Origin: Albibacterium bauzanense
GTDB taxonomy: Bacteria > Bacteroidota > Bacteroidia > Sphingobacteriales > Sphingobacteriaceae
Length of the DNA: 64,000 bases
Assembly: GCF_004339765.1 (NCBI RefSeq)
Contig: NZ_SMGO01000002.1
Location: 620,001 to 684,000, forward strand
Reading direction: 5' to 3'
The notes under the pieces are model-generated. The model was given only the letters and a program-made list of their open reading frames with translations. It searched no databases and was not told where the DNA came from. This document shows, in pieces, positions 1-64,000 of this stretch. Made by a program: the position numbers and the translations under genes. Numbering within the stretch: the first letter of the stretch is position 1; every line of letters begins with the position of its first letter.

Positions 1-411
1 TTGTGCAGCCAGATTTAGATCGTATGCAATATTTCTGCGTTTTTCGAGCATGCTACGATCTGCTTCTAGCAAGCGCAAATCTTCACAAACAACTTTGAAC
101 TGTTTATAAGCAATTAGTTTTTGTATCAGATCTTCTTTTAGGTCTATTTCACTTTCTTCATCATCCAAACGAATACTTGGGAGGAGAGATTTAGCTTTGA
201 TTCGCATTAATGTGGCCGCAACAAAAATAAACTCGCTTGCTATTTCCATATTCAGTGCTGCCATTTGTTGAATATAGAGCAAGAAATCCTGGGTTATTTT
301 GGCAATCGGGACATCCATAATATCCAATTCATCTCGTTCAATAAAGAATAGTAGTAAGTCAAAAGGACCTTCAAATTGCGGTAGATTTATTTCGAAATTG
401 CTAGTACTCAT
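1..411 (-). CDS. scpA: segregation and condensation protein A, 5' part (runs off left edge)
   Basis: The ATG is at 411-409 and 137 codons are visible before the window edge, so the C-terminal part is missing. ScpA is the kleisin subunit of the SMC-ScpA-ScpB condensin that compacts and segregates the chromosome. The N-terminus carries the family hallmark FEGPFDLLLFFI (about residues 13-24), followed by an acidic helix, DELDIMDVPIAKIT, and a helical stretch with LMRIKAKSLLP near residue 70; these form the part that binds the SMC neck. The gene is divergent from the cytochrome gene at 509 and has a TAnnTTTG element about 25 bp upstream of the start. The family assignment is firm; the missing end cannot be judged. 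Confidence 0.9.
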   Translation of the reverse strand, partial: MSTSNFEINLPQFEGPFDLLLFFIERDELDIMDVPIAKITQDFLLYIQQMAALNMEIASEFIFVAATLMRIKAKSLLPSIRLDDEESEIDLKEDLIQKLIAYKQFKVVCEDLRLLEADRSMLEKRRNIAYDLNLAAQ

Positions 412-435
412 GAACCCCGGGAGATTGCTTTTTTA

Positions 436-443
436 CAAAAGTA
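436..443 (-). promoter_or_regulatory. Bacteroidota -7 element upstream of scpA
   Basis: On the minus strand this reads TACTTTTG, a perfect match to the TAnnTTTG -7 element used by the primary sigma factor of Bacteroidota. It would give a leader of about 20 nt for scpA. I see no clear TTTG -33 box at the expected distance. Confidence 0.5.
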
Positions 444-508
444 TTGAAAACTCTACAAGTTATTTATTAATTTGGAACCTTCGTAATTTAATTATAATCA
501 TTTGAATC

Positions 509-3157
509 ATGTTCAAAATCCAACTTATATTACTTTATGCTTTTTTTACTTTTTTCAGTTTTTGGTTAAATCTGGAACGTCCTAATGTTTCTGATGGGTT
601 GAAAGTACAAAGCGACGATACCTTAAAAGGTGTTACCTGGCCTGATGAATTTACTCTTACCAAATTTTCAGGGCCTGATCTTACACCTAGTCCTGCTTGT
701 TTAGCAGTAGCAGCCACCGGAGAGGTGTTTGTTGGTGTCGATAAAATTGGATCATTGGGTAAGACACCAGGGAATGGAAGCATTATTAAGCTTGTTGATA
801 GTAATAATGATGGAAAGCTAGATACCCATACTGAGTTTGTAAAGGTTAATAATCCGCGTGGTATTATTGCAATGGGCGATCAGGTATTTGTTCTTCATGC
901 TGTCTTTTCTGAAGAGACGGGAAAGGCTTCCGGTATGGATTTGGTAGTTTTTGAAGATAAGGATCATGATGGAGTGGCTGATGGGCCGTCGAAGCCATTG
1001 ATTCAAAATATCAGTTCTCCTAAGTTTATATCAGACCGAGGTGTTGACCATGCAACGAATGGCATTAGAATGGGTATTGATGGTTGGATTTACATTGCTG
1101 TCGGAGATTTTGGCTTCTATAATGCAGTTGACCAAGCGGGTACTAAATTGACCATGCACGGTGGTGGTATTGTACGTGTCAGGCCTAATGGAACAGAGAT
1201 GGAGATTTACACCCATGGTACGCGTAATATTTATGACGTGGCTATTGACCCCTACATGAATATTTTTACGCGTGATAATACCAACGATGGTGGAGGCTGG
1301 AACATTCGTTTTAGCCATCAGATCCAGTCGGGAGAATACGGCTATCCCCTTTTGTTTAAGAACTTTACAGAAGAGATCATTCCTGCTTTAGTTGACCTGG
1401 GTGGTGGATCAGGAACGGGTTCTTTGTTTATGGATGAACCTACCTGGCCAGCAAAATACAACCATGTGCCGATGATGGCTGATTGGGGAAATAGCAAGCT
1501 TTATATTCATCGGGTTACTCCGGATGGTGCAAGTTTTACACAAGAGGAGGAAGAATTTATAAAGCTTCCGCAAATTACGGATTTGGATGTTGATGGTTCG
1601 GGCCGTTTGTATCTTTCTGCCTGGGATGGTGCTGGTTACTCAGGAAGCCCGGATAAAGGCTATGTTGTGCGTGTGGTACCTAAAAATTGGAAATACAGTG
1701 CTTTTCCTGATATTAAAAAAGCATCGGTAAAGGAGCTGGCAACTTTATTACAATCAACAAGCAGCGTTGCTCGTTTGAGTGCTCAACAAGAATTGCTAAA
1801 ACGTTCGGCTAAAGATGCAATGAAGGTTTCATGGGCTATGGCAGCTGATAAAAAATTGCCATTATATAGTCGTGTGGCTGGTATTTTTACTTATGCACAA
1901 GCGGCAGGCGAGAGTGGAACAAATAATTTGCTTAAACTGGTGTCTGATAGTGATGTAAAAGAATTCGCATTACGCGCTCTTGCTGATCGCAAAACTGCTA
2001 GTAAAAATGTTCCTGTTGAACCTTTTATTCAAGCTTTGGCAGATCAATCGCCACGCATTCAGGCAACAGCTATTATAGGTTTAGGTCGTCTAGATCGTCC
2101 TGAAGCAATTAGCTATCTTTTAAAGACAAAAGTTCCGGCTTCATTTGTTGCTCTTCCAAAGAATATGGAAGGTCCGCATGCAACGCCAAACTCTGCAATT
2201 ATTCCTGCACATCTGGCTGTACAAGCATTGGTAAAGCTGAATGCGGTTGATGCATGCGTTGCAGCTATCGGGACCGAAAACTCAACCATCGCTTTGTGGG
2301 CTTTGCGTTATATGCATGATCCAAAAGCTGTTGATGGGCTAATTGCTGCCTATGGAAAAACAAACGATGAAGTATTAAAGAAACAAATTATAACCACGCT
2401 TGCACGTCTGGATAAAACAGAGGCTCCTTATGAAGGTTTGACTTGGTGGAGTACAAGGCCAGATGGTCACGGCCCTTATTATAAAGCTGTTGACTGGGAG
2501 TTAACTCCAAAAATTAATCAATTCCTGATCGCAGAAAAAAATAAAGGCGAAGGTTCTGTAAAGGAATATTACGCTGATCTGAATGCGAAGTTTCAAATGG
2601 GAATTGATGAATTTGGAGGCAGTGAGAATCTTTTGGCCGGGAATGAAAATGAGGTTGCGATTGATCTGGAGTCGATAAAAAATAAGAGCGGGCAAATAGG
2701 TAAAACTTCTATTGAGGATGTGCTGCTTGCTATTCAGGATATAAAAGGAGACCCAACAAAGGGTAATGCTATTTTTATGAAGCAAGGGTGTGTTGCTTGT
2801 CATAGTATTAATAAAGGCGATCCATTAAAAGGGCCGTTTATGGGCCAAATAGGTTCGATTATGAATCGTGAGCAGATTGCAGAATCGATCTTGAAACCGA
2901 ATGCTTCTATATCTCAAGGTTTTGCAACAGTACTTATTGTTACAAAGTCTAAGGATAGTTATATGGGTTTTGTTACCGCAGAAAATGCTAACGAGGTAGT
3001 TTTAAGAGATATTACCGGGCATGTTTCAACAATAAAGACATCAGATATTGCTTCTCGTGAAGAAATGGAGATGTCTATGATGCCTAGTGGTTTAGCAAAT
3101 TCATTATCGATTGAAGAGTTCGCTTCTTTGGTTACTTATTTATCGGAGCAGAAATAA
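509..3157 (+). CDS. PVC-type membrane-bound dehydrogenase with HEAT-like repeats and c-type cytochrome domain
   Basis: 882 aa. A short hydrophobic N-terminus (residues 3-20) looks like a signal or anchor. Residues about 40-390 form the beta-propeller (NHL/sugar dehydrogenase-like) domain of the Pirellula/Verrucomicrobium dehydrogenase family, with repeated D-N-D-G-type acidic loops such as DSNNDGKLDT. Residues about 400-690 are helical HEAT-like repeats. The C-terminus has one c-type heme site, CVACH at residues 761-765, with MMPSG as a possible distal Met ligand near 855. The protein should act outside the cytoplasmic membrane, passing electrons from substrate oxidation to heme. The substrate is unknown; related proteins often accompany carbohydrate catabolism, but here the neighbours are housekeeping genes. 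Confidence 0.8.
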   Translation: MFKIQLILLYAFFTFFSFWLNLERPNVSDGLKVQSDDTLKGVTWPDEFTLTKFSGPDLTPSPACLAVAATGEVFVGVDKIGSLGKTPGNGSIIKLVDSNNDGKLDTHTEFVKVNNPRGIIAMGDQVFVLHAVFSEETGKASGMDLVVFEDKDHDGVADGPSKPLIQNISSPKFISDRGVDHATNGIRMGIDGWIYIAVGDFGFYNAVDQAGTKLTMHGGGIVRVRPNGTEMEIYTHGTRNIYDVAIDPYMNIFTRDNTNDGGGWNIRFSHQIQSGEYGYPLLFKNFTEEIIPALVDLGGGSGTGSLFMDEPTWPAKYNHVPMMADWGNSKLYIHRVTPDGASFTQEEEEFIKLPQITDLDVDGSGRLYLSAWDGAGYSGSPDKGYVVRVVPKNWKYSAFPDIKKASVKELATLLQSTSSVARLSAQQELLKRSAKDAMKVSWAMAADKKLPLYSRVAGIFTYAQAAGESGTNNLLKLVSDSDVKEFALRALADRKTASKNVPVEPFIQALADQSPRIQATAIIGLGRLDRPEAISYLLKTKVPASFVALPKNMEGPHATPNSAIIPAHLAVQALVKLNAVDACVAAIGTENSTIALWALRYMHDPKAVDGLIAAYGKTNDEVLKKQIITTLARLDKTEAPYEGLTWWSTRPDGHGPYYKAVDWELTPKINQFLIAEKNKGEGSVKEYYADLNAKFQMGIDEFGGSENLLAGNENEVAIDLESIKNKSGQIGKTSIEDVLLAIQDIKGDPTKGNAIFMKQGCVACHSINKGDPLKGPFMGQIGSIMNREQIAESILKPNASISQGFATVLIVTKSKDSYMGFVTAENANEVVLRDITGHVSTIKTSDIASREEMEMSMMPSGLANSLSIEEFASLVTYLSEQK

Positions 3158-3297
3158 AACAAAGTTTTATGACTTGTGTCCTGCATATTTTTTAATAGCA
3201 GAATGTTTTGTATTAAGCTTTAGGAAGGCTGGTCAAAATAGGATGTTTTAAATATTATGCCGTAATTTGTACAAGTTTGAAGAGGAACTTATTGGAT

Positions 3298-5226
3298 ATG
3301 GATTTTGAACCGGGAAAGTTATTAAAGAACATTAATAGCCCCGCTGATATAAAAAAGCTTAAAGAATCTGACCTTGAGCAGCTTAGTAAAGAGCTACGTC
3401 AATATATAATTGATGTAGTTTCTGTATATGGCGGTCATTTTGGAGCGAGCTTAGGCGTGGTTGAATTAACGGTGGCTTTGCATTATGTTCTAAATACGCC
3501 TTACGATCAATTAGTTTGGGACGTAGGTCATCAGGCTTATGGACATAAAATCCTTACTGGTAGACGTGATTCATTTTATACCAATAGAACTCATCATGGT
3601 ATTAGTGGTTTTCCGAGACGTTCAGAAAGTGAATACGATACATTTGGAGTAGGGCATTCTTCTACTTCTATATCAGCAGCTTTGGGTATGGCGGTTGCAT
3701 CTGTTTATAAAGGTGAAACTGACCGTCAGCATGTAGCTGTTATCGGTGATGGTGCGATGACTGCCGGTATGGCATTTGAAGCGTTAAATCATGGAGGTAT
3801 TGCTAATTCTAACTTATTGGTGATCCTGAACGACAATTGTATGTCTATTGACCCTAATGTAGGGGCATTAAAAGAATATCTGACACAAATTTCTACATCG
3901 AGATCGTATAATAGATTTCGGGATGATATTGGTTATGTGTTAGGAAAAATATCTGAATTAGGGCCGGATGCTTTAGGGGCGGTTAAGAAGATTGAGAAGA
4001 GCATTAAAGGTACTTTGTTAAAAAACAGCAATCTTTTTGAAGCGTTGAAGTTTCGCTATTTTGGACCGGTTGATGGTCATGATGTAAAGCGATTGGTGAA
4101 AACGCTGGAAGATTTAAAGACCATTCCGGGTCCTAAACTATTACATGTTATTACTACGAAAGGCAAAGGTTATGCTTTGGCTGAGAAAGATCAGACCAAG
4201 TGGCATGCCCCTGGTTTGTTTGATAAAATAACGGGTGAGATTAAGAAATCAAGCTCTGTAGCGCCTGCTCCACCTAAATATCAGGATGTTTTTGGACTTA
4301 CCCTGGTAGAGCTGGCAGAGAAGAATAAAAAAATAATGGGTATTACACCTGCAATGCCATCAGGCTCTTCATTGAATATTATGATGAAGGCTATGCCTGA
4401 TCGGGCATTTGATGTGGGTATCGCCGAACAGCATGCTGTTACCTTTTCGGCGGGGTTGGCTACGCAAGATCTAATTCCTTTTTGCACCATCTATTCTAGT
4501 TTTATGCAAAGAGCATACGACCAGGTGATCCATGATGTAGCTTTGCAGAAATTGAATGTGGTTTTCTGTTTGGATCGTGCTGGTGTGGTTGGCGCAGATG
4601 GCGCAACGCATCATGGTGCTTATGATTTAGCTTTTATGCGCTGCGTTCCGAATATGATAGTTTCTGCACCAATGAATGAAGAGGAATTGCGGAATCTGAT
4701 GTTTACAGCACAGCAAGATAATATGGGGCCATTTGCTATCCGCTATCCACGTGGACAAGGTGTTATGGTTGATTGGCGTAGACCTATGAAGGCGATTGAG
4801 ATTGGAAAAGGAAGAAAGATATGTGATGGGGAAGAACTTGCTATCCTTACTATCGGGCATATAGGTAATGAAGCTGTAAAAGCTTGTCGTACAGTGAACG
4901 AGCAAGGAATATATCCGGCTCATTATGATCTTCGTTTTGTTAAACCGCTGGATGAGCCATTGCTTCATGAGGTGTTTAAGAAGTATAAGAAGATTATTAC
5001 TGTTGAAGATGGCACGATAGAAGGTGGAATGGGTAGCGCAGTGCTGGAATTTATGGCTGACCATAATTATTCGAGCCAGGTTGTCCGCTTGGGCATTCCT
5101 AATACAATAATAGAACACGGTGAGCAGCAAGAGCTTTGGGCTGAGAGTGGGTATGACGCTGACTCTATTGTGAAAGAAATTAAGCGTTTAGCAGTTAGCA
5201 GAAAGACTAACACATTGGCGGGTTAG
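3298..5226 (+). CDS. dxs: 1-deoxy-D-xylulose-5-phosphate synthase
   Basis: Makes DXP from pyruvate and glyceraldehyde-3-phosphate with thiamine diphosphate, the first step of the MEP isoprenoid pathway. The thiamine-diphosphate motif GDGAM is at residues 150-154, followed by the N-D-N-C-M-S segment. The transketolase-type central domain has [15 protein letters not shown] from residue 426, and the C-terminal transketolase domain is complete, at about 642 aa, a normal length. I chose the ATG at 3298 because the following [15 protein letters not shown] fits the usual Dxs N-terminus; an in-frame TTG at 3277 would add seven residues. aspS follows after 26 bp on the same strand, so the two may be co-transcribed. 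Confidence 0.95.
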
Positions 5227-5252
5227 CTCAAAATACGATATACAAAATTTAT

Positions 5253-7004
5253 ATGCTCAGAACACATACATGCGGTGAATTGTCGCTTGCCGATTTAGGA
5301 AAAGAAGTAAAACTTTGTGGTTGGGTTCAGAAATCACGTGATCTTGGAGGGATGACTTTTGTGGATATGCGTGATCGTTTTGGTATTACACAATTAACGT
5401 TTAATACGGATGATGATGCTGCTTTACGGGCAAGTGCACGTGAACTGGGTCGTGAATATGTTATACAGGTTTCGGGTACGGTTATAGAAAGGGCGAGTAA
5501 GAACTTAAAAATGGCTACGGGTGAAATAGAAATTAAAGTTTCACAGCTTGATGTTTTGAACCCAGCTAAGTTACCTCCCTTTTTAATTGAGGATGAAACA
5601 GATGGAGGGGAAGATATTCGATTAAAATATCGTTACCTGGATTTGCGCCGTAATCCGGTTCGTAATAATTTGATTCTTCGCCATAAAATGGCGCAAGAAA
5701 TTCGTAAGTATTTGGATGCTGAGAATTTTATAGAGGTTGAGACACCGGTTCTAATTAAATCTACACCCGAGGGTGCAAGAGATTTTGTGGTTCCAAGCCG
5801 CATGAATCCCGGTGAGTTTTACGCATTGCCTCAATCGCCGCAAACTTTTAAGCAGTTATTAATGATATCTGGCTTTGACCGTTATTTTCAGATTGTAAAA
5901 TGTTTTCGTGATGAGGATTTGCGCGCAGACAGACAGCCTGAATTCACTCAGATTGACTGCGAATTGACATTTGTTGAGCAAGAAGATATTCTGAATATTT
6001 TTGAAGGTTTGGTTAGGCATCTATTTAAGAATATTAAGGGAGTTGTTTTAAATGGTTTCCCTAGAATGGATTATGCAGATGCTATGCGTTTGTATGGATC
6101 TGATAAGCCGGATATCCGTTTTGATATGAAGTTCATTGAAATCAATGAGCTTGTGCAAGAGAAGGGTTTCTCTGTATTTGACAAAGCGGAATTGGTTGTT
6201 GCGATTAATGCTCAAAACTGTGCTGTTTATACAAGGAAGCAATTGGATGAGCTTACTGATTTTGTAAAAAGACCGCAGATAGGAGCTACAGGACTGGTTT
6301 ATATCCGTTATAATGTGGATGGTTCATTGAAATCATCAGTTGATAAATTTTATACAGAAGAACAGTTAAAAGCGATTGCTGATAAGGCAGATGCTAAGCC
6401 GGGTGATTTGATTTTGATTATGGCTGGTGCGGTGGATAAAACACGTAAACAGCTTAGTGAATTGCGTTTGGAGATTGCGAACCGGGAAGGTTTGAGAAAC
6501 AAAGAAACTTTTGCGCCTTTATGGGTAACTGATTTTCCTTTATTGGAATGGGATGAAGAGTCTAATCGCTATCATGCTATGCATCATCCATTTACAGCTC
6601 CTAAGCCAGAGGATATGGTTAAATTAGATACTGAACCATTGAGTGTTCGGGCTAATGCCTATGATATGGTTATTAACGGAAGTGAAGTTGGAGGTGGATC
6701 CATCCGTATCTTTAATCAGGATGTTCAGGCTAGAATGTTTGATTTATTAGGGTTTACTCCTGAAGAGGCCAGAAAACAATTTGGGTTCTTAATGGATGCC
6801 TTTACATACGGAGCTCCACCACATGGAGGGATTGCTTTAGGTTTTGATCGATTGGTTTCCATCTTCGCCGGATTAGATTCTATCCGCGATGTAATTGCTT
6901 TCCCTAAAAACAATGCGGGCAGAGATGTAATGATTGACTCACCCTCAACGATTGATGAGAAGCAATTGACTGAATTATCTATTCAGGTGAAGAAGAAAGA
7001 CTAA
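5253..7004 (+). CDS. aspS: aspartyl-tRNA synthetase
   Basis: Class II synthetase charging tRNA-Asp, 583 aa, the usual bacterial length. It has an N-terminal OB-fold anticodon-binding domain (residues about 1-105, [16 protein letters not shown]), then motif 2, [16 protein letters not shown], around residues 218-233. A GAD insertion domain follows, typical of bacterial AspRS. Motif 3 is GGIALGFDR at residues 525-533, with the ATP-contacting Arg. Nothing is missing. The gene lies 26 bp after dxs and is convergent with ssb, the stops being only 5 bp apart with no obvious hairpin terminator between them. Confidence 0.97.
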
Positions 7005-7009
7005 TTGAT

Positions 7010-7432
7010 TTAGAAAGGTAAGTCACCCTCTTCATCTTGGTTCTCTTTGTAATTAACCGGGTTTTCGTTTTCAAAACCAGATGTACCTGTAGATTCGAAG
7101 TCGCTTTTGCGTCCTAACATAGTGAAGTTGTCAGCCACAATCTCGGTTGTATAGCGTTTTACGTTTTCCTTATCTTCATAAGAGCGTGTACGTATTTTAC
7201 CCTCGATGTAGACTAATTTTCCTTTGTGAAGAAATTTCTCAGCAATTTCTGCTAGTCCGCGCCACATGACAATATTGTGCCACTCTGTTTGTTCAATTCT
7301 TTTTCCGTCTTTATTGTAAGTTTCAGAAGTTGCAAGCGGAAAACTGGCTACGGTTACGTTATTGTCTAGATGACGAACTTCTGGATCTTTACCTAGGTGC
7401 CCTACTAATATAACTTTGTTTATTCCCGACAT
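7010..7432 (-). CDS. ssb: single-stranded DNA-binding protein
   Basis: 140 aa. The OB-fold fills residues 1-110, starting MSGINKVILVGHLGKDPEV and containing the typical TEWHNIVMWRGLAEIAEKFLHKG segment split over beta strands 3 and the helix. A short acidic tail ends in GDLPF, the conserved tip that recruits SSB partner proteins in replication and repair. It follows mutY on the same strand (11 bp gap), an order common in Bacteroidota, although the gldE gene that often follows is absent here. Its own TAnnTTTG element lies directly before the ATG, so it may be transcribed independently as a nearly leaderless mRNA. Confidence 0.95.
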   Translation of the reverse strand: MSGINKVILVGHLGKDPEVRHLDNNVTVASFPLATSETYNKDGKRIEQTEWHNIVMWRGLAEIAEKFLHKGKLVYIEGKIRTRSYEDKENVKRYTTEIVADNFTMLGRKSDFESTGTSGFENENPVNYKENQDEEGDLPF

Positions 7433-7434
7433 AT

Positions 7435-7442
7435 CAAAATTA
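7435..7442 (-). promoter_or_regulatory. -7 element abutting the ssb start codon
   Basis: The minus strand reads TAATTTTG, matching TAnnTTTG, and its last G is 3 nt from the ssb ATG (7432-7430). If used, the transcript would start at or within a few bases of the ATG. It sits in the 11-bp gap between mutY and ssb. No TTTG -33 box is visible. Confidence 0.35.
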
Positions 7443-7443
7443 G

Positions 7444-8493
7444 TTAATTAAAATACACATCCATAAAAGAGAATATAAGCTTTGACTTAGCTAATTTATC
7501 TAAATCTTTTATCAATACATAATTCCAGTCTCTATTTTTGAGTGCATCTTTTTTAATATTCGTGATCTCAAAAAATCGTGCATGGATATTTTGATGACTA
7601 AGGATATGCTTTGTAGTAGCACTGCTGTATATAATTTCTGCCTGTTCTCCGAAAAGTTTGATGAATTCTTCTGAGAGCTTTATCTCCTCATCATTCAATG
7701 AGAGGGAGCTTTCTAGCAGGGGTAATTCGAATAGGCCTTCCCAGATATCACCTTCTTTTCGTCTTTGTATTAAGATCTCATCATCCTTTCTTATTACGAA
7801 ATAATTGAAATAGCGGTTTCTGCTCTTTCCTGCTTTTATTTTTACCGGTAGTTTATTAACAAGGTTATTCTGATAAGCAAAGCAGGTTTGTTGCAGTGGG
7901 CAGCTATCACAATCAGGGCTTTGAGGCTTGCATTGCAATGCTCCAAATTCCATCATCGCCTGGTTATGAATGCCTGGATTTTTTCTATCTAGTACTTCCT
8001 GTGCCAAGCGATTGAACTGCTGTTTGCCTTTAGAAGAGTTTATGGGTTCATCAATTCCAAAATATCGGGCTAATACGCGGCTTACATTGCCATCGACTAC
8101 CGCTTTGGACTCATTTATAGAGAAGGAAGCGATTGCTGATGCTGTATATTCACCAATGCCGGGCAGCTCAATTAATTTGTCATAGTTTGATGGAAAAATG
8201 CCTGCATACTCCTGCATAATTAATTTAGCTGTTTTTAGCATATTCCTTGCACGAGAATAATAACCGAGACCTTGCCAATGCCGTAATATTTCTTCTTCAG
8301 GTGCTGATGCAAATGACTCTATATTGGGGTAATGTTCTGTAAATTTATAGAAATAGGGAGTGCCTTGGTTAACGCGTGTTTGCTGTAAGATAATCTCTGA
8401 TAGCCAGATAATATAAGGATCATTGGTTTCTCGCCATGGAAGATTGCGTTGATTCTTATGGTACCATTGGATTATTTGTTGAGAAAAATACAT
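7444..8493 (-). CDS. mutY: A/G-specific adenine glycosylase
   Basis: Removes adenine mispaired with 8-oxoguanine in base excision repair. 349 aa. The catalytic Glu is E33 in WLSEIILQQTRV. The helix-hairpin-helix is LPGIGEYTA (residues 110-118), and the catalytic Asp is D134 in VVDGNVSRV. The [4Fe-4S] cluster ligands are C188, C195, C198 and C204 with the classical C-X6-C-X2-C-X5-C spacing. The C-terminal NUDIX-like domain (about 225-345) that reads 8-oxoG is present. It is divergent from the HU gene, giving the common Bacteroidota arrangement mutY | HU-TPR-rng. Confidence 0.96.
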   Translation of the reverse strand: MYFSQQIIQWYHKNQRNLPWRETNDPYIIWLSEIILQQTRVNQGTPYFYKFTEHYPNIESFASAPEEEILRHWQGLGYYSRARNMLKTAKLIMQEYAGIFPSNYDKLIELPGIGEYTASAIASFSINESKAVVDGNVSRVLARYFGIDEPINSSKGKQQFNRLAQEVLDRKNPGIHNQAMMEFGALQCKPQSPDCDSCPLQQTCFAYQNNLVNKLPVKIKAGKSRNRYFNYFVIRKDDEILIQRRKEGDIWEGLFELPLLESSLSLNDEEIKLSEEFIKLFGEQAEIIYSSATTKHILSHQNIHARFFEITNIKKDALKNRDWNYVLIKDLDKLAKSKLIFSFMDVYFN

Positions 8494-8653
8494 TCTGCAA
8501 GATTCGTAAATAAAATTAAAATAGTATTAAATTTTTATTTTTAAACTTTGTGAATATCTTACCATTAATCAAGATCTTTATGTAATATTTAGATTAGTTT
8601 TGCTTAACTATTGGTTAATAGCGTGTTTAGAAGAAATATTTGTTTATAAGGAT

Positions 8654-8684
8654 TTTGTTTAATCATTATAAAAGGATACTTTTG
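8654..8684 (+). promoter_or_regulatory. Bacteroidota-type promoter of the HU operon
   Basis: A TTTG -33 box at 8654-8657 and TACTTTTG (TAnnTTTG -7 box) at 8677-8684 are separated by 19 nt. Transcription would start near 8688-8691, giving a leader of about 55 nt before the HU ATG at 8745. This is one of the best two-box promoters in the window. Confidence 0.7.
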
Positions 8685-8744
8685 CGTCCCAATTCGTTTA
8701 GAGAATCATATAATAAAAGCATATATAATAAATTAAATTAAAAC

Positions 8745-9035
8745 ATGACTAAAGCAGATATTATCACGGAGATATCCAATAAGACTGGATTAGAGAAGAC
8801 GGATGTACAGGCTACTGTAGAAGCATTCTTCAAGGTGGTGAAAAACTCCATGATTGAGGGTGAAAATGTGTACGTTAGAGGATTCGGAAGTTTCGTTGTA
8901 AAGAAAAGAGCTCAGAAGACCGCTCGTAACATTTCTAAGAATACCGCAATCATTATTCCGGAACATTTTGTTCCTAGTTTCAAACCTGCTAAGGTTTTCG
9001 TAGAGAAAGTTAAAGCAGGCAATAAGTCTAAGTAA
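8745..9035 (+). CDS. HU-family DNA-binding protein
   Basis: 96 aa histone-like protein. The N-terminal helical dimerisation part (MTKADIITEISNKTGLEKTD) is followed by the beta-arm region with the family signature around VRGFGSFVVKKRAQKTARN and then the arm IIIPEHFVPSFKPAK. HU dimers bend and compact DNA. It is preceded by a strong two-box promoter and followed 13 bp later by the TPR protein and then a tiny ribosomal protein gene, so the three probably form one transcript. The sequence does not tell HU from IHF subunits with confidence; in Bacteroidota such single genes are normally called HU. Confidence 0.93.
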   Translation: MTKADIITEISNKTGLEKTDVQATVEAFFKVVKNSMIEGENVYVRGFGSFVVKKRAQKTARNISKNTAIIIPEHFVPSFKPAKVFVEKVKAGNKSK

Positions 9036-9048
9036 TAATTAAGGGATT

Positions 9049-9888
9049 ATGATCAATACAAAACAAATAATTGTGATTGCAGGAATTGTGGTGCTTATGG
9101 GCGTCATTCTATTGCAGCCAGTAAAAAGTTTGACTAAGGAGGAGCCTGTCGCTACTGAAGATGCTATGGCTTCTGCTACAACTGATCAATTTTCCCTGGA
9201 ATCGGTGTCTCAGATAGCGAAACAAGGCCTTAGTGCTAATTTGACAAAAGAGATTACTGATTTAGAAACTAAATTAAATGCTGCATCTGATGCAGATAAA
9301 TTACCTTTATATAAAGAGCTGGCTCAACATTGGCTTGATGTGAATCAACCTATGCCTGTAGCCTTTATATATGAAGAGATTGCTCAGGAAGAACCAAGTC
9401 TTGAGAACTGGGTGAAAACAGGCGATCTATTTACAGATTCTTATCAACACTTAAGTGATACGGTTATGGCTCCTGCTTTTACGGAACGAGCTAAAAAAGC
9501 TTATGAGTCGGCATTGGCTATTGATGATAAGAATTTGGATGCAAGGACCGGTTTAGGTACAGCTTTAGTAAATGGCCCGGCTCCAATGGCAGGTATTACA
9601 ATGTTATTGGATGTGGTTAAAGAAGATCCTGCAAACTTAAAAGCAAATTATAATTTGGGATTGTTTTCGATGAAATCGAGACAGTTTGATAAAGCAGTTG
9701 AACGTTTTAATACGGTGCTTGAGCAGACCCCAAATAATGCTGAAGTTTGGTTCTATTTAGCCACAAGTTATGAAAATATTGGCTTGAAAGCAGATGCAAT
9801 AAAAGCTTTCCAGAAAAGCAAGGAGCTTGCTGCTGATCCAAGCCTAACTCAATTTATTGACCGGAAGGTTGAAGAGCTGAGTAAGTAA
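9049..9888 (+). CDS. TPR-repeat protein with N-terminal membrane anchor
   Basis: 279 aa. Residues 7-25 (IIVIAGIVVLMGVILLQPV) form a single membrane segment, uncleaved anchor or signal. The rest is helical with TPR units around residues 165-270, for example NLKANYNLGLFSMKSRQFDK and AEVWFYLATSYENIGLKADA. TPRs mediate protein contacts; no catalytic motif is seen. A homologue sits downstream of HU and upstream of rng in many Bacteroidota, which hints at an envelope or ribosome-linked assembly role, but the function is not known. It is in the presumed HU operon, 13 bp behind HU. Confidence 0.8.
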   Translation: MINTKQIIVIAGIVVLMGVILLQPVKSLTKEEPVATEDAMASATTDQFSLESVSQIAKQGLSANLTKEITDLETKLNAASDADKLPLYKELAQHWLDVNQPMPVAFIYEEIAQEEPSLENWVKTGDLFTDSYQHLSDTVMAPAFTERAKKAYESALAIDDKNLDARTGLGTALVNGPAPMAGITMLLDVVKEDPANLKANYNLGLFSMKSRQFDKAVERFNTVLEQTPNNAEVWFYLATSYENIGLKADAIKAFQKSKELAADPSLTQFIDRKVEELSK

Positions 9889-9921
9889 TTAATAAAATTA
9901 AAAACATTTAAAAGAATTATT

Positions 9922-10011
9922 ATGCCAAGCGGAAAAAAAAGAAAAAGACATAAAATGTCAACTCACAAACGCAAGAAACGTTTAAGAAAAAACAGACACA
10001 AGAAAAAATAG
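9922..10011 (+). CDS. tiny basic ribosomal protein, bS22/AURKAIP1-COX24-like
   Basis: A 29-codon gene starting at ATG 9922 and ending with TAG at 10009-10011. Nearly two thirds of the residues are Lys, Arg or His; it starts MPSGKKRKRHKMSTHKRKKR and ends NRHKKK. This is the size and composition of the conserved Bacteroidota protein annotated as AURKAIP1/COX24-domain, the bacterial relative of mitochondrial mS38 and of mycobacterial bS22, which binds the small ribosomal subunit. It lies 33 bp after the TPR gene and before the rng leader. It is shorter than most gene-calling cut-offs. I recognise the family from memory and cannot align it here. Confidence 0.8.
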   Translation: MPSGKKRKRHKMSTHKRKKRLRKNRHKKK

Positions 10012-10033
10012 ATTTTTAGATTGAAAAAAGGCT

Positions 10034-10060
10034 GCCTGTAACCGGAAAATGGTTACAGGC
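10034..10060. terminator. 10-bp perfect hairpin after the bS22-like gene
   Basis: GCCTGTAACC at 10034-10043 pairs perfectly with GGTTACAGGC at 10051-10060 around a 7-nt loop. No U-tract follows on the plus strand, but on the minus strand the hairpin is followed by a run of six T. It probably ends or stabilises the HU-TPR-bS22 mRNA and could stop antisense transcription from the rng side. Confidence 0.5.
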
Positions 10061-10087
10061 TGTCATATTTCAGAACTATTTATTTAT

Positions 10088-10195
10088 TTCTAAGGGTTGT
10101 TTCCCTTAGAATGTGTTCGTTTATAAAGTCTTATGGTTTCATTGAAAGTTGCCATATGCTATTTATTGTATTAGTATTCGCAACTTTCTAATACA
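10088..10195 (+). promoter_or_regulatory. structured leader of rng with mutually exclusive hairpins
   Basis: Three perfect inverted repeats lie here. TTCTAAGGG (10088-10096) pairs with CCCTTAGAA (10103-10111). GAAAGTTGC (10144-10152) pairs with GCAACTTTC (10180-10188). TGTATTAG (10167-10174) pairs with CTAATACA (10188-10195). The last two share position 10188 and interlock, so only one can form. The second ends 7 nt before the rng TTG codon. RNase E mRNA in E. coli is autoregulated through its 5' leader; a similar role here is an inference. Confidence 0.45.
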
Positions 10196-10202
10196 CTAGC
10201 TG

Positions 10203-11756
10203 TTGGTAAAGGAATTAATAATTGATTCTACTCCTGATTCAGGAGTTACAATCGCCCTACTCCAAGATAAACAGCTTGTTGAGCTTAATACCGAACAAGT
10301 AAATAATAATTACGCTGTAGGCGATATCTATCTGGGCAGGATAAAGAAGATTATGCCTGGGCTGAATGCCGCTTTTGTGGATGTTGGCTATTCTAAAGAT
10401 GCATTTTTGCATTATTTGGATCTGGGTCCGCAGGTAGAAACACTCATCAAGTTAACTAAGATGGTGAAGAATGGTAGTTTTAAAGATAAACTGCTATCGA
10501 CCATCAATCTTGAAAAGGATATAAATAAATCAGGAAAGATATCTGAGATTTTGTCTCGGAATATGCTTTTGCCTGTTCAAATTGCAAAGGAGCCTATTTC
10601 TACAAAGGGTCCTCGTTTAAGTGCAGATTTATCGATCGCCGGTCGTTTTGTAGTGCTGGTTCCATTTTCAGAGGCTGTCTCAATCTCAAAGAAAATCAAG
10701 TCTAATACAGAACGTAACCGCCTTAAGAGAATTGTTGAAGGAATTAAGCCACCTAATTTTGGTGTGATCATTCGGACGGTTTCTGAAGGTAAGGGTGTTG
10801 CTGAATTAGAGAAGGACATACTGGATCTCGTTGATAAATGGGAGAAGTTTACAAGACGCCTTCAGGTTGCAGAACCTAGTAATAAGGTATTGGGAGAGAT
10901 GGATCGTACATCGACCATCTTACGTGATATTCTAACGGATGAGTTTTCTCATATTCATATTAACGACCCTCTGATCTTTGAGGAGACAAGGTCTTATATT
11001 CAAGGAATTTCTCCTGATTTGGAGAAGATCGTAAAATTTTATAAGCATAAGGAGCCTATTTTTGAGCACTTTGGTGTTGAAAAACAGATAAAATCTGCTT
11101 TTGGAAAGACTGTCAATTTGCCTGGTGGTGCTTACCTGGTTATCGAGCATACGGAAGCTCTGCATGTTATTGATGTGAATAGCGGTAACCGTACGGCAAA
11201 TAAGGAGAACCAGGAGGAAAATGCTTTTCTGGTTAATAAAGAGGCCGCAAAAGAAATAGCTCGTCAGTTGCGTTTGCGTGATATGGGAGGAATTGTAGTC
11301 ATTGACTTCATTGATATGCACAAAGCTCCAAATCGTAAGGAGCTGTTTGAGTTTCTTAAAGAATGCATGAGAGATGACCGTGCTAAACACACTATTCTGC
11401 CTCCAAGTAAATTCGGACTTGTTCAAATTACTCGTCAGCGTGTGCGCCCGGAAATGAATATAATTACCAGTGAAAAGTGCCCAACTTGTGATGGAACAGG
11501 GGAAATACGTGCAAGCATTGTTTTAATGGATGATATAGAAAGTAATTTAAACTATATCTTAAATGAACAAAACGAGAAAGACATTACCTTGAATGTACAT
11601 CCATATATTGAAGCATATATTAAGAAGGGATTAATATCACAACGAATGAAATGGCTTTTCAAATATGGAAAGTGGATTAAAGTAAAGAGTGTCGCTTCTT
11701 ATAACTTAACGGAGTTTCATTTCCAGAATAAGAAAGAAGAAGAAATCAAACTATAA
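10203..11756 (+). CDS. rng: ribonuclease E/G family endoribonuclease
   Basis: 517 aa, the length of RNase G-type enzymes without the long E. coli RNase E scaffold tail. An S1 RNA-binding domain (about residues 36-130, with a lysine-rich insertion) is followed by the RNase H-like catalytic core. The magnesium-binding Asp residues are D324 in VIDVNSG and D368 in VVIDFIDM. The zinc-link CPTC is at residues 426-429, needed for dimer pairing. The start is TTG at 10203: a stop codon (TAG 10197-10199) lies two codons upstream, and MVKELIIDST matches the family N-terminus. radA follows after 5 bp. Its leader is unusually structured. Confidence 0.93.
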   Translation: MVKELIIDSTPDSGVTIALLQDKQLVELNTEQVNNNYAVGDIYLGRIKKIMPGLNAAFVDVGYSKDAFLHYLDLGPQVETLIKLTKMVKNGSFKDKLLSTINLEKDINKSGKISEILSRNMLLPVQIAKEPISTKGPRLSADLSIAGRFVVLVPFSEAVSISKKIKSNTERNRLKRIVEGIKPPNFGVIIRTVSEGKGVAELEKDILDLVDKWEKFTRRLQVAEPSNKVLGEMDRTSTILRDILTDEFSHIHINDPLIFEETRSYIQGISPDLEKIVKFYKHKEPIFEHFGVEKQIKSAFGKTVNLPGGAYLVIEHTEALHVIDVNSGNRTANKENQEENAFLVNKEAAKEIARQLRLRDMGGIVVIDFIDMHKAPNRKELFEFLKECMRDDRAKHTILPPSKFGLVQITRQRVRPEMNIITSEKCPTCDGTGEIRASIVLMDDIESNLNYILNEQNEKDITLNVHPYIEAYIKKGLISQRMKWLFKYGKWIKVKSVASYNLTEFHFQNKKEEEIKL

Positions 11757-11761
11757 GGTAT

Positions 11762-13141
11762 ATGGCCAAAGCAAGGAGCACCTATTTCTGTCAGAATTGC
11801 GGTTTCGAGAGTGCCAAATGGTTGGGGAAGTGTCCTTCTTGCGACCAATGGAATACTTTCGTTGAAGAGGTAATTGAGAAGACAGCAAGCAAGGTTCCTG
11901 ATTGGCGTACCGAAAAATCTTCTAACAGGACATCTAAAGCTGCGGCTATCCATTCTATAGTTTATAAGGAGGAAGCCAGGTTGCAAACTCCAGATAAGGA
12001 GCTAAATCGGGTTTTAGGTGGAGGTATCGTACCAGGTTCTTTGACTTTAATTGGCGGAGAACCTGGTATTGGAAAGTCTACGTTGATGTTGCAACTGGCT
12101 TTAACTATGCCTAAGCTCAAGATTCTTTATGTTTCTGGTGAGGAAAGTGAACAACAATTGAAAATGCGTGCTGAGCGAATTAAACAATCGTCTCAGGCAT
12201 CTTGTTATATATTAACCGAAACCGCTACTCAGAATATATTTAAACAGATTGAACAGGTGGAGCCTGAGTTGGTAATTATTGACTCTATTCAAACGCTTCA
12301 TTCTGCTCATATTGATTCTTCGCCGGGTAGCGTTTCTCAGGTCCGGGAGTGTACGGCTGAGCTTTTGCGGTTTGCAAAAGAGTCTGGAACACCTGTTTTT
12401 ATTATTGGTCATATCACAAAAGAAGGATCGATTGCCGGGCCTAAGGTTCTGGAGCATATGGTAGATACAGTTTTGCAGTTTGAAGGGGATAGGCATCATG
12501 TATATCGAATTCTACGTGCAGTTAAGAATCGATTTGGATCATCGTCAGAACTTGGTATTTACGAAATGCAGGGTGCTGGCCTCCGAGAAGTTTCTAATCC
12601 TTCTGAGATCTTGCTTTCTCATCGGGAGTCTACTACCTTAACGGGTATTTCAATTGCATCTATGCTAGAAGGTGCACGACCTATGTTGATTGAGGTTCAG
12701 GCATTAGTGAGTACTTCTGCTTATGGAACGCCTCAGCGATCGGCTACAGGCTTTGATGCCAGGAGAATGAATATGCTGTTAGCAGTATTAGAGAAGCGAT
12801 TCGGTTTTCGTCTTTCTATTCAGGATGTCTTTTTAAATATAGCAGGTGGTTTACGTGTGGAAGATCCTGCTATTGATTTAGCTGTAATCATGGCTATTAT
12901 TTCTTCACAGCAAGATATCCCAATACCATCAGGTGTTGTTTTTGCAGGTGAAGTTGGTCTATCAGGAGAGATTAGGGCAATTAACCGGGTTGATCAGCGA
13001 ATTGCTGAAGCTGAAAAACTTGGCTTTGAGAAGATATATATATCGAAATATAATTCAAAAGGACTGGATATCAGTCGCTATAAAATTGAAATAGTTCCTC
13101 TTTCTAAAGTAGAGGAACTATTTCAACAATTGTTTGGTTAA
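11762..13141 (+). CDS. radA: DNA repair protein RadA
   Basis: 459 aa, full length. The N-terminal C4 zinc finger uses C10, C13, C24 and C27. The RecA-like ATPase has the Walker A motif GEPGIGKS at residues 99-106, Walker B VIIDSIQTL, and the RadA-specific KNRFG motif in the middle. The C-terminal Lon-protease-like domain lacks proteolytic function in this family and has the usual GLSGEIRAI segment. RadA promotes branch migration and processing of recombination intermediates. It lies 5 bp after rng and is convergent with carB. Its last codons contain a perfect 16-bp inverted repeat. Confidence 0.96.
   Translation: MAKARSTYFCQNCGFESAKWLGKCPSCDQWNTFVEEVIEKTASKVPDWRTEKSSNRTSKAAAIHSIVYKEEARLQTPDKELNRVLGGGIVPGSLTLIGGEPGIGKSTLMLQLALTMPKLKILYVSGEESEQQLKMRAERIKQSSQASCYILTETATQNIFKQIEQVEPELVIIDSIQTLHSAHIDSSPGSVSQVRECTAELLRFAKESGTPVFIIGHITKEGSIAGPKVLEHMVDTVLQFEGDRHHVYRILRAVKNRFGSSSELGIYEMQGAGLREVSNPSEILLSHRESTTLTGISIASMLEGARPMLIEVQALVSTSAYGTPQRSATGFDARRMNMLLAVLEKRFGFRLSIQDVFLNIAGGLRVEDPAIDLAVIMAIISSQQDIPIPSGVVFAGEVGLSGEIRAINRVDQRIAEAEKLGFEKIYISKYNSKGLDISRYKIEIVPLSKVEELFQQLFG
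13086..13126. terminator. perfect 16-bp inverted repeat inside the 3' end of radA
   Basis: Positions 13086-13101 are exactly reverse-complementary to 13111-13126, with a 9-nt loop (13102-13110). The repeat lies wholly within radA codons, ending 15 bp before the end of the stop codon. No long U-tract follows on either strand. It sits between two convergent genes (radA and carB, stops 11 bp apart), so it may act as a two-way transcript end or mRNA 3' stabiliser placed inside coding sequence. Confidence 0.55.
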
Positions 13142-13152
13142 GCTTTAAATGC

Positions 13153-15969
13153 TTATTTACTTAGATACATTGATTTCTTTGCACTAAGCTCTCTAAATCT
13201 AGGATGTTCTAAATCTTTAATAAAGAGAATGGATTCTCCTGTTGATTTCATTTCAGGACCTAATTGCTTATCTACTTCCGGGAATTTATTGAAAGAGAAC
13301 ACCGGTTCTTTAATAGCATATCCTTTTAACTTACGCTCAATTTTAAAATCTTTTAGTTTATTAGCACCTAACATAACTTTGGTTGCAATATTTACATAAG
13401 GCACATCGTATGCTTTTGCAATAAAAGGAACCGTTCTGGAGGCTCTTGGATTGGCTTCAATTACGTATACTTTTTCGTCTTTTACAGCAAACTGGATGTT
13501 AAGCAACCCGATTATATTTAATGCTTTTGCAAGTTTAATGGAGTATTCTTCCATTTGACGGATAACATTGTCTGATAAACTATAAGGAGGTAGCACAGCA
13601 TGTGAATCGCCTGAATGGATACCTGCAGGTTCAATGTGTTCCATTAAGCCAACAATATGAACATCTTCGCCATCGCTGATTGAATCAGATTCAGTTTCCT
13701 CGGCCCGGTCTAGGAAGTGGTCAATTAAAACTCTATTTCCTGGTAAGTTGCGCAAGAGTTTAACAACTGCCTTTTCCAGATCTTCGTCATTAATGACGAT
13801 GCTCATTCCTTGTCCTCCTAAAACATAACTAGGACGAACAAGTACCGGATAACCTACTTCTTTAGCAACCAGTAAGGCTTCTTCTGCACTTTCTGCTACA
13901 CCATATTTAGGATAAGGGATATCAAGTTCTTTTAATAGATCGGAGAAGCTTCCACGGTCTTCAGCGAGATCCATGTCTTCAAAAGAGGTTCCTATAATCC
14001 TTATACCATGTTCTTTTAGTTTTTCTGCCATTTTTAATGCAGTCTGGCCACCTAATTGAACAATCACTCCTTCTGGTTTCTCATGTTCAATGATTTCACG
14101 AACATGTTCCCAGAATACCGGTTCAAAGTATAGCTTATCGGCCATGTTGAAATCAGTAGAAACGGTTTCAGGGTTACAGTTAATCATGATGGCTTCATAG
14201 CCTGCTTCTTTAGCAGCGATTAATCCGTGTACACATGAATAATCAAACTCAATACCTTGTCCGATACGATTTGGACCAGAGCCTAATACAATAATCTTTT
14301 TCTTATCTGTAACGATTGATTCGTTTTCGTCTTCAAAGGTTGAGTAGTAGTAAGGTGTTAAAGCCGGGAATTCTGCAGCACAGGTATCAACCATTTTAAA
14401 CACGCGATTGATGCCTAATGATTTTCTTCGTGTATATACATCTTCTTCAGAAACATTTCCTAATATCCAGGCAATCTGACCATCTGAATAGCCTTTCTGC
14501 TTTAAGGTTAGGAAGAATTCTTTCGGGATGTTATAGAGTTGATATCTTTTAAGTTCTGTTTCTAATAGAACAAGTTCTTGTATTTGAACTAAGAACCATT
14601 TGTCGATTAGAGTGATTTTACGAATGGATTCTAATGGTACACCCATTTCGAAGGCATCTTTGATATGGAATAAACGATCAGCGCTTGGATGTTCAAGACT
14701 ATACATGATTTCTTCCAGATTTCTGTTTTGACGACCATCGGCGCCTAATCCCAGACGGTTGGTTTCTAAACTCTGACATCCTTTTTGAAGAGCTTCGATG
14801 AAGGTACGACCGATCGCCATCACCTCTCCTACTGATTTCATTTGTAAACCTAATTCGACATTTGCACCTTTAAATTTATCAAAGTTCCAGCGTGGTATTT
14901 TCACAATCACATAGTCTAAGCTTGGCTCAAAATATGCTGATGTGTTTTTTGTAATCTGATTTTCTATTTCATCCAGGTTATAGCCTATTGCTAATTTTGA
15001 TGCAATTTTTGCAATCGGATAACCGGTTGCTTTGGATGCAAGAGCAGATGAGCGTGATACACGAGGATTAATTTCAATAGCGATTATTTCTTCATTATCA
15101 GGATTAACAGAGAACTGAACGTTACAACCACCTGCAAAGTTACCAATAGCGCGCATCATTTTAATGGCCTGATTGCGCATCTCTTGATAGCAGCGATCAC
15201 TTAGAGTCATGGTAGGTGCAACAGTTATTGAGTCTCCTGTATGAATACCCATTGGGTCAAAGTTTTCGATTGCGCAAATAATGATTACATTATCGTTGCT
15301 GTCACGAAGAAGTTCAAGCTCAAACTCTTTCCAGCCTAATACGGCTTGTTCAACTAATACTTCGTGAGTAGGAGAAGCTTGCAGGCCTCTGCTTAAAGCT
15401 AATTCAAATTCTTCTTTCTTATGAACAAATCCTCCTCCTGTTCCACCAAGTGTATAAGAAGGGCGAATTACCAATGGGTAACCTATCTCTTGAGCGGCTT
15501 CTTTTCCTTCTAAAAAGGAGTTTGCGATTTTTGAGCGGGCAACTCCGATGCCAATATCAACCATTAATTGTCTGAATGCCTCGCGGTTTTCAGTTGTTTC
15601 AATTGCGGCAATATCAACGCCTATAATATCGACATTGTATTTTTTCCAAATACCTCTTTCGTCGGCCTCAATACATAAGTTAAGAGCAGTTTGTCCGCCC
15701 ATTGTAGGTAAAACTGCATCAATCTTACGCTCCGATAAGATTTCTTCAATACTTTCGCATGTGAGCGGTAGTAAATAAACATGATCCGCAATAACCTTAT
15801 CGGTCATGATGGTTGCTGGATTTGAGTTTATGATTGAAACTTCGATACCTTCTTCTTTTAAAGAAAGTGCTGCTTGAGATCCAGCATAATCGAATTCACA
15901 GGCTTGGCCGATTATTATAGGTCCTGAACCAATAATTAATACGGAACGAATGGAAGTGTTTTTAGGCAT
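13153..15969 (-). CDS. carB: carbamoyl-phosphate synthase large subunit, lacking the C-terminal allosteric domain
   Basis: Forms carbamoyl phosphate from bicarbonate, ammonia (from CarA) and two ATP, for pyrimidine and arginine synthesis. The two homologous halves are clear: GSGPIIIGQACEFDYAGSQA near residue 14 and GSGPNRIGQGIEFDYS in the second half, each followed by an ATP-grasp domain. The protein stops at 938 aa; the E. coli enzyme has about 1073 and ends in an MGS-like domain that binds UMP and ornithine. That domain is absent here, as in other Bacteroidota CarB proteins I recall, so regulation must differ. carA is not in the window. Confidence 0.96.
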   Translation of the reverse strand: MPKNTSIRSVLIIGSGPIIIGQACEFDYAGSQAALSLKEEGIEVSIINSNPATIMTDKVIADHVYLLPLTCESIEEILSERKIDAVLPTMGGQTALNLCIEADERGIWKKYNVDIIGVDIAAIETTENREAFRQLMVDIGIGVARSKIANSFLEGKEAAQEIGYPLVIRPSYTLGGTGGGFVHKKEEFELALSRGLQASPTHEVLVEQAVLGWKEFELELLRDSNDNVIIICAIENFDPMGIHTGDSITVAPTMTLSDRCYQEMRNQAIKMMRAIGNFAGGCNVQFSVNPDNEEIIAIEINPRVSRSSALASKATGYPIAKIASKLAIGYNLDEIENQITKNTSAYFEPSLDYVIVKIPRWNFDKFKGANVELGLQMKSVGEVMAIGRTFIEALQKGCQSLETNRLGLGADGRQNRNLEEIMYSLEHPSADRLFHIKDAFEMGVPLESIRKITLIDKWFLVQIQELVLLETELKRYQLYNIPKEFFLTLKQKGYSDGQIAWILGNVSEEDVYTRRKSLGINRVFKMVDTCAAEFPALTPYYYSTFEDENESIVTDKKKIIVLGSGPNRIGQGIEFDYSCVHGLIAAKEAGYEAIMINCNPETVSTDFNMADKLYFEPVFWEHVREIIEHEKPEGVIVQLGGQTALKMAEKLKEHGIRIIGTSFEDMDLAEDRGSFSDLLKELDIPYPKYGVAESAEEALLVAKEVGYPVLVRPSYVLGGQGMSIVINDEDLEKAVVKLLRNLPGNRVLIDHFLDRAEETESDSISDGEDVHIVGLMEHIEPAGIHSGDSHAVLPPYSLSDNVIRQMEEYSIKLAKALNIIGLLNIQFAVKDEKVYVIEANPRASRTVPFIAKAYDVPYVNIATKVMLGANKLKDFKIERKLKGYAIKEPVFSFNKFPEVDKQLGPEMKSTGESILFIKDLEHPRFRELSAKKSMYLSK

Positions 15970-16059
15970 TTTTTATTTAAAAAGTATAAAACGAACAGCA
16001 CTATTACAGATCGGGATTTGTCCGTTTAGGAAGGAAATTCCGACTGCTTTGTCGGAGTG

Positions 16060-16067
16060 CAAAGATA
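16060..16067 (-). promoter_or_regulatory. -7 element upstream of carB
   Basis: The minus strand reads TATCTTTG, matching TAnnTTTG. It would give a leader of roughly 85 nt for carB, which contains a small hairpin (CCGAC/GTCGG near 16040-16055). No convincing -33 box is seen. Confidence 0.4.
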
Positions 16068-16166
16068 GAAAATTTCTAGAGTCTTTTTGATAAAATCAAG
16101 CGTTTTTCTTAAAAATCTTTGCATACACCTGTTATTTCTTTTTCTAGTCGTAAATTGCGGGTTGAT

Positions 16167-16715
16167 ATGGGGGCAAATAAAATTATTAAGATTGCAATTG
16201 TAGGGCCGGAATCGACTGGTAAATCTTCTTTAACCAAACAGTTGGCAGATTATTTTGAAACTTTGCTTGTTCCTGAATTTGCCAGGGAATATTGTAAAGA
16301 CCTTCATCGGAATTATACGTTGGAGGATGAGATCAATATTTTTCATGGTCAAATAGCTTCAGAGAAAAGGATTATTAAATCAGCGAAGAAGGATTTTATT
16401 TTTTGCGATACAATGGTTCTGACTGTGAAGATCTGGTGTGACCATCTTTTTGGCTCTACTCCGAAGGAAGTGTTAAAGGGTATAGCAGAGCAATCTTATG
16501 ATTTATATTTATTGATGGATATTGATTTGCCTTGGCAGGAAGATGAATTGCGTGATTTCCCAACATTAAGAGAACATTTTATGGAAATATGGCATCAGGA
16601 GTTGCAGGCACTCTCTGCAAATTATAAGATAGTTTCTGGAACTGGTGATCAGAGGCTTCTTAATGCCAAAGATATTGTGCAACAGTTCCTAAGAGAGAAC
16701 AGCAAAAGTGTTTAA
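16167..16715 (+). CDS. NadR-like ATPase / nicotinamide riboside kinase domain protein
   Basis: 182 aa from ATG 16167. The P-loop is GPESTGKS at residues 13-20, followed by EFAREYCKDL, the typical start of the AAA_28/NadR kinase domain, and FCDTMVLTVKIW in the Walker B region. In NadR this domain phosphorylates nicotinamide riboside. There is no N-terminal adenylyltransferase or DNA-binding domain here, so it is a stand-alone kinase module; substrate specificity is inferred. An upstream in-frame TTG (16119) would add 16 residues that do not look conserved. Its stop codon is immediately next to the stop of the convergent small gene. Confidence 0.8.
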   Translation: MGANKIIKIAIVGPESTGKSSLTKQLADYFETLLVPEFAREYCKDLHRNYTLEDEINIFHGQIASEKRIIKSAKKDFIFCDTMVLTVKIWCDHLFGSTPKEVLKGIAEQSYDLYLLMDIDLPWQEDELRDFPTLREHFMEIWHQELQALSANYKIVSGTGDQRLLNAKDIVQQFLRENSKSV

Positions 16716-16931
16716 TTATAAACGGTTGCTTTTAAGATCAGCTAAACCCTTCTTTAAGGTAAATAAAATGTAATTTTCATCACGTTTTACACGTTTAGCT
16801 AAACGATTTACCAGTTCAGCTTCTTGTCCTGGCTGATATGCCAGGTCTTCGGCACTCAAATGAATATATTTGCGCAGTAGCTTTAGTTTTAATACTTCCC
16901 ATTGCTCTGCATTGATAACTAGATCTGCCAT
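16716..16931 (-). CDS. small CsbD-like protein
   Basis: 71 aa, charged and helical, with no signal or membrane segment. The pattern W-x-x-L-K-x-K-L-x-x-K-Y followed by L-x-x-x-D-L-x-Y-x-x-G-x-E-x-E-L resembles the CsbD family of small stress-associated proteins, which start with a W-x-x-x-K-G-K-x-K motif and a second helix starting DDL. The similarity is from memory and partial. A two-box promoter precedes it, and the neighbours give no functional hint. Confidence 0.6.
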   Translation of the reverse strand: MADLVINAEQWEVLKLKLLRKYIHLSAEDLAYQPGQEAELVNRLAKRVKRDENYILFTLKKGLADLKSNRL

Positions 16932-16946
16932 TTTATTAACTTTTCA

Positions 16947-16978
16947 CAAAAGTAATTAAAATGAAGATGGAAGTCAAA
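16947..16978 (-). promoter_or_regulatory. Bacteroidota-type promoter of the CsbD-like gene
   Basis: On the minus strand a TTTG box (16978-16975) is followed after 20 nt by TACTTTTG (16954-16947). The start codon is at 16931, giving a leader of about 10 nt. Both boxes and spacing match the Bacteroidota consensus. Confidence 0.65.
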
Positions 16979-17048
16979 CAAATTATTGATGGTTTAGGCT
17001 CGAAATTTGCTTGTACTTTGTAATTTTTAAACTATATAATTATTAACC

Positions 17049-17630
17049 ATGAAAAAAATCTTTCTAAGTCTGCTTTTAATCGCGGGAACGACGCTGGCAG
17101 CATCGGCACAAATACTTCCTTCTTTTCAGTTTGGATTGAAGGCGGGTGCTAACTTTTCTAATTTAAAGGATGTTTCTATTAAATCAGAGACCCGAACAGG
17201 AGTTCTTGGGGGAGTATGGGCACGTGTTGGAGGTGCAGGAGTTCATTTTCAACCTGAATTGTATTTTATATCCAAAGGTTCGGATGGGACGGATGGTAAA
17301 TTTAAATTTACTACTATGGACTTACCTTTATTGTTAGGTACTCGTATAGGAGTAGGGCCAATTGCTGCTCGTGTGCAAATAGGACCTGTAGTATCATTTG
17401 TAATGGATGAAGAGCACTCATTTATAGATAATGTTGGACAAGTAACACAGTTTGATGAATATAAGAAACAAACTTTTGCTTTAACAGGTGGTATCGGGGT
17501 TGATATCAGTAACCTTAGAGCTGATCTGCGTTACGAACAAGGCTTGAGCGATGTTTATGATAGTAGTGAGAGCGATGATAATGGTCGTTTAAAACTATGG
17601 ACTTTAAGTGTTGGTTACCGTCTTTTTTAA
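17049..17630 (+). CDS. outer-membrane beta-barrel protein (PorT/OmpW-like)
   Basis: 193 aa. A Sec signal peptide MKKIFLSLLLIAGTTLAASA ends at about residue 20 (ASAQ). The mature part alternates hydrophobic and polar residues in about eight strands, for example FGLKAGANFSNLKD, VHFQPELYFISKGS and LWTLSVGYRLF, the last ending in an aromatic residue as outer-membrane barrels do. This is the porin-family outer-membrane beta-barrel group common in Bacteroidota; no specific function can be assigned. A strong terminator follows, lying inside the end of the convergent AI-2E gene. Confidence 0.8.
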   Translation: MKKIFLSLLLIAGTTLAASAQILPSFQFGLKAGANFSNLKDVSIKSETRTGVLGGVWARVGGAGVHFQPELYFISKGSDGTDGKFKFTTMDLPLLLGTRIGVGPIAARVQIGPVVSFVMDEEHSFIDNVGQVTQFDEYKKQTFALTGGIGVDISNLRADLRYEQGLSDVYDSSESDDNGRLKLWTLSVGYRLF

Positions 17631-17671
17631 TTCGATAGCTCTTTAAGATTAGAGTTTTGATCAAAAGAAAT

Positions 17672-18757
17672 TTAGAGGTGAGGATCCATATCCTCACCTT
17701 TTTGGTTGAATGGAATATCTTCACGCCTTAATCGTTCTAATCTTTTCTCTGCCATTTTATTGGTTTCGTAGATTCTTACAGTAATTAAAAAGTATGAAAG
17801 TAAGAGCGGACCATAAACTAATCCCATCAGTCCAAAAAGAGGGATGCCTATAATTACCCCAATAATTGTAATAATGGGGTGAATATTCCCCACACGTTTG
17901 GCTATGATTAGCCGGAGAACATTATCGATGTTACTAATGAAGATTAATCCGAAAAGTAACATGCCTATTCCATTAAAGTTATCGCCCTGAACAATTGCCC
18001 ATATACTTGCTGGTACAAATATCATAGGAGCACCCACTACAGGAATAAAAGATAAAATGGCTGATATTACTCCCCAGAAAATAGGGTCATTGAAATTAAA
18101 ATACCAATAACCTAAGGTTACCAAGGATCCTTGAATCAGTGAGATTAATCCCTGACCTAAGACATTGGAATAGGTGATATTTCTGAGTTCGCGACCAAAT
18201 CGAAGTGCATTTTCCTGTCTAAATGGTGCAAACCTAAATAAGCCAGCCTCAAATTGTTTATAGTCTACCAGAGCAAAATATAAGAGGAAATACATAACAG
18301 AGATACTTAAGAGTAAGTTGGCAGCTCCGCTTAACAAAGAAGTGAATATATTACCGGCAGAGGATAGGATATTCCGAAGTACGTTTTCTATTAAATCTGG
18401 TTGATGTAGCTTGTCACCGGCAAAATCGCTTATTTGTTGAATTACTTGCTGTATCCATTGTGGATTTTCTTGAATTTCCACAATCTTTGAAACTACCATA
18501 GATCCTACACCAAGGATTGGAAGTATAATGACCAGAAATGAAAAAAGAATGATAAAGATCGCGGCAAAATTCTTTTGTAGTTTCCATTTATCCATTATGT
18601 ATAGAAACATGGGACGGAAGATAGTATACATAACAATGGTGCCCAATATAGCGCCGAAGATTCCGCGAACAGAATAGAGAATAAAGCCTCCTAGTATAAT
18701 TAATAAGACGAAAGTAACACGATTTCGTTCTTTGTTATTATAAAGTGGAGTAGCCAT
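17672..18757 (-). CDS. AI-2E family transporter (first of two)
   Basis: 361 aa integral membrane protein with about seven to eight hydrophobic segments. The family pattern is visible: an N-terminal pair of helices (FVLLIILGGFILYSVRGIFG), a soluble amphipathic segment about residues 85-140, then IPVVGAPMIFVPASIWAI and LRLIIAKRVGNIHPIITIIGVIIGIPLFGLMG split over the last helices. Members include the TqsA autoinducer-2 exporter and sodium/proton antiporters, so the substrate is not predictable. The last codons overlap a rho-independent terminator of the convergent gene. It is followed by an enoyl-CoA hydratase upstream on the same strand, 22 bp away. Confidence 0.85.
   Translation of the reverse strand: MATPLYNNKERNRVTFVLLIILGGFILYSVRGIFGAILGTIVMYTIFRPMFLYIMDKWKLQKNFAAIFIILFSFLVIILPILGVGSMVVSKIVEIQENPQWIQQVIQQISDFAGDKLHQPDLIENVLRNILSSAGNIFTSLLSGAANLLLSISVMYFLLYFALVDYKQFEAGLFRFAPFRQENALRFGRELRNITYSNVLGQGLISLIQGSLVTLGYWYFNFNDPIFWGVISAILSFIPVVGAPMIFVPASIWAIVQGDNFNGIGMLLFGLIFISNIDNVLRLIIAKRVGNIHPIITIIGVIIGIPLFGLMGLVYGPLLLSYFLITVRIYETNKMAEKRLERLRREDIPFNQKGEDMDPHL
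17676..17704 (+). terminator. rho-independent terminator lying inside the 3' end of the opposite gene
   Basis: AGGTGAGGAT (17676-17685) pairs perfectly with ATCCTCACCT (17690-17699) around the loop CCAT and is followed by a run of T to 17703. It terminates the plus-strand beta-barrel gene. It lies within the last ten codons of the minus-strand AI-2E gene, whose stop is at 17672-17674. Confidence 0.8.
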
Positions 18758-18779
18758 CTTGCTTTAAAGTTAGGATTAA

Positions 18780-19553
18780 TCAGAAATTAGGCTTTCTTTT
18801 TTCCAGAAAAGCAAGTACCCCTTCTTTGAATTCTTCGGTGCCAAACAGGTTGGAAAACTCATTAATCTCTGTTTCATAACCTTCGTTAGATAGAGAGGCG
18901 TTTACTGCACGGATAGCTGCAGAAATGGCTCGTGGAGAACGTGTGGCAATTTTATTCAATAGTGTGTTTGCTTTATTTATGAGGTCTGATAATGGAACTA
19001 CATAGTTTACAAGGCCAATAGAAAGAGCCTTATTGGCATCAATCATATCTCCAGTCAAAATAATCTCGAGTGCATGCCCTCTTCCTACTAATTGAGTAAG
19101 ACGCTGTGTTCCGCCATAGCCGGGTATCAATCCTAATGAAACTTCCGGAAGTCCCATTAAGGCGTGATCTGCTGCTATGCGGATATGACAAGCCATGGCT
19201 AATTCCAATCCTCCACCTAGTGCAAAACCATTGATTGCCGCAATAATTGGTTTGCTTGCTTGATGTATTACATCAAATACTTTGCTTTGCTCTTCACGAG
19301 CTAATTCCTTACCTTCTTTTGAATCAAACGTTGAAAACTCAGCGATATCTGCTCCTGCGACGAATGCTTTTTCACCTGTTCCAGTTAATATAACACCTTT
19401 TACATTATCTTCTCTTAAGGCATCGATAATTGCATGATGCAGTTCATCTAATGTGTCTTTATTGAGCGCATTTAGTTTCTTTTCCCTGTTAATTGAGATC
19501 GTACAAGTTGAAAGATCCTGATTAACAATAATGTTATGATAATCTGTTTTCAT
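18780..19553 (-). CDS. enoyl-CoA hydratase/isomerase family protein
   Basis: 257 aa from ATG 19553 (a TTG nine bases upstream is possible). Crotonase fold: oxyanion-hole segment AFVAGADIAEF near residue 65, then GFALGGGLELAMACHIRIAA, and PEVSLGLIPGYGGTQRL with the second glutamate region of a true hydratase. Both catalytic-type acidic positions (E in GGGLELAMAC and E in LPEVSLG) appear present, so hydration of 2-enoyl-CoA is likely. The gene is 18 bp downstream of a B12-binding mutase subunit and probably co-transcribed, suggesting branched-chain or odd-chain acyl-CoA breakdown. Confidence 0.88.
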   Translation of the reverse strand: MKTDYHNIIVNQDLSTCTISINREKKLNALNKDTLDELHHAIIDALREDNVKGVILTGTGEKAFVAGADIAEFSTFDSKEGKELAREEQSKVFDVIHQASKPIIAAINGFALGGGLELAMACHIRIAADHALMGLPEVSLGLIPGYGGTQRLTQLVGRGHALEIILTGDMIDANKALSIGLVNYVVPLSDLINKANTLLNKIATRSPRAISAAIRAVNASLSNEGYETEINEFSNLFGTEEFKEGVLAFLEKRKPNF

Positions 19554-19571
19554 GAAAGACAAATTAGAAGA

Positions 19572-19991
19572 TTAGTAATTTCTGTTCTCTAAAGTCCAGT
19601 TTTGGATATATGCTACAATATCATTCATAGAAGTTCCTGGAGCAAAGAGTTTGCCAACGCCTATTTTATTCAAGGCTTGCATATCGTCCTCTGGAATAAT
19701 CCCTCCTCCTGTAAGCAAGACGTTTTTTACGCCTTTTTCTTTCATAAGATTGATGATCTTCGTGAAGACAGTCATATGTGCTCCAGATAATATAGATATT
19801 CCGATGGCATCAACATCCTCCTGAAGAGCGGCATTAACAACCATTTCCGGACTCTGGCGTAAACCGGTATAAATAACCTCCATTCCTGCATCACGTAAGG
19901 TTGTTGCAATGACTTTGGCCCCACGGTCATGTCCGTCTAATCCAACTTTAGCAACTAAAACGCGAATAGGTCTGCTTAATGTTTCTGCCAT
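19572..19991 (-). CDS. stand-alone cobalamin-binding domain protein (methylmalonyl-CoA mutase C-terminal type)
   Basis: 139 aa consisting only of a B12-binding Rossmann domain. The cobalamin ligand motif DxHxxG is D19-G-H21-D-R-G24, followed by ISILSGAHM and [12 protein letters not shown], all standard for the methylmalonyl-CoA mutase C-terminal domain. No catalytic (TIM-barrel) subunit or MeaB chaperone gene is next to it; it must partner with a separately encoded large subunit. It is followed by an enoyl-CoA hydratase. Confidence 0.9.
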
Positions 19992-20108
19992 AAATACTTT
20001 TGCTTAAAGTTAGAAACTTTTAGATGAATTAGGATATTGAATTATTCTGATTTTTAATTTAAAAAATAATTTTCGTATATTTATACTTAATTATCTAATA
20101 GTTACTTT

Positions 20109-20141
20109 TTTGGCATTAATGAGTTTTAAAAATTATATTTG
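20109..20141 (+). promoter_or_regulatory. Bacteroidota-type promoter of the L,D-transpeptidase gene
   Basis: TTTG at 20109-20112 and TATATTTG at 20134-20141 are 21 nt apart. Transcription would begin near 20146, about 18 nt before the ATG at 20164. Good match to both boxes. Confidence 0.65.
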
Positions 20142-20163
20142 CCAACTTTAATAGAGATTTTGC

Positions 20164-20973
20164 ATGGATGTGAGAAAGATTACTTTATTTCCGAAATTAA
20201 TATTGCTTGTAATAGCTATCATTACCCTAAGTTGGGTGCCTGTTAATTCCGTAAATGAAAATAGTTTTAAAGTAAATAAAAAGAGTTCGGTACTAAGCCC
20301 GGTTAAATTATTAGAAAGCGAAGCCTCGACAATTTATGAGAACACTAAGTTGGCGGACGTTGGTCTTTCTTTTAATGTATTTGAACAAGCCTATATTGGT
20401 TTTCTAAATTTAAAAAAATCAGATAAAATAAGTGAAGACGCTTCTGTCTTAAGTATTGCCGATTTTGATCAATCAAGTAAAGCCAAACGTTTATGGATTC
20501 TTGATTTGAAGACAGATAGTTTATTGTTAAATACCTGGGTATCTCACGGTAGAGGAAGTGGCAATGATATGGCAACAAAATTTTCTAATTTGAGTAATTC
20601 ATATCAAAGCAGCTTAGGATTTTATGTGACCGGAGAGGTATATAGGGGTAAGCATGGACGTTCTTTGCGATTAGATGGTATGGATAATGGATTTAATGAT
20701 AATGCACGCGATCGCGCCATTGTTTTGCACGGCGCTCCTTATGTAAGCTCTCAAGCCATTAAAAGTTTGAATCGTTTAGGTTTGAGTCATGGTTGTCCTG
20801 CTGTTCCTCTTGAACTAACTAATCAGATTATTGATCTTATCAAGGAAAAAACGGTTCTTTATATTCATGCAAGTTCACCTGTCTATCATTCTGTATATTT
20901 AGATTCAGAAGAAGCCGGCAAACATTTATTAGCCTATACTCATCTAGATTCCACTTTTCAAGTAGGGATATAA
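20164..20973 (+). CDS. murein L,D-transpeptidase catalytic domain (YkuD_2) protein
   Basis: 269 aa. Signal peptide or anchor at residues 10-27 (PKLILLVIAIITLSWVPV). The catalytic domain has the HGAP motif (H189) and SHGCPAV with nucleophile C211, the pattern of the shorter YkuD_2 branch rather than SHGCVR. Such enzymes cross-link or release peptidoglycan stem peptides with the active cysteine in the periplasm. Its last 30 bp overlap the last 30 bp of a second, different L,D-transpeptidase on the other strand. A two-box promoter precedes it. Confidence 0.88.
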   Translation: MDVRKITLFPKLILLVIAIITLSWVPVNSVNENSFKVNKKSSVLSPVKLLESEASTIYENTKLADVGLSFNVFEQAYIGFLNLKKSDKISEDASVLSIADFDQSSKAKRLWILDLKTDSLLLNTWVSHGRGSGNDMATKFSNLSNSYQSSLGFYVTGEVYRGKHGRSLRLDGMDNGFNDNARDRAIVLHGAPYVSSQAIKSLNRLGLSHGCPAVPLELTNQIIDLIKEKTVLYIHASSPVYHSVYLDSEEAGKHLLAYTHLDSTFQVGI

Positions 20974-22395
20974 AACAGTATCTTCTCCGTATATATCGGA
21001 ATAAAAATACAAAGTATTGTTTCTCAGATTGATGGTTTTATAGTCTAAAACTACTTGCGTCTGTGGTGATAATGCGATGTCGTTAGCGTCCATTTGTTCG
21101 GTTGATTCCATCTCGCTTTTAATTTCATTGAATTTATCCCCATTTCCAAAGAGTGCTTGTGCCAAATCCAGAGGTTTAGCAACCCGAACACAACCATGGC
21201 TTAGTGCTCTATTTTCTTTTTCAAAAGCAGTTTGAGTAGGTGTATCGTGTAAGTATACACTGCTATTATTTTTAAATAAGAATTTAATTTTTCCAAGTGC
21301 ATTCTCACTTCCGGGTCTTTGTCTAAAACGATAAGGCAGATTGTCTGGTGAGAAAGCAGACCAGTCTATATTCTCCGAGCCTTCTATAACTTTCCCATCT
21401 TCAAGAACGTCAATTCCACTGTTAACGAGATAGAATCGATCCTCCTGTACATGCTTTAACATTTCTTTACCAGCAATACTTTTTGGAATATTCCAAACAG
21501 GGTTTACTTGTACACTATGAATTTTGCTTGCTAAAACAGGAGTCTCGTGACCAGTTTCGCCAACTACCACCTTCATGTTTATTATGGATTTCCCTTCTTT
21601 AAATACATCCAATTGAAAGGCCGGAATATTTACATATACCATATTAGAAGCATCAAAATCTTGTTTCCAACGTGCTCGTTCCATATTAACTATAATAGTT
21701 TTTGAAATTTCTTTTCTCTGCTGGTCTTCTACTGCTAAGTTCGACTTTAATTCTTTTTGTAAAGCGAGGTAAAGAGGTGATGTTGGTTGGATACTATCCA
21801 AGAGAGATGTTAGGTCTGTCGAGGTAAGAATGCTTTTCATAAAAACAGAATCTGGCCGTTTTGTTTCTATATAATAGCGCCGCAACACTTTATTAGGATT
21901 AACAACACCGTATTGAAGGGCATTGCTATAGTTAATTAAAGCATCTGCAGTTGAGATTTCCAACTGAGCAAGCTCTTTGTATGCATCTTCTTCTGTCTTG
22001 ATTGCATCCTTGGAGATTATCGCATTTAGAAGCTTCTGATAATTATCAGCGTGGAAATAATCAGAACCTATTCCATGCTCAAGACTATTAGCTAATCGTT
22101 CAGCAAGTTGATTCAATTTATTGTCGTGAATAAACTTCTTAATTAGCGTAGCCTGATAGCCATTTTGTTTATAGTAGTTGGCAAGGAAGGTTTTATTTTT
22201 GAAATTATTTCCTTCTTTTTCAAGGGTTGACTGTAGAGTAGCGGCCAGCTTCTCTTCCTCTATATTCTTATAGACATCATTCTTTGTTTCTTTAGATAAG
22301 ATACTTCCTAAAGTAGATTCACGATTACAAGATGTAAATATTAATAAAAATATAAAGGATATAAGTAATATCGGATGGTAACTTCTAACTTTCAT
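20944..22395 (-). CDS. L,D-transpeptidase lipoprotein of the YcbB/LdtD type
   Basis: 483 aa. Signal peptide with lipobox-like LIFTSC (Cys at residue 22), so probably a lipoprotein. A helical N-terminal scaffold (about 35-245) is typical of YcbB-like proteins, which have a domain inserted in the catalytic part. The YkuD core spans about 245-425, with NPVWNIPKSIAGKEML, HDTPTQTAFE and the active-site SHGCVRV with nucleophile C402. It makes 3-3 cross-links in peptidoglycan. It converges with and overlaps the YkuD_2 gene by 30 bp, so the pair may be co-regulated or mutually antisense. Confidence 0.9.
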   Translation of the reverse strand: MKVRSYHPILLISFIFLLIFTSCNRESTLGSILSKETKNDVYKNIEEEKLAATLQSTLEKEGNNFKNKTFLANYYKQNGYQATLIKKFIHDNKLNQLAERLANSLEHGIGSDYFHADNYQKLLNAIISKDAIKTEEDAYKELAQLEISTADALINYSNALQYGVVNPNKVLRRYYIETKRPDSVFMKSILTSTDLTSLLDSIQPTSPLYLALQKELKSNLAVEDQQRKEISKTIIVNMERARWKQDFDASNMVYVNIPAFQLDVFKEGKSIINMKVVVGETGHETPVLASKIHSVQVNPVWNIPKSIAGKEMLKHVQEDRFYLVNSGIDVLEDGKVIEGSENIDWSAFSPDNLPYRFRQRPGSENALGKIKFLFKNNSSVYLHDTPTQTAFEKENRALSHGCVRVAKPLDLAQALFGNGDKFNEIKSEMESTEQMDANDIALSPQTQVVLDYKTINLRNNTLYFYSDIYGEDTVLYPYLKSGI

Positions 22396-22456
22396 ATATA
22401 GTTTATGTTAAACTATGGTTAGAATGCAATAAGTTTGCCAGTTCTGAAGAGAAGAA

Positions 22457-22933
22457 TTAATTAGTAATAGGTGTCGCTGGCTCTATTCTTAATCCAATGT
22501 CACTAATCCCTTTAAGGCCATTTACACGCATATTTTGCTCGAATTGAAAAGTATATTTTCCAGTATCAGTGAAGTGATAATCTTTTAAAAAACGCACCTG
22601 TTGGCTAATCAGGCTCCCGGCACTTTTGCCTTTCCAAAGGCCTTCAGGGTTGGCTAATTTAACTTCTACCCGGTAGGTTATCCTGGTTTTATCCGGATTT
22701 TGCTGATGGATTAAGATGAAAATATTTGAAAAGGGATAATCGATAGAATTCCTTAGGTTTAAATAGAGATGATATGGAGTATCCTTATTGGTTATATGAA
22801 CAGGAAACAGAGGTTTCTGTTCATATAACCAAGCTTTGTTTTTAATGGGTATATTTTGATCTATAAGCGCATTGTCTGAACAAGCAGCCAGACCAAAAAA
22901 AAGAATTATCAGCAAGGAAAGCTTAGCCTTCAT
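22457..22933 (-). CDS. gldH: gliding motility lipoprotein GldH
   Basis: 158 aa from ATG 22933. This start gives a classical lipoprotein signal MKAKLSLLIILFFGLAACSD with the lipobox Cys at 18; the longer reading frame upstream lies inside ricT and lacks a signal. The mature part matches GldH: SIDYPFSNIFILIH and a C-terminal YTFQFEQNMRVNGLKGISD ending with an IGLRIE strand. GldH is required for gliding in Flavobacterium but is kept in many non-gliding Bacteroidota. It overlaps ricT by 11 bp, giving translational coupling in a ricT-gldH unit with holB upstream. Confidence 0.9.
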   Translation of the reverse strand: MKAKLSLLIILFFGLAACSDNALIDQNIPIKNKAWLYEQKPLFPVHITNKDTPYHLYLNLRNSIDYPFSNIFILIHQQNPDKTRITYRVEVKLANPEGLWKGKSAGSLISQQVRFLKDYHFTDTGKYTFQFEQNMRVNGLKGISDIGLRIEPATPITN

Positions 22934-24287
22934 TTGTATTATCCGGTTTGTTAGGATTTTTAGGACGCTTATTATACCGCTTCTTTTTACGTACTTGTCC
23001 TTCTGTTTTAGGCTGAGGCTCCTTTGTTGCACCTTTTACTTCAACAGTTTTGTTTTCTACAGGAACTCGTTCAGCAGGTTTTTTTGCAGGAGCCTTATCC
23101 ATTAAAGGTTTATTCTCGCTTGTTGTCTTTTCTAACCGATTATTCTTATTTCTTGAACGATTCTTTGAATTGCGTCTTTTATTTTTGTTCTCGTCTAAGC
23201 GGGTTAAGCTGTCTTGTCCTACTACATTTTCATAATCATAGGTACGTTCTTTTTCTTTAACTCCTACAGTCGGGATTGTTAGATCTTTAATATCCTCCGG
23301 TTTTATCCCTTTAAGGTTTTGTTGTTGAATTTCTTTTACCCGGTCAATTGGTAAAGGAATCCAGCTGTCATCACCTTGAAAACTAAACCACATCAGTCGT
23401 TTAAAGATATCGGTCTTCTGTAGGTAAGCATTGCCTTTTATGGTTTCCAGTTTATTAATATCTGTTGGAATATCCTTTAAAGCATCCATATAAGTGTCTA
23501 ACTCATAGTTTAAACAACATTTCAGTTTGCCACATTGGCCAGCCAATTTTAGGGTATTTAAAGAAAGATTCTGATATCGGGCTGCAGAGGTGGATACCGT
23601 TTTAAAGTCTGTTAACCAAGTTGAGCAACATAATTCACGACCGCAGGAGCCAATACCACCTAAGCGGCTAGCTTCTTGACGCATACCTATTTGTCGCATC
23701 TCAATCCTTATGCGGAAGGTCTCGGCCATGCTTTTTATTAGCTCTCTAAAGTCAACACGACCATCGGCTGTATAATAGAAAGTAGCTTTAGATTTATCTC
23801 CCTGATAATCTACATCGCTAATTTTCATGGATAAGCCTAATTGCAGAGCAAGGGTACGTGCTTTATGCATAGTTTCCCATTCCAATGCTTTTGCTGCTTC
23901 ATATTTTTCAATATCAGATGGTGTCGGTTTACGATATACCTTCTTTAAAACAGATTCTTCCTTTGTGTTTTGTTTTTTTAGCTGTAATCGTACCAGTTCG
24001 CCCATGAGCGATACATGTCCGATATCATAGCCATTAGTAGATGATTCAACAACAATCATCTCACCCATTTCCATATATAAGTCATTCTCATTTACGAAAA
24101 ACTCTTTTCTGGATCCCTTAAAACGTACTTCAATGATGTTAAAAGGTTTATAATTTGATGGCATATCCATGTGGGACAGCCAGTCGTAAACATCTAATTT
24201 ATTGCAACCATTTGTGGTGCATGTGCCATTACTTTGGCAACCCTTTGGTGAACAACCACCTCCGGATGAACAACTATTACATCCCAT
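22923..24287 (-). CDS. ricT: PSP1-domain protein, RicT (YaaT) homologue
   Basis: 454 aa. The N-terminus is cysteine-rich (C3, C6, C12, C17, C23, C28), an extension seen in Bacteroidota members and likely metal-binding. The PSP1 domain covers about residues 40-330 with DVDYQGDKSKATFYYTADGRV, the cysteine-rich RELCCST and KLKCCLNYELD motifs. In Bacillus RicT forms a [4Fe-4S]-containing RicAFT complex with RNase Y in mRNA maturation. The tail from about 350 is basic, disordered and rich in K, N, R and P. It sits 1 bp behind holB and overlaps gldH, a conserved Bacteroidota order. Confidence 0.9.
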   Translation of the reverse strand: MGCNSCSSGGGCSPKGCQSNGTCTTNGCNKLDVYDWLSHMDMPSNYKPFNIIEVRFKGSRKEFFVNENDLYMEMGEMIVVESSTNGYDIGHVSLMGELVRLQLKKQNTKEESVLKKVYRKPTPSDIEKYEAAKALEWETMHKARTLALQLGLSMKISDVDYQGDKSKATFYYTADGRVDFRELIKSMAETFRIRIEMRQIGMRQEASRLGGIGSCGRELCCSTWLTDFKTVSTSAARYQNLSLNTLKLAGQCGKLKCCLNYELDTYMDALKDIPTDINKLETIKGNAYLQKTDIFKRLMWFSFQGDDSWIPLPIDRVKEIQQQNLKGIKPEDIKDLTIPTVGVKEKERTYDYENVVGQDSLTRLDENKNKRRNSKNRSRNKNNRLEKTTSENKPLMDKAPAKKPAERVPVENKTVEVKGATKEPQPKTEGQVRKKKRYNKRPKNPNKPDNTNEG

Positions 24288-24288
24288 A

Positions 24289-25431
24289 TTATATATATTG
24301 AGTCCCTTTCGGGAGCGTTTGGTACTTTAAAAACAATACGATCTGCAAAGATACATCTAAAAATAAGATTTTCGGATTTGCATTCCGTTCAATATGATAG
24401 CTTGCTTTCTCAAACTCAGCTACTACTGCTTCAATTTGTGTGTAGTCAAAACGTTTGCTAAACTTATCTGCAAAGTCTTGCTCCACTTCAGGTAAAAATA
24501 CTAACTCAACCAGATCTTCTTTTAATAGAAGCGCCTCTCGCATCATGTTTATGGCATATAGAAGAAAGCTTTTCTGGCCTTCTCTGCCTAGTTTAGCCAA
24601 ACTATTTTCTACAAATTCAATGATATCAGAACCCCTATCTGTTACACAAACATTCATCCATGTTTTTAGCAGATCCAAGTGGTCATTCTCTTCTTCACCA
24701 ATTAAATTTTGAGCTTTTTGAATGTTCCCATCACTAATGTATGCAATTTGTTTGGCCTTATATTCGTTTAGCCCTTTATTTACTAATAAATATTCAACTA
24801 CTTCTTGTTCTTTTAACCGATTAACTTTTATCAATTGAGTACGAGAGAGAATAGTTGTTAAAATCTGGTCCTGATTTTCGGCTACTAATAAGAATAGAGT
24901 ATTAGCAGGTGGCTCTTCAATCAGTTTAAGCAGTGCATTCCCTTGTTTATCCAGGTATTCAGGGAGCCACATAATAAGTACTTTATAAGCCCCCTCGTAG
25001 CTTTTTAGACTTAATTTCTTTATGATTTGGTGGCATTCGGCAATATTGATATTAGCCTGCTTATTATCTTCTCCCAGATGATTACGCCAATTATCTAAAT
25101 TTAGATAAGGGTTCTTAAGGAAAATTGATCGCCATTGTTCCATATAATTCGCCGCAGTTTCATCCTTCTTTTTTGCAAAAAACGGGTAAGAAAAATGAAG
25201 GTCTGGATGAATTAGCTTAATATATTTCCGACATGAAGGACAAAGGCCGCAGCTGTCTTCTTCTTGTTTGTTTTCACAATTCAAATATTGCGCATAGGCT
25301 ACAGCAAGAGCCAGACTTCCGCTTCCTGTTGGACCAAGAAATAGTTGAGCATGGCTCACCCTATTATCCTGAACAGACTGTATAAGTCTCTTCTTCAGAA
25401 CCTCTTGTCCGAAAATATCTTTAAATTGCAT
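24289..25431 (-). CDS. holB: DNA polymerase III subunit delta'
   Basis: 380 aa clamp-loader subunit. The AAA+ domain begins at residue 1; the P-loop region reads GPTGSGSLALA, where the Lys of Walker A is replaced by Ser, so it probably does not hydrolyse ATP, as known for delta'. A zinc finger with C-X8-C-X2-C-X2-C spacing follows (from CENKQEEDSC). The SRC-like sensor 1 segment is ILSRTQLIKV. It heads the holB-ricT-gldH run (1-bp gap to ricT) and is divergent from ruvX, with 62 bp between the start codons. Confidence 0.92.
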   Translation of the reverse strand: MQFKDIFGQEVLKKRLIQSVQDNRVSHAQLFLGPTGSGSLALAVAYAQYLNCENKQEEDSCGLCPSCRKYIKLIHPDLHFSYPFFAKKKDETAANYMEQWRSIFLKNPYLNLDNWRNHLGEDNKQANINIAECHQIIKKLSLKSYEGAYKVLIMWLPEYLDKQGNALLKLIEEPPANTLFLLVAENQDQILTTILSRTQLIKVNRLKEQEVVEYLLVNKGLNEYKAKQIAYISDGNIQKAQNLIGEEENDHLDLLKTWMNVCVTDRGSDIIEFVENSLAKLGREGQKSFLLYAINMMREALLLKEDLVELVFLPEVEQDFADKFSKRFDYTQIEAVVAEFEKASYHIERNANPKILFLDVSLQIVLFLKYQTLPKGTQYI

Positions 25432-25463
25432 ACAAGGTGAAAATGTCTTTGGTTTCTAAGGCG

Positions 25464-25471
25464 TATCTTTG
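25464..25471 (+). promoter_or_regulatory. -7 element of ruvX
   Basis: TATCTTTG matches TAnnTTTG. Transcription would start near 25475, giving a leader of about 20 nt before the ATG at 25494. This also argues against the longer reading frame that starts at 25437. No -33 box at standard spacing. Confidence 0.5.
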
Positions 25472-25493
25472 CATCTTAACAAAGATAATAAAA

Positions 25494-25910
25494 ATGAGGA
25501 TAATGGCTTTTGATTATGGAACTAAGCGAATCGGAATTGCGGTTACAGATCCGCTTCAGATCATAGCTACGGCTTTAACTACTATTCATCCAAATGAATC
25601 CTTAACTTTTATAAAAAAATATATCCAGACCGAAGCTGTCGAAAAGTTTATTGTTGGCTCTCCTTTGCAAATGGATGGTAGCCCCTCTGAATCGGCTCCT
25701 CATGTAAATGGTTTTGTTCGAAGCCTGAAAAAGAACTTTCCTGATATTCCTGTTGTTACAATTGACGAGCGATTTACTTCAAAAATGGCATCGGCAGTTA
25801 TTGCACAAAGCGGATTAAAAAAGGGTAAAAGACAACAAAAGTCGTTGGTAGATCAAATTTCTGCTGTTATAATCTTGCAAAGCTATATGGAAAGTTCGTA
25901 TCTTGAATAG
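25494..25910 (+). CDS. ruvX: Holliday junction resolvase RuvX / YqgF
   Basis: 138 aa, RNase H-like fold. Catalytic acidic residues are visible: the Asp of MRIMAFDYGTKRIGIAVTD (D6), the Glu in TIDERFTSK, and the Asp in LVDQISAVIIL. The family processes pre-16S rRNA 5' ends and has been called a Holliday junction resolvase. The start at 25494 was chosen over 25437 because it begins exactly at the conserved first strand and follows a promoter element. An O-methyltransferase follows after 23 bp with its own promoter motif. Confidence 0.93.
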   Translation: MRIMAFDYGTKRIGIAVTDPLQIIATALTTIHPNESLTFIKKYIQTEAVEKFIVGSPLQMDGSPSESAPHVNGFVRSLKKNFPDIPVVTIDERFTSKMASAVIAQSGLKKGKRQQKSLVDQISAVIILQSYMESSYLE

Positions 25911-25921
25911 GTTTTAATTAT

Positions 25922-25929
25922 TACTTTTG
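25922..25929 (+). promoter_or_regulatory. -7 element abutting the O-methyltransferase start
   Basis: TACTTTTG ends 4 nt before the ATG at 25934. If this is the promoter, the mRNA would begin at or next to the start codon, a leaderless transcript. No clear -33 box. Confidence 0.4.
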
Positions 25930-25933
25930 CTAT

Positions 25934-26569
25934 ATGAATTTGTTTGATGATAATTTAGCTGGTTATTTAGAGAATCATTCTAGTCCTGAGAATGAGCTTT
26001 TGAAGCAGATTAACAGAGAAACACATCTTAAAGAGCCAAGAGCACACATGCTTTCAGGCCATTATCAAGGTCGTGTGTTAAGCCTGATAAGTAAAATGAA
26101 ATCTCCAAAAAGAATTATTGAAGTAGGTACTTTTACAGGATATGCAACGTTATGTCTGGCAGAAGGATTAAACTCTGATGGAATTATTCATACCATCGAT
26201 ATAAATGAGGAGCTGGAAGAAAGGGTTCAAGGATATTTTAATGACTCAATTTATGCAGATCAAATAAAATACCATATAGGAGATGCGATTGATATCATTC
26301 CTACCCTTCATGATTCATTTGATATGGCTTTTATTGATGCCGATAAAAAGAACAACTTCAACTATTATGAGTTAATTCTTGATAAAATGCCATCAGGTGG
26401 TGTTATCCTAATTGATAATGTACTATGGAAAGGTAAAGTACTGGAAGATACACCTGATAAGCAAACCGAAATTATTTTAGAGCTAAATGAGAAAATAGCT
26501 GCGGATGAACGTGTAGAAAAGGTAATTCTACCCATCCGCGACGGATTGTTCCTGATCCGTAAGTTGTAA
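25934..26569 (+). CDS. SAM-dependent O-methyltransferase (catechol-type)
   Basis: 211 aa class I methyltransferase of the Methyltransf_3 family. The SAM-binding motif I is IIEVGTFTGYATLCLA (near residue 56); the metal and substrate residues are in MAFIDADKKNNFNYY (D after DMAFI) and VILIDNVLWKGKV. These enzymes need a divalent metal and methylate vicinal hydroxyls; the natural substrate is unknown. It lies between ruvX and a glucosaminidase gene (14 bp downstream) that may be co-transcribed. The promoter-like element is directly before the ATG. Confidence 0.9.
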   Translation: MNLFDDNLAGYLENHSSPENELLKQINRETHLKEPRAHMLSGHYQGRVLSLISKMKSPKRIIEVGTFTGYATLCLAEGLNSDGIIHTIDINEELEERVQGYFNDSIYADQIKYHIGDAIDIIPTLHDSFDMAFIDADKKNNFNYYELILDKMPSGGVILIDNVLWKGKVLEDTPDKQTEIILELNEKIAADERVEKVILPIRDGLFLIRKL

Positions 26570-26583
26570 CAAAAAAGACAAAG

Positions 26584-27258
26584 ATGGAAGTTAAGAAATA
26601 TATAGGTTGGATATTTATCAGTATCAGTTTAACTTTATTTATTCCTCAACAACTGCTTGCACAGCAAAAATACACGGCTCAATCTTATATCCAGGCAAAC
26701 AAAGACGCTGCTATAAAGTATATGAAGGAATATGGAATCCCGGCAAGTATTATACTGGGTATTGCTTATCATGAGAGTGCTCATGGAAATAGTAAGCTTG
26801 CTACTTATCTCAATAATCATTTTGGAATTAAAGGTAAAAACAACAGCACCAAAATTAAATCAGCTTATAAAGGGTACGATTCAGTTGAGGATTCTTATTT
26901 CGACTTTGTTAATCTCATAGAAAGTCGTAAACAGTTCAATGTTCTTATCGATAAATATGGCCCTGGAAATTATAAAGATTGGGTGTTTGGTATTGCAAGA
27001 GGCGGTTATGCTGCAAGCAGTAAATGGGCATCTCAGGTAATTGCAATTATAGATAAACATAAACTTTATGAATTGGATGAGAATCCTGCTAGCCAGTCTA
27101 ATGTACAGCTTGCTGATTCCCAGAATAATTATACAGTTAAGAAAGGAGATTCATTATCAGAATTAGCAAGGCGTTTCCAGACAACTGTAAGTGATATCAA
27201 GGATAAAAATAAGCTTACATCATCAAACCTTCAAATCGGTCAAGAATTAATGCTCTAA
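26584..27258 (+). CDS. glucosaminidase-LysM peptidoglycan hydrolase (first of tandem pair)
   Basis: 224 aa. Signal peptide at residues 7-27 (IGWIFISISLTLFIPQQLLA, cleavage near LAQQ). A glucosaminidase domain (GH73 type) spans about 30-160, with the catalytic Glu in GIAYHESAHGNSKLA and the NNHFGIKGK signature. A LysM domain closes the protein (YTVKKGDSLSELARRFQTT). It should cut the glycan strands between GlcNAc and MurNAc in the periplasm. The next gene (6 bp downstream) is a diverged paralogue with the same domain order. Confidence 0.9.
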   Translation: MEVKKYIGWIFISISLTLFIPQQLLAQQKYTAQSYIQANKDAAIKYMKEYGIPASIILGIAYHESAHGNSKLATYLNNHFGIKGKNNSTKIKSAYKGYDSVEDSYFDFVNLIESRKQFNVLIDKYGPGNYKDWVFGIARGGYAASSKWASQVIAIIDKHKLYELDENPASQSNVQLADSQNNYTVKKGDSLSELARRFQTTVSDIKDKNKLTSSNLQIGQELML

Positions 27259-27264
27259 ACTTCT

Positions 27265-28113
27265 ATGAGGCAAATTTCCTTATTATTTATACTTATTGTT
27301 TTTCTGTCATCCTGTTTGCCGAAGCAAGGTGTTGTTCGCCAACCTCCTGACAGACGTGATTCTGCTCCTGAAAGATCGTCACCTGCACCCACACCTATTA
27401 CAGGAAGCAGCACTAATTTAGCACGAAGTACTTCCGCAGAAGCTTATATTGCCCGCTTTAAAGATATTGCTATCTCAGAGATGGATGAGTATGGCATCCC
27501 GGCCAGTATAAAATTGGCCCAAGCACTTTTGGAATCAGGAAATGGGAATTCATCATTGGCGCGTAATGCGAATAATCATTTTGGAATCAAATGTACAACC
27601 AGTTGGCAAGGACGAACTGTTTTGCAATCAGACGATCATATTAACGATTGCTTTCGCGTATACAACAATCCGGAAGAGTCATTTAGAGACCATTCAGAAT
27701 TTCTTCTGAGAGCACGCTATGCTGCTCTTTTTAAATTAGACAAAGATGATTATGTAGGTTGGGCCAGAGGTTTAAAAAGTGCAGGCTATGCAACAAACCC
27801 ACGCTATGCTGAACTGCTTATCAGTTTAATAGAGCGTTATAATTTGCATCAGTATGATAAAGCAGAAACAAGGAGAGAGAAAACTCAGCGCGAAGAAGTA
27901 GTCTTAACAGAAATCGTACAAGAGATGCCGCAGCAAGCTAAAATGGAGCAAGCCCAACCTGTTGTTGCTATGAGTATCCACGAGGTTAGACCAGGAGATA
28001 CACTTTTCAGTATTTCTCAGAAATACAACCTTACAGTTGATGAGCTTAAAATTTTGAATAATTTGAATGGAGAAGGCATCAGTGTCGGACAGTTGCTACT
28101 AGTCTCTAAGTAG
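27265..28113 (+). CDS. glucosaminidase-LysM lipoprotein (second of tandem pair)
   Basis: 282 aa. Lipoprotein signal MRQISLLFILIVFLSSCLPK with lipobox Cys at 17, then a Pro/Ser/Arg-rich linker (about 22-55). The glucosaminidase domain has the catalytic Glu in ALLESGNGNSSLA and NNHFGIKCTTSW, the same NNHFGIK signature as its neighbour. A coiled Q/E-rich linker leads to a C-terminal LysM (HEVRPGDTLFSISQKYN). It is anchored in a membrane while the first paralogue looks soluble, suggesting division of labour after duplication. Confidence 0.9.
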   Translation: MRQISLLFILIVFLSSCLPKQGVVRQPPDRRDSAPERSSPAPTPITGSSTNLARSTSAEAYIARFKDIAISEMDEYGIPASIKLAQALLESGNGNSSLARNANNHFGIKCTTSWQGRTVLQSDDHINDCFRVYNNPEESFRDHSEFLLRARYAALFKLDKDDYVGWARGLKSAGYATNPRYAELLISLIERYNLHQYDKAETRREKTQREEVVLTEIVQEMPQQAKMEQAQPVVAMSIHEVRPGDTLFSISQKYNLTVDELKILNNLNGEGISVGQLLLVSK

Positions 28114-28129
28114 TCATCTGTTAAAAATT

Positions 28130-28918
28130 GTGAAATCGTTAAACCTTCTGAATTATCTTCTTAGTTTTACGCTAGTGAAGAAATTAGGCCTATTTATATC
28201 TTTTATATTCTATTCCGGGTTCCTTTTAGCCCAGCAGGAAACTGATGGCTTAGTTTACGATGAAGGTACCAAGCAACGCATCGCAAAAGTTTATATCTAT
28301 AATACCAATAGTGATACAGGAACCTTTAGTAATCTTAAGGGTGAATTTCATTTAAAAGTTTCCGATGGTGATGTTTTAATAGCTGCCGTTGAGGGTTATT
28401 TTCCTGATACACTTACATTCAGGAATGAATCAGCTATTTTGATTTATCTTAAACGGTCATCAACTTTATTAAGGGAAGTAACAATCATTGCTCGTAGGTC
28501 GCCAGAAGAACTCTTAAAAGAAAAAAAGGAGGATTATAATACAGCCTATAGTAAGGGAGATCCAGGCCCTCTATTCTCAGTTGGTAATACAGGTGCCGGG
28601 TTGAGTATAGGTGCTTTATATTCGCTTTTAAGTAAAGAAGGAAAGAATGCACGCTATCTTCAGGAAATAATAGAGCGGGATTATCAAAACGATATCATCG
28701 ACTATCGATTTACCCCAGAGCTGGTAACCGCACTGACTGGATTGAGGGATAAAGATCTGGATGATTTCATGATGCAATACCGTCCTTCTTATTATTTTAT
28801 ATTAGCTAGCAACGATTACTCATTGGCTTTATATATTCGTTCATCTTATCAGGACTATAGGAGAAATCCTTACTTAAGACGTTTGCCTCCATTAAAAGAG
28901 GAGTTACAAAGTCCATAG
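28130..28918 (+). CDS. carboxypeptidase-regulatory-like domain protein
   Basis: 262 aa from GTG 28130. A hydrophobic stretch with cleavage-like FLLAQQE at about residues 30-36 suggests export. Residues about 37-115 form a CarboxypepD_reg-like beta sandwich (GLVYDEGTKQRIAKVYIYN, GTFSNLKGEFHLKVSDG), the domain usually found at the front of TonB-dependent receptors. The rest is helical, charged and ends in a proline-rich RRLPPLKEELQSP. It is a stand-alone version with no receptor attached; its role in the envelope is unknown. It follows the LysM pair by 16 bp and may be in the same operon. Confidence 0.7.
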   Translation: MKSLNLLNYLLSFTLVKKLGLFISFIFYSGFLLAQQETDGLVYDEGTKQRIAKVYIYNTNSDTGTFSNLKGEFHLKVSDGDVLIAAVEGYFPDTLTFRNESAILIYLKRSSTLLREVTIIARRSPEELLKEKKEDYNTAYSKGDPGPLFSVGNTGAGLSIGALYSLLSKEGKNARYLQEIIERDYQNDIIDYRFTPELVTALTGLRDKDLDDFMMQYRPSYYFILASNDYSLALYIRSSYQDYRRNPYLRRLPPLKEELQSP

Positions 28919-28946
28919 ATAAATATAGATAATTAGATACTTTGCT

Positions 28947-28954
28947 TACTTTTG
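28947..28954 (+). promoter_or_regulatory. -7 element abutting the DUF3078 start
   Basis: TACTTTTG ends 4 nt before the ATG at 28959, the same arrangement as at the O-methyltransferase gene. It would give a leaderless mRNA. No -33 box seen. Confidence 0.35.
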
Positions 28955-28958
28955 TTTT

Positions 28959-29945
28959 ATGAAGTATATTTTTACCTTGTCTACCGTATTGCTTTTAGCT
29001 TTTCAGTATGCGGCTTTTGCTCAACAAGATACTGATCTGAACTCTCTTCGTCAAGCTCCTCAAAAGGAAAGTTTACCAGTAAAAACGCCTCCATTAATTA
29101 TTGAAGAAATAAAGGTGCCACAAAGTACACTGGATTTAGAGATAGATTATTGGAGGAATTGGACAACCTTTGGAATCAATGTCAATCAAGCTTCTTTTAG
29201 TGACAATTGGAAAGGAGGAGGACTAAGTTCATTCTCTATCGGGGGGCTTTTCAATCATAAATCGGAATATAATAAAGACGGCAAAAACTTTCATACAGAA
29301 TTAGTACTTCAATATGGAACGTTGAGAAATAAAGATCAACTTTCCAGAAAAAGTAATGACCGTATCTTTTGGGATAATAAAGGAGGTATTAAGCTATCAA
29401 AATCCTGGTCATTCTTTGCTTCTCTAGCTTTGGAGACTCAATTTTCTGCAGGTTATGCCTATGAAATGGAGGATGGAAAGGATACCAGGGGCGCATTGAT
29501 TTCTAATTTCTTTGCTCCTGGCTATATAACAGAGTCGGTGGGTATTGAATTTGCACCAGATAAAACATTCTCTTTGCGGTTTGGTACAGGAACAGCACGG
29601 CAAACTTTTGTTCTGGATGATCGTATAATGCTAGATAAAAATAAAAAACGATTTGGTGTTGATTCAGGGAAGAATTTTAGAAATGAACTGGCATTTCAGC
29701 TTGTTGCAAATTTGAATCGTGACTTAAGTAAGAACTTTAATATAAAGAGTCGTTATGCTTTTTTTGCAAATTATAATGAATTGGGAGATGCTAGTCATCG
29801 TTTAGATGCAACTCTCACAAGTCAGGTAACTCGCGTTATTAATGTGTCATTAAGTGGTGTATTATGGTATGATAAAACCATTGTTGATGGCGTTCAACTA
29901 AGTCAGGCATTGGCACTTGGAGTTATATACAAATTTCCACGATAG
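28959..29945 (+). CDS. DUF3078 outer-membrane beta-barrel protein
   Basis: 328 aa. Signal peptide MKYIFTLSTVLLLAFQYAAFA (cleavage near AFAQQ). After a short proline-rich linker the DUF3078 motif appears: YWRNWTTFGINVNQASFSDN followed by WKGGGLSSFSIGG. The remainder alternates in long amphipathic strands (FHTELVLQYGT, FKLSKS, FRNELAFQLVANLN) and ends in an aromatic-rich strand LGVIYKFPR, as expected of an outer-membrane barrel. DUF3078 is a Bacteroidota family of unknown function. It is followed 26 bp later by the amidase. Confidence 0.85.
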   Translation: MKYIFTLSTVLLLAFQYAAFAQQDTDLNSLRQAPQKESLPVKTPPLIIEEIKVPQSTLDLEIDYWRNWTTFGINVNQASFSDNWKGGGLSSFSIGGLFNHKSEYNKDGKNFHTELVLQYGTLRNKDQLSRKSNDRIFWDNKGGIKLSKSWSFFASLALETQFSAGYAYEMEDGKDTRGALISNFFAPGYITESVGIEFAPDKTFSLRFGTGTARQTFVLDDRIMLDKNKKRFGVDSGKNFRNELAFQLVANLNRDLSKNFNIKSRYAFFANYNELGDASHRLDATLTSQVTRVINVSLSGVLWYDKTIVDGVQLSQALALGVIYKFPR

Positions 29946-29971
29946 TAAATGGAATGTTAAATGATGGGATT

Positions 29972-30826
29972 ATGAAAGGACTAAACGTATTTATTTTTGG
30001 ATGTATATTAACGTTGCTTATAACCTCCTGCGCAGCGAAGAAAAATAAGTACGCTGAAACCAATGAAATTCATACTCAGCATGTTGAAGAAATAGTTGAA
30101 GACATTCAGAAACCATTACCTCCTCCTCAGCCTTCGCCCGAGGTTTTTGTGGCAGATGTCAAAGGAAAACGAGATGATCTTGATTGGGTAGGTACGGTTA
30201 ACTTTGATATGCGCAGACCCAGCTATGTAGTTATTCATCATACTGCACAAGAAAGCCTGGATCAAACCATTCGTACTTTTACTCTTGAAAGCACACAAGT
30301 AAGTGCTCACTATGTAATTGGTAGAGATGGAAAGACTGTGCAGATGTTGAATGATTACCTACGTTCATGGCATGCCGGAGTTTCCCGTTGGGGCAAGATT
30401 ACTGACATGAACTCTCAATCGATTGGTATCGAATTAGATAATAATGGAAAGGAGCCCTTCTCTAATCTACAAATCAATAGTTTACTTCGTTTATTAGATA
30501 CGTTAAAAGCACATTATCGCATTCCAACAGAAAACTTTATAGGGCATTCCGATATTGCCCCAACTCGTAAACAAGATCCCAGTGTTTATTTTCCCTGGAA
30601 ATTATTGGCAGAGAAAGGCTTTGGGATCTGGTACGATGATTCTCTCGCAACACCGCCTATAGATTTTAATCCGGCCCTGGCCTTACAGATAATCGGCTTT
30701 GATACACGAAATATGCCTGCAGCTATTATAGCTTTTAAACGGCACTATGTTCAAAGTGATATCTTGCCAGTATTTACAGAGTCCGATCTCAAGATACTCT
30801 ACAACATCTATTTAAAGCAGAATTAA
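29972..30826 (+). CDS. N-acetylmuramoyl-L-alanine amidase lipoprotein
   Basis: 284 aa from ATG 29972, which gives the lipoprotein signal MKGLNVFIFGCILTLLITSC (lipobox LITSC); the ATG at 29954 would add six residues in front. The Amidase_2 domain spans about 75-215: zinc ligand in VVIHHTAQ, the HYVIGRDGKT strand, and the second His with the catalytic Lys/Asp region in GHSDIAPTRKQDP. It cleaves the bond between MurNAc and L-Ala. Residues beyond 220 form a helical extension of unknown use. It completes a run of wall-active genes from 26.6 kb and is convergent with glnS, 4 bp apart. Confidence 0.9.
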   Translation: MKGLNVFIFGCILTLLITSCAAKKNKYAETNEIHTQHVEEIVEDIQKPLPPPQPSPEVFVADVKGKRDDLDWVGTVNFDMRRPSYVVIHHTAQESLDQTIRTFTLESTQVSAHYVIGRDGKTVQMLNDYLRSWHAGVSRWGKITDMNSQSIGIELDNNGKEPFSNLQINSLLRLLDTLKAHYRIPTENFIGHSDIAPTRKQDPSVYFPWKLLAEKGFGIWYDDSLATPPIDFNPALALQIIGFDTRNMPAAIIAFKRHYVQSDILPVFTESDLKILYNIYLKQN

Positions 30827-30830
30827 CGGG

Positions 30831-32492
30831 TTATTTATTAGTTTCCTTGGCCCAATTATCCCTTAATCCTACAGTACGGTTGAATATAAGTTTGTCAGAA
30901 CTTGTTAGCTTATCCAACGTAAAATAACCCAATCGAATAAATTGATAGCCTCTGCCAACTATTGCATTTGCCAGGTCCGGCTCAATATAAGCGTTTATAA
31001 TAGTTAAGCTATCTGGATTTAATGTCGATTTAAAATCTTCTTCTAAAACAGGATTCTCTACTTGGAATAAGCGATCATATAAGCGAACTTCAGCAGTTTT
31101 GGCATGAAGAGCACTCACCCAATGGATGGTTCCTTTTACCTTTAGGCCACTTGTATCTTCTCCACTTTTAGAGTTTGGTATGTAGCTGCAATGTATTTCT
31201 GTTACCTTACCATCGGAATCTTTCTTAAAATCGTCGCATTGGATAATGTAAGCATTCTTTAAACGTACTTGCTTATCTGGTCCTAAGCGAAAAAATTTCT
31301 TAGGGGCATCTTCCATAAAATCATCACGTTCAATCCACAATTCTCTGCTAAAAGGAATCTCGCGTTCACCCTCACCACCTTCTACTTCCGGATTGTTTTC
31401 TCCAATTAGAATCTCTTCCTTTCCTTCCGGATAGTTTGTAATTATTAGCTTAACAGGATCTAATACAGCCATTCTTCGCCAGGCTGTTTTGTTAAGGTCT
31501 TCACGAATGCAAAACTCCAGCAAGCCAAAATCGATCATATTCTCACGCTTCGCTACACCAATTCTATCGCAGAAATTACGAATACTGGCTGCTGTATAAC
31601 CTCTTCTTCGTAAACCACTAATCGTTGGCATACGTGGATCATCCCATCCATCTACCAGTTTTTCATTAACTAATTGCAATAAGCGGCGCTTGCTCATAAC
31701 GGTATAAGTCATATTTAAGCGAGCAAATTCATATTGTTTTGACTCATAAATACCAATATTCTCTATCAGCCAATTATATAGATCACGATGTGGAATAAAC
31801 TCTAACGTACAAACAGAGTGAGTAATTTCTTCGATCGAATCACTTTGTCCATGTGCAAAGTCATACATTGGGTAAATGCACCACTCATTTCCGGTACGGT
31901 GATGATGTGCATGTTTAATGCGGTATAATAAAGGGTCGCGAAGATGCATATTAGGATTAGCTAAATCAATCTTAGCTCTTAATACCATTTCGCCATCTTG
32001 ATATCTTCCTGCACGCATTTCTTCAAACAAACGCAGGTTATCTTCAACGCTTCTACTACGGGCACTTGTAGGTTTACCAGCTTCTGTTGGAGTTCCTTTA
32101 GCTGCTGCAATTTCTTCAGCACTACTTTCATCTACATAAGCTAAACCTTTTTTGATTAGAATGACTGCGAAATCATATAGTTTTTGGAAATAATCAGAAG
32201 TATATAATTCCTTATCCCATTCAAAGCCTAACCATTTGATATCGTTCTTGATGCTATCTACATATTCCACATCTTCTGTTACAGGATTGGTATCATCAAA
32301 ACGTAAATTGGTCTTGCCATTATATTTTTTTGCTAATCCAAAGTTTAAGCAAATAGATTTAGCATGACCAATGTGTAAATAGCCATTTGGCTCAGGCGGG
32401 AAACGCGTTAAAACACGACCACCATGTTTATTGGTTCTTAAGTCTTCCTCTATAATTTCCTCAATAAAATTGAGTGATTTCTCTTCAGTCAT
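30831..32492 (-). CDS. glnS: glutaminyl-tRNA synthetase
   Basis: 553 aa class I synthetase charging tRNA-Gln. The HIGH motif is in [17 protein letters not shown] (about residues 34-50) and the KMSKS-like motif in [13 protein letters not shown]. The two C-terminal anticodon-binding beta barrels are present ([16 protein letters not shown] and [10 protein letters not shown]-like strands). Presence of GlnRS means this bacterium does not depend only on the transamidation route for Gln-tRNA. The start ATG is only about 8 nt from a TAnnTTTG element. Confidence 0.96.
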
Positions 32493-32499
32493 AATGTGA

Positions 32500-32507
32500 C
32501 AAAAATA
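32500..32507 (-). promoter_or_regulatory. -7 element abutting the glnS start
   Basis: The minus strand reads TATTTTTG, matching TAnnTTTG, with its last G 8 nt from the first base of the glnS ATG. The predicted transcript would have a leader of only a few bases. Confidence 0.4.
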
Positions 32508-32536
32508 GCGATTTGACCTTGATAAAAATAATATAG

Positions 32537-32551
32537 CCTATTATTAATAGG
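32537..32551. promoter_or_regulatory. 15-bp palindrome, possible operator upstream of the LuxR gene
   Basis: CCTATTATTAATAGG is a perfect palindrome of 7-bp half sites around a central T. It lies about 18 bp upstream of the -33 box of the LuxR-type regulator gene and between it and the divergent glnS. LuxR-type regulators often bind such symmetrical sites, so auto-regulation is possible. AT-rich palindromes also arise by chance. Confidence 0.35.
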
Positions 32552-32568
32552 AGAATGAAGTTAATAAT

Positions 32569-32598
32569 TTTGACTCATTATTAATAATGTTATATTTG
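32569..32598 (+). promoter_or_regulatory. Bacteroidota-type promoter of the LuxR gene
   Basis: TTTG at 32569-32572 and TATATTTG at 32591-32598 are separated by 18 nt. Transcription would begin near 32603, about 54 nt before the ATG at 32657. The spacing is one base shorter than the best examples in this window. Confidence 0.55.
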
Positions 32599-32656
32599 TT
32601 AATATAAACTCTGGTAATATATACTCAAATGATATTGCTAACCAATTATTAATACA

Positions 32657-33388
32657 ATGAAAACCAATCGGTTAAGTTCTGGTGAGATGAAGGATTTAGC
32701 GACTTCGCAGATCTTTTCTCTTGAAAATAGAATAGCCAATGGCAAATGTACTTTAAATGAAATTGGAGATTTCATACCAGGATCAGTTATGGTTCAGAAC
32801 CTGAAAATACCACAGGTTACTTATATGAATACTTGGGGGTGTGAAAACTTAGGTCATTCAATGGACGAAATTAATGCACTGGGCGATGAATATTATGATA
32901 AATTCTTTGTGCCTGGTGAATCTGAAAGACTTCTTAATGGTATGAAGAATTACCTTCAGCGTGGTGACCAATCTGAATTATACAGCTTTTTTCAGCAAGT
33001 AAAGACTGGCCCTAAATCTGAATACGGATGGTTTTATACTATATGTAAACATATGAGGGGAAATGTGAAAAATCAAGACCCCACCGGACTCTTTCTTTTA
33101 TCTACCCCAATGTCTGGAATGAACCCTGTAGTAACTAAAGTTAATAAACTTCTTGATGGCAATGAATTTGTTGTTAAACACTACAGAGTGTTCGCACTAT
33201 TAACCAAGCGTGAGAAAGAAATAATTTCACTTCTGACAGAAGGTAAATCTTCACCCGAGATAGCTGACCAACTATTTATCTCAAAACATACGGTCAGCAC
33301 TCATAGGAAGAATATAGCCAGCAAACTTAACATAACATCCTTCGCAGAACTATTAAAGTTTGCTATTGCTTTTGATCTTATCCGGTAA
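32657..33388 (+). CDS. LuxR-type transcriptional regulator with PAS-like sensor domain
   Basis: 243 aa, no membrane segment. The N-terminal part (about 35-165) looks like a PAS-type sensor: VTYMNTWGCENLGHSMDEI is the PAS core pattern, followed by a helix and beta strands (SEYGWFYTICKHM). The C-terminal GerE/LuxR helix-turn-helix runs from LTKREKEIISLLTEGKSS to HRKNIASKLNI (about 185-230), complete. No receiver-domain aspartate is seen, so it is not a classical response regulator. It lies 137 bp upstream of the FAS1-SusD chimera on the same strand, which it may control; the gap has a repeated 8-bp TAGCTGAT (near 33410 and 33465). Confidence 0.85.
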   Translation: MKTNRLSSGEMKDLATSQIFSLENRIANGKCTLNEIGDFIPGSVMVQNLKIPQVTYMNTWGCENLGHSMDEINALGDEYYDKFFVPGESERLLNGMKNYLQRGDQSELYSFFQQVKTGPKSEYGWFYTICKHMRGNVKNQDPTGLFLLSTPMSGMNPVVTKVNKLLDGNEFVVKHYRVFALLTKREKEIISLLTEGKSSPEIADQLFISKHTVSTHRKNIASKLNITSFAELLKFAIAFDLIR

Positions 33389-33525
33389 TTATTTCTTTCA
33401 TATTGTATATAGCTGATCTTCTTATAAATACCTAAAAGTGAGTATTGTATCGAAGCCATCAATAGCTGATTTTTGGATTTAATTGTAAAGTTAAATTATA
33501 ACCAATAGTATTAAAACCAAAAATT

Positions 33526-35712
33526 ATGAAACACAATTATTTGCTAATCGTCACAATATTAGCATTTGGACTCATTACGTCCTGTAAGAAAGATCCTGCT
33601 CCTAAGCCAGATCCAGAACCCGATCCAGGTACAACTATCGTAGATGACCGTCCACCTGAGAAAGTTGTTGAAGCATTAACAACAGAACTTGCCAAAGTAG
33701 AAGATGTCAGTGAGTTTGCCGAAGCCCTGAAAAATGTTGTGCTTACCCAGGAAGAGGTCTCCCAGGGGCTTACTATTTTTGCTCCTTTAAATTCGCAAAG
33801 GTCTGCTCCACAAGCTATAGCATCTCGGTTTTCTAATAGAACAATGGTTGCATCTGCTTCTCAAGAGCGTTTTTCGAACAGATTATCTGCTGAAGTCTCT
33901 GAGCCTGTTGAATTAACTGACGCGGAATTAAGAGATCATATTGTTAAAGGTGTATATAAACTTGCAGATTTAGCAGATGGAACAGTATTGATTACTTTAA
34001 GCGGTAAGAGTCTTAAGATTAAGAAAGAAGGCGATCAGACGTGGATTAATGGAGTAAAGATGAATGAGGGTACAGTCTCGGCTGATGGTAAACAAACAAT
34101 TTTTGTAGTTAATGAGCCATTAACTGGTACCGAAGTAACCGATGAGCCGGCTGCTCCGAGTGGCATTGAGGTTACCGTATGGGATGCAACAGAATGGAGC
34201 CCTGAAAATTCAATGGGTAAAGTTGCTTCAGGTGCACAAGTAGCTATTTATCGCACTCAGTTAGATTATGCCAATGATAATCCACTTTTTGAGGAAGAAT
34301 CAGATGCTCAAGGGAAGGTAACATTTAATAATGTAGAACCAGGAATCTATTATATAGTAGCAACAAAAGGGGATATGAGCAATATCTTTTATAAGAATAA
34401 AAACCCTGGGGATGAGCTATTTACTGGTATGGTTTCAGTGGGAATTTTCCAAACTCAAGGTCAGATGGATGCTGCCGCTGCGAATCAATCAAAAAAGCTT
34501 GGTAATTTTGAATGGATGGATATGAATGGAGATGGAGTGATTAACAATGATGATAGAGTAACTCTGCCAGCTGAATCTGTGGATATAGAAGAGGGTAATA
34601 TAGTTCCAATTTCAATTTTAATTGGCTACAGTGATAACGATGCAATGGGACCTTTAAGAAGAGAATCTCAAGTGCTTGATTTCTTGACAGGTGGTTATAT
34701 AAATATCACAGATTGGTTAAGCAAAGAGATCCCATTGTTGGATGGAGTATTGAGTGATGACTCAGACGCTCCTCAGGATGGGTACTCAACTTATTTGGGC
34801 ATGCCGGCAATCGATAATTTTACCTTTTTAGCAACTAATGTTGCAATTAATCAGTTATGGAATGTTTCATATGGAAATATAAGTAATTTAAATAAATTGA
34901 TCCGTGACGTTCCTAATGTAAATATGGCAAATAAGAACCAAGTACTTGCTCAGGCAAGAGCTTTGCGCGCTGCTATTTACATTCAGTTAATGACCTATTA
35001 CGGAAATGTTCCTATTCAAAACGATGTAGTGATGGAAGCGGGAATAGTTAATAGTAGTAAACAAGAAGTGTATGAGTATATTAAACAAGAGCTAACTGAA
35101 ATTCAGAATGATATGCCTGGCGCAAATACAGGTAATTTAGGGCAATTAAATAACTTGTTTACTTCTGCATTATTATCTAAAGCTGCTTTAGCAAATAAAG
35201 ATTATACACTAGCTGCTGCAGCTGCTGCCGAGGTTATTAATTCAAATAAATATGTATTGGAGAGCTCGAACACTGCTTTTACACAAACTAGTAAAGAAAC
35301 TATATGGGGTTATCCTTCACAGTTTACAAATGAATTCAGAGCATACTTCTTTGGTAGAACATTCTCGCCTGTTATACGCTTATCAGAGATCTATTTAATT
35401 GCTGCTGAAGCGAATATTCAAACAGGAAACGTTCAAAAAGCAATAGGTTATTTAAATCCGATCTTGCAAAGTAATTCATTACCTAGCCTTTTGGGTACAG
35501 AAAGTACAGGTGCTTTAAATAATGCACTCAGAAATGTATGGAAAACTTCCATGCCACGTGAGGGACTTCGCTTTGCTAATTTAGTACGATGGGGAATAGC
35601 TTCTGAAGTATTGGGAAATAAAGGATTCAATGCGTCTAAGCATAATTTATTGCCAATACCTCAAGTAACTATTGATAGATTCTCAGGTATCACACAAAAT
35701 CCTGGATACTAA
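33526..35712 (+). CDS. orphan FAS1 / SpaA-like / SusD C-terminal chimera, lipoprotein
   Basis: 728 aa with an unusual order. Lipoprotein signal ending FGLITSC (Cys 20) and a Pro/Asp linker. Residues about 45-196 resemble a fasciclin FAS1 domain (LTIFAPLN, LRDHIVKGVYKLADL, QTIFVVNEPL) interrupted by a Ser/Ala-rich insert with RFSNR twice. About 213-292 is a prealbumin/SpaA-like sandwich (GKVTFNNVEPGIYYIVATKG). About 329-345 is an EF-hand-like loop, DMNGDGVINNDDR. From about 390 it is a SusD/RagB C-terminal half: ALRAAIYIQLMTYYGNVP, IRLSEIYLIAAEANIQTG, REGLRFANLVRWG and a final QNPGY. There is no partner SusC beside it. The SusD part is about 340 residues, shorter than usual. Function unknown; a surface-exposed adhesin or binder is plausible. 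Confidence 0.75.
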   Translation: MKHNYLLIVTILAFGLITSCKKDPAPKPDPEPDPGTTIVDDRPPEKVVEALTTELAKVEDVSEFAEALKNVVLTQEEVSQGLTIFAPLNSQRSAPQAIASRFSNRTMVASASQERFSNRLSAEVSEPVELTDAELRDHIVKGVYKLADLADGTVLITLSGKSLKIKKEGDQTWINGVKMNEGTVSADGKQTIFVVNEPLTGTEVTDEPAAPSGIEVTVWDATEWSPENSMGKVASGAQVAIYRTQLDYANDNPLFEEESDAQGKVTFNNVEPGIYYIVATKGDMSNIFYKNKNPGDELFTGMVSVGIFQTQGQMDAAAANQSKKLGNFEWMDMNGDGVINNDDRVTLPAESVDIEEGNIVPISILIGYSDNDAMGPLRRESQVLDFLTGGYINITDWLSKEIPLLDGVLSDDSDAPQDGYSTYLGMPAIDNFTFLATNVAINQLWNVSYGNISNLNKLIRDVPNVNMANKNQVLAQARALRAAIYIQLMTYYGNVPIQNDVVMEAGIVNSSKQEVYEYIKQELTEIQNDMPGANTGNLGQLNNLFTSALLSKAALANKDYTLAAAAAAEVINSNKYVLESSNTAFTQTSKETIWGYPSQFTNEFRAYFFGRTFSPVIRLSEIYLIAAEANIQTGNVQKAIGYLNPILQSNSLPSLLGTESTGALNNALRNVWKTSMPREGLRFANLVRWGIASEVLGNKGFNASKHNLLPIPQVTIDRFSGITQNPGY

Positions 35713-35721
35713 TTAGATTCC

Positions 35722-35770
35722 ATAGAGAGATAGAAATTGTAATTATTGATTTCTATCTCTCTATTTCTTG
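35722..35770 (+). terminator. strong hairpin terminator after the FAS1-SusD gene
   Basis: Positions 35722-35737 are exactly reverse-complementary to 35749-35764 (16 bp, no mismatch) with an 11-nt loop; TTTCTTG follows. It lies 9 bp after the stop codon at 35712 and immediately before the -7 element of mfd. Confidence 0.75.
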
Positions 35771-35780
35771 TGAAGATAAC

Positions 35781-35788
35781 TATCTTTG
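35781..35788 (+). promoter_or_regulatory. -7 element abutting the mfd start
   Basis: TATCTTTG matches TAnnTTTG. The GTG start of mfd is 8 nt further on, so the mRNA would have almost no leader. This position also argues that codons upstream of 35797 are not translated. Confidence 0.5.
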
Positions 35789-35796
35789 CATCAAAC

Positions 35797-38700
35797 GTGA
35801 ATATAGCCAGTATCTTAAAACAATTTAAAAGTAATGCCAGTGTAGAAGCTCTGGTGAAAGCTTTACATGCGCCTAATCCTAAAATAGCATTAAAAGGGTT
35901 AATTGGCTCGGCAAATGCTATGGTAGCTATTAGCTCCTATCAGATTCAAGAAAGACCTTACTTGTTTATCCTTCCAGACCATGAAGAAGCCTCCTTCTTT
36001 TTGAGCGATATGGAAAATATATTGGATAGAGGCTTACTTTTCTTTCCATCTTCTTTCCGTAAACCATTTGATTTTACACAAATAGATAGTGCACAGGTTT
36101 TACAGCGTGCCGAAACGTTGAACTCGTTAAACCATGCCAGCGAATTTCCAAGATTAGTAGTTACTTATCCAGAGGCTTTGGCCGAGAAAGTAATTAATCG
36201 TAATGAGCTTGTTAAAAACACATTAGAAATAAAGCAGGATACACAAGTTAATATTGACTTCATTAATGAATTCCTGATAGAATATGATTTTGATCGGGTA
36301 GATTTTGTTTATGAACCAGGTCAATTTGCTATTCGTGGTGGCATTGTTGATATCTTTTCATTCTCTAACGACCTACCCTATCGAATTGAATTCTTTGGAG
36401 ATACCATTGAAAGCATCCGCACATTTGATATAGAAAGCCAACTTTCTGTCAGCAAGATTCATACGGTCACTATTTTGCCCAATGTACAAGCCAAATTTCT
36501 AACAGAAAGCAACATCTCCATTTTAGAGTATATTGATAAAGATTCTGTGCTTTGGTTTAAAGATGTACAGTTTACATTAGATATAATAAAAACTGGTTAC
36601 AAGAAAGCAACTGCACTATGGCAGGCACTTTCTGATCAGGAGAAAGAGCATAATCCTGAATGGATTGACCCTAAGTTCAGTTTTACGACAGAGAAGTTAA
36701 TTGCAGACCTCGTTCAGGAATTTCCGATTATTGAGTTCGGAAAGCAATTCTTTTATACAGCTAATGAAACCATCCATTTTGAACAAAAACCTCAACCTTC
36801 TTTTAATAAAGATTTCAATCTGCTAATCCATCATTTAAAAGAAAGTAAAGAAGCTTCTTTTCAAAATTATATATTCAGCGATTCAGTAAAGCAAACCGAG
36901 CGGCTCTTCTCAATTATAGAAGATCTGGATAAATCGGTCACTTTTACACCCATTAACATTGCCTTGCGACAAGGATTTGTAGACGATAGTCTGAAAATCC
37001 GCGCCTATACCGATCATCAGATATTCGATCGTTACTACAAATACAAGTTAAAAAAAGGTTATACACGTTCGCAAGCGATTACCCTAAAAGAATTACGTGA
37101 TTTAAAAGCAGGCGATTACATTACCCATATTGATCATGGTGTGGGTAAATATGCCGGGCTCGAAAAGATTGAGGTGAATGGTAAGGCTCAGGAAATGATT
37201 CGTTTGGTATATGCCGATAACGATTTATTGTATGTCAATATCAATTCCTTAAACCGGATCTCAAAATATTCTGGTAAAGAAGGTACTGTGCCTAAAATGA
37301 ATAAATTAGGAACCGATACCTGGGAGAAGCTAAAAAAAACTACTAAAAAAAAAGTTAAGGACATTGCCCGTGACCTGATTAAGCTTTATGCACTGCGAAA
37401 AGCTGAAACAGGAAATGCATTTCCTCCAGATACCTATCTTCAAAATGAGCTGGAAGCATCTTTCATTTATGAAGATACCCCCGATCAGGAAAAAGCGACC
37501 ATTGATGTAAAGAGAGATATGGAATCGCCGCATCCGATGGATAGGCTAGTTTGTGGAGATGTGGGCTTTGGAAAGACCGAGGTCGCTATTCGTGCTGCCT
37601 TTAAGGCTGTGGCAGACAGTAAGCAAGTCGCCATTTTAGTTCCAACAACCATTTTAGCCTCACAGCATTATCGAACCTTTATAGATCGATTGAAAGATTT
37701 TCCGGTTACGGTAGATTATATTAACCGCTTTAAAACCTCAAAGCAGATCAAGGAAACCTTAGCCAAATTATCAGAAGGAAAGGTTGATATTATTATCGGT
37801 ACTCACCGTTTGGTTAGTAAAGATGTTAAGTTCAAAGATCTCGGTTTGTTAATTATTGATGAAGAGCAAAAATTTGGTGTATCTGTCAAAGAGAAGCTAA
37901 AGCAGATGCGTGCAAACGTGGATACCTTAACATTAACGGCAACTCCCATTCCTCGTACACTTCATTTTTCATTAATGGGTGCACGCGATCTAAGCATTAT
38001 CAGCACCCCTCCGCCAAACCGGCAATCTGTACAAACAGAGCTTCATGTTTTCAATGAAACGTTAATTCAAGAGGCAGTTTCTTATGAATTAGAAAGATCC
38101 GGACAAGTATTCTTTATTCATAACCGTGTAAATGATTTGGAACAGCTGGGTGGACTGATAAAGAAATTAGTGCCACATGCGCGGATTGGAGTAGCACACG
38201 GGCAATTAGAAGGAGATAAGCTGGAAGATGTAATGCTCAAGTTCATCAACCATGATTTCGATGTACTGGTTGCCACAACTATTATTGAGGCAGGGCTAGA
38301 TATTCCTAATGCAAATACCATTATCATCAACCATGCGCATATGTTTGGTTTAAGTGATCTGCACCAAATGCGTGGGCGTGTTGGTCGTTCCAATAAAAAG
38401 GCCTTCTGTTATTTATTAAGCCCTCCTTTGTCTACCCTTACAAGCGAAGCGCGCAAGCGATTGAGTGCTATTGAAGAGTTCTCTGAATTAGGAAGTGGTT
38501 TTAATGTAGCTATGCGTGATTTGGATATCCGGGGAAGTGGTAATTTATTGGGTGCCGAGCAGAGTGGTTTTATTGCAGAGATTGGGTTTGAGATGTATCA
38601 CAAGATTCTGGATGAAGCCATTCAGGAGTTAAAGGACGAAGAATTTGTTGGCTTATTTAAAGATGAAAAACCAAGAGCCTTTGTTAGTTTCACCCAGGTA

Positions 38701-39135
38701 GATACCGATTTAGAAGTCCACATTCCAAGCGATTATGTTACCAATATTACCGAACGATACAATTTGTATTCAGAGCTTTCTAACTTAGAAAATGAAGAAC
38801 AATTGCTTGCTTTTCAACAACAGCTTCTCGATCGTTTCGGCCCTTTACCAGCCGAGGTAAACGAGCTTTTTAATACTTTACGTTTGCAATGGTATGGAAA
38901 ATCTATTGGCTTTGAAAAGATATCCTATAAGAAGAATGTATTACGTGGTTATTTTGTAAGTGATAAACAATCTCCATATTTTGAGAGTGATCGTTTCGGC
39001 AAGGTATTAGAATTTGTACGAAACAATCCTTCTATCTGCAATCTAAAAGAAGTGAAAGGCACTTTGCGTATTGGCTTTGAGCGCATTTATACCATTAAAC
39101 AAGCCATTGATATATTACAAGAACTCGCTATTTAA
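35797..39135 (+). CDS. mfd: transcription-repair coupling factor
   Basis: 1112 aa from GTG 35797, chosen because a -7 promoter element ends at 35788 and the residues upstream do not look conserved. Mfd removes RNA polymerase stalled at DNA damage and recruits UvrA. Domains in order: UvrB-like N-terminus (about 1-300), the RNA-polymerase-interacting CarD-like domain (AGDYITHIDHGVGKYAGLE, about 438-500), the SF2 translocase with Walker A GDVGFGKT at 587-594 and DEEQ at 688-691, motif VI QMRGRVGRS, and the C-terminal TRCF domain. A DUF3820 gene overlaps its stop by one base (TAATG). Confidence 0.95.
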   Translation: MNIASILKQFKSNASVEALVKALHAPNPKIALKGLIGSANAMVAISSYQIQERPYLFILPDHEEASFFLSDMENILDRGLLFFPSSFRKPFDFTQIDSAQVLQRAETLNSLNHASEFPRLVVTYPEALAEKVINRNELVKNTLEIKQDTQVNIDFINEFLIEYDFDRVDFVYEPGQFAIRGGIVDIFSFSNDLPYRIEFFGDTIESIRTFDIESQLSVSKIHTVTILPNVQAKFLTESNISILEYIDKDSVLWFKDVQFTLDIIKTGYKKATALWQALSDQEKEHNPEWIDPKFSFTTEKLIADLVQEFPIIEFGKQFFYTANETIHFEQKPQPSFNKDFNLLIHHLKESKEASFQNYIFSDSVKQTERLFSIIEDLDKSVTFTPINIALRQGFVDDSLKIRAYTDHQIFDRYYKYKLKKGYTRSQAITLKELRDLKAGDYITHIDHGVGKYAGLEKIEVNGKAQEMIRLVYADNDLLYVNINSLNRISKYSGKEGTVPKMNKLGTDTWEKLKKTTKKKVKDIARDLIKLYALRKAETGNAFPPDTYLQNELEASFIYEDTPDQEKATIDVKRDMESPHPMDRLVCGDVGFGKTEVAIRAAFKAVADSKQVAILVPTTILASQHYRTFIDRLKDFPVTVDYINRFKTSKQIKETLAKLSEGKVDIIIGTHRLVSKDVKFKDLGLLIIDEEQKFGVSVKEKLKQMRANVDTLTLTATPIPRTLHFSLMGARDLSIISTPPPNRQSVQTELHVFNETLIQEAVSYELERSGQVFFIHNRVNDLEQLGGLIKKLVPHARIGVAHGQLEGDKLEDVMLKFINHDFDVLVATTIIEAGLDIPNANTIIINHAHMFGLSDLHQMRGRVGRSNKKAFCYLLSPPLSTLTSEARKRLSAIEEFSELGSGFNVAMRDLDIRGSGNLLGAEQSGFIAEIGFEMYHKILDEAIQELKDEEFVGLFKDEKPRAFVSFTQVDTDLEVHIPSDYVTNITERYNLYSELSNLENEEQLLAFQQQLLDRFGPLPAEVNELFNTLRLQWYGKSIGFEKISYKKNVLRGYFVSDKQSPYFESDRFGKVLEFVRNNPSICNLKEVKGTLRIGFERIYTIKQAIDILQELAI

Positions 39136-39347
39136 TGGACTCTGAAATTCTTCTCGCACTGGTCAAAACCACTATGCCCTTTGGCAAATACAAAGATCGC
39201 TATATCTGCAATTTGCCAGAGTCTTATCTCGTCTGGTTTCATTCACAAGGTTTCCCTCCCGGAAAGCTGGGAATCTTATTAGGCACCATGTATGAAATTA
39301 AGCTAAATGGCTTAGAATACCTGCTTGATCCCTTAAAAAAACGTTAA
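39135..39347 (+). CDS. DUF3820 family protein
   Basis: 70 aa. The motif MPFGKYKDRYICNLPESYLVW is the core of the DUF3820 family, small proteins resembling the QueT-like 'MPFGKYKG..L.DLPEDYL.W' pattern often linked to exonuclease-like or helicase genes. No signal or membrane segment. The ATG shares one base with the mfd stop (TAATG), so translational coupling with mfd is likely. It ends convergent with the DUF2461 gene with a 4-bp overlap of the stop codons. Molecular function unknown. Confidence 0.8.
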   Translation: MDSEILLALVKTTMPFGKYKDRYICNLPESYLVWFHSQGFPPGKLGILLGTMYEIKLNGLEYLLDPLKKR

Positions 39348-40015
39348 TCTTCCTGATCAACCGCTTCATAAAGAAATTCCAAAAAGGGTTGTAGTCCTGA
39401 AAAGATCTTCAATATTTCTTCGTCAGCGCGGTTGCTTAGTAAAACTTTGTCTTCAATGAAATGGCTTGCCGTAAAGCTTTTTAGTCGTAAAAATTCAATA
39501 TCAGGATGATCAACAAGATAACCACTTGGTGCTTTCTTTAATTTATCCTCTTGATCAAGAGTAACCGTGCTTTTAAAAGTAGGGTCGTTGATGATAGCAT
39601 TAAACTTCTCACTATTATAATCTATTTCCTGGCGGATTGCTGCTAGCTCTTCTTTATCCGGATGCCATAATCCGGCAGTAACAAAACTTTTTCCAGGTTG
39701 AATATGAACATAATAACCCGGTAAATTGGTGGTTCTTCCATGAGTAGAATAGGCAGAAGAAAAATAATCCTTATAGGGTGTTTTATCTTTGCTAAATCGG
39801 ATATCCCTATAAATCCTAAATACACATTTCGAAACAGGCATATCTTCCGGAACCCGTTTGTCAATACTCGATAAACCTGTTAAAATAAGCTGGGCGAATT
39901 CAATGAAATTCTGTCGGGCTCTTTCATAGGTTTCTTTATTATCTTGAAACCATTCTCGATTGTTATTTTCTTTTAAAGCTCTTAAAAAGTCGAAAGTACT
40001 TGACGGAACGTTCAT
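39344..40015 (-). CDS. DUF2461 family protein
   Basis: 223 aa cytoplasmic protein. It shows the DUF2461 hallmarks: FLRALKENNNREWFQDNKETYERAR near the start (split over two helices), then PVSKCVFRIYRDIRFSKDKTPYKDYFS, and PGYYVHIQPGKSFVTAGLWHP. The family is common in Bacteroidota and elsewhere; its function is unknown. It is divergent from the gene at 40035 (19 bp between the starts) and converges with the DUF3820 gene. Confidence 0.85.
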   Translation of the reverse strand: MNVPSSTFDFLRALKENNNREWFQDNKETYERARQNFIEFAQLILTGLSSIDKRVPEDMPVSKCVFRIYRDIRFSKDKTPYKDYFSSAYSTHGRTTNLPGYYVHIQPGKSFVTAGLWHPDKEELAAIRQEIDYNSEKFNAIINDPTFKSTVTLDQEDKLKKAPSGYLVDHPDIEFLRLKSFTASHFIEDKVLLSNRADEEILKIFSGLQPFLEFLYEAVDQED

Positions 40016-40034
40016 TTTTATATAAGTTTAATTC

Positions 40035-40709
40035 ATGGATCATTTACACCACGTGCTTTCTTCAACAGCCATTGACTCAACAAGCACAATTGAAGTTGAA
40101 GAAGGGTTCGTTACAGCCGCTAAGTTAATTCTTTTAGATTATAAGCTTGTTGCAGGAGACACAGATTTTGAAGTTCTTGAACTAGAATTTTATTTCTATC
40201 AGAAGAATATTCATCCCGATCCATATTCCCACGCCTTTCAATATCCCAATCGGGTTGTTGCAAAAATGTCTGTTACAGGCTCCTGGTATTTCCACCGTTT
40301 TATTGGAATTGAGAAATATACCCATACGCGCAGAGGGCTTGATTTAACCTATGGCAGTGGTGCACATGAAGCCTATGGCGGTTTATTAATTCGTTCTGTA
40401 AAAAGAGAATACGATGGAAAGGTTATCTCCGGGCCATCGAATGTGGTTTCCTATGTATTAGATGCAGCCAATGATCCAGAAGGAATTCAGAAACTTGCTT
40501 TTAATTTGGAAGAGGGCATGGCCTTTCGAAAAGATTCAGTAATCAGATGGGTTCCGCGTGAGAAGCCTCTTTCAATCCCTTTATTTAGAACGAAACGTCA
40601 GGGCTTAGGTGATAAGAATCCCTTTTACCGCGATAAAGAATTCCGGTTCTTCTCTGACCTTTCTGTTATTAAAAAAGGCAAAGGTTTTCACTACAGCCCA
40701 TTAAATTAG
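40035..40709 (+). CDS. conserved hypothetical, possibly 3-methyladenine-glycosylase-like fold
   Basis: 224 aa, no signal or membrane segment. Residues about 25-140 run in an order reminiscent of the Mpg/AAG alkyladenine glycosylase fold: a strand with a glutamate pattern (VLELEFYFYQ), HPDPYSHAF, GSWYFHRF, GLDLTYGSG and GGLLIRSVKRE followed by ISGPSNVVSY. The typical AAG active-site Glu in VETEAY is replaced by the related ELEFYF segment. The similarity is weak and from memory; the protein could belong to another family. Its stop overlaps the stop of the toxin-like relic on the other strand. Confidence 0.55.
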   Translation: MDHLHHVLSSTAIDSTSTIEVEEGFVTAAKLILLDYKLVAGDTDFEVLELEFYFYQKNIHPDPYSHAFQYPNRVVAKMSVTGSWYFHRFIGIEKYTHTRRGLDLTYGSGAHEAYGGLLIRSVKREYDGKVISGPSNVVSYVLDAANDPEGIQKLAFNLEEGMAFRKDSVIRWVPREKPLSIPLFRTKRQGLGDKNPFYRDKEFRFFSDLSVIKKGKGFHYSPLN

Positions 40710-40810
40710 TTAGCTACAACTTCTGGTCTACCAATACCTTTTTGTGGGTTATCTGCAAGTTCCTGAAATATTTTTTCTAGAGTTCTAATAGTCCCTTCGT
40801 CAGTTCCAGA
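40706..40810 (-). pseudogene. YoeB-like toxin relic overlapping the 3' end of cdsA
   Basis: In a minus-strand frame different from cdsA, 34 codons from 40810 to a TAA at 40708-40706 read SGTDEGTIRTLEKIFQEL and then ADNPQKGIGRPEVVAN. This resembles the middle of YoeB/Txe toxins (SG-x-x-x-x-I-x-K-I-x-x-L-x-x-L-x-x-x-P-x-x-G-x-G-x-P-E). There is no start codon: a stop lies about 11 codons upstream inside cdsA. The C-terminal RNase part of the toxin (the WSRRI and HRLVY region) is missing. It may be a decayed toxin fragment that supplied the last codons and stop of cdsA. The match is short and judged by eye. Confidence 0.35.
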
Positions 40811-41625
40811 AACAGATAAACCAGCGGTGCTGCTAAAAGCAAACCATCAAAGCGATCCAGTAAACCACCGTGTCCTGGTAAAATATTCCCAGAATCTTTG
40901 ATGTTGTAGCTCCTCTTTAGCATGGATTCAACCAAATCGCCATAGGTACCAAAAACTACAATAATCATCGAACTAACCAACCATTGCCAAGGTGCAATCC
41001 CTATGTAAAAGCGTGAAAGAATAAAAGAAGCAATACCACTAATAATTAAACCGCCTAAAGCTCCTTCCCATGTTTTCTTGGGTGAATGACGCTCAAATAA
41101 TTTAGTTTTCCCAAAAGCATTTCCAGCCAGATAGGCTCCTGTATCGCTTGCCCATAGCATAATTAGAAAACCCAAAGGATATTGGAAGTTATAAGCTCCT
41201 TCTATAAAACCCAGTTGAAAAAAGAATAGAAAAGGTAATACAGCAAAGATTATCCCCAAAAAAGTGAACGCAATATTGCTAAAGGGGTTTTCTTGTTTTC
41301 GAAATAGCTCCAACCAGAATATCAGTGTTATAAAAGGAATGCTATATAACAATATGGAAAATGAAGCTCCGCGTAAATGGATTAAAACTAAGGTAATAAA
41401 TAAAACAGCACTCAAAGCAAGACCTGCCCAGCGGTTAGCTTGCACAGATCCTGTTTTATCTCCTTTTAAGCTATTCCCTCCAGCGGTATTGATAATGCGA
41501 TAGAACTCATCGAGGCCAAATAAGCTGACCAAGAAAAAGAAAACAGCAAATACCCAGGGTCCCAAAAGGGTAGACGCCACCATGACGATTACAAATAAAA
41601 CTCCGGTTATCGCTCTTGTTTTCAT
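40777..41625 (-). CDS. cdsA: phosphatidate cytidylyltransferase
   Basis: 282 aa membrane enzyme making CDP-diacylglycerol from phosphatidate and CTP. About seven membrane segments, and the C-terminal signature S-x(2)-K-R-x(3)-I-K-D-x(5)-P-G-H-G-G-x(2)-D-R-x-D is intact (SMLKRSYNIKDSGNILPGHG then GLLDRFDGLL). The start ATG overlaps the stop of the DUF2007 gene (ATGA), so it is the last gene of a CPBP-DUF2007-cdsA operon. Its last ten codons overlap, in another frame, the YoeB-like relic; the native C-terminus may have been rewritten there. Confidence 0.93.
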   Translation of the reverse strand: MKTRAITGVLFVIVMVASTLLGPWVFAVFFFLVSLFGLDEFYRIINTAGGNSLKGDKTGSVQANRWAGLALSAVLFITLVLIHLRGASFSILLYSIPFITLIFWLELFRKQENPFSNIAFTFLGIIFAVLPFLFFFQLGFIEGAYNFQYPLGFLIMLWASDTGAYLAGNAFGKTKLFERHSPKKTWEGALGGLIISGIASFILSRFYIGIAPWQWLVSSMIIVVFGTYGDLVESMLKRSYNIKDSGNILPGHGGLLDRFDGLLLAAPLVYLFLELTKGLLEL

Positions 41626-41843
41626 TCTGTTTCGGTTCCTGGTTCTGACATCTCCTCAATGATTGCCAGGGCCGCAGCCTCATCATCATCGTGTGTATAA
41701 AGTTCAATTTGCCCGAAACGATATGATGAATCTTGCTTATTCATAATTACTGCAGCAATATTGTTTTCATCCAAAGCCTGACGTATCAGTTCGATCCGAA
41801 AGAAATCAGTTGTTACGTAAATCTTTTTCCAGTCTTTTTCCAT
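41622..41843 (-). CDS. DUF2007-type putative signal-transducing protein
   Basis: 73 aa. A ferredoxin-like small domain: MEKDWKKIYVTTDFFRIEL, then IRQALDENNIAAVIMNKQDSS and a C-terminal helix DDDEAAALAIIEEM. This is the DUF2007 (GlnB-like fold) pattern, with alternating strands and helices and no catalytic residues. It overlaps cdsA by 4 bp (ATGA) and the CPBP gene by 1 bp (TAATG), so the three are co-translated. The role in that operon is unknown. Confidence 0.8.
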   Translation of the reverse strand: MEKDWKKIYVTTDFFRIELIRQALDENNIAAVIMNKQDSSYRFGQIELYTHDDDEAAALAIIEEMSEPGTETE

Positions 41844-42814
41844 TAGGATAGGTTTTGAATTGTATTCGTTTCTATGTTTTGTGTTTTACTTAATTTCCAG
41901 AATCGGTAGATAAAAAATGCAAGAAAGAAAGCACTAACAATATAAAAGCTCCAGTGAGGGATTCCTTCATTGTTAATCTCTTCAAAGCTTTTACCTTGTT
42001 TCAACATGACAAAGGTATAAATAACCGCGGCGGCATTGTTTATAAAGTGAGCAATTATAGGTAGCCAGATACTTTTGCCCCAATAAAGCATATATCCAAA
42101 TACGGCACCCATTAACATACGTGGTATAAAACCATAAAATTGAATATGAATGGCACTAAAAAGGATGGCTGAAATCCATATAGCAACATGAATGTTATTT
42201 GTCCATCGATGAAATATAGGCTGCAAACAACCTCTGAAAATTAATTCCTCTCCGATCCCCGGAATTAAAGCAATCATAAAGAGGTTAAACAGTAAACCCG
42301 AAATAGAGCTTGTAAACAAGAGCTTCTCAGTTAATTGTTTCATCTCTAGCTCCTTATCCTTCATCCAATTTTCCATATCAGATAGAAAATCTGGCAATTG
42401 CATTTGTTGGTTTACAAGAGAAGTAAGTTCAAGAAAGGGACTGGATACCAACATAATCACGACGGCAATGATCATAAGCCGTTTCGGATTAGGGATGGAG
42501 AAATTCAAGTATTGAGTTCTATTTCTTTCAATATATTTTAAAAGCAAAGCCGGTATAACAAATGTTCCTATGCTTGATAAGGTTTGGAAAAGTTTAAGAA
42601 AATTCAGACCTGTACTGGTATCTCCGGTCATTAAACTGGTTAGGTTTCCTAATAATCCTGGTCCGTATAAAACAACTCCGATCAAAAAAGCCAGTAGCGA
42701 AAATACCAAAGAAGACACCACAATAAGCAGCAATAGATAGATTAAAGACACTATCGGGTGATTTTCAGGATATTTGTAGGTAAAGCCTTCTGAATTTTCG
42801 TAAATTTGCGACAT
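41843..42814 (-). CDS. CPBP family intramembrane metalloprotease
   Basis: 323 aa from ATG 42814; an upstream in-frame TTG (42844) would add ten residues. About eight membrane segments. The abortive-infection/CAAX protease motif EExxxR is GEELIFRG (E189, E190, R194), followed by a second motif with FxxxHxxF-like LFSAIHIQFYGF and the third HFINNAAAV. These are glutamate-based intramembrane proteases; substrates are unknown and some are inactive scaffolds, but the key residues here are intact. First gene of the CPBP-DUF2007-cdsA operon and divergent from dusB. Confidence 0.85.
   Translation of the reverse strand: MSQIYENSEGFTYKYPENHPIVSLIYLLLLIVVSSLVFSLLAFLIGVVLYGPGLLGNLTSLMTGDTSTGLNFLKLFQTLSSIGTFVIPALLLKYIERNRTQYLNFSIPNPKRLMIIAVVIMLVSSPFLELTSLVNQQMQLPDFLSDMENWMKDKELEMKQLTEKLLFTSSISGLLFNLFMIALIPGIGEELIFRGCLQPIFHRWTNNIHVAIWISAILFSAIHIQFYGFIPRMLMGAVFGYMLYWGKSIWLPIIAHFINNAAAVIYTFVMLKQGKSFEEINNEGIPHWSFYIVSAFFLAFFIYRFWKLSKTQNIETNTIQNLS
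42801..42808 (+). promoter_or_regulatory. -7 element of dusB
   Basis: TAAATTTG matches TAnnTTTG; a TTTG box occurs 24 nt further upstream (42773-42776), slightly wide. Transcription would start about 40 nt before the ATG at 42853. The element lies inside the 5' end of the divergent CPBP gene. Confidence 0.4.
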
Positions 42815-42852
42815 TGTTTTAGAGATTAAAAAAATCTGGCTCAAGATAGGGA

Positions 42853-43851
42853 ATGTCTGTTAAGATTGGAAATATAGATTTAGGAGAGTTTCCATTGTTG
42901 TTAGCACCAATGGAAGATGTAAGTGATCCACCTTTTCGCTTTGTTTGTAAACAAAACGGGGTGGATATGATGTATACAGAGTTTATTTCTTCTGAGGGAC
43001 TTATTCGCGATGCTGCCAAGAGCCGTCAAAAGTTAGATATCTTCGAATACGAACGCCCTATCGGTATTCAAATCTTTGGAAGCGAGATAGAAACTATGCG
43101 CGAGGCCACTGCAATCGCCAGTCAGGCCGGCCCAGATTTAATCGATATCAATTACGGATGCCCGGTAAAACAGGTAGCTTGTCGCGGTGCTGGTGCTAGC
43201 CTCTTACAAGATATTGATAAGATGGTTGCTATGACAAAAGCCGTGATAGAATCAACCCATTTACCAGTTACTGTTAAAACCCGCTTAGGCTGGGATGATA
43301 ATACTAAAAATGTTGATGAGGTTGCTGAGCGATTACAAGATATTGGTATCCAGGCATTGAGTATTCATGGCCGCACGCGTGCACAAATGTATAAAGGGCA
43401 GGCAGATTGGTCCATGATCCGTGATGTTAAACGCAATCCGCGCATTAAGATCCCTATTTTTGGTAACGGTGATATCGACAGCTTAGAAAAAGCAGCAGCC
43501 TGGAGAATGGAGTATGAGGTAGATGGCATTATGATTGGGCGGGCATCCATCGGTTACCCTTGGATATTTCGTGAGATCAAGCATTTTTTCAATACGGGCG
43601 AGCGTTTAGCAGAACCAACTATTACCGAACGGGTTGATACCTGTCGTATCCATCTTCAAAAATCCATTGAATGGAAAGGCCCCAAAACTGGTATTTTTGA
43701 AATGCGCCGTCATTATGCCAATTATTTCAAAGGCATTCCTCATTTTAAAGAATACCGCATGAAATTGGTTAAGCTTGATCAGCTTTCAGATATTGAAGAG
43801 GTTTTGAGTGAGATAGAATCTAATTTTGCTAATTTGGAAGCCATTTATTAA
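42853..43851 (+). CDS. dusB: tRNA-dihydrouridine synthase B
   Basis: 332 aa FMN-dependent enzyme reducing uridine in the tRNA D-loop. TIM-barrel hallmarks: LLLAPMEDVSDPPFR, INYGCPVKQVACRGAGASLL with the catalytic Cys after GCP, VTVKTRLGWDD, and IHGRTRAQMYKGQADW. The FMN phosphate loop is GNGDIDS and the C-terminal GIMIGRASIGYPWIF is complete. apaG follows after 20 bp on the same strand. Length and motifs fit the DusB subfamily. Confidence 0.95.
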   Translation: MSVKIGNIDLGEFPLLLAPMEDVSDPPFRFVCKQNGVDMMYTEFISSEGLIRDAAKSRQKLDIFEYERPIGIQIFGSEIETMREATAIASQAGPDLIDINYGCPVKQVACRGAGASLLQDIDKMVAMTKAVIESTHLPVTVKTRLGWDDNTKNVDEVAERLQDIGIQALSIHGRTRAQMYKGQADWSMIRDVKRNPRIKIPIFGNGDIDSLEKAAAWRMEYEVDGIMIGRASIGYPWIFREIKHFFNTGERLAEPTITERVDTCRIHLQKSIEWKGPKTGIFEMRRHYANYFKGIPHFKEYRMKLVKLDQLSDIEEVLSEIESNFANLEAIY

Positions 43852-43871
43852 CTTGGTAAAAATTGCAATGA

Positions 43872-44258
43872 ATGATTACACAAATTACAGATGGTGTTAA
43901 AGTTACTGTAGAAACAGTTTACCAATCGGAATACTCAAATCCGGGGAACGACCATTTTATGTTTGCCTATCACATTACAATCGAGAATTTAGGTCCGCAC
44001 AGCATTCAGTTATTACGCAGACACTGGCTTATCTATGACTCTAGTGGAACCAAGCGCGAAATAGATGGTGAAGGAGTGGTAGGTCTTCAACCTATTATCC
44101 CGCCAGGCGAACAGCACGATTATGTATCGGGATGTAATCTAAAGAGTGAGATGGGTTATATGGAAGGAAGCTATCAAATGCTTCGTGAAATAGACGGAAC
44201 TGTGTTTGATGTCAACATCCCACGCTTTGATTTGGTTGCTCCTTTCCGAATGAATTAG
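43872..44258 (+). CDS. apaG: ApaG domain protein
   Basis: 128 aa, full-length ApaG. A single beta-sandwich (fibronectin III-like): VTVETVYQSEYSNPGNDHF, then RRHWLIYDSSGTKREIDG with the conserved GEGVVGLQPIIPPGE motif and MEGSYQML. The family binds phosphate-containing ligands and was linked to cobalt/magnesium tolerance and Ap4A metabolism in enterobacteria. It follows dusB by 20 bp and overlaps the stop of the convergent xth by 4 bp. Confidence 0.93.
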   Translation: MITQITDGVKVTVETVYQSEYSNPGNDHFMFAYHITIENLGPHSIQLLRRHWLIYDSSGTKREIDGEGVVGLQPIIPPGEQHDYVSGCNLKSEMGYMEGSYQMLREIDGTVFDVNIPRFDLVAPFRMN

Positions 44259-45022
44259 AAAGACATTTCTAAAAGTACCGGACAATGGTCTGAATGCAAA
44301 GCATCTTTTAAAATTACCGATCGCTTAATTTTATCACTCAATTGTTGGCTCACCATATTATAATCAATACGCCAGCCTAAATTCTTAGCTCGCGCATTTG
44401 CCCGATAGCTCCACCAGGTATAATGATGTGGATCGGGGTTTAAAAACCGGAAAGAATCTACATACCCCGAACTAATAAAACCTTCCATCCATTCGCGTTC
44501 TTGAGGTAAGAACCCAGAAGAATTTGCATTCGATTTAGGATTATGAATATCAATTGCCCGGTGACAAATATTATAATCACCTGAAACAATCAGGTTAGGA
44601 ATATCAGTTAATAGCTTATTGCTATATTGTTGAAAGTCATCTAAAAAGCGATACTTAAATTCCTGACGCAGATCTCCACTTGAACCAGAAGGGAAATAAG
44701 CACTAATAACAGAGAATTCATCAAAATCTGCCCTAATTATCCTTCCTTCTTTATCATAATCGCTTTCACCACAGCCATATTCAACATGCTTCGGACTTTT
44801 TCTGGTCAGAATAGCCGTACCACTGTAACCTTTCTTTTCTGCAGGATACCAATAATGCTCATAGCCTAATTGCTCAATTAGCAACAGATCCACCAATTGA
44901 TCAGGAGAAGCCTTGATTTCTTGCAAGCAAATTACATCTGCATCGGTTGCTTTTACCCAAGCCAACCAATCTTTGCGCATAGCTGCCCGGATACCATTTA
45001 CATTATAAGTAACTATCTTCAT
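44255..45022 (-). CDS. xth: exodeoxyribonuclease III (AP endonuclease)
   Basis: 255 aa, EEP-fold DNA repair nuclease. MKIVTYNVNGIRAAM at the start, catalytic Glu in CLQEIKASPDQL, Asp/Asn pair in SGDYNICHRAIDIHNPKS, and the C-terminal SDHCPVLLEM with catalytic D-H. It also has RIDYNMVS before it. Cuts abasic sites and trims 3' ends. Its ATG overlaps the stop of the upstream cyclophilin gene (ATGA), so the two are translationally coupled. No signal peptide, unlike the EEP protein at 55.7 kb. Confidence 0.94.
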   Translation of the reverse strand: MKIVTYNVNGIRAAMRKDWLAWVKATDADVICLQEIKASPDQLVDLLLIEQLGYEHYWYPAEKKGYSGTAILTRKSPKHVEYGCGESDYDKEGRIIRADFDEFSVISAYFPSGSSGDLRQEFKYRFLDDFQQYSNKLLTDIPNLIVSGDYNICHRAIDIHNPKSNANSSGFLPQEREWMEGFISSGYVDSFRFLNPDPHHYTWWSYRANARAKNLGWRIDYNMVSQQLSDKIKRSVILKDALHSDHCPVLLEMSF

Positions 45023-45726
45023 GATTCTTTTGCTTTTGCCAACTCTTTTTCCAAACGACGTACTTCTCCGCGTTTTAACATAGTAACTTCCATTTTTTGG
45101 TCTACCAAAGGCCTGTCATTTGAATCAGTAGCTACATTCTCCAATTTATCAAACATATCCATTCCTTCTACAACCTCGCCAAAAACTGTATATCTTTGAT
45201 CGAGGTATGGAACCCCTCCAATGGTTTTATATACCTCACGTTGATAGGCCGGTATTTTTCTTCCTTCCATCCGCAAGGTTTCTAAACTGTCTAAAGCGCC
45301 ATCTGTAAAGGTTTCACCTTCAACAATAAAGAACTGCGCTGCGCTAGATGCCTTATCAGGATTCTCATCGCGAGCTGCTGCCAATGCCCCCTTTTTATGA
45401 AACAAACTATCACGAAACTCTGCCGGAATAGTATAGCCTAAATCTCCTTCACCCAATTCTGCACCTTTCACAGCATTCCTTGAGTCGGGGTCACCACCCT
45501 GGATCATAAAGTCTTTAATAATGCGATGGAAAAGTAATCCGTTATAAAAACCTTCCTTAACCAGCTTTATAAAATTATCCCGATGAAGTGGTGTTTCGTT
45601 ATACAGCTTAATAATGGATACACCATAATCTGTACGAATGCGCACATACTCGTTCCTGGGCTGTGCAGCCCAAGACGAAAAGGACAGTAAGCTTACGATC
45701 AATAAAATACTTAATTTCTTTAGCAT
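45019..45726 (-). CDS. cyclophilin-type peptidyl-prolyl isomerase, exported
   Basis: 235 aa from ATG 45726, giving a clean signal peptide MLKKLSILLIVSLLSFSSWA; the longer reading frame lies inside the upstream gene. The cyclophilin core has GLLFHRIIKDFMIQGGDPD, a substrate loop AAARDENPDKASSAAQFFI (F in the QFFI active-site strand) and YTVFGEVVEGMDMFDKL. The usual catalytic Arg is in FHRII. It folds proteins in the periplasm. The stop codon overlaps the xth start, and the start is 1 bp after the stop of the upstream hypothetical gene. Confidence 0.93.
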   Translation of the reverse strand: MLKKLSILLIVSLLSFSSWAAQPRNEYVRIRTDYGVSIIKLYNETPLHRDNFIKLVKEGFYNGLLFHRIIKDFMIQGGDPDSRNAVKGAELGEGDLGYTIPAEFRDSLFHKKGALAAARDENPDKASSAAQFFIVEGETFTDGALDSLETLRMEGRKIPAYQREVYKTIGGVPYLDQRYTVFGEVVEGMDMFDKLENVATDSNDRPLVDQKMEVTMLKRGEVRRLEKELAKAKES

Positions 45727-45727
45727 A

Positions 45728-46081
45728 CTATATATTATCAAGTTCCATTTCATCAAAGTAGTTGATGATCAATGATTTCATAATCATTTCCTGCTCTAAA
45801 ATAGTATAATTGGGTATGGTTTTCACTAACGTCCAATGCGGCCAGCCATCTTGATCCAACCCTTCTAATTCATAGAAACCCATTGCACTAAAGAGTTTGC
45901 AATTTGCAATATGCATCAATTCCTCTTTTTCTCTCTTACTGAATTTTTTTGGTCCTTGACCTAGCTCCTGAATGCCAATTAAAAACAGGAAGCTTTGTAT
46001 ATCTGGTGTATCAACATCGAAATCCTCTACTATTTTCATTTGGAGTTCGGGCCACCTTTTGTTTACGGTTGCTATATTCAT
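45728..46081 (-). CDS. conserved hypothetical protein
   Basis: 117 aa from ATG 46081, which is preceded immediately by a promoter element; the longer frame is not supported. I do not recognise a named domain. It is acidic, mostly helical, without signal or membrane segments. Distinctive segments are MKIVEDFDVDTPDIQSFLFL, IQELGQGPKKFSKREKEELM and LEGLDQDGWPHWTLVKTIP. The last has the look of a conserved tryptophan-bearing loop. It precedes the cyclophilin and xth genes, separated by one base, so it is the first gene of that operon. Confidence 0.65.
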   Translation of the reverse strand: MNIATVNKRWPELQMKIVEDFDVDTPDIQSFLFLIGIQELGQGPKKFSKREKEELMHIANCKLFSAMGFYELEGLDQDGWPHWTLVKTIPNYTILEQEMIMKSLIINYFDEMELDNI

Positions 46082-46085
46082 TTCA

Positions 46086-46093
46086 CAAATATA
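46086..46093 (-). promoter_or_regulatory. -7 element abutting the hypothetical gene start
   Basis: The minus strand reads TATATTTG, a full TAnnTTTG match, with its last G 5 nt from the first base of the ATG at 46081. It would produce a leaderless or nearly leaderless transcript for the hypothetical-cyclophilin-xth operon. Confidence 0.4.
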
Positions 46094-46216
46094 CTGATTT
46101 TGAATTGTGGTTTGAAGCGTCAAAACGGGGAAATTGTACACATCGGTATCCACGGAAAAGCATTGTTATCGACTAAAATGGCGACCTCTATAAGCTTTTA
46201 CGAGGTATATGATTTA

Positions 46217-46232
46217 TGGCACAGATTTTTCA
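46217..46232 (+). promoter_or_regulatory. sigma-54-like site, imperfect -12 element
   Basis: TGGCACAGATTTTTCA fits the sigma-54 pattern TGGCAC-N5-TTGCA except that the G of the -12 element is T. A start would fall near 46243, about 63 nt upstream of the orphan terminator. A second site with the same weakness lies at 48872. Confidence 0.25.
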
Positions 46233-46242
46233 TTTAGTAGTT

Positions 46243-46341
46243 TAACCGTGTTAGGAAGATTCACTTAAAAAATCTTTATTAAGTATAGTTTGTTTTAGTA
46301 TCTGGAAAGGAGGTTGTTGAGAAATAACCTCCTTTTGTTTT
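46243..46341 (+). ncRNA. candidate small RNA of about 100 nt
   Basis: A strong rho-independent terminator at 46306-46341 points rightward but the nearest plus-strand gene upstream (apaG) ends 2 kb away, with a leftward operon in between. A sigma-54-like site at 46217 would start a transcript near 46243. The implied RNA has a short ACTTAA/TTAAGT stem (about 46263-46284) and the terminator hairpin. There is no open reading frame of note. Support is positional only. Confidence 0.3.
46306..46341 (+). terminator. orphan rho-independent terminator with GAGA loop
   Basis: AAAGGAGGTT (46306-46315) pairs perfectly with AACCTCCTTT (46326-46335); including inner bases (one G-U pair) the stem reaches 13 bp closed by a GAGA tetraloop. 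TTTGTTTT follows. No plus-strand gene ends nearby. On the minus strand the trailing T-tract is weak, so rightward termination is favoured. Confidence 0.7.
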
Positions 46342-46414
46342 GATAAGAAATTATCTAAAACTTATTTGCAGCATACAATCATCAAACATTCAAAGAATAG
46401 TAGATGTACAGTAG

Positions 46415-46485
46415 TTAAGCAGTCCTTCTACCACTGCTTGAGGACTGTTTAACCACTGTTCAACCACTGTTTGACCACTGTTTGA
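46415..46485. repeat. five tandem 11-bp repeats with an inverted upstream copy
   Basis: From 46431 to 46485 five units of exactly 11 bp follow one another: CCACTGCTTGA, GGACTGTTTAA, CCACTGTTCAA, CCACTGTTTGA, CCACTGTTTGA. At 46415-46425 TTAAGCAGTCC is the reverse complement of a unit (GGACTGCTTAA) and can pair with the second unit to form an 11-bp stem. Eleven bases is about one helical turn, so the units would present the same face to a bound protein. Confidence 0.8.
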
Positions 46486-46542
46486 TTAAATTCAGTTAGA
46501 AGCAAGTTTCCTTTTCTTTTTGTTCATGTACCTTCTTCTAAA

Positions 46543-46566
46543 TGTATACTTTGAGGTGTATACTTT
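46543..46566 (+). repeat. 10-bp direct repeat, possible regulator site upstream of DUF1080
   Basis: TGTATACTTT occurs at 46543-46552 and again at 46557-46566, 14 bp apart in register. GTATAC is itself palindromic. It lies about 140 bp upstream of the DUF1080 start and could bind a dimeric regulator. Confidence 0.4.
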
Positions 46567-46701
46567 TTTAAGAATGGACACTATAAATTTTACTTTATTT
46601 GTATAAAAGCAGTTACAGACGAATTGGTTTTTTTATATATTAGTTTATTCTATCTTGAAGAATTTTCTTTTCAGGATAGTCACAAATAAACCCTCAAACC
46701 A

Positions 46702-47853
46702 ATGAAAATTATTTATTTAAGAAAAATTACAGTATTGCTGTTCCTTTTTACGTTACTTTCAACTGTAACATTTGCTCAAGAAGCTAAGTGGAGATCTCTT
46801 TTTAATGGGAAAGATTTAAAGAATTGGGACACTTACTTGAGAGCATCGCCTCAATCTGCTGATAAAACTCCCATTGGGTTAAATAATGATCCTAATCAAG
46901 TGTTTAGTGTTGTGGATGGCACTTTACGAATTTCAGGTCAGGATTGGGGTGGAATAGCTACCAAAGAAAGTTTTTCCAATTACCATATCCGTTTTCAAAT
47001 AAAATGGGGTGAAAAGAGATGGCCTCCTAGAGAAAATGCGAAACGCGATGGAGGCTTATTATTTCATTCTTCTGAACCATATGATTTTGGATCTAAAAGT
47101 TGGATGCGAAGTATGGAACTGCAAATACAGGAGGGAGATATGGGCGATGCTCATAATGTTGGTGCTGGTATTCCGGTATTTCAGTTGTCAAAAACGAAAA
47201 CTCCGGAAGGCCAGGATGTACAGCAATATGATCCTTTTGCTCCATTTATGACTTCTACTAATCGTGTTTTTCGTTCTGGAAACTTCGAAAGTCCTTACGG
47301 TGAATGGACTACCGGTGAATTGGTGGCACATGGATCAGATGCAGTTTTTATTATCAACGGGTTTGTAGTTAACAGGATATATAATATTTTCCGTACAGAC
47401 TTACACGAGCAAGTAACGAGTGGTCGTATTCAATTTCAAAGTGAAAGCGGAGAGCATTATCTTAGAAATATAGAACTTCGTGATATCGCTTCAGTTAAGT
47501 CGGGAAAGCCAGTTTTTATAAGCGACAAAGCACAGATTGATGTAACAGCCGATAAGATCCAAAACTTTAAAATAACTAATAATGGAGAGTCTGTAGAAAT
47601 TATTGCGGTTGAGTTGTTGGGTAAAGACATTGATCAATTTAATATTAAATTGCCTACATTTCCTCTTCTTGTTAAAAAAGGTGAAAGTTTAAATCTGCAA
47701 GCTTCTTTGAAACCTGGAAGTACTTTAAATAATAATGTAAAACTAAAATTAGAAACTGTGTATGGACCTGTTTCAGAATTTGAGATAACATTGGTTTCGA
47801 AGCAGGTAAAAACTCATACCTTCAAGAATCACATCCCCAATAATGGGGTGTGA
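46702..47853 (+). CDS. DUF1080 / 3-keto-disaccharide hydrolase-like secreted protein
   Basis: 383 aa. Signal peptide (LLFLFTLLSTVTFA, cleavage near FAQE). The concanavalin-like DUF1080 domain covers about 28-260 with WRSLFNGKDLKNWDTYLR, GGIATKESFSNYHIRFQIKW, GGLLFHSSEP and GRIQFQSESGEHYLRNIEL. Members include 3-ketoglucoside hydrolases and laminarinase-like binders. A C-terminal Ig-like domain (about 270-370, FKITNNGESVEIIAVEL) probably anchors or spaces the enzyme. No sugar-uptake partner is adjacent. Its leader region contains direct repeats and an 11-bp array. The stop codon lies inside a large hairpin. Confidence 0.85.
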   Translation: MKIIYLRKITVLLFLFTLLSTVTFAQEAKWRSLFNGKDLKNWDTYLRASPQSADKTPIGLNNDPNQVFSVVDGTLRISGQDWGGIATKESFSNYHIRFQIKWGEKRWPPRENAKRDGGLLFHSSEPYDFGSKSWMRSMELQIQEGDMGDAHNVGAGIPVFQLSKTKTPEGQDVQQYDPFAPFMTSTNRVFRSGNFESPYGEWTTGELVAHGSDAVFIINGFVVNRIYNIFRTDLHEQVTSGRIQFQSESGEHYLRNIELRDIASVKSGKPVFISDKAQIDVTADKIQNFKITNNGESVEIIAVELLGKDIDQFNIKLPTFPLLVKKGESLNLQASLKPGSTLNNNVKLKLETVYGPVSEFEITLVSKQVKTHTFKNHIPNNGV

Positions 47854-47857
47854 TTCT
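47825..47857. terminator. 13-bp hairpin spanning the DUF1080 stop codon
   Basis: AGAATCACATCCC (47825-47837) pairs with GGGGTGTGATTCT (47845-47857) with one G-U pair and a 7-nt loop. It covers the last codons and the stop (47851-47853) of the DUF1080 gene, 11 bp from the stop of the convergent lipoprotein gene. There is no U-tract on either strand, so a transcript-stabilising or two-way end role is likely. Confidence 0.5.
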
Positions 47858-47868
47858 GCTATACGATG

Positions 47869-48627
47869 CTAATTCTTCTTTATTAATTTATACACTACCT
47901 TTTCGATCAGCGTATTCGTTTTTTTGTTTATTTTGCTGCTCTCTATAATGTAACCAGCATCGTTGTATTTATATTCATATATCGATTCGGTTACTTCGCC
48001 TGTAGACCAAGTTTCTTTTTCATAGCGCGGATTGTGTTTTTGATTTTCATGTCCATATAAAATATCAAAGGGTTGTTTATCATCAAAGTCTCCAAATTCA
48101 GACTTGACCTTGAATAAACCGGTTTCGGTTAATATTTCAATCACATTTCCATCCGCGTCATAACTATGTGTTTGAATAATCGTGCCACCCTCAACGGCTA
48201 CCGAAGTAATTACTGTTTGATTCTTAGGATAGGTAAAATTCTGATTTTGAACCACCTTGCCATCTATAATTGTAGTTCCTTTAAGCGGTCGGTCAGAAGC
48301 ATCGTATTCCATATTGATTATTGACACATTATTTGGACCAATGACTGTTTGGACTAATAATCCTTTTTCATTGTAATGATATTCAGATGTGCTAATAACC
48401 TTATCATCTTCATACATCGTGACAGATTTCAGCCTGTTCTTGTTATCATAGGTTCTGGAATGTTGTAATTTTCCATCAACCCATGCCTCACTGATCATAT
48501 ATTCGGCAGAGCCGGGAGTATTGGGTTCAACAGAGTTGTCTTTTGAACATCCTGTTATAGCCAGGATTCCTATAATCATAGCACAGATTGTTTTCATTTT
48601 AAAGTTTGTTGTTTTCATAATCTTCAT
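47869..48627 (-). CDS. lipoprotein with YD/YwqK-like repeats, unknown function
   Basis: 252 aa. Lipoprotein signal with lipobox Cys in MIIGILAITGCSKDN; Met residues at 1, 4 and 11 are all possible starts. The body is built from short two-strand repeats of the form x-Y-D-x-x-x-x-L-x-x-x-x-x-Y-x-D, for example HSRTYDNKNRLKSVTMYEDD, EYHYNEKGLLVQTVIGPNN and YKYNDAGYIIESSKINKK. These resemble RHS/YD repeats or MORN/YwqK-like antitoxin repeats seen in surface proteins. No enzyme motif. Convergent with DUF1080; the upstream 310 bp contains no gene. Confidence 0.65.
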   Translation of the reverse strand: MKIMKTTNFKMKTICAMIIGILAITGCSKDNSVEPNTPGSAEYMISEAWVDGKLQHSRTYDNKNRLKSVTMYEDDKVISTSEYHYNEKGLLVQTVIGPNNVSIINMEYDASDRPLKGTTIIDGKVVQNQNFTYPKNQTVITSVAVEGGTIIQTHSYDADGNVIEILTETGLFKVKSEFGDFDDKQPFDILYGHENQKHNPRYEKETWSTGEVTESIYEYKYNDAGYIIESSKINKKTNTLIEKVVYKLIKKN

Positions 48628-48937
48628 TTTGAGTTGATTACAACAAAATTACTTTGGGCAGATAATATTTATCACCCCCTAAAGGGGAGTATTGAAAAAA
48701 ACCGAATGAGAAATAGCAGCTTTTTCTGTTATTGTGTTCTAGCATTTTCTAAAAGCGAGACATGGTTTTATAGTAAGTTTTGCCGCATATTGTAGAACAG
48801 CTTCCCCAAAGAATGAGAGCAATTCTTGAAAATAGTGGCTTTCTAGCACTTTTATAGGCATTTGCTGTGGTTGGCACAGTCTTTCCATATACTTCTACAA
48901 TTAAATTAATAGAACATTAAATTTAAAAGTAATAGAA
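48628..48937. other. 310-bp gene-free region
   Basis: Between a divergent pair: the YD-repeat lipoprotein (leftward) and a small secreted protein (rightward). It has a small hairpin, CCCC-TAAA-GGGG near 48676-48687, and a sigma-54-like sequence at 48872-48887. I see no open frame that looks coding. Confidence 0.6.
48872..48887 (+). promoter_or_regulatory. sigma-54-like promoter of the small secreted protein gene
   Basis: TGGCACAGTCTTTCCA matches the sigma-54 pattern TGGCAC-N5-TTGCA at all but one core position (G of -12 is C). Transcription would start near 48898, about 40 nt before the ATG at 48938. No TAnnTTTG element is found in this leader. Confidence 0.35.
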
Positions 48938-49357
48938 ATGAAAAAGATCATGTTATCAGCCGCAGTATTGGCTTTCGCCGGAATGGCAACCGTAAATGCA
49001 GAAACAGTTAAGACTCCAGTAGCTTCAGCAATTGTAATGAATGTTCAAGATAAAACTCCTGTAAAAGCAGAAGATTTACCAGATGCTATTAAAACAGCAT
49101 TAGCAGGTGATGATTATGCTGGATGGACTGTTAAAGAAGCATTTGCAGTTCAAACTGGTGGAGCTGTTACTTATGAAATCTCACTACAAAAAGGTGATGA
49201 AAACCGAGTAGTAAGTTTAAACGAAGCCGGTGAAGCTGCCGAAGCTGCTTCTGCAACTGAAGCTGCACCAGCAGAACAACCAACTCAAACAGAGCAAAGT
49301 CCTGCAGATCAAGCACCAGCTGAAGAGACTCCATCTGTTACAGCACCAGCTATGTAA
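48938..49357 (+). CDS. small secreted PepSY-like protein with Ala/Glu/Pro-rich tail
   Basis: 139 aa. Signal peptide MKKIMLSAAVLAFAGMATVNA with cleavage after residue 21. A short globular part (about 44-95) with the PepSY/BLIP-like pattern KAEDLPDAIKTALAGDDYAG, then VTYEISLQKGDENRVVSLNE. The last 45 residues are almost only A, E, P, Q, T and S, likely disordered and surface exposed. Such small exported proteins are common in Sphingobacteriales; the function is unknown. A possible sigma-54 site precedes the gene and a strong terminator follows. Confidence 0.7.
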   Translation: MKKIMLSAAVLAFAGMATVNAETVKTPVASAIVMNVQDKTPVKAEDLPDAIKTALAGDDYAGWTVKEAFAVQTGGAVTYEISLQKGDENRVVSLNEAGEAAEAASATEAAPAEQPTQTEQSPADQAPAEETPSVTAPAM

Positions 49358-49430
49358 GGTTTTCTTTAGCCGAAATGTTTAAGTAATTTAAGTAAATATC
49401 TCAACATAATAAGTAAAAATCAACAGTAAA

Positions 49431-49463
49431 CGGCACACCCTTTTGGGTGTGTCGTTTTTTTTT
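49431..49463 (+). terminator. rho-independent terminator
   Basis: CGGCACACCC (49431-49440) pairs with GGGTGTGTCG (49445-49454), one G-U pair, loop TTTT, followed by nine T. It ends the small secreted protein transcript, 74 bp after the stop codon. Confidence 0.85.
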
Positions 49464-49817
49464 ACGACATTTTTTTAATTTTAAAAAACAATTTGATCTT
49501 ACTTGTGTTAAAGGGGGAACGTAAAATCATTGTTATAAAGCTATTTAAAGGTATTGGTTTATGTTATTTATTATTGAATAATAATGATACCTTTGCAGAC
49601 TTTTAAGGATAGTATCGTTATCTTTGAATGAATTTCTTATTTATAAGATGAAAGGAGGGTAATATATAGTTGAAAAAAACTACATTCTAATATATAGAGC
49701 ACTTGGAATAATTAGGGTATTTGGGCAATCCCGTATTTCATTTCTCAGCTCTTAAAGCCTTATTGTTTAATCGAAAACAATAATATCGAGTAAAATTTCT
49801 AACAAAAACAAAAACAC
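49464..49817 (+). other. long leader and promoter region of the SusC/SusD operon
   Basis: No gene. Two TAnnTTTG elements occur, TACCTTTG at 49588-49595 and TATCTTTG at 49619-49626; TTTG of the first lies 23 nt before the second, so it could serve as its -33 box. Either gives a 190-220 nt leader before susC. The leader contains a perfect 9-bp hairpin, TTATTGTTT/AAACAATAA (49760-49783), 35 bp before the ATG. Such leaders in Bacteroides SusC genes are targets for post-transcriptional control; that role here is an inference. Confidence 0.5.
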
Positions 49818-52800
49818 ATGAAACAAAAACTACTAGCTTTCTTCATGGTGGGAATGATGCTGATCGGATCGGCGTTCGCACAACGGATCGTAAGTGGTAC
49901 TGTAATTTCACAAGAGGATGGGTCAACCCTTCCCGGAGTTTCAGTACAAGTATCCGGCACCACTGTAGGAACACAAACAGATGTCAATGGACATTACAGT
50001 CTATCTGTACCAGCTACAGCTACGACTATCAATTTTTCATTTATTGGCTTTGTGACACAAAGCGTTACAATCGGAAATCAAACTGCTATTAATGTAAGCC
50101 TGGCTTCGGATGCTACTCAATTAGGAGAAGTTGTGGTAACGGCTGTTGGTATTACAAGAGAGGCCAAATCTTTGGGTTACTCAGCTTCTGTACTTAGGAC
50201 GGATGATTTGACTGTTGCTCGTGAGTCGAATGTCTTGAATTCGCTTGCAGGTAAAGCTGCTGGGGTTCGTGTCAATTCTACTTCAGGAACCTTGGGTGGT
50301 TCTGCAAAAATCGTGATTCGTGGTGTCAATTCATTAGAATCGAATTCAGTACTATTTGTTGTTGATGGTGTACCTGTATCTAACAGTACATCTGTTGGAG
50401 GGACTGGCGGTACCGTGGATTTTGGTAACCGTATGGGAGACTTAGGTTCAGATGATATTGAATCAATGACTGTTCTGAAAGGTGCTGCTGCAACTGCTTT
50501 ATACGGTTCAAGAGCAAAAGATGGAGCGATCATCATCACAACTAAAAAGGGTAATAGAAATACACCAATGTCTATTGATGTAAACTCTTCAGTTCGTTTC
50601 GAGAGCCCTTTAATACTTCCAGATTTTCAAAATGAATATGCACAGGGTAACCAAGGTGTATATAGTTTGAAATATGAAAATGGATGGGGTCCTAAAATAG
50701 CAGATGTTCAAGATCAGACATTTAAGGATTTTTTAGGTGATGACGTTAAATTACAAGCTCACCCTGATAACGTAAAAGACTTTTTCCAAACAGGAGTTTC
50801 TTATATTAATAATATTAGTTTCTCTGGTGGAGATGAGAAGTCTGATTACAGATTGGGTATTTCTGCTATTAATGAATCAGGGATTATTCCTGAGTCTACT
50901 TTAGATAAATATAACTTTACTGTGAATGCAGGTCGTCAATTTAGTCCAAAAGTATCATCTCGTTTCTCTGGAATGTATACTAATATTGGATCAGATGGCC
51001 GCCCGGCTCAAAGTTCAAATAACACAAATATTATTACTTCTTCTATCTATAGCTTGCCTAGAGTAGTTGATATTAATAAATTGAAAGCAAACTTTGAAGA
51101 TCCTATTACCGGTGAGCAGATCTTCATGAGTACTGATAAAAACGGTAATAACCCTTATTGGATTCTTAACTATAATAAGAGTTCAAATAAAGTAGATCGT
51201 TTTGTAGGATCTTATAATGTTACTTACAAACCAGTTGATTGGATTACCATCTCTAACAATTTAGGAGGTGATATCTATACTGAAAAGAGATCTACAGTGG
51301 TACGTAAAGGTACTGCAGGAACAATTAATGGTAAGTTTACAAATACGGATCTATTTTACAAACAACTTAACAATGATTTAATTGTAACTGTTGACCGTGA
51401 TGTAAATGAAGATTTAAGCTTGAAGTTGATTGTCGGAAACAACATCAATGAGGTTACTTCTGAATCTACTAATGTTGATGCGGTTGATTTAACGATTGAT
51501 CAATTGTGGAACTATACTAATGCTGCAAGTAAGACTCCGACATTAACTTATTCTAAACGAAGAATAATAGGTGTTTATGGAGATTTAGGCTTTAATTATA
51601 AAGACTTCTTATATGCCAATGTTACTGGTAGAAATGACTGGTCTTCTACGCTTCCTGTTGCAAACAGATCTTATTTCTACCCTTCAGTGAGTGGAGGTTT
51701 AATATTTTCTGAGCTGCTTAAGGACAGCAACATGGATTGGTTAAGTTTTGGTAAATTGAGAGGAAGCTGGGCTTCTGTAGGTAGTGATTTAACTGCTTAT
51801 CAATTAGATTATCAATACACTCCGGTTTCTCAGGTTTTCTTCCAATTCCTTGGTAATTCAAATATATTCCCAATTGGCCCTATTACTACTGCCTTTACCG
51901 GACCAAGAATATTGCCGAATGAGAATTTGAAACCACAGAGACAGAAATCATTCGAAATTGGTACTGATCTTCGTTTCTTTAGTAACCGATTAGGGGTTGA
52001 TTTTACCTATTATAATACTGTAACACGTGATCAATTGATTCCAATTGATATTGCAACGTCTACTGGATATAGAAGTAAATATGTTAACGTAGGTGCTATT
52101 CGTAATAAGGGTGTTGAATTAATGTTAACAGGAACTCCCGTAAAAACTCGTGATTTTGCATGGGATATTAATGTAAACTTTGCAAAGAATAATCAAGTTG
52201 TAGAAGAGCTTACTGAAGGTATAACACAATATAGCTTAGCAAGTGGATGGAGCGGATTACAAATTAAAGCTGAAGTAGGTGAGCCATTCAGTATTTATGG
52301 TTCTGCATGGGCTGTAGATCCTGCTTCTGGAAAATACATTATTGATGCTAATAGTGGGTTTAAAACGACTGTTCTTGACCAAAATTTGGGTAGTATTTAC
52401 CCTGATTGGACTATGGGTATTAATAACCAATTTTCTTATAAAGGAATATCTTTAAGTGCATTGGTTGATATTCGTCAAGGAGGTGTATTCTATTCAGGAA
52501 CTGTTTCTGATTTAAGGACTGGTGGAATGGCGATTGAGACGGGTGGTGATAGAGGTCCTTTTGTAGATGATGGGGTGATATTACAGGGTGACACTTATGT
52601 TCCTAATACAGTTCCGGTGGCAGGTGCCCAAGAGTATTGGTCAAATGAAGCAAAGAGTGATAATACACAAGGTAACTTATTTGATGCTTCTTTCATTAAA
52701 TTAAGAGAAGTAAGATTGGGTTATGCCTTACCACAGAGTTTGCTTAAAAATACTTCCGCAATTAAAGGAATAGAGATTGGTGTTGAAGGTAGAAACCTTT

Positions 52801-52937
52801 GGTTAATTAAGAGCCATGTTCCGCATGTTGATCCAGAATTAAATTTCTTTGGTGCTGGTAGTGTGGGTGAAGGTGTAGAATTTAATAGTATGCCTTCTAC
52901 TCGTTCATTTGGATTCAACTTAAGATTAAAGTTTTAA
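49818..52937 (+). CDS. SusC/RagA-family TonB-linked outer-membrane protein (no STN domain)
   Basis: 1039 aa. Signal peptide MKQKLLAFFMVGMMLIGSAFA. CarboxypepD_reg-like domain about 22-95 (GTVISQEDGSTLPGVSVQVSG). Plug domain about 110-240 with the SusC marks LFVVDGVPV and VLKGAAATALYGSRAKDGAI. The 22-strand barrel follows, ending SMPSTRSFGFNLRLKF. It imports ligands captured by the SusD partner, which starts 12 bp downstream. Unlike the copy at 58 kb it has no STN signalling domain and no ECF/FecR genes beside it. No glycoside hydrolase is adjacent, so the substrate is unknown; peptides or other oligomers are possible. Confidence 0.95.
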   Translation: MKQKLLAFFMVGMMLIGSAFAQRIVSGTVISQEDGSTLPGVSVQVSGTTVGTQTDVNGHYSLSVPATATTINFSFIGFVTQSVTIGNQTAINVSLASDATQLGEVVVTAVGITREAKSLGYSASVLRTDDLTVARESNVLNSLAGKAAGVRVNSTSGTLGGSAKIVIRGVNSLESNSVLFVVDGVPVSNSTSVGGTGGTVDFGNRMGDLGSDDIESMTVLKGAAATALYGSRAKDGAIIITTKKGNRNTPMSIDVNSSVRFESPLILPDFQNEYAQGNQGVYSLKYENGWGPKIADVQDQTFKDFLGDDVKLQAHPDNVKDFFQTGVSYINNISFSGGDEKSDYRLGISAINESGIIPESTLDKYNFTVNAGRQFSPKVSSRFSGMYTNIGSDGRPAQSSNNTNIITSSIYSLPRVVDINKLKANFEDPITGEQIFMSTDKNGNNPYWILNYNKSSNKVDRFVGSYNVTYKPVDWITISNNLGGDIYTEKRSTVVRKGTAGTINGKFTNTDLFYKQLNNDLIVTVDRDVNEDLSLKLIVGNNINEVTSESTNVDAVDLTIDQLWNYTNAASKTPTLTYSKRRIIGVYGDLGFNYKDFLYANVTGRNDWSSTLPVANRSYFYPSVSGGLIFSELLKDSNMDWLSFGKLRGSWASVGSDLTAYQLDYQYTPVSQVFFQFLGNSNIFPIGPITTAFTGPRILPNENLKPQRQKSFEIGTDLRFFSNRLGVDFTYYNTVTRDQLIPIDIATSTGYRSKYVNVGAIRNKGVELMLTGTPVKTRDFAWDINVNFAKNNQVVEELTEGITQYSLASGWSGLQIKAEVGEPFSIYGSAWAVDPASGKYIIDANSGFKTTVLDQNLGSIYPDWTMGINNQFSYKGISLSALVDIRQGGVFYSGTVSDLRTGGMAIETGGDRGPFVDDGVILQGDTYVPNTVPVAGAQEYWSNEAKSDNTQGNLFDASFIKLREVRLGYALPQSLLKNTSAIKGIEIGVEGRNLWLIKSHVPHVDPELNFFGAGSVGEGVEFNSMPSTRSFGFNLRLKF

Positions 52938-52949
52938 AAGAAAAATCTC

Positions 52950-54413
52950 ATGAAAATAAGAAATAAAATATTAATAGGCACCCTTACTGTATTGCTTGCA
53001 GTAGGAGGAATGTCCTGCAAAAAGTATTTAGATATAAATACGAGTCCGCTAACAGCAACCAAGGTTGATGCTGGTCTTTTATTCGGCTATGCTATCACAT
53101 CATGGGATGTTAATAAAAACGGTGGTGATACTTGGCTTCCGATTGGTTTATTCATTCAGAATATTGCCAGCGGTGGTGATTTCGGTTGGGAGAAAGGTAA
53201 TTTATATGATGTAAGTGTATACTCTATACAAAACTCATGGTCGCTTTATTATGCAACTGGGGGCAATAACCTTGAGTTAGCTATACGTGATGCAGAAGCA
53301 GCTGATCCGGTTAATAATAATACTGCAGCGCAGTGTAAGATTATTAAGGCGCTAATGATGTATGAGGCAACAACACTATTTGGAGATGTGCCATTCACTG
53401 AGGCATGGCAACCAGAAGAGTTTCCATATCCAAAGTTTGATGCACAAAAGGATGTGTTTGAGGGTATCATTGCATTATTAGACGAGGCTGTAGCTCAGAT
53501 GGATCCATCTAGTCCTTTAAGAATAACTGATTATGATGTTTTTTATAAAGGTGATTTAGCTAAATGGACTAAACTTGCTAATTCTATCAAGTTTAAGACA
53601 TTAATGACGATGGTAGATAAGGACCCAAGTAAAGCTGCTGCAATAGGCGCTATGCTTAGTAACCCAGGTTCGATGCTTTCATCTGCTGCGGATGATATGA
53701 CTTATAAATATTATGAAAAGTCTGATAACGAAAATCCTAAATACAGACTTTTCAAGGAATATACCGGAGGAAAGAATGTTTGGTTCTTTGCTAATAATAA
53801 TGTGTTTAAATACATGGAGCCTAAGAATGACCCTAGGATTCCTCAGTATTTTGATCTTGGATTAGGAGAGGGCGTTACTACTTATGAAGGTGTGGATACT
53901 GAAGTTGATGCTGATAATAATACGTCTTTATTGAGCTCTTCTTATTTATACAGGAAAGATGCTCCTTCATTGATACTGTCTTATCAAGAAATCTTGTTAT
54001 TACAAGCAGAAGCTTATGCAAGAGGTTTAGGAGTTGCGAAGAATTTAGTAACTGCTCAACAATTGTTTAGAAAAGGTGTAGAAGCAAGTATGAATTTCTA
54101 TGAAGCAGATCCTGATGCGATTCAGGTTTATTTGGATACGCAATTGCCGAATTTGGTTACTGCTGCAGATCCAGCAAAAGAAATTCATCTTCAACAATGG
54201 ATTGACTTAATGGATAGACCTTTAGAGGCGTTTGTACAATGGAGACGTTCTGGTTCTGAAGGAAACGAAGTTCCTACTTTGACATTACCTCCAGGAGCAA
54301 CCGCTGGTCCTTTGATTAGACGTTTTGTTTTACCTCCAAACGAGATCTCGTCTAATCCAAATGTTCCAGATCCACAACCAAAGTATTATGACAAAGTTTG
54401 GTTTGATTTATAG
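52950..54413 (+). CDS. SusD/RagB-family lipoprotein (SusD-like_2 type)
   Basis: 487 aa. Lipoprotein signal with lipobox Cys in TVLLAVGGMSCKKY (Cys 23). The N-terminus KKYLDINTSPLTATKVDAG and the helical TPR core AAQCKIIKALMMYEATTLFGDVPFTEAW are those of the SusD/RagB and SusD-like_2 families. It ends with the usual loop-rich C-terminal region and a YDKVWFDL tail typical of the second SusD subfamily. It is the surface lid of the SusC barrel encoded 12 bp upstream. A strong terminator 29 bp after the stop closes the two-gene operon. Confidence 0.93.
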   Translation: MKIRNKILIGTLTVLLAVGGMSCKKYLDINTSPLTATKVDAGLLFGYAITSWDVNKNGGDTWLPIGLFIQNIASGGDFGWEKGNLYDVSVYSIQNSWSLYYATGGNNLELAIRDAEAADPVNNNTAAQCKIIKALMMYEATTLFGDVPFTEAWQPEEFPYPKFDAQKDVFEGIIALLDEAVAQMDPSSPLRITDYDVFYKGDLAKWTKLANSIKFKTLMTMVDKDPSKAAAIGAMLSNPGSMLSSAADDMTYKYYEKSDNENPKYRLFKEYTGGKNVWFFANNNVFKYMEPKNDPRIPQYFDLGLGEGVTTYEGVDTEVDADNNTSLLSSSYLYRKDAPSLILSYQEILLLQAEAYARGLGVAKNLVTAQQLFRKGVEASMNFYEADPDAIQVYLDTQLPNLVTAADPAKEIHLQQWIDLMDRPLEAFVQWRRSGSEGNEVPTLTLPPGATAGPLIRRFVLPPNEISSNPNVPDPQPKYYDKVWFDL

Positions 54414-54441
54414 AAATTAAAATTTTTCTAGTAGTTTTTGA

Positions 54442-54474
54442 AAGAGGGTGGCATTAATGCCATCCTCTTTTTTT
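54442..54474 (+). terminator. rho-independent terminator of the SusC/SusD operon
   Basis: AAGAGGGTGGCAT (from 54442) pairs with ATGCCATCCTCTT (to 54469) with one G-U pair and is followed by a T run to 54474. Near-perfect long stem; strong. Confidence 0.9.
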
Positions 54475-54557
54475 GTTGTTATATCTTATGAAAACCGAAG
54501 TCTATAAAACAATCTAACTATACTGTTGTTGAAAAATTAAAATTGACATAGTTTTTC

Positions 54558-55658
54558 ATGAAGAATCCATATATAAAGATTAATCAATTTCTATTGTTTT
54601 GGATACTACTGGTTATTGTGTTAATATATGGGCGTCCTGTCTTAATTCCTATAACATTTGCTGCTTTACTGTCTATGTTGATGGCTCCCTTGATAGATTA
54701 TCTTGATAAAAAAGGATTGAAGAGGGTGTTTTCAACAATTGTTTGCATAATTATCTTATTGACAGTAATTGTTTTATTAGCATTAATATTAATTGGCCAA
54801 TTAACGAATATACGAGAGGAGTTACCTAGAATTGAAACACGTGCTAATGAATTAATTCAACGATTGCACGACTATATTGAAATGAATTTTAATTATCCTG
54901 TTAGCTCGCAGAAAGAGTATTTACAGAATCAGGTTAAAAATTTGGGAGAGTTGTCTGCTTCTTATCTCAGTACAATTTTAAAAGGTGCTTCTGGTTTGCT
55001 GGTACAGACAATCATTATGCTTGTGGTTACATTTCTTCTATTGTTTGATAAAGAGAAATATCGGTCATTCTTTATGCAGGTTATAAAAGGAAAGGAACAA
55101 GGTGAGAAGCATGAAATATTGAATAGGATTACGAATGTTTCGCAGCAATATTTATTGGGGAGAATGATCTCAATTTCAATCCTTTTTATTTTATACTTTA
55201 TCGTATTATTAATAATAGGAGTGGAAAATGCATTATTGTTAGCTGCGGTGGCTGCAGTGGTTAATGTTATCCCCTATATTGGGCCAATATTGGCAGGAGT
55301 GTTCCCGGTGATTATAGCTTTGGTAACAAAGGATAGTTTTGAACCTGCATTATGGGTAATTATTACATTTATTGTTATTCAAGGGATTGATAATTACTTT
55401 GTAACACCCTTTGTTATGGGTGGAGAGGTTAATTTAAGTGCATTGGCAACCATACTTATTATAATTTGTGGGGGCTATATTTGGGGTATAGCTGGGATGA
55501 TCTTATTTGTTCCTTTGTTGAGTATAGCTAAAATATTATTTGACCATACAGATGAATTTAAGCCTTATGGATATCTGATCGGTGATCCGGCTGAGGAAAG
55601 ACCTTCTAAATGGTTTTACAGATGGTTGAAGGAAAAAAGAGATATCCGTAAGAAATAG
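54558..55658 (+). CDS. AI-2E family transporter (second of two)
   Basis: 366 aa integral membrane protein with about seven to eight hydrophobic segments: FLLFWILLVIVLIYGRPVLI, TIVCIIILLTVIVLLALIL, an amphipathic soluble stretch (about 85-150), then AAVAAVVNVIPYIGPILAGV, the family signature around the N-V-I-P-Y-I-G-P loop, and two last helices with LATILIIICGGYIWGIAG. Same family as the protein at 17.7 kb but diverged. Substrate unknown. It sits alone between a SusC/SusD operon and the convergent phosphoesterase gene. Confidence 0.85.
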   Translation: MKNPYIKINQFLLFWILLVIVLIYGRPVLIPITFAALLSMLMAPLIDYLDKKGLKRVFSTIVCIIILLTVIVLLALILIGQLTNIREELPRIETRANELIQRLHDYIEMNFNYPVSSQKEYLQNQVKNLGELSASYLSTILKGASGLLVQTIIMLVVTFLLLFDKEKYRSFFMQVIKGKEQGEKHEILNRITNVSQQYLLGRMISISILFILYFIVLLIIGVENALLLAAVAAVVNVIPYIGPILAGVFPVIIALVTKDSFEPALWVIITFIVIQGIDNYFVTPFVMGGEVNLSALATILIIICGGYIWGIAGMILFVPLLSIAKILFDHTDEFKPYGYLIGDPAEERPSKWFYRWLKEKRDIRKK

Positions 55659-55661
55659 ATT

Positions 55662-55703
55662 AAAAAAAAGCCAGTCTCGATAGAACGACACTGGCTTTTT
55701 TTT
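55662..55703. terminator. bidirectional rho-independent terminator
   Basis: AAAAAAAAGCCAGT (55662-55675) pairs perfectly with ACTGGCTTTTTTTT (55690-55703). The A run on one side and T run on the other make it work in both directions, between the convergent AI-2E and EEP genes. Confidence 0.9.
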
Positions 55704-55726
55704 ATAGGATATTAATCCTTGAAAGG

Positions 55727-56587
55727 TTAGAATTCAATGAAACTCGTTACTGGTAAATGATCTGAAGGGTAACGATTGTCATTATAGGTATCTGACAATA
55801 CTTTATAATCATAAACCTGAATTTGTGAACTCACAAATACATAATCGATCCGTCCACCTGGGTCACCTTGAAATACACCACCAGGAAAACCAGTTCCTTC
55901 TACTCCTTGTCTTTCGGTTTTCGTTACTTCGTAAGCATCATTTAAAACCTCCTTCACAGCTCCAATCTGCGAAGTTTGGGGAGTTGAGTTAAAGTCGCCG
56001 GTTATGATTGTAGGAGTATCGCCTGCAATTTCTTTTATTTTTTTCGCAATCAACGGTCCCGATTCTTGTTTTGCGACCTGTTTACGCCAATAGAAATGCA
56101 CATTGAAGAAAAAGAATTCCTTACCAGAATTTTTCTCCTTAAACTTTACCCAATTGCAAATTCGCCGATCGCTGGCATCCCAACCAATACTTGGAATTTC
56201 TGGCGTTTCGCTTAGCCAAAATACGCCTGAATCAAGCAGTGTGAATTGATCTTTTTTGTAAAGAATAGCAGCATTATGCAAATCATTATCACCGCCATAA
56301 GGATGAGCAACAACATCAAAGTCAGGAAGAAGCTCTTTTAAGTCATTTATTTGACCTGAGTCGCCTTCTTGTGTACCCACGATATCAAAAGCATGCTGTC
56401 TTATCAGTCTTGCTAATGGTACCTTACGAGAATCCCAGGAATTACCACTCTCAATATCCATTTGTGCATTGTAGCGAATATTATAAGCAGCTACGCGGAA
56501 ACTTGCTGGTATCGGTTTAGCCGATTGAAACAAGAGAATGCAAAAAAAGCAAGCAATAAAGGCAAATATTATTTTCTTAGTTTTCAT
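55727..56587 (-). CDS. secreted endonuclease/exonuclease/phosphatase (EEP) family protein
   Basis: 286 aa. Signal peptide (IIFAFIACFFCILLFQSAKP). EEP fold: VAAYNIRYNAQMDIESGNSW, catalytic Glu in DIVGTQEGDSGQINDL, the HFYWRKQVA segment, ITGDFNSTPQTSQ with the Asp/Asn pair, and RIDYVFVSSQI then YPSDHLPVTSFIEF with the catalytic Asp-His. All active-site positions look present. The family includes DNases, inositol-phosphatases and sphingomyelinases. It is 6 bp behind SusD in the same operon, so its product is probably a substrate-processing hydrolase for the SusC/SusD transporter. Confidence 0.88.
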   Translation of the reverse strand: MKTKKIIFAFIACFFCILLFQSAKPIPASFRVAAYNIRYNAQMDIESGNSWDSRKVPLARLIRQHAFDIVGTQEGDSGQINDLKELLPDFDVVAHPYGGDNDLHNAAILYKKDQFTLLDSGVFWLSETPEIPSIGWDASDRRICNWVKFKEKNSGKEFFFFNVHFYWRKQVAKQESGPLIAKKIKEIAGDTPTIITGDFNSTPQTSQIGAVKEVLNDAYEVTKTERQGVEGTGFPGGVFQGDPGGRIDYVFVSSQIQVYDYKVLSDTYNDNRYPSDHLPVTSFIEF

Positions 56588-56593
56588 TTTTAT

Positions 56594-58015
56594 TTAATTA
56601 ACATCCCACCATACCTTTGAATTTATATCGTCGCCACCCATTTGCTGTGCAGCTGCCTCATAATTCGCAGGATTGTATATTTTCTGAACATCCGGATATA
56701 AAAGGCGTGAAGGTAGAATAGCGTCGTTCAACATGCTGGTAGTTGTTGGAAGTTCTGGAAATCCGGTACGACGGTAATCTGCCCATTGCTGATTATCTGT
56801 AAAGTATGTTGCTAAATACTTATGTAAGATAATCCTTTCCAAAGTACCATCATAATTAGCTAAAGGGCTATCGAAATAACTTTCCGGAAGCGATTCTTTC
56901 GTCCAAAGTTCAATAGCAGCATGTATACCTGATTTGAAGTGGCCTTCTGCATCGTTCCAATGCCCTTTTTGAGCTAATTCAGCTTGGATAAATTCAACTT
57001 CTGCTAAGGTCAGGATCGGGATAATCATGGGTGCTACTACTTGTTGGTTATTCATATAAGATGGTGAATAATCAAAGCTGGCTGCATCATAGCCACTTGG
57101 AATACCTTTGTAACCAATTGTTACGGTATTTCTAACAGCCTGGCCGGCAATAAGCGGACGGCGAGGGTCTTCAAGGTCATTCAATACATCTATAAAGAAT
57201 TCGCCTATGGAATGTTGATTACTAAAATCCAGTGCACGAGACCATGGAGAAATATTTGGGGTAATACCTGTTATTAATAATACAGCAGCATCAGTAGCGT
57301 CTGTAATAATCGGATTGCCAACCGGGTCTTGAAGAATCGCAGTCATTTCTGAATACGAAGCAGGACGGACATCTGACGTACGTAATAATAATCTTAAGCG
57401 AAGTGAATTTGTGAATTTTTGCCATTTTCTGGTGTTATTCGCAAAAAGGATATCAGTACCATAGTTCATGGTCTGTGTATGGTCATAAAGGGAGTTTGCA
57501 GTTGCTAAGTCACTTAATATCTGCGTATAGATATCCTCTTGCCTGTCATACTTAGGTTGCAAAACACCTTCTTCTGCTTGCGATGCTTCGGAGAATGGAA
57601 TATCTCCAAAGGTATCTGTAAGGTTTGAATAAATCCATGCATTTAAGGTAAGTCCAATTGCGGTGTAGTTCACTGCCTGATCGGCTTCGGCCGCCTTGAG
57701 CATTTCACGCAGGTTTTTAGCCCATTTATACCCTGCATTCCATTGCGAGTTACCAGTTGTTTCCAAAATTTCATAACGCTGGATACCAGCATAATATTGA
57801 GGATAAGAAAGTTGCACTTGCATTAGCTGAGCATTCACGTTATAGTGATTTGTCAGGTTATTAGATGTCATGTTGTAAATTACCTCGTTTAATAAGGTGC
57901 CGGGGCTGATCTGGTCGATCAGGTTCGGATTTGTATTGATTTCTTCAAAATTATCGGTACAGCTTGAGAAACCTAATAACAAGCATGCCGCTACAATTAT
58001 TTTTATCTTTTTCAT
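56594..58015 (-). CDS. SusD/RagB-family lipoprotein, partner of the STN-SusC
   Basis: 473 aa. Lipoprotein signal with lipobox Cys in VAACLLLGFSSCTDNF (Cys 19). N-terminus EEINTNPNLIDQISPGTLLN, helical core LTLNAWIYSNLTDTFGDIPFSEA, NGTDILFANNTRKWQKFTNSLRLRLL split over helices, and the C-terminal ARRTGFPELPTTT-like segment (DYRRTGFPELPTT). These are SusD-like_2 features. It follows SusC by 11 bp and precedes the EEP phosphoesterase by 6 bp. It captures the ligand at the cell surface. Confidence 0.93.
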   Translation of the reverse strand: MKKIKIIVAACLLLGFSSCTDNFEEINTNPNLIDQISPGTLLNEVIYNMTSNNLTNHYNVNAQLMQVQLSYPQYYAGIQRYEILETTGNSQWNAGYKWAKNLREMLKAAEADQAVNYTAIGLTLNAWIYSNLTDTFGDIPFSEASQAEEGVLQPKYDRQEDIYTQILSDLATANSLYDHTQTMNYGTDILFANNTRKWQKFTNSLRLRLLLRTSDVRPASYSEMTAILQDPVGNPIITDATDAAVLLITGITPNISPWSRALDFSNQHSIGEFFIDVLNDLEDPRRPLIAGQAVRNTVTIGYKGIPSGYDAASFDYSPSYMNNQQVVAPMIIPILTLAEVEFIQAELAQKGHWNDAEGHFKSGIHAAIELWTKESLPESYFDSPLANYDGTLERIILHKYLATYFTDNQQWADYRRTGFPELPTTTSMLNDAILPSRLLYPDVQKIYNPANYEAAAQQMGGDDINSKVWWDVN

Positions 58016-58026
58016 TCTAAACAGGA

Positions 58027-61000
58027 TTAAAAGTCAGCTTTTAAAGTAAGACCATAAGTGGCTGTATATGGCATTGGAGCCATTTCAAGACCTTGTACGA
58101 AATTAGTACCGTTCATGGTACCACCTTCTGGATCCCAGAATGGGAATTTGTCGAATACAGCTAGATTTCGCCCAAATACCGTTAATGATAAGTTATTAGC
58201 ATAAATAGACTTGGCAAATTTTTGTGGTAGATTATAGGTTACCGATACGTCACGAACTTTAATAAAACTAGCATCGAATACACCTGCTTCAGCGATTTGG
58301 TGATATTGACTCCAATAAGAGTTTGTTGCTGCTTTTACTGTATTTGGTGAATATGATCCATCTGTATTTCTCATTACCCCTTCACCTATAATAAATCCTT
58401 CTTCACGACCTGGAATGGTGTTTGTTGTAAATCCGTCCCAGGAAGAGCGATTATAAGTACCCGAATAAATCAGACCTCCATATTGTCCATCCAGGGTGAA
58501 GCTTAAACGGAAATCTTTATAACGTAAGGTATTTGTTAAACCGGCTTTCCAATCAGGAGCAATATTTCCAATGTATTCTGAAGTGCTTGTTCGTACTGGA
58601 ATACCATTTTCGAAAACTTGATTGCCAGCATCGTCGCGAAGGAATTTTGGTCCCCAAAGATCTGTTGTACGCCCACCTACGGTACCGATCAATGATGCTT
58701 GCCAAACAGTTGATAGGGTCTGTTTTTCAAGATTATCGTTGAGTTCCATAATCTCGTTTTCGTTTGTCGACCAGTTCAACATGACATTCCAGTCAAAATC
58801 AGGCTTTACGATCGGTTTAGCATTCAAGACTAATTCTACTCCTTTATTTTGAACTTCACCTGCGTTAATAATTCGACTGCTGTATCCGGTAACGATATCA
58901 TTTGGCAAAGAAAGAATTTGGTTTTCTGTACTTGACATATAGTAAGTAGCATCCAGGCTCAAACGATTGTTCAGTAAGCGAATATCAAATCCGGTTTCCC
59001 AGCTTGATGTGATTTCAGGTTTTAGATCCGCATTAAACATGGACGAAGGCATAACTGCGGAACTTGCAAAACCACTTTGGGAATAGTATTTTGAAGTTTG
59101 ATATGGATTTGCATCGCTACCTACCTTCGCATAAGAAAGTCTGTATTTCAAAAAGCTAATCGGTTCTGGTAAGTTAAATAACTCGGATACGATAAAGCTA
59201 GAGCTAACAGAAGGATAGAAATACGAATTATTATTCTTAGGTAAGGTGCTCGACCAGTCATTACGGCCCGTAATATCCAGATAGATACTGCTTCTCCAAC
59301 CTAGTGTAAACATTCCATATAAACTGTTGATCTGTTTTTTTGCATCATTGGTTCTTACAAGTGGATTGTTTACTCCATTAGCTAGTGTATATACGCCTGG
59401 AACAATTAAGGCATCGATGGAAGACATCACATTGCGGTGATCGTAGGTCATTTTGCTTGCGCCTCCAACTACTGTATAGTCGAAATCATCAGAAATGCGA
59501 TCCTTATACGTTAAAAGGAAGTCGGCATTAATTTCCTGACTTGATACATCTTGTCTTCCATAATATCCGCGAGCGTGTTTCTTACTTGAATAACCACGTT
59601 GAGTTTCACGTAATTGAGAAAGGGAATTATAAGATAGGCGGCCCATTAAGTCTAGCTTATTCGTCAGTTTGATATCTGCACGAACGTTTCCTACCAATTG
59701 GTTACTATTTAGCGGGTTTGTATCAACATACATCAAGAAATAGGGGTTGCTTGACCAATCAGAGAAAGGGTTTAATTGGCTCACATTTTCCTTACCAGTT
59801 TGCCAAATTGGTTTATACCAATTAATATCTACATTGGGTAACAAGAACATCATGAAATAACCCAGGGAACCATTACTCATACCAAATCCCGGAAGGTTAT
59901 CACTTGTTCTGTTATTGAAGTTGATTGTTGATGATAGCTTAATACGATTTGTAATATCATAGTTCCCGTTGAATGAAACTGAATTACGTTTGTAACCTGT
60001 GTTTGGGGCAATGTATTCATTGTCTGTACGTGACAGATTAAGACGCATAGAACCTTTATCATCACCTCCTTGTAGTGTTAATGAATTCTCGAAAGTCATA
60101 CCTGTACGATAGAAATCCTTCATATTATCTTTATAAGGTTTCCAAGTTGTACGCTCAGTTCCCATAGTTTGAGTTTTCGGATCGTATTGATAAAATTGCT
60201 GTCCTTCAAACTTTGGACCCCATGCGGCTGGAGTATTTGTATGCGGACCATCTTCTGAGTTTCCCCAAGAGTAGTAAGGTTCGCCATTTGCATCTAATGC
60301 ATTTAACCGACCGCCACCATATTCGTATTGATAGTTCGGCCAATTGATTATATGATCAAATAAGGCAGTGGAGTTAAAACCGATACCCATTTTCTGGTTC
60401 TTTTTGCCTGATTTTGTAGTGATAATTACTGCACCGTTTGCAGCGCGAGAACCATATAGAGCTGCTGCTGAAGGACCTTTTAGGACACTCACACTTTCAA
60501 TATCATCTTGTCTCAGTTCAGAGATTGCATTTCCATAATCTACGGGGGCTTCTGTACCATATGCTGCACCAACGTTATTACCATAAGCTGTTGTCTCCTG
60601 ATTCATCGGAACACCGTCGATTACAATCAGTGCATTATTGCCACCAGCTGCAAGGGAAGTTGTTCCTCTTAATTGAATTGCTTGAGAGTTAATGGGTCCT
60701 GTATTGCCATTAATGATATTTAAACCGGCAACTTTACCTTTCAAACCTTCTGACCAGCTTGTTGATGGGGCTGTCGATAATTGCTCTGCGTTGATTGTTT
60801 GTTGAGCATAGCCAATTTCTTTCTCTTCACGAGTGATACCGAGTGCTGTTACAACTACCTCTTGCATTGCACTACTACCTTCTATCAACATTGCATTTAC
60901 CGTTACGGTTGAACCGTTTGTTATGGCAATTGCCGACCTTTCAAAGTTTTCGTGCCCGAGGTAAGTTACTTTTAATGAGTAAGTGCCTGCAGGGACATCC

Positions 61001-61473
61001 AGCGTGAAATTTCCTTGAGCATCGGTCATGGTTGTCCGGTTCAATTCAAGAACCTCAACAGTTGCACCTGCAAGAGCTATTGCAGAGCTACTGGTAACTT
61101 TTCCAATAAGACGTCCGTTTTGCTGTGTCCGTTGAGTTGTAGTATTTGCATTGGATGAGATGTTTCTTCTGATGGTGACAATCTTATCCTCTATTGTATA
61201 GGTATAGTCGTCATCAAATGATTTATCCAATACCTCGTTGATGTCGGCATTTTCAACATCGATATTTATTTTCTTAGCGTCATTGAAGATATTGGCATCG
61301 TAGAAGAAATCATATCCGCTTTGATTTCTAATTTCTCGTAAAACATCAGAAATACTGGTGTTTTCTTTTTTTATGGTCAGTCGTTGACCATAGGTTGCAT
61401 ATGCCTGCATTATAAAACAGGTAAGCAATATCATCGTGGCTTTTATAACACGCATGAATGGTTGAAATTTCAT
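58027..61473 (-). CDS. SusC/RagA-family TonB-linked outer-membrane protein with N-terminal STN domain
   Basis: 1148 aa. Signal peptide (ATMILLTCFIMQAYATYG). An STN (secretin/TonB N-terminal) domain follows at about 35-100 (SISDVLREIRNQSGYDFFYD), which in FecA-type receptors touches the anti-sigma factor. Then a CarboxypepD_reg domain (about 125-200), plug (GNNALIVIDGVPMNQ, SVLKGPSAAALYGSRAANGA) and a barrel ending LTLKADF. Its STN domain and the FecR and ECF genes upstream form a signalling cassette: ligand binding releases the sigma factor and switches on the operon. A hairpin separates it from fecR. Confidence 0.95.
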   Translation of the reverse strand: MKFQPFMRVIKATMILLTCFIMQAYATYGQRLTIKKENTSISDVLREIRNQSGYDFFYDANIFNDAKKINIDVENADINEVLDKSFDDDYTYTIEDKIVTIRRNISSNANTTTQRTQQNGRLIGKVTSSSAIALAGATVEVLELNRTTMTDAQGNFTLDVPAGTYSLKVTYLGHENFERSAIAITNGSTVTVNAMLIEGSSAMQEVVVTALGITREEKEIGYAQQTINAEQLSTAPSTSWSEGLKGKVAGLNIINGNTGPINSQAIQLRGTTSLAAGGNNALIVIDGVPMNQETTAYGNNVGAAYGTEAPVDYGNAISELRQDDIESVSVLKGPSAAALYGSRAANGAVIITTKSGKKNQKMGIGFNSTALFDHIINWPNYQYEYGGGRLNALDANGEPYYSWGNSEDGPHTNTPAAWGPKFEGQQFYQYDPKTQTMGTERTTWKPYKDNMKDFYRTGMTFENSLTLQGGDDKGSMRLNLSRTDNEYIAPNTGYKRNSVSFNGNYDITNRIKLSSTINFNNRTSDNLPGFGMSNGSLGYFMMFLLPNVDINWYKPIWQTGKENVSQLNPFSDWSSNPYFLMYVDTNPLNSNQLVGNVRADIKLTNKLDLMGRLSYNSLSQLRETQRGYSSKKHARGYYGRQDVSSQEINADFLLTYKDRISDDFDYTVVGGASKMTYDHRNVMSSIDALIVPGVYTLANGVNNPLVRTNDAKKQINSLYGMFTLGWRSSIYLDITGRNDWSSTLPKNNNSYFYPSVSSSFIVSELFNLPEPISFLKYRLSYAKVGSDANPYQTSKYYSQSGFASSAVMPSSMFNADLKPEITSSWETGFDIRLLNNRLSLDATYYMSSTENQILSLPNDIVTGYSSRIINAGEVQNKGVELVLNAKPIVKPDFDWNVMLNWSTNENEIMELNDNLEKQTLSTVWQASLIGTVGGRTTDLWGPKFLRDDAGNQVFENGIPVRTSTSEYIGNIAPDWKAGLTNTLRYKDFRLSFTLDGQYGGLIYSGTYNRSSWDGFTTNTIPGREEGFIIGEGVMRNTDGSYSPNTVKAATNSYWSQYHQIAEAGVFDASFIKVRDVSVTYNLPQKFAKSIYANNLSLTVFGRNLAVFDKFPFWDPEGGTMNGTNFVQGLEMAPMPYTATYGLTLKADF

Positions 61474-61538
61474 ATTTTTGTTGATGTAAATTCTTTATTC
61501 TATTTTTTTAAATGAGGGAATGAATGAACTTATAGTCT

Positions 61539-61565
61539 GCGGGAAGTGTTAGTAGCGCTTCCCGC
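61539..61565. terminator. hairpin between fecR and susC (attenuator-like)
   Basis: GCGGGAAG (61539-61546) pairs with CTTCCCGC (61558-61565), extended inwards to 10 bp with one G-U pair and a 7-nt loop. There is no U-tract leftward; a T-rich TTCTTTTATT follows rightward. It lies after the FecR stop and 66 bp before the SusC start on the minus strand, so it could lower read-through from the regulatory genes into the transport genes. Confidence 0.55.
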
Positions 61566-61605
61566 TTCTTTTATTAAGTCAATCGTTTTAGGATAATTCA
61601 AATTG

Positions 61606-62787
61606 TTATTCTATTACAATGGACCTCCTTCCTTTTCTAATTGCTTTTACTGTACCAGTTGATTCAAGCATGGTTATAATGCTAGACAAAGGCCGCTCTC
61701 GCGATACCATGCCACTAAATTTTAACGAAGTCAGATGGGCCGGACAGTTAATATCGATGTTATACCAACGGGATACTTGTTCCAAAATATCCCCTAACTT
61801 TTCGTTTTTAAAGATAAAATCTCCGTTTTTCCAAGCGAGAGCTCTTTCTATATCAGCCTGAATTACATAGACTTGATCGCGCACCAGCGCTTGCTGTCCC
61901 GGAGATAGGAATACATTCTTAGTTATATCTTTGGATATTAGTTTAACCTTTCCTGTTATTAACGTGACTTCCATTTGATCACTTCGATAGTCATTCACAT
62001 TGAATTGTGTACCTAAAACTTCGATTGTTTGCTTGCTGGTTTCAACGAGGAAAGGAATTCGTTTCTTTTGATCTGTTGATTCATACTGGGTGGCAATATC
62101 AAAATACACTTCGCCGGTTACCTTTACTTTTCTTTCGAATGGTGAAAACTGAACTGGAAATGTTATGGAAGAATAGGCATTTAACCAGGCTATAGATCCA
62201 TCTGGTAAGACAACCTGATATTGTCCTCCCTTTGGAGTTTCTATGGTATTATAGTTGTAAGCATCAGTCGGAAAAACCAGCTTATTATTCTTGAAATTCA
62301 TTGAATAAACCAATGTGCCAGTCTCTTCATTAGTAATTTGAGTGCCTTGCTGTTCAGCAATTCTGCCATTGATTGTATCTGCCAAGGCAATTTTTGTTCC
62401 ATCGGAAAGGGTTAAATAGGCATGATTTCCTCCCGGAGCAATATCGGCCATCACTACAGTCTCTGAATGAGAATAATCTTTCATTAGAAAGAACGTGATA
62501 CCACAAATAAGCAGTAAGGCAGCAGCAATGGAAGCCACCTTTGCCAAGCTTCTGTGTTTAATTGGTAAGACTCGTCCTTGATTGGGTTCTTCTATTGAAT
62601 ACTTTTCAGCAAATCGAGGTGAACTTTTTAGCTTGTTTAAAATGCTTTCGACTCGTTCATCGCTTAAAAAGGTGCCTTCACTTTCTGCCCCGATTTCCAT
62701 AAACCAAGCCTCAATGATGCGTAACTCCTCTTTAGTGCAGGTATTCTGACTGTATTTTTCTAATAAATGATGGATATTTTCTTTCAC
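61606..62787 (-). CDS. FecR-family anti-sigma factor
   Basis: 393 aa, starting with GTG at 62787; no in-frame ATG fits. An N-terminal cytoplasmic anti-sigma part (about 1-75) with YSQNTCTKEELRIIEAWFME, one membrane segment at about 80-100 (LAKVASIAAALLLICGITFF), then the periplasmic FecR domain (about 115-300) with GGQYQVVLPDGSIAWLNAYS and VTGEVYFDIA, and the C-terminal DUF4974 domain (GDFIFKNEKLGDILEQVSRW). It relays the STN signal of SusC to the ECF factor. Typical of Bacteroidota nutrient-uptake cassettes. Confidence 0.93.
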   Translation of the reverse strand: MKENIHHLLEKYSQNTCTKEELRIIEAWFMEIGAESEGTFLSDERVESILNKLKSSPRFAEKYSIEEPNQGRVLPIKHRSLAKVASIAAALLLICGITFFLMKDYSHSETVVMADIAPGGNHAYLTLSDGTKIALADTINGRIAEQQGTQITNEETGTLVYSMNFKNNKLVFPTDAYNYNTIETPKGGQYQVVLPDGSIAWLNAYSSITFPVQFSPFERKVKVTGEVYFDIATQYESTDQKKRIPFLVETSKQTIEVLGTQFNVNDYRSDQMEVTLITGKVKLISKDITKNVFLSPGQQALVRDQVYVIQADIERALAWKNGDFIFKNEKLGDILEQVSRWYNIDINCPAHLTSLKFSGMVSRERPLSSIITMLESTGTVKAIRKGRRSIVIE

Positions 62788-62921
62788 CTATAACATTTTA
62801 ATAAGCATAATGAGACAGCTTTTTAATGGTCTGCTATAGATATAGGAACAGAAAATGAAGTTTCGGCTATTGCTAAAATCCGATTTAACGATTTAGTAAT
62901 CTTATTAACATTGGCTTAATG

Positions 62922-63515
62922 TTAATAGAGAAGGAAATAACTCAGATATAGAAGGTAACTTGTGTTTTTCAAGGCTTCTGAAACACGTTTACGAATGGTT
63001 TTTAATTGGTTGTGAATCGTATTAGGTGAAGTAGATAAGGTTTTAGCTATTTCTGCGATCGACAGATCTTTTTCATAACGTAGTTGGTAAACCTGCAGCA
63101 TCCTTGTTGGCAAAGAAGAAATAGTATTAGCGACCAGGGATTCCATTTCTTCGGATTGCGTATGTCGAAATGCAGCAGAGAGTTCTGATGTCTCTGAGAG
63201 ATCATCCGACATATTTTCCCATATTTCAATAAATTTAGGCTGAACTTTATTTTTCCGATAGTAATTCAGAACCCGATTCATCGCCATCCCATAGAGATAG
63301 GGAAAGATATCTCCCTTGGGTTGATATGCTTCCCTTTTTTCCCAAAGTGTCAGAAAGATATCCTGGGTGAGGTCTTCTGCTATTTCCAGATTTTCAATAC
63401 GTTTACTGATTTCCCGATAGAGACTACGTACGTAGCGACGATAGATCATCTCAAAAGCCAGTCTATCTCCACTTTTCAATAAACGCCAAAGCTGTTGATC
63501 TGAATACGATTCCAA
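62922..63515 (-). CDS. ECF RNA polymerase sigma-70 factor
   Basis: 197 aa. Start TTG at 63515: the frame upstream has no ATG before a stop, and a -7 element at 63556 fits. Region 2: LAFEMIYRRYVRSLYREISK and EIAEDLTQDIFLTLWEKREA (-10 binding). Region 4: LPTRMLQVYQLRYEKDLSIA and EIAKTLSTSPNTIHNQLKTI (-35 binding HTH). The C-terminus ends in a hydrophobic TSYLLYLSYFLLY, a common tail of this Bacteroidetes family 1 of ECF factors. It controls the SusC/SusD operon through the FecR/STN relay. Confidence 0.93.
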   Translation of the reverse strand: MESYSDQQLWRLLKSGDRLAFEMIYRRYVRSLYREISKRIENLEIAEDLTQDIFLTLWEKREAYQPKGDIFPYLYGMAMNRVLNYYRKNKVQPKFIEIWENMSDDLSETSELSAAFRHTQSEEMESLVANTISSLPTRMLQVYQLRYEKDLSIAEIAKTLSTSPNTIHNQLKTIRKRVSEALKNTSYLLYLSYFLLY

Positions 63516-63555
63516 TTTGATGATTACTAATGTTAAACAACCTGCTCAATGAAGA

Positions 63556-63563
63556 CAAAACTA
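63556..63563 (-). promoter_or_regulatory. -7 element upstream of the ECF sigma gene
   Basis: The minus strand reads TAGTTTTG, matching TAnnTTTG, and would give a leader of about 35 nt before the TTG start at 63515. It supports that start choice. No -33 box is clear. Confidence 0.4.
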
Positions 63564-63686
63564 AGCCATTAAGTTTGCCTTAGTATTAAGCCTATATTAA
63601 CCTTACTAATTAAGCAGACAATTCCAAAAGTCATCTAGAAAATATATCTTAGCTTAAGGAATTGTTTTTATCTTATTTTCTTAATT

Positions 63687-64000
63687 ATGCTTTCAGTTTT
63701 TTCGATTGCTATTTCTTTTGTTTTTTCAATGTTTACAGCGATACCTGCTGTGGTTCCTGATTCTATTACTCCGGGCGCGGATCAACTTGAAGAATACCTC
63801 CCTTTATTAAAAGGTAAGAAAGTGGGTTTGATGGGGAATCAAACATCTATAGTGGGTGATAAGCACCTAGTTGATGTTTTGTTTGAAAACGATGTAGATT
63901 TACGGTTTGCATTTGCACCTGAGCATGGTTTTAGGGGTGATATTGAACGAGGTGAGAGTGTGAGGAATGATGTGGATGAGAAAACGGGATTAACGCTTCA
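63687..64000 (+). CDS. DUF1343 / NamZ-like exo-beta-N-acetylmuramidase, 5' part (runs off right edge)
   Basis: 104 codons plus two bases are visible. A hydrophobic signal MLSVFSIAISFVFSMFTAIP is followed by the DUF1343 N-terminus: PGADQLEEYLPLLKGKKVGL, NQTSIVG, HLVDVLF and APEHGFRGD with a following DEKTGLTL. The family includes NamZ, an exo-beta-N-acetylmuramidase acting on peptidoglycan fragments. The end is outside the window, so completeness and the active site cannot be checked. Divergent from the ECF gene with 171 bp between. Confidence 0.85.
   Translation, partial: MLSVFSIAISFVFSMFTAIPAVVPDSITPGADQLEEYLPLLKGKKVGLMGNQTSIVGDKHLVDVLFENDVDLRFAFAPEHGFRGDIERGESVRNDVDEKTGLTL

Follow-up and report, generated by a model that had tools for sequence, protein, structure and literature searches.

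A mosaic FAS1-SusD lipoprotein gene of Albibacterium bauzanense preceded by a putative LuxR-type operator and -7 promoter

The PAS-LuxR regulators VqmA and EL222 unite a PAS domain and a LuxR HTH within one short protein, and in class II LuxR-type activation the lux box lies near -42.5. To our knowledge, few activator-dependent promoters have been mapped in the bacterial group studied here. The -7 consensus TAnnTTTG spans positions -12 to -5, as given in PMC9723704. In the levan transporter the lid comes after a segment of about 15 residues past the anchor, and L6 and L7 are named as hinge points of SusC, according to PMC7782687; in PMC7618045 loop 8 is named as one. Here, a 64,000-nucleotide stretch of the A. 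bauzanense genome (the window) was analyzed, in which, as an earlier note on this DNA had stated, a LuxR gene is followed after 137 bp by the gene for a 728-aa lipoprotein (Table 1). No SusC ORF was found beside the lipoprotein gene in the ORF map of the window. A distinct base composition as a mark of transfer was not seen, GC content being 37.8% in the lipoprotein gene vs 37.4% in the window.

Table 1. Coordinates of the features in the window.
Feature	Position	Strand	Basis and remarks
Three places with ATTATTAATA 5' of luxR: 32540, 32577/32579 (palindrome), 32645	32540..32654	+	possible site, without conservation
PAS-LuxR-type transcription regulator gene (luxR), 243 aa	32657..33388	+	ORF map; candidate activator of the next gene
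LuxR-type dyad, putative operator AATACCTAAAAGTGAGTATT	33427..33446	+	fit to AATACYY-N6-RRGTATT 14/14
-7 box GATTTTTG	33468..33475	+	5/6 to TAnnTTTG; 21 bp past the dyad; start codon 50 bp further
Mosaic lipoprotein gene, 728 aa (FAS1 / prealbumin-like / SusC-like segment / SusD)	33526..35712	+	ORF map, Pfam, predicted model
Signal peptide and lipobox, cysteine 20 (ITSC-KKD)	33526..33588	+	sequence; C20, K21 and K22 invariant in 5 aligned full-length proteins
FAS1 (fasciclin) domain, residues 60-199	33703..34122	+	PF02469, E 2e-8; present in 5/5 members
Prealbumin/SpaA-like beta sandwich, residues about 213-296	34162..34413	+	Pfam below cut-off; strands in predicted model; SpaA above cut-off in L110
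SusC-like segment, residues 297-357	34414..34596	+	matches to large ORFs of the genome and to SusC chains
Ca-binding-like loop DMNGDGVINNDD, residues 332-343	34519..34554	+	D332, N334, D336, G337, I339 and D343 invariant in 5 aligned proteins
SusD module without middle stretch, residues 372-728	34639..35709	+	Pfam, fold comparison, profile alignment
Perfect 16-bp inverted repeat just 3' of the lipoprotein stop, terminator-like	35722..35764	+	weak as a scan (2 terminator-like sites found vs 1.3 expected from shuffles)

Only the C-terminal half of a SusD protein had been read in the lipoprotein by the earlier note. This reading was ruled out, since both SusD Pfam models matched (PF14322, N-terminal, residues 437-531, 40.7 bits; PF07980, C-terminal, residues 615-728, 50.8 bits) and residues 377-728 of the predicted model aligned to the whole fold of 6gcz (Z 38.6, rmsd 2.2, 341 residues). 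In a fold search with the whole lipoprotein model the match lists were filled by SusD. The middle of the fold is shortened, 41 profile positions standing for 152 residues of 6gcz and 27 for 118 residues of 9sjj; judged from profiles and the predicted model, the module is the entire SusD fold except for some 90-110 residues lost from its middle. The window protein resembles the SusD/RagB family (PF07980/PF14322) in its fold, in being a lipoprotein and in ending with the QNPGY that solved SusD chains also carry, but differs in that FAS1 and sandwich domains set its anchor apart from the module, the middle stretch is absent and no SusC gene adjoins.

The FAS1-like domain was borne out by Pfam (34.9 bits against a cut-off of 22). 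For the proposed prealbumin/SpaA-like sandwich, strands were present in the predicted model and SpaA exceeded its cut-off in the relative L110 (26.2 vs 23.1), but in the window protein itself neither SpaA (18.1 vs 23.1) nor SdrD_B (22.6 vs 29.7) reached its cut-off. The loop that had been called EF-hand-like does exist as a 12-residue pattern, D332-x-N-x-D-G-x-I-x-x-x-D343, invariant in the five aligned full-length proteins, but it sits inside the SusC-like segment; a separate EF-hand domain gains no clear support, since no EF-hand Pfam row was obtained up to E 10 and the flanking sequence is SusC-like. Within this genome, five ORFs (1031-1122 aa) matched the segment in their late portions (E 1.4e-4, 3.3e-4, 0.014, 0.016 and 0.075; three of them weakly), as did residues 790-836 of the solved SusC chain 8aa4_A (E 8e-4), in a search that also returned a dockerin at E 5e-4; further matches were 6zlt_B (E 0.39) and 5t3r_D (E 0.48). 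Two relatives matched a SusC part of this genome at 44-46% over 65 aa. The likeness is to the GIFQ...DxNxDGxIxxxDR stretch late in the barrel of SusC chains, but the lipoprotein holds about 60 residues only and has neither barrel nor plug. A hinge loop of SusC is a possible identity for this stretch.

When the best five candidates per genome were scored, at least six full-length copies of the lipoprotein gene were found in 399 family genomes, with the reading frame open in 6/6; they show 32-37% protein identity over five genus labels and keep the domain order, the Ca-loop residues and the promoter. A class-wide full-length profile search, of little weight because it scored the best two candidates per genome at most, returned the window copy as the only match. 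The copy in G086 is decayed, with three TGA and one TAA within the matched stretch, and the sister species G017 lacks luxR and the lipoprotein gene at the same place; no target-site repeat was noticed by eye at this empty site. When two partial SusC sequences from this genome served as blastp queries against 8-10 kb on each side, a SusC ORF was found near 0/5 of the other full-length copies. The earlier note had named an ordinary SusD N-terminal half without a FAS1 fold, or homologues always beside a SusC gene, as contrary outcomes, and neither was observed, because SusC was near none of these five loci. FAS1-TIG-NHL lipoproteins of Sphingobacteriaceae (L063-L067, L072, L114, L115) also have a FAS1 domain and are preceded by this operator/-7 promoter, but where the window protein has sandwich and SusD, their C-terminal half consists of TIG and NHL-like repeats, as called by Pfam on L064 and L065 only.

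In the LuxR protein, Pfam detected a GerE HTH (residues 181-235, E 4.5e-19, 68.3 vs 23.5 bits). The PAS domain ascribed to it gave no Pfam row, but a PAS-like fold was predicted at residues 43-151 in addition to the HTH (mean pLDDT 79), and the model aligned to PAS structures with Z scores of up to 13.4 (RpfR PAS, rmsd 2.2, 101 residues); the top Foldseek rows were EL222, 3clo and VqmA. A PAS fold N-terminal to the HTH is therefore supported by the predicted model, in the arrangement of VqmA and EL222, from which this LuxR protein differs in sequence (14-18% identity). The palindrome noted upstream of luxR, CATTATTAATAATG near 32575, is there, but 279 of 2000 shuffles produced arms as long. 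The motif ATTATTAATA, picked after being seen, had four matches 5' of luxR, a number reached by 0/2000 intergenic shuffles, and was found upstream of 0/6 luxR relatives examined. As a conserved operator the palindrome was thus ruled out; a stronger dyad, which is conserved, is situated 3' of luxR in the gap before the lipoprotein gene.

This dyad, AATACYY-N6-RRGTATT or a variant, precedes a -7 box by 21-22 bp at all six full-length copies and at the decayed G086 copy, the spacing being 21 bp in full-length loci except G019, where it is 22 bp. The window promoter fits 19/20 positions at spacing 21, the unique best of 31 spacings, and 0/2000 shuffles reached its combined operator plus -7 score. 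Over the six full-length loci, 0, 0, 0, 0, 1 and 0 of 2000 shuffles reached the score, counts that are not independent because the operator consensus was derived in part from the same loci. Outside the dyad and the -7 box, the aligned promoters were 15-35% identical (five loci compared). The promoter of the FAS1-SusD gene in G006 fits just 17/20, at spacing 20, and four Pedobacter-type FAS1-sandwich genes and a sandwich-SusD gene scored 12-13. In a separate random-window null whose source loci included operator loci, 52/1945 windows scored 12 or more. Centred near -43.5 and adjoining the -33 region, the window dyad resembles the arrangement of class II LuxR-type activation, with the difference that a Bacteroidetes -7 TAnnTTTG is present here and not a -10 TATAAT box. 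Its half-sites are similar to those of NarL-type regulators.

The exact promoter pattern occurred at 108 sites in 60/251 family genomes (reversed control, 0) and in 44/247 genomes of the class Bacteroidia (one control match). Since one -7 base of the window promoter is mismatched, it falls outside the exact pattern and the count for the window genome is 0. With free spacing (8-38), 72 of the 91 matches fell at 21 bp (reversed control, two matches), in a set of which 32/35 genomes had been chosen for earlier exact-pattern matches and which thereby favours spacings of 20-22. By these counts, the putative fixed-distance LuxR-type switch recurs in related genomes far above chance.

LuxR-HTH genes recur near the promoter in a minority of loci. 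They were found in 4/30 promoter loci, taken from the 108 sites, vs 7/62 loci of a raw control that is not clean and includes the chimera loci, themselves dyad carriers. All seven control loci with a LuxR gene were FAS1-propeller loci; the operator was confirmed in five of their genomes, and the other two loci belong to G756. A divergent 253-aa LuxR adjoins 5/8 FAS1-propeller relatives, and the operator is present in all eight. Among 30 PAS-LuxR loci a perfect dyad was found in five, the window counted, and a sixth locus had a dyad with one mismatch (reversed control, one match at up to one mismatch); the flanks searched at the other 24 held no dyad with one mismatch allowed. The LuxR-type proteins encoded next to the dyad or a few kb from it are of several kinds, namely a response regulator (L148; by eye also L157 and L168), a 94-aa HTH-only protein (L149), a 253-aa protein and relatives of PAS-LuxR (L161, L194), the HTH being the part in common. 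At 0/5 of the other full-length loci did a LuxR gene adjoin the lipoprotein gene or lie within 8-10 kb on either side, which ruled out a conserved LuxR-lipoprotein gene pair. The two-gene system envisaged earlier is not supported, and the LuxR link finds support in another form, as a putative LuxR-type operator and -7 box at nearly fixed spacing. No PAS-LuxR was detected in G019 at E 1e-40, and therefore another LuxR-HTH protein may regulate there.

Taken together, we lean towards a surface-anchored mosaic binding lipoprotein that is independent of SusC and expressed from a promoter needing a LuxR-type activator, a reading that joins the domains, the lack of SusC nearby and the conserved operator with its spacing, all established from sequence. 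A LuxR-HTH protein, here most likely the adjacent PAS-LuxR, would sense a signal via its PAS domain and dimerise; the dimer would bind the dyad and, activating rather than repressing, help the primary sigma factor to use the weak -7 box GATTTTTG. The exported lipoprotein would be exposed at the surface, where its FAS1, prealbumin-like and Ca-loop units together with the trimmed helical SusD scaffold may bind a surface or matrix ligand instead of serving as a transporter lid. It could also be an ordinary lid whose SusC barrel partner is encoded elsewhere in the genome, the extra domains merely extending it, as the two retained ends of the SusD fold, the SusC-like segment, the many SusD-like ORFs of the genome and a TonB receptor/SusD-like pair in the window (49818-54413, 14 kb from the lipoprotein gene) would allow. 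Yet the middle stretch is lost, SusC was near none of the five other copies, and about 350 residues separate anchor and SusD module vs the segment of about 15 in the levan transporter (PMC7782687). We consider a lid unlikely; an unusual chimera with another surface-binding role, as the earlier note had suggested, is probably the case.

A regulator of another type than LuxR acting on the dyad, with the LuxR adjacency in the window incidental, also appears improbable. The small share of promoter loci with LuxR genes nearby (4/30, vs 7/62 in the control), the adjacency of PAS-LuxR and lipoprotein in the window only and the 24 PAS-LuxR loci without a dyad point that way, whereas the NarL-type resemblance of the half-sites and the differing LuxR-HTH genes that share the HTH near the dyad argue for a LuxR-type protein. 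Finally, patchy spread, the broken G086 copy and the absence in G017 would suit a gene decaying after recombination among outer-membrane genes, without selected function; with the frame open in every full-length copy and domain order, Ca-loop residues and promoter kept at such low identity over five genus labels, we hold this to be very improbable.

Whether the putative activator-dependent promoter of the mosaic lipoprotein represents a promoter class across Bacteroidia we judge to be evenly balanced. In such a class, a LuxR-HTH activator on AATACYY-N6-RRGTATT, 21 bp 5' of TAnnTTTG, would replace the -33 element. This architecture would be common to LuxR proteins of the PAS, response-regulator and HTH-only kinds, and it would drive, among others, shuffling FAS1/sandwich/SusD lipoproteins acting as SusC-independent ligand binders. 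In the open-access literature searched, no description of the FAS1-SusD chimera or of the dyad/-7 promoter was found. For promoters that depend on an activator, the locus offers a testable operator with its spacing rule as well as candidate regulators, in a pattern that is searchable in any genome of the class. If our reading is true, the lipoprotein would show that the SusD scaffold is detachable from the transporter and has been reused in a modular surface binder.

The earlier note had described a LuxR/PAS gene followed by a lipoprotein gene, and both ORFs were recovered where it had placed them, separated by 137 bp. In G017, the sole genome of the same genus returned by our searches, 13 surrounding genes are collinear with those of the window (53-92% protein identity). 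Since the two housekeeping genes that flank luxR and the lipoprotein gene adjoin each other in G017, both genes are missing there. An ordinary SusC/SusD-type pair, in which a TonB-dependent receptor (plug and CarboxypepD_reg domains) precedes a SusD-like_2 protein, is located at 49818-54413, 14 kb from the chimeric gene. Judged by eye, a second SusD/SusC-type pair is likely encoded on the - strand at 56594-61473, and the adjoining ORFs at 61606-63515 resemble genes for an anti-sigma factor and an ECF sigma factor.

Features of the luxR-lipoprotein locus (window coordinates)
Feature	Position	Strand	Basis
Glutaminyl-tRNA synthetase type gene	30831-32492	-	named by eye from sequence
luxR	32657-33388	+	ORF
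Dyad	33427-33446		
-7 box	33468-33475		
728-aa lipoprotein gene	33526-35712	+	ORF
mfd type gene	from about 35798	+	named by eye from sequence

Pfam assigned a fasciclin (FAS1) domain to residues 60-199 of the lipoprotein, SusD-like_3 to residues 437-531 and SusD_RagB to residues 615-728, while SpaA and SdrD_B matched weakly; in the relative L110, SpaA scored above the cut-off. An AlphaFold2 model reached a mean pLDDT of 88.6 and a pTM of 0.71; its input alignment had 47 rows, some short ones being misplaced. Residues 377-728 of the model aligned to 6gcz over 341 residues (Z 38.6, rmsd 2.2), and therefore the SusD scaffold is represented from its beginning to its end. Roughly 90-110 residues from the middle of SusD are absent; presumably, the sugar-binding site known from B. 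theta SusD lies partly within this stretch.

An EF-hand-like loop had also been noted in this protein. It sits within a SusC-like stretch (residues 297-357) whose likeness to SusC extends past the 12-residue loop (GIFQTQ...). In the window genome, five ORFs of 1031-1122 aa contain a similar stretch in their late part (E 1-3e-4 for two of them, 0.01-0.08 for three). A PDB search matched it to a SusC chain (E 8e-4), with a dockerin loop scoring slightly better (E 5e-4). Over 65 residues, two relatives were 44-46% identical to a SusC part encoded in the window genome (blastp). From these similarities we read residues 297-357 as a segment putatively derived from or related to SusC that is fused to the sandwich and probably carries a Ca loop.

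The FAS1-sandwich part was matched in at least 28 of 399 family genomes at 1e-8 (best five candidates per genome). Full-length copies were found in the window genome, G028, G032, G098, G019 and G732, and a broken copy in G086. Other arrangements were FAS1-sandwich (four loci examined), sandwich-SusD (G065), FAS1-SusD (G006), sandwich alone (eight loci examined) and FAS1 with TIG and NHL-like repeats (eight loci examined, Pfam on two); the varied arrangements of FAS1, sandwich and SusD indicate that the domains shuffle. Stand-alone lipoproteins of 165-204 aa at L068-L071, L073 and L116-L118 consist of the sandwich and the SusC-like Ca-loop segment only. No SusC or LuxR relative was detected by blastp within 8-10 kb on each side of the five other full-length copies. 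The sandwich-SusD gene of G065 and FAS1-sandwich genes do have a SusC ORF nearby, at a distance of up to about 7 kb.

Comparison of the upstream regions revealed one common block, the dyad AATACYY-N6-RRGTATT. It was present in all seven full-length or broken chimera copies, in altered form in G019, and in 8/8 genes for FAS1-TIG-NHL lipoproteins (FAS1-propeller genes), which agree with a closely similar template at 12 to 14 of its 14 positions. At the stand-alone sandwich lipoproteins L068-L071, L073 and L116-L118 the dyad was absent (best 9 to 11 of 14 positions). When spacings of 8-38 were allowed, the best match to the -7 consensus TAnnTTTG lay at 21 bp in 14 of 15 loci (7 chimera copies and 8 FAS1-propeller genes); G019 has two dyads, with the best -7 at 22 bp for one and none for the other. 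The -7 box of the window, GATTTTTG, differs from the consensus by one base. For the six full-length copies, the combined score was matched or exceeded in 0, 0, 0, 0, 1 and 0 of 2000 shuffles, with a dyad consensus partly derived from the very loci scored. The remaining aligned promoter is just 15-35% identical (five loci compared). PMC9723704 places the -7 box at -12 to -5; on this numbering the dyad has its centre near -43.5, adjacent to the -33 region.

Of 251 family genomes, 60 contained the dyad with an exact -7 at 20-22 bp, at 108 sites in all, against 0 in the reversed control; of 247 class genomes, 44 contained it, and the reversed control gave 1 match. With free spacing (8-38) in 35 genomes, 32 of them picked for matches in the fixed-spacing search, 72 of 91 matches lay at 21, five at 20, five at 22 and nine elsewhere, including three at 32, a helical turn beyond 21; the reversed control gave two. 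The window genome yielded no exact dyad plus -7 match in either search, and holds eight dyad sites at up to one mismatch compared to none in the control, four of the eight within ORFs. This promoter class looks real, and no description of it was found in the open-access literature searched. At G012:C1:360343-360420 and G101:C2:2619744-2619821, back-to-back class promoters have one dyad in common, and each promoter has a separate -7 at 21 bp.

Among 30 PAS-LuxR loci with flanks of up to 1.5 kb, five contained a perfect dyad, one a one-mismatch dyad and 24 none (reversed control 1 match). Gene maps showed the window's order of PAS-luxR, promoter and target again in G146; in G174 and G077, a class promoter is oriented divergently to PAS-luxR. 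In G098 a tandem PAS-luxR pair starts 43 bp from a dyad whose -7 box faces away. A LuxR-HTH ORF was found in 4 of 30 promoter loci and, in the raw control, in 7 of 62, all seven being FAS1-propeller loci. Circumstantially, this suggests that LuxR-HTH proteins may bind the dyad; that the LuxR of the window does so does not follow as proof.

The tandem PAS-LuxR-type pair beside a dyad, in Parapedobacter indicus, spans L161 2469-3985, and the class promoter there faces away. A 94-aa HTH-only LuxR protein is encoded right behind a perfect operator/-7 promoter in G019 (L149 4041-4325, also L172), the sole genome with an altered dyad at the chimera promoter. Two genomes with one genus label (L233 1969-5106, L235 225-3588) have a dyad between PAS-luxR and the gene for a 750-784-aa secreted protein that by eye resembles a multicopper oxidase; one of these dyads is perfect and the other has one mismatch.

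Taken together, the regulator type is ordinary and the domains are known, and their combination is unusual. The chimera most likely acts as a surface binder independent of SusC and controlled by LuxR, both the binding and the control being putative.
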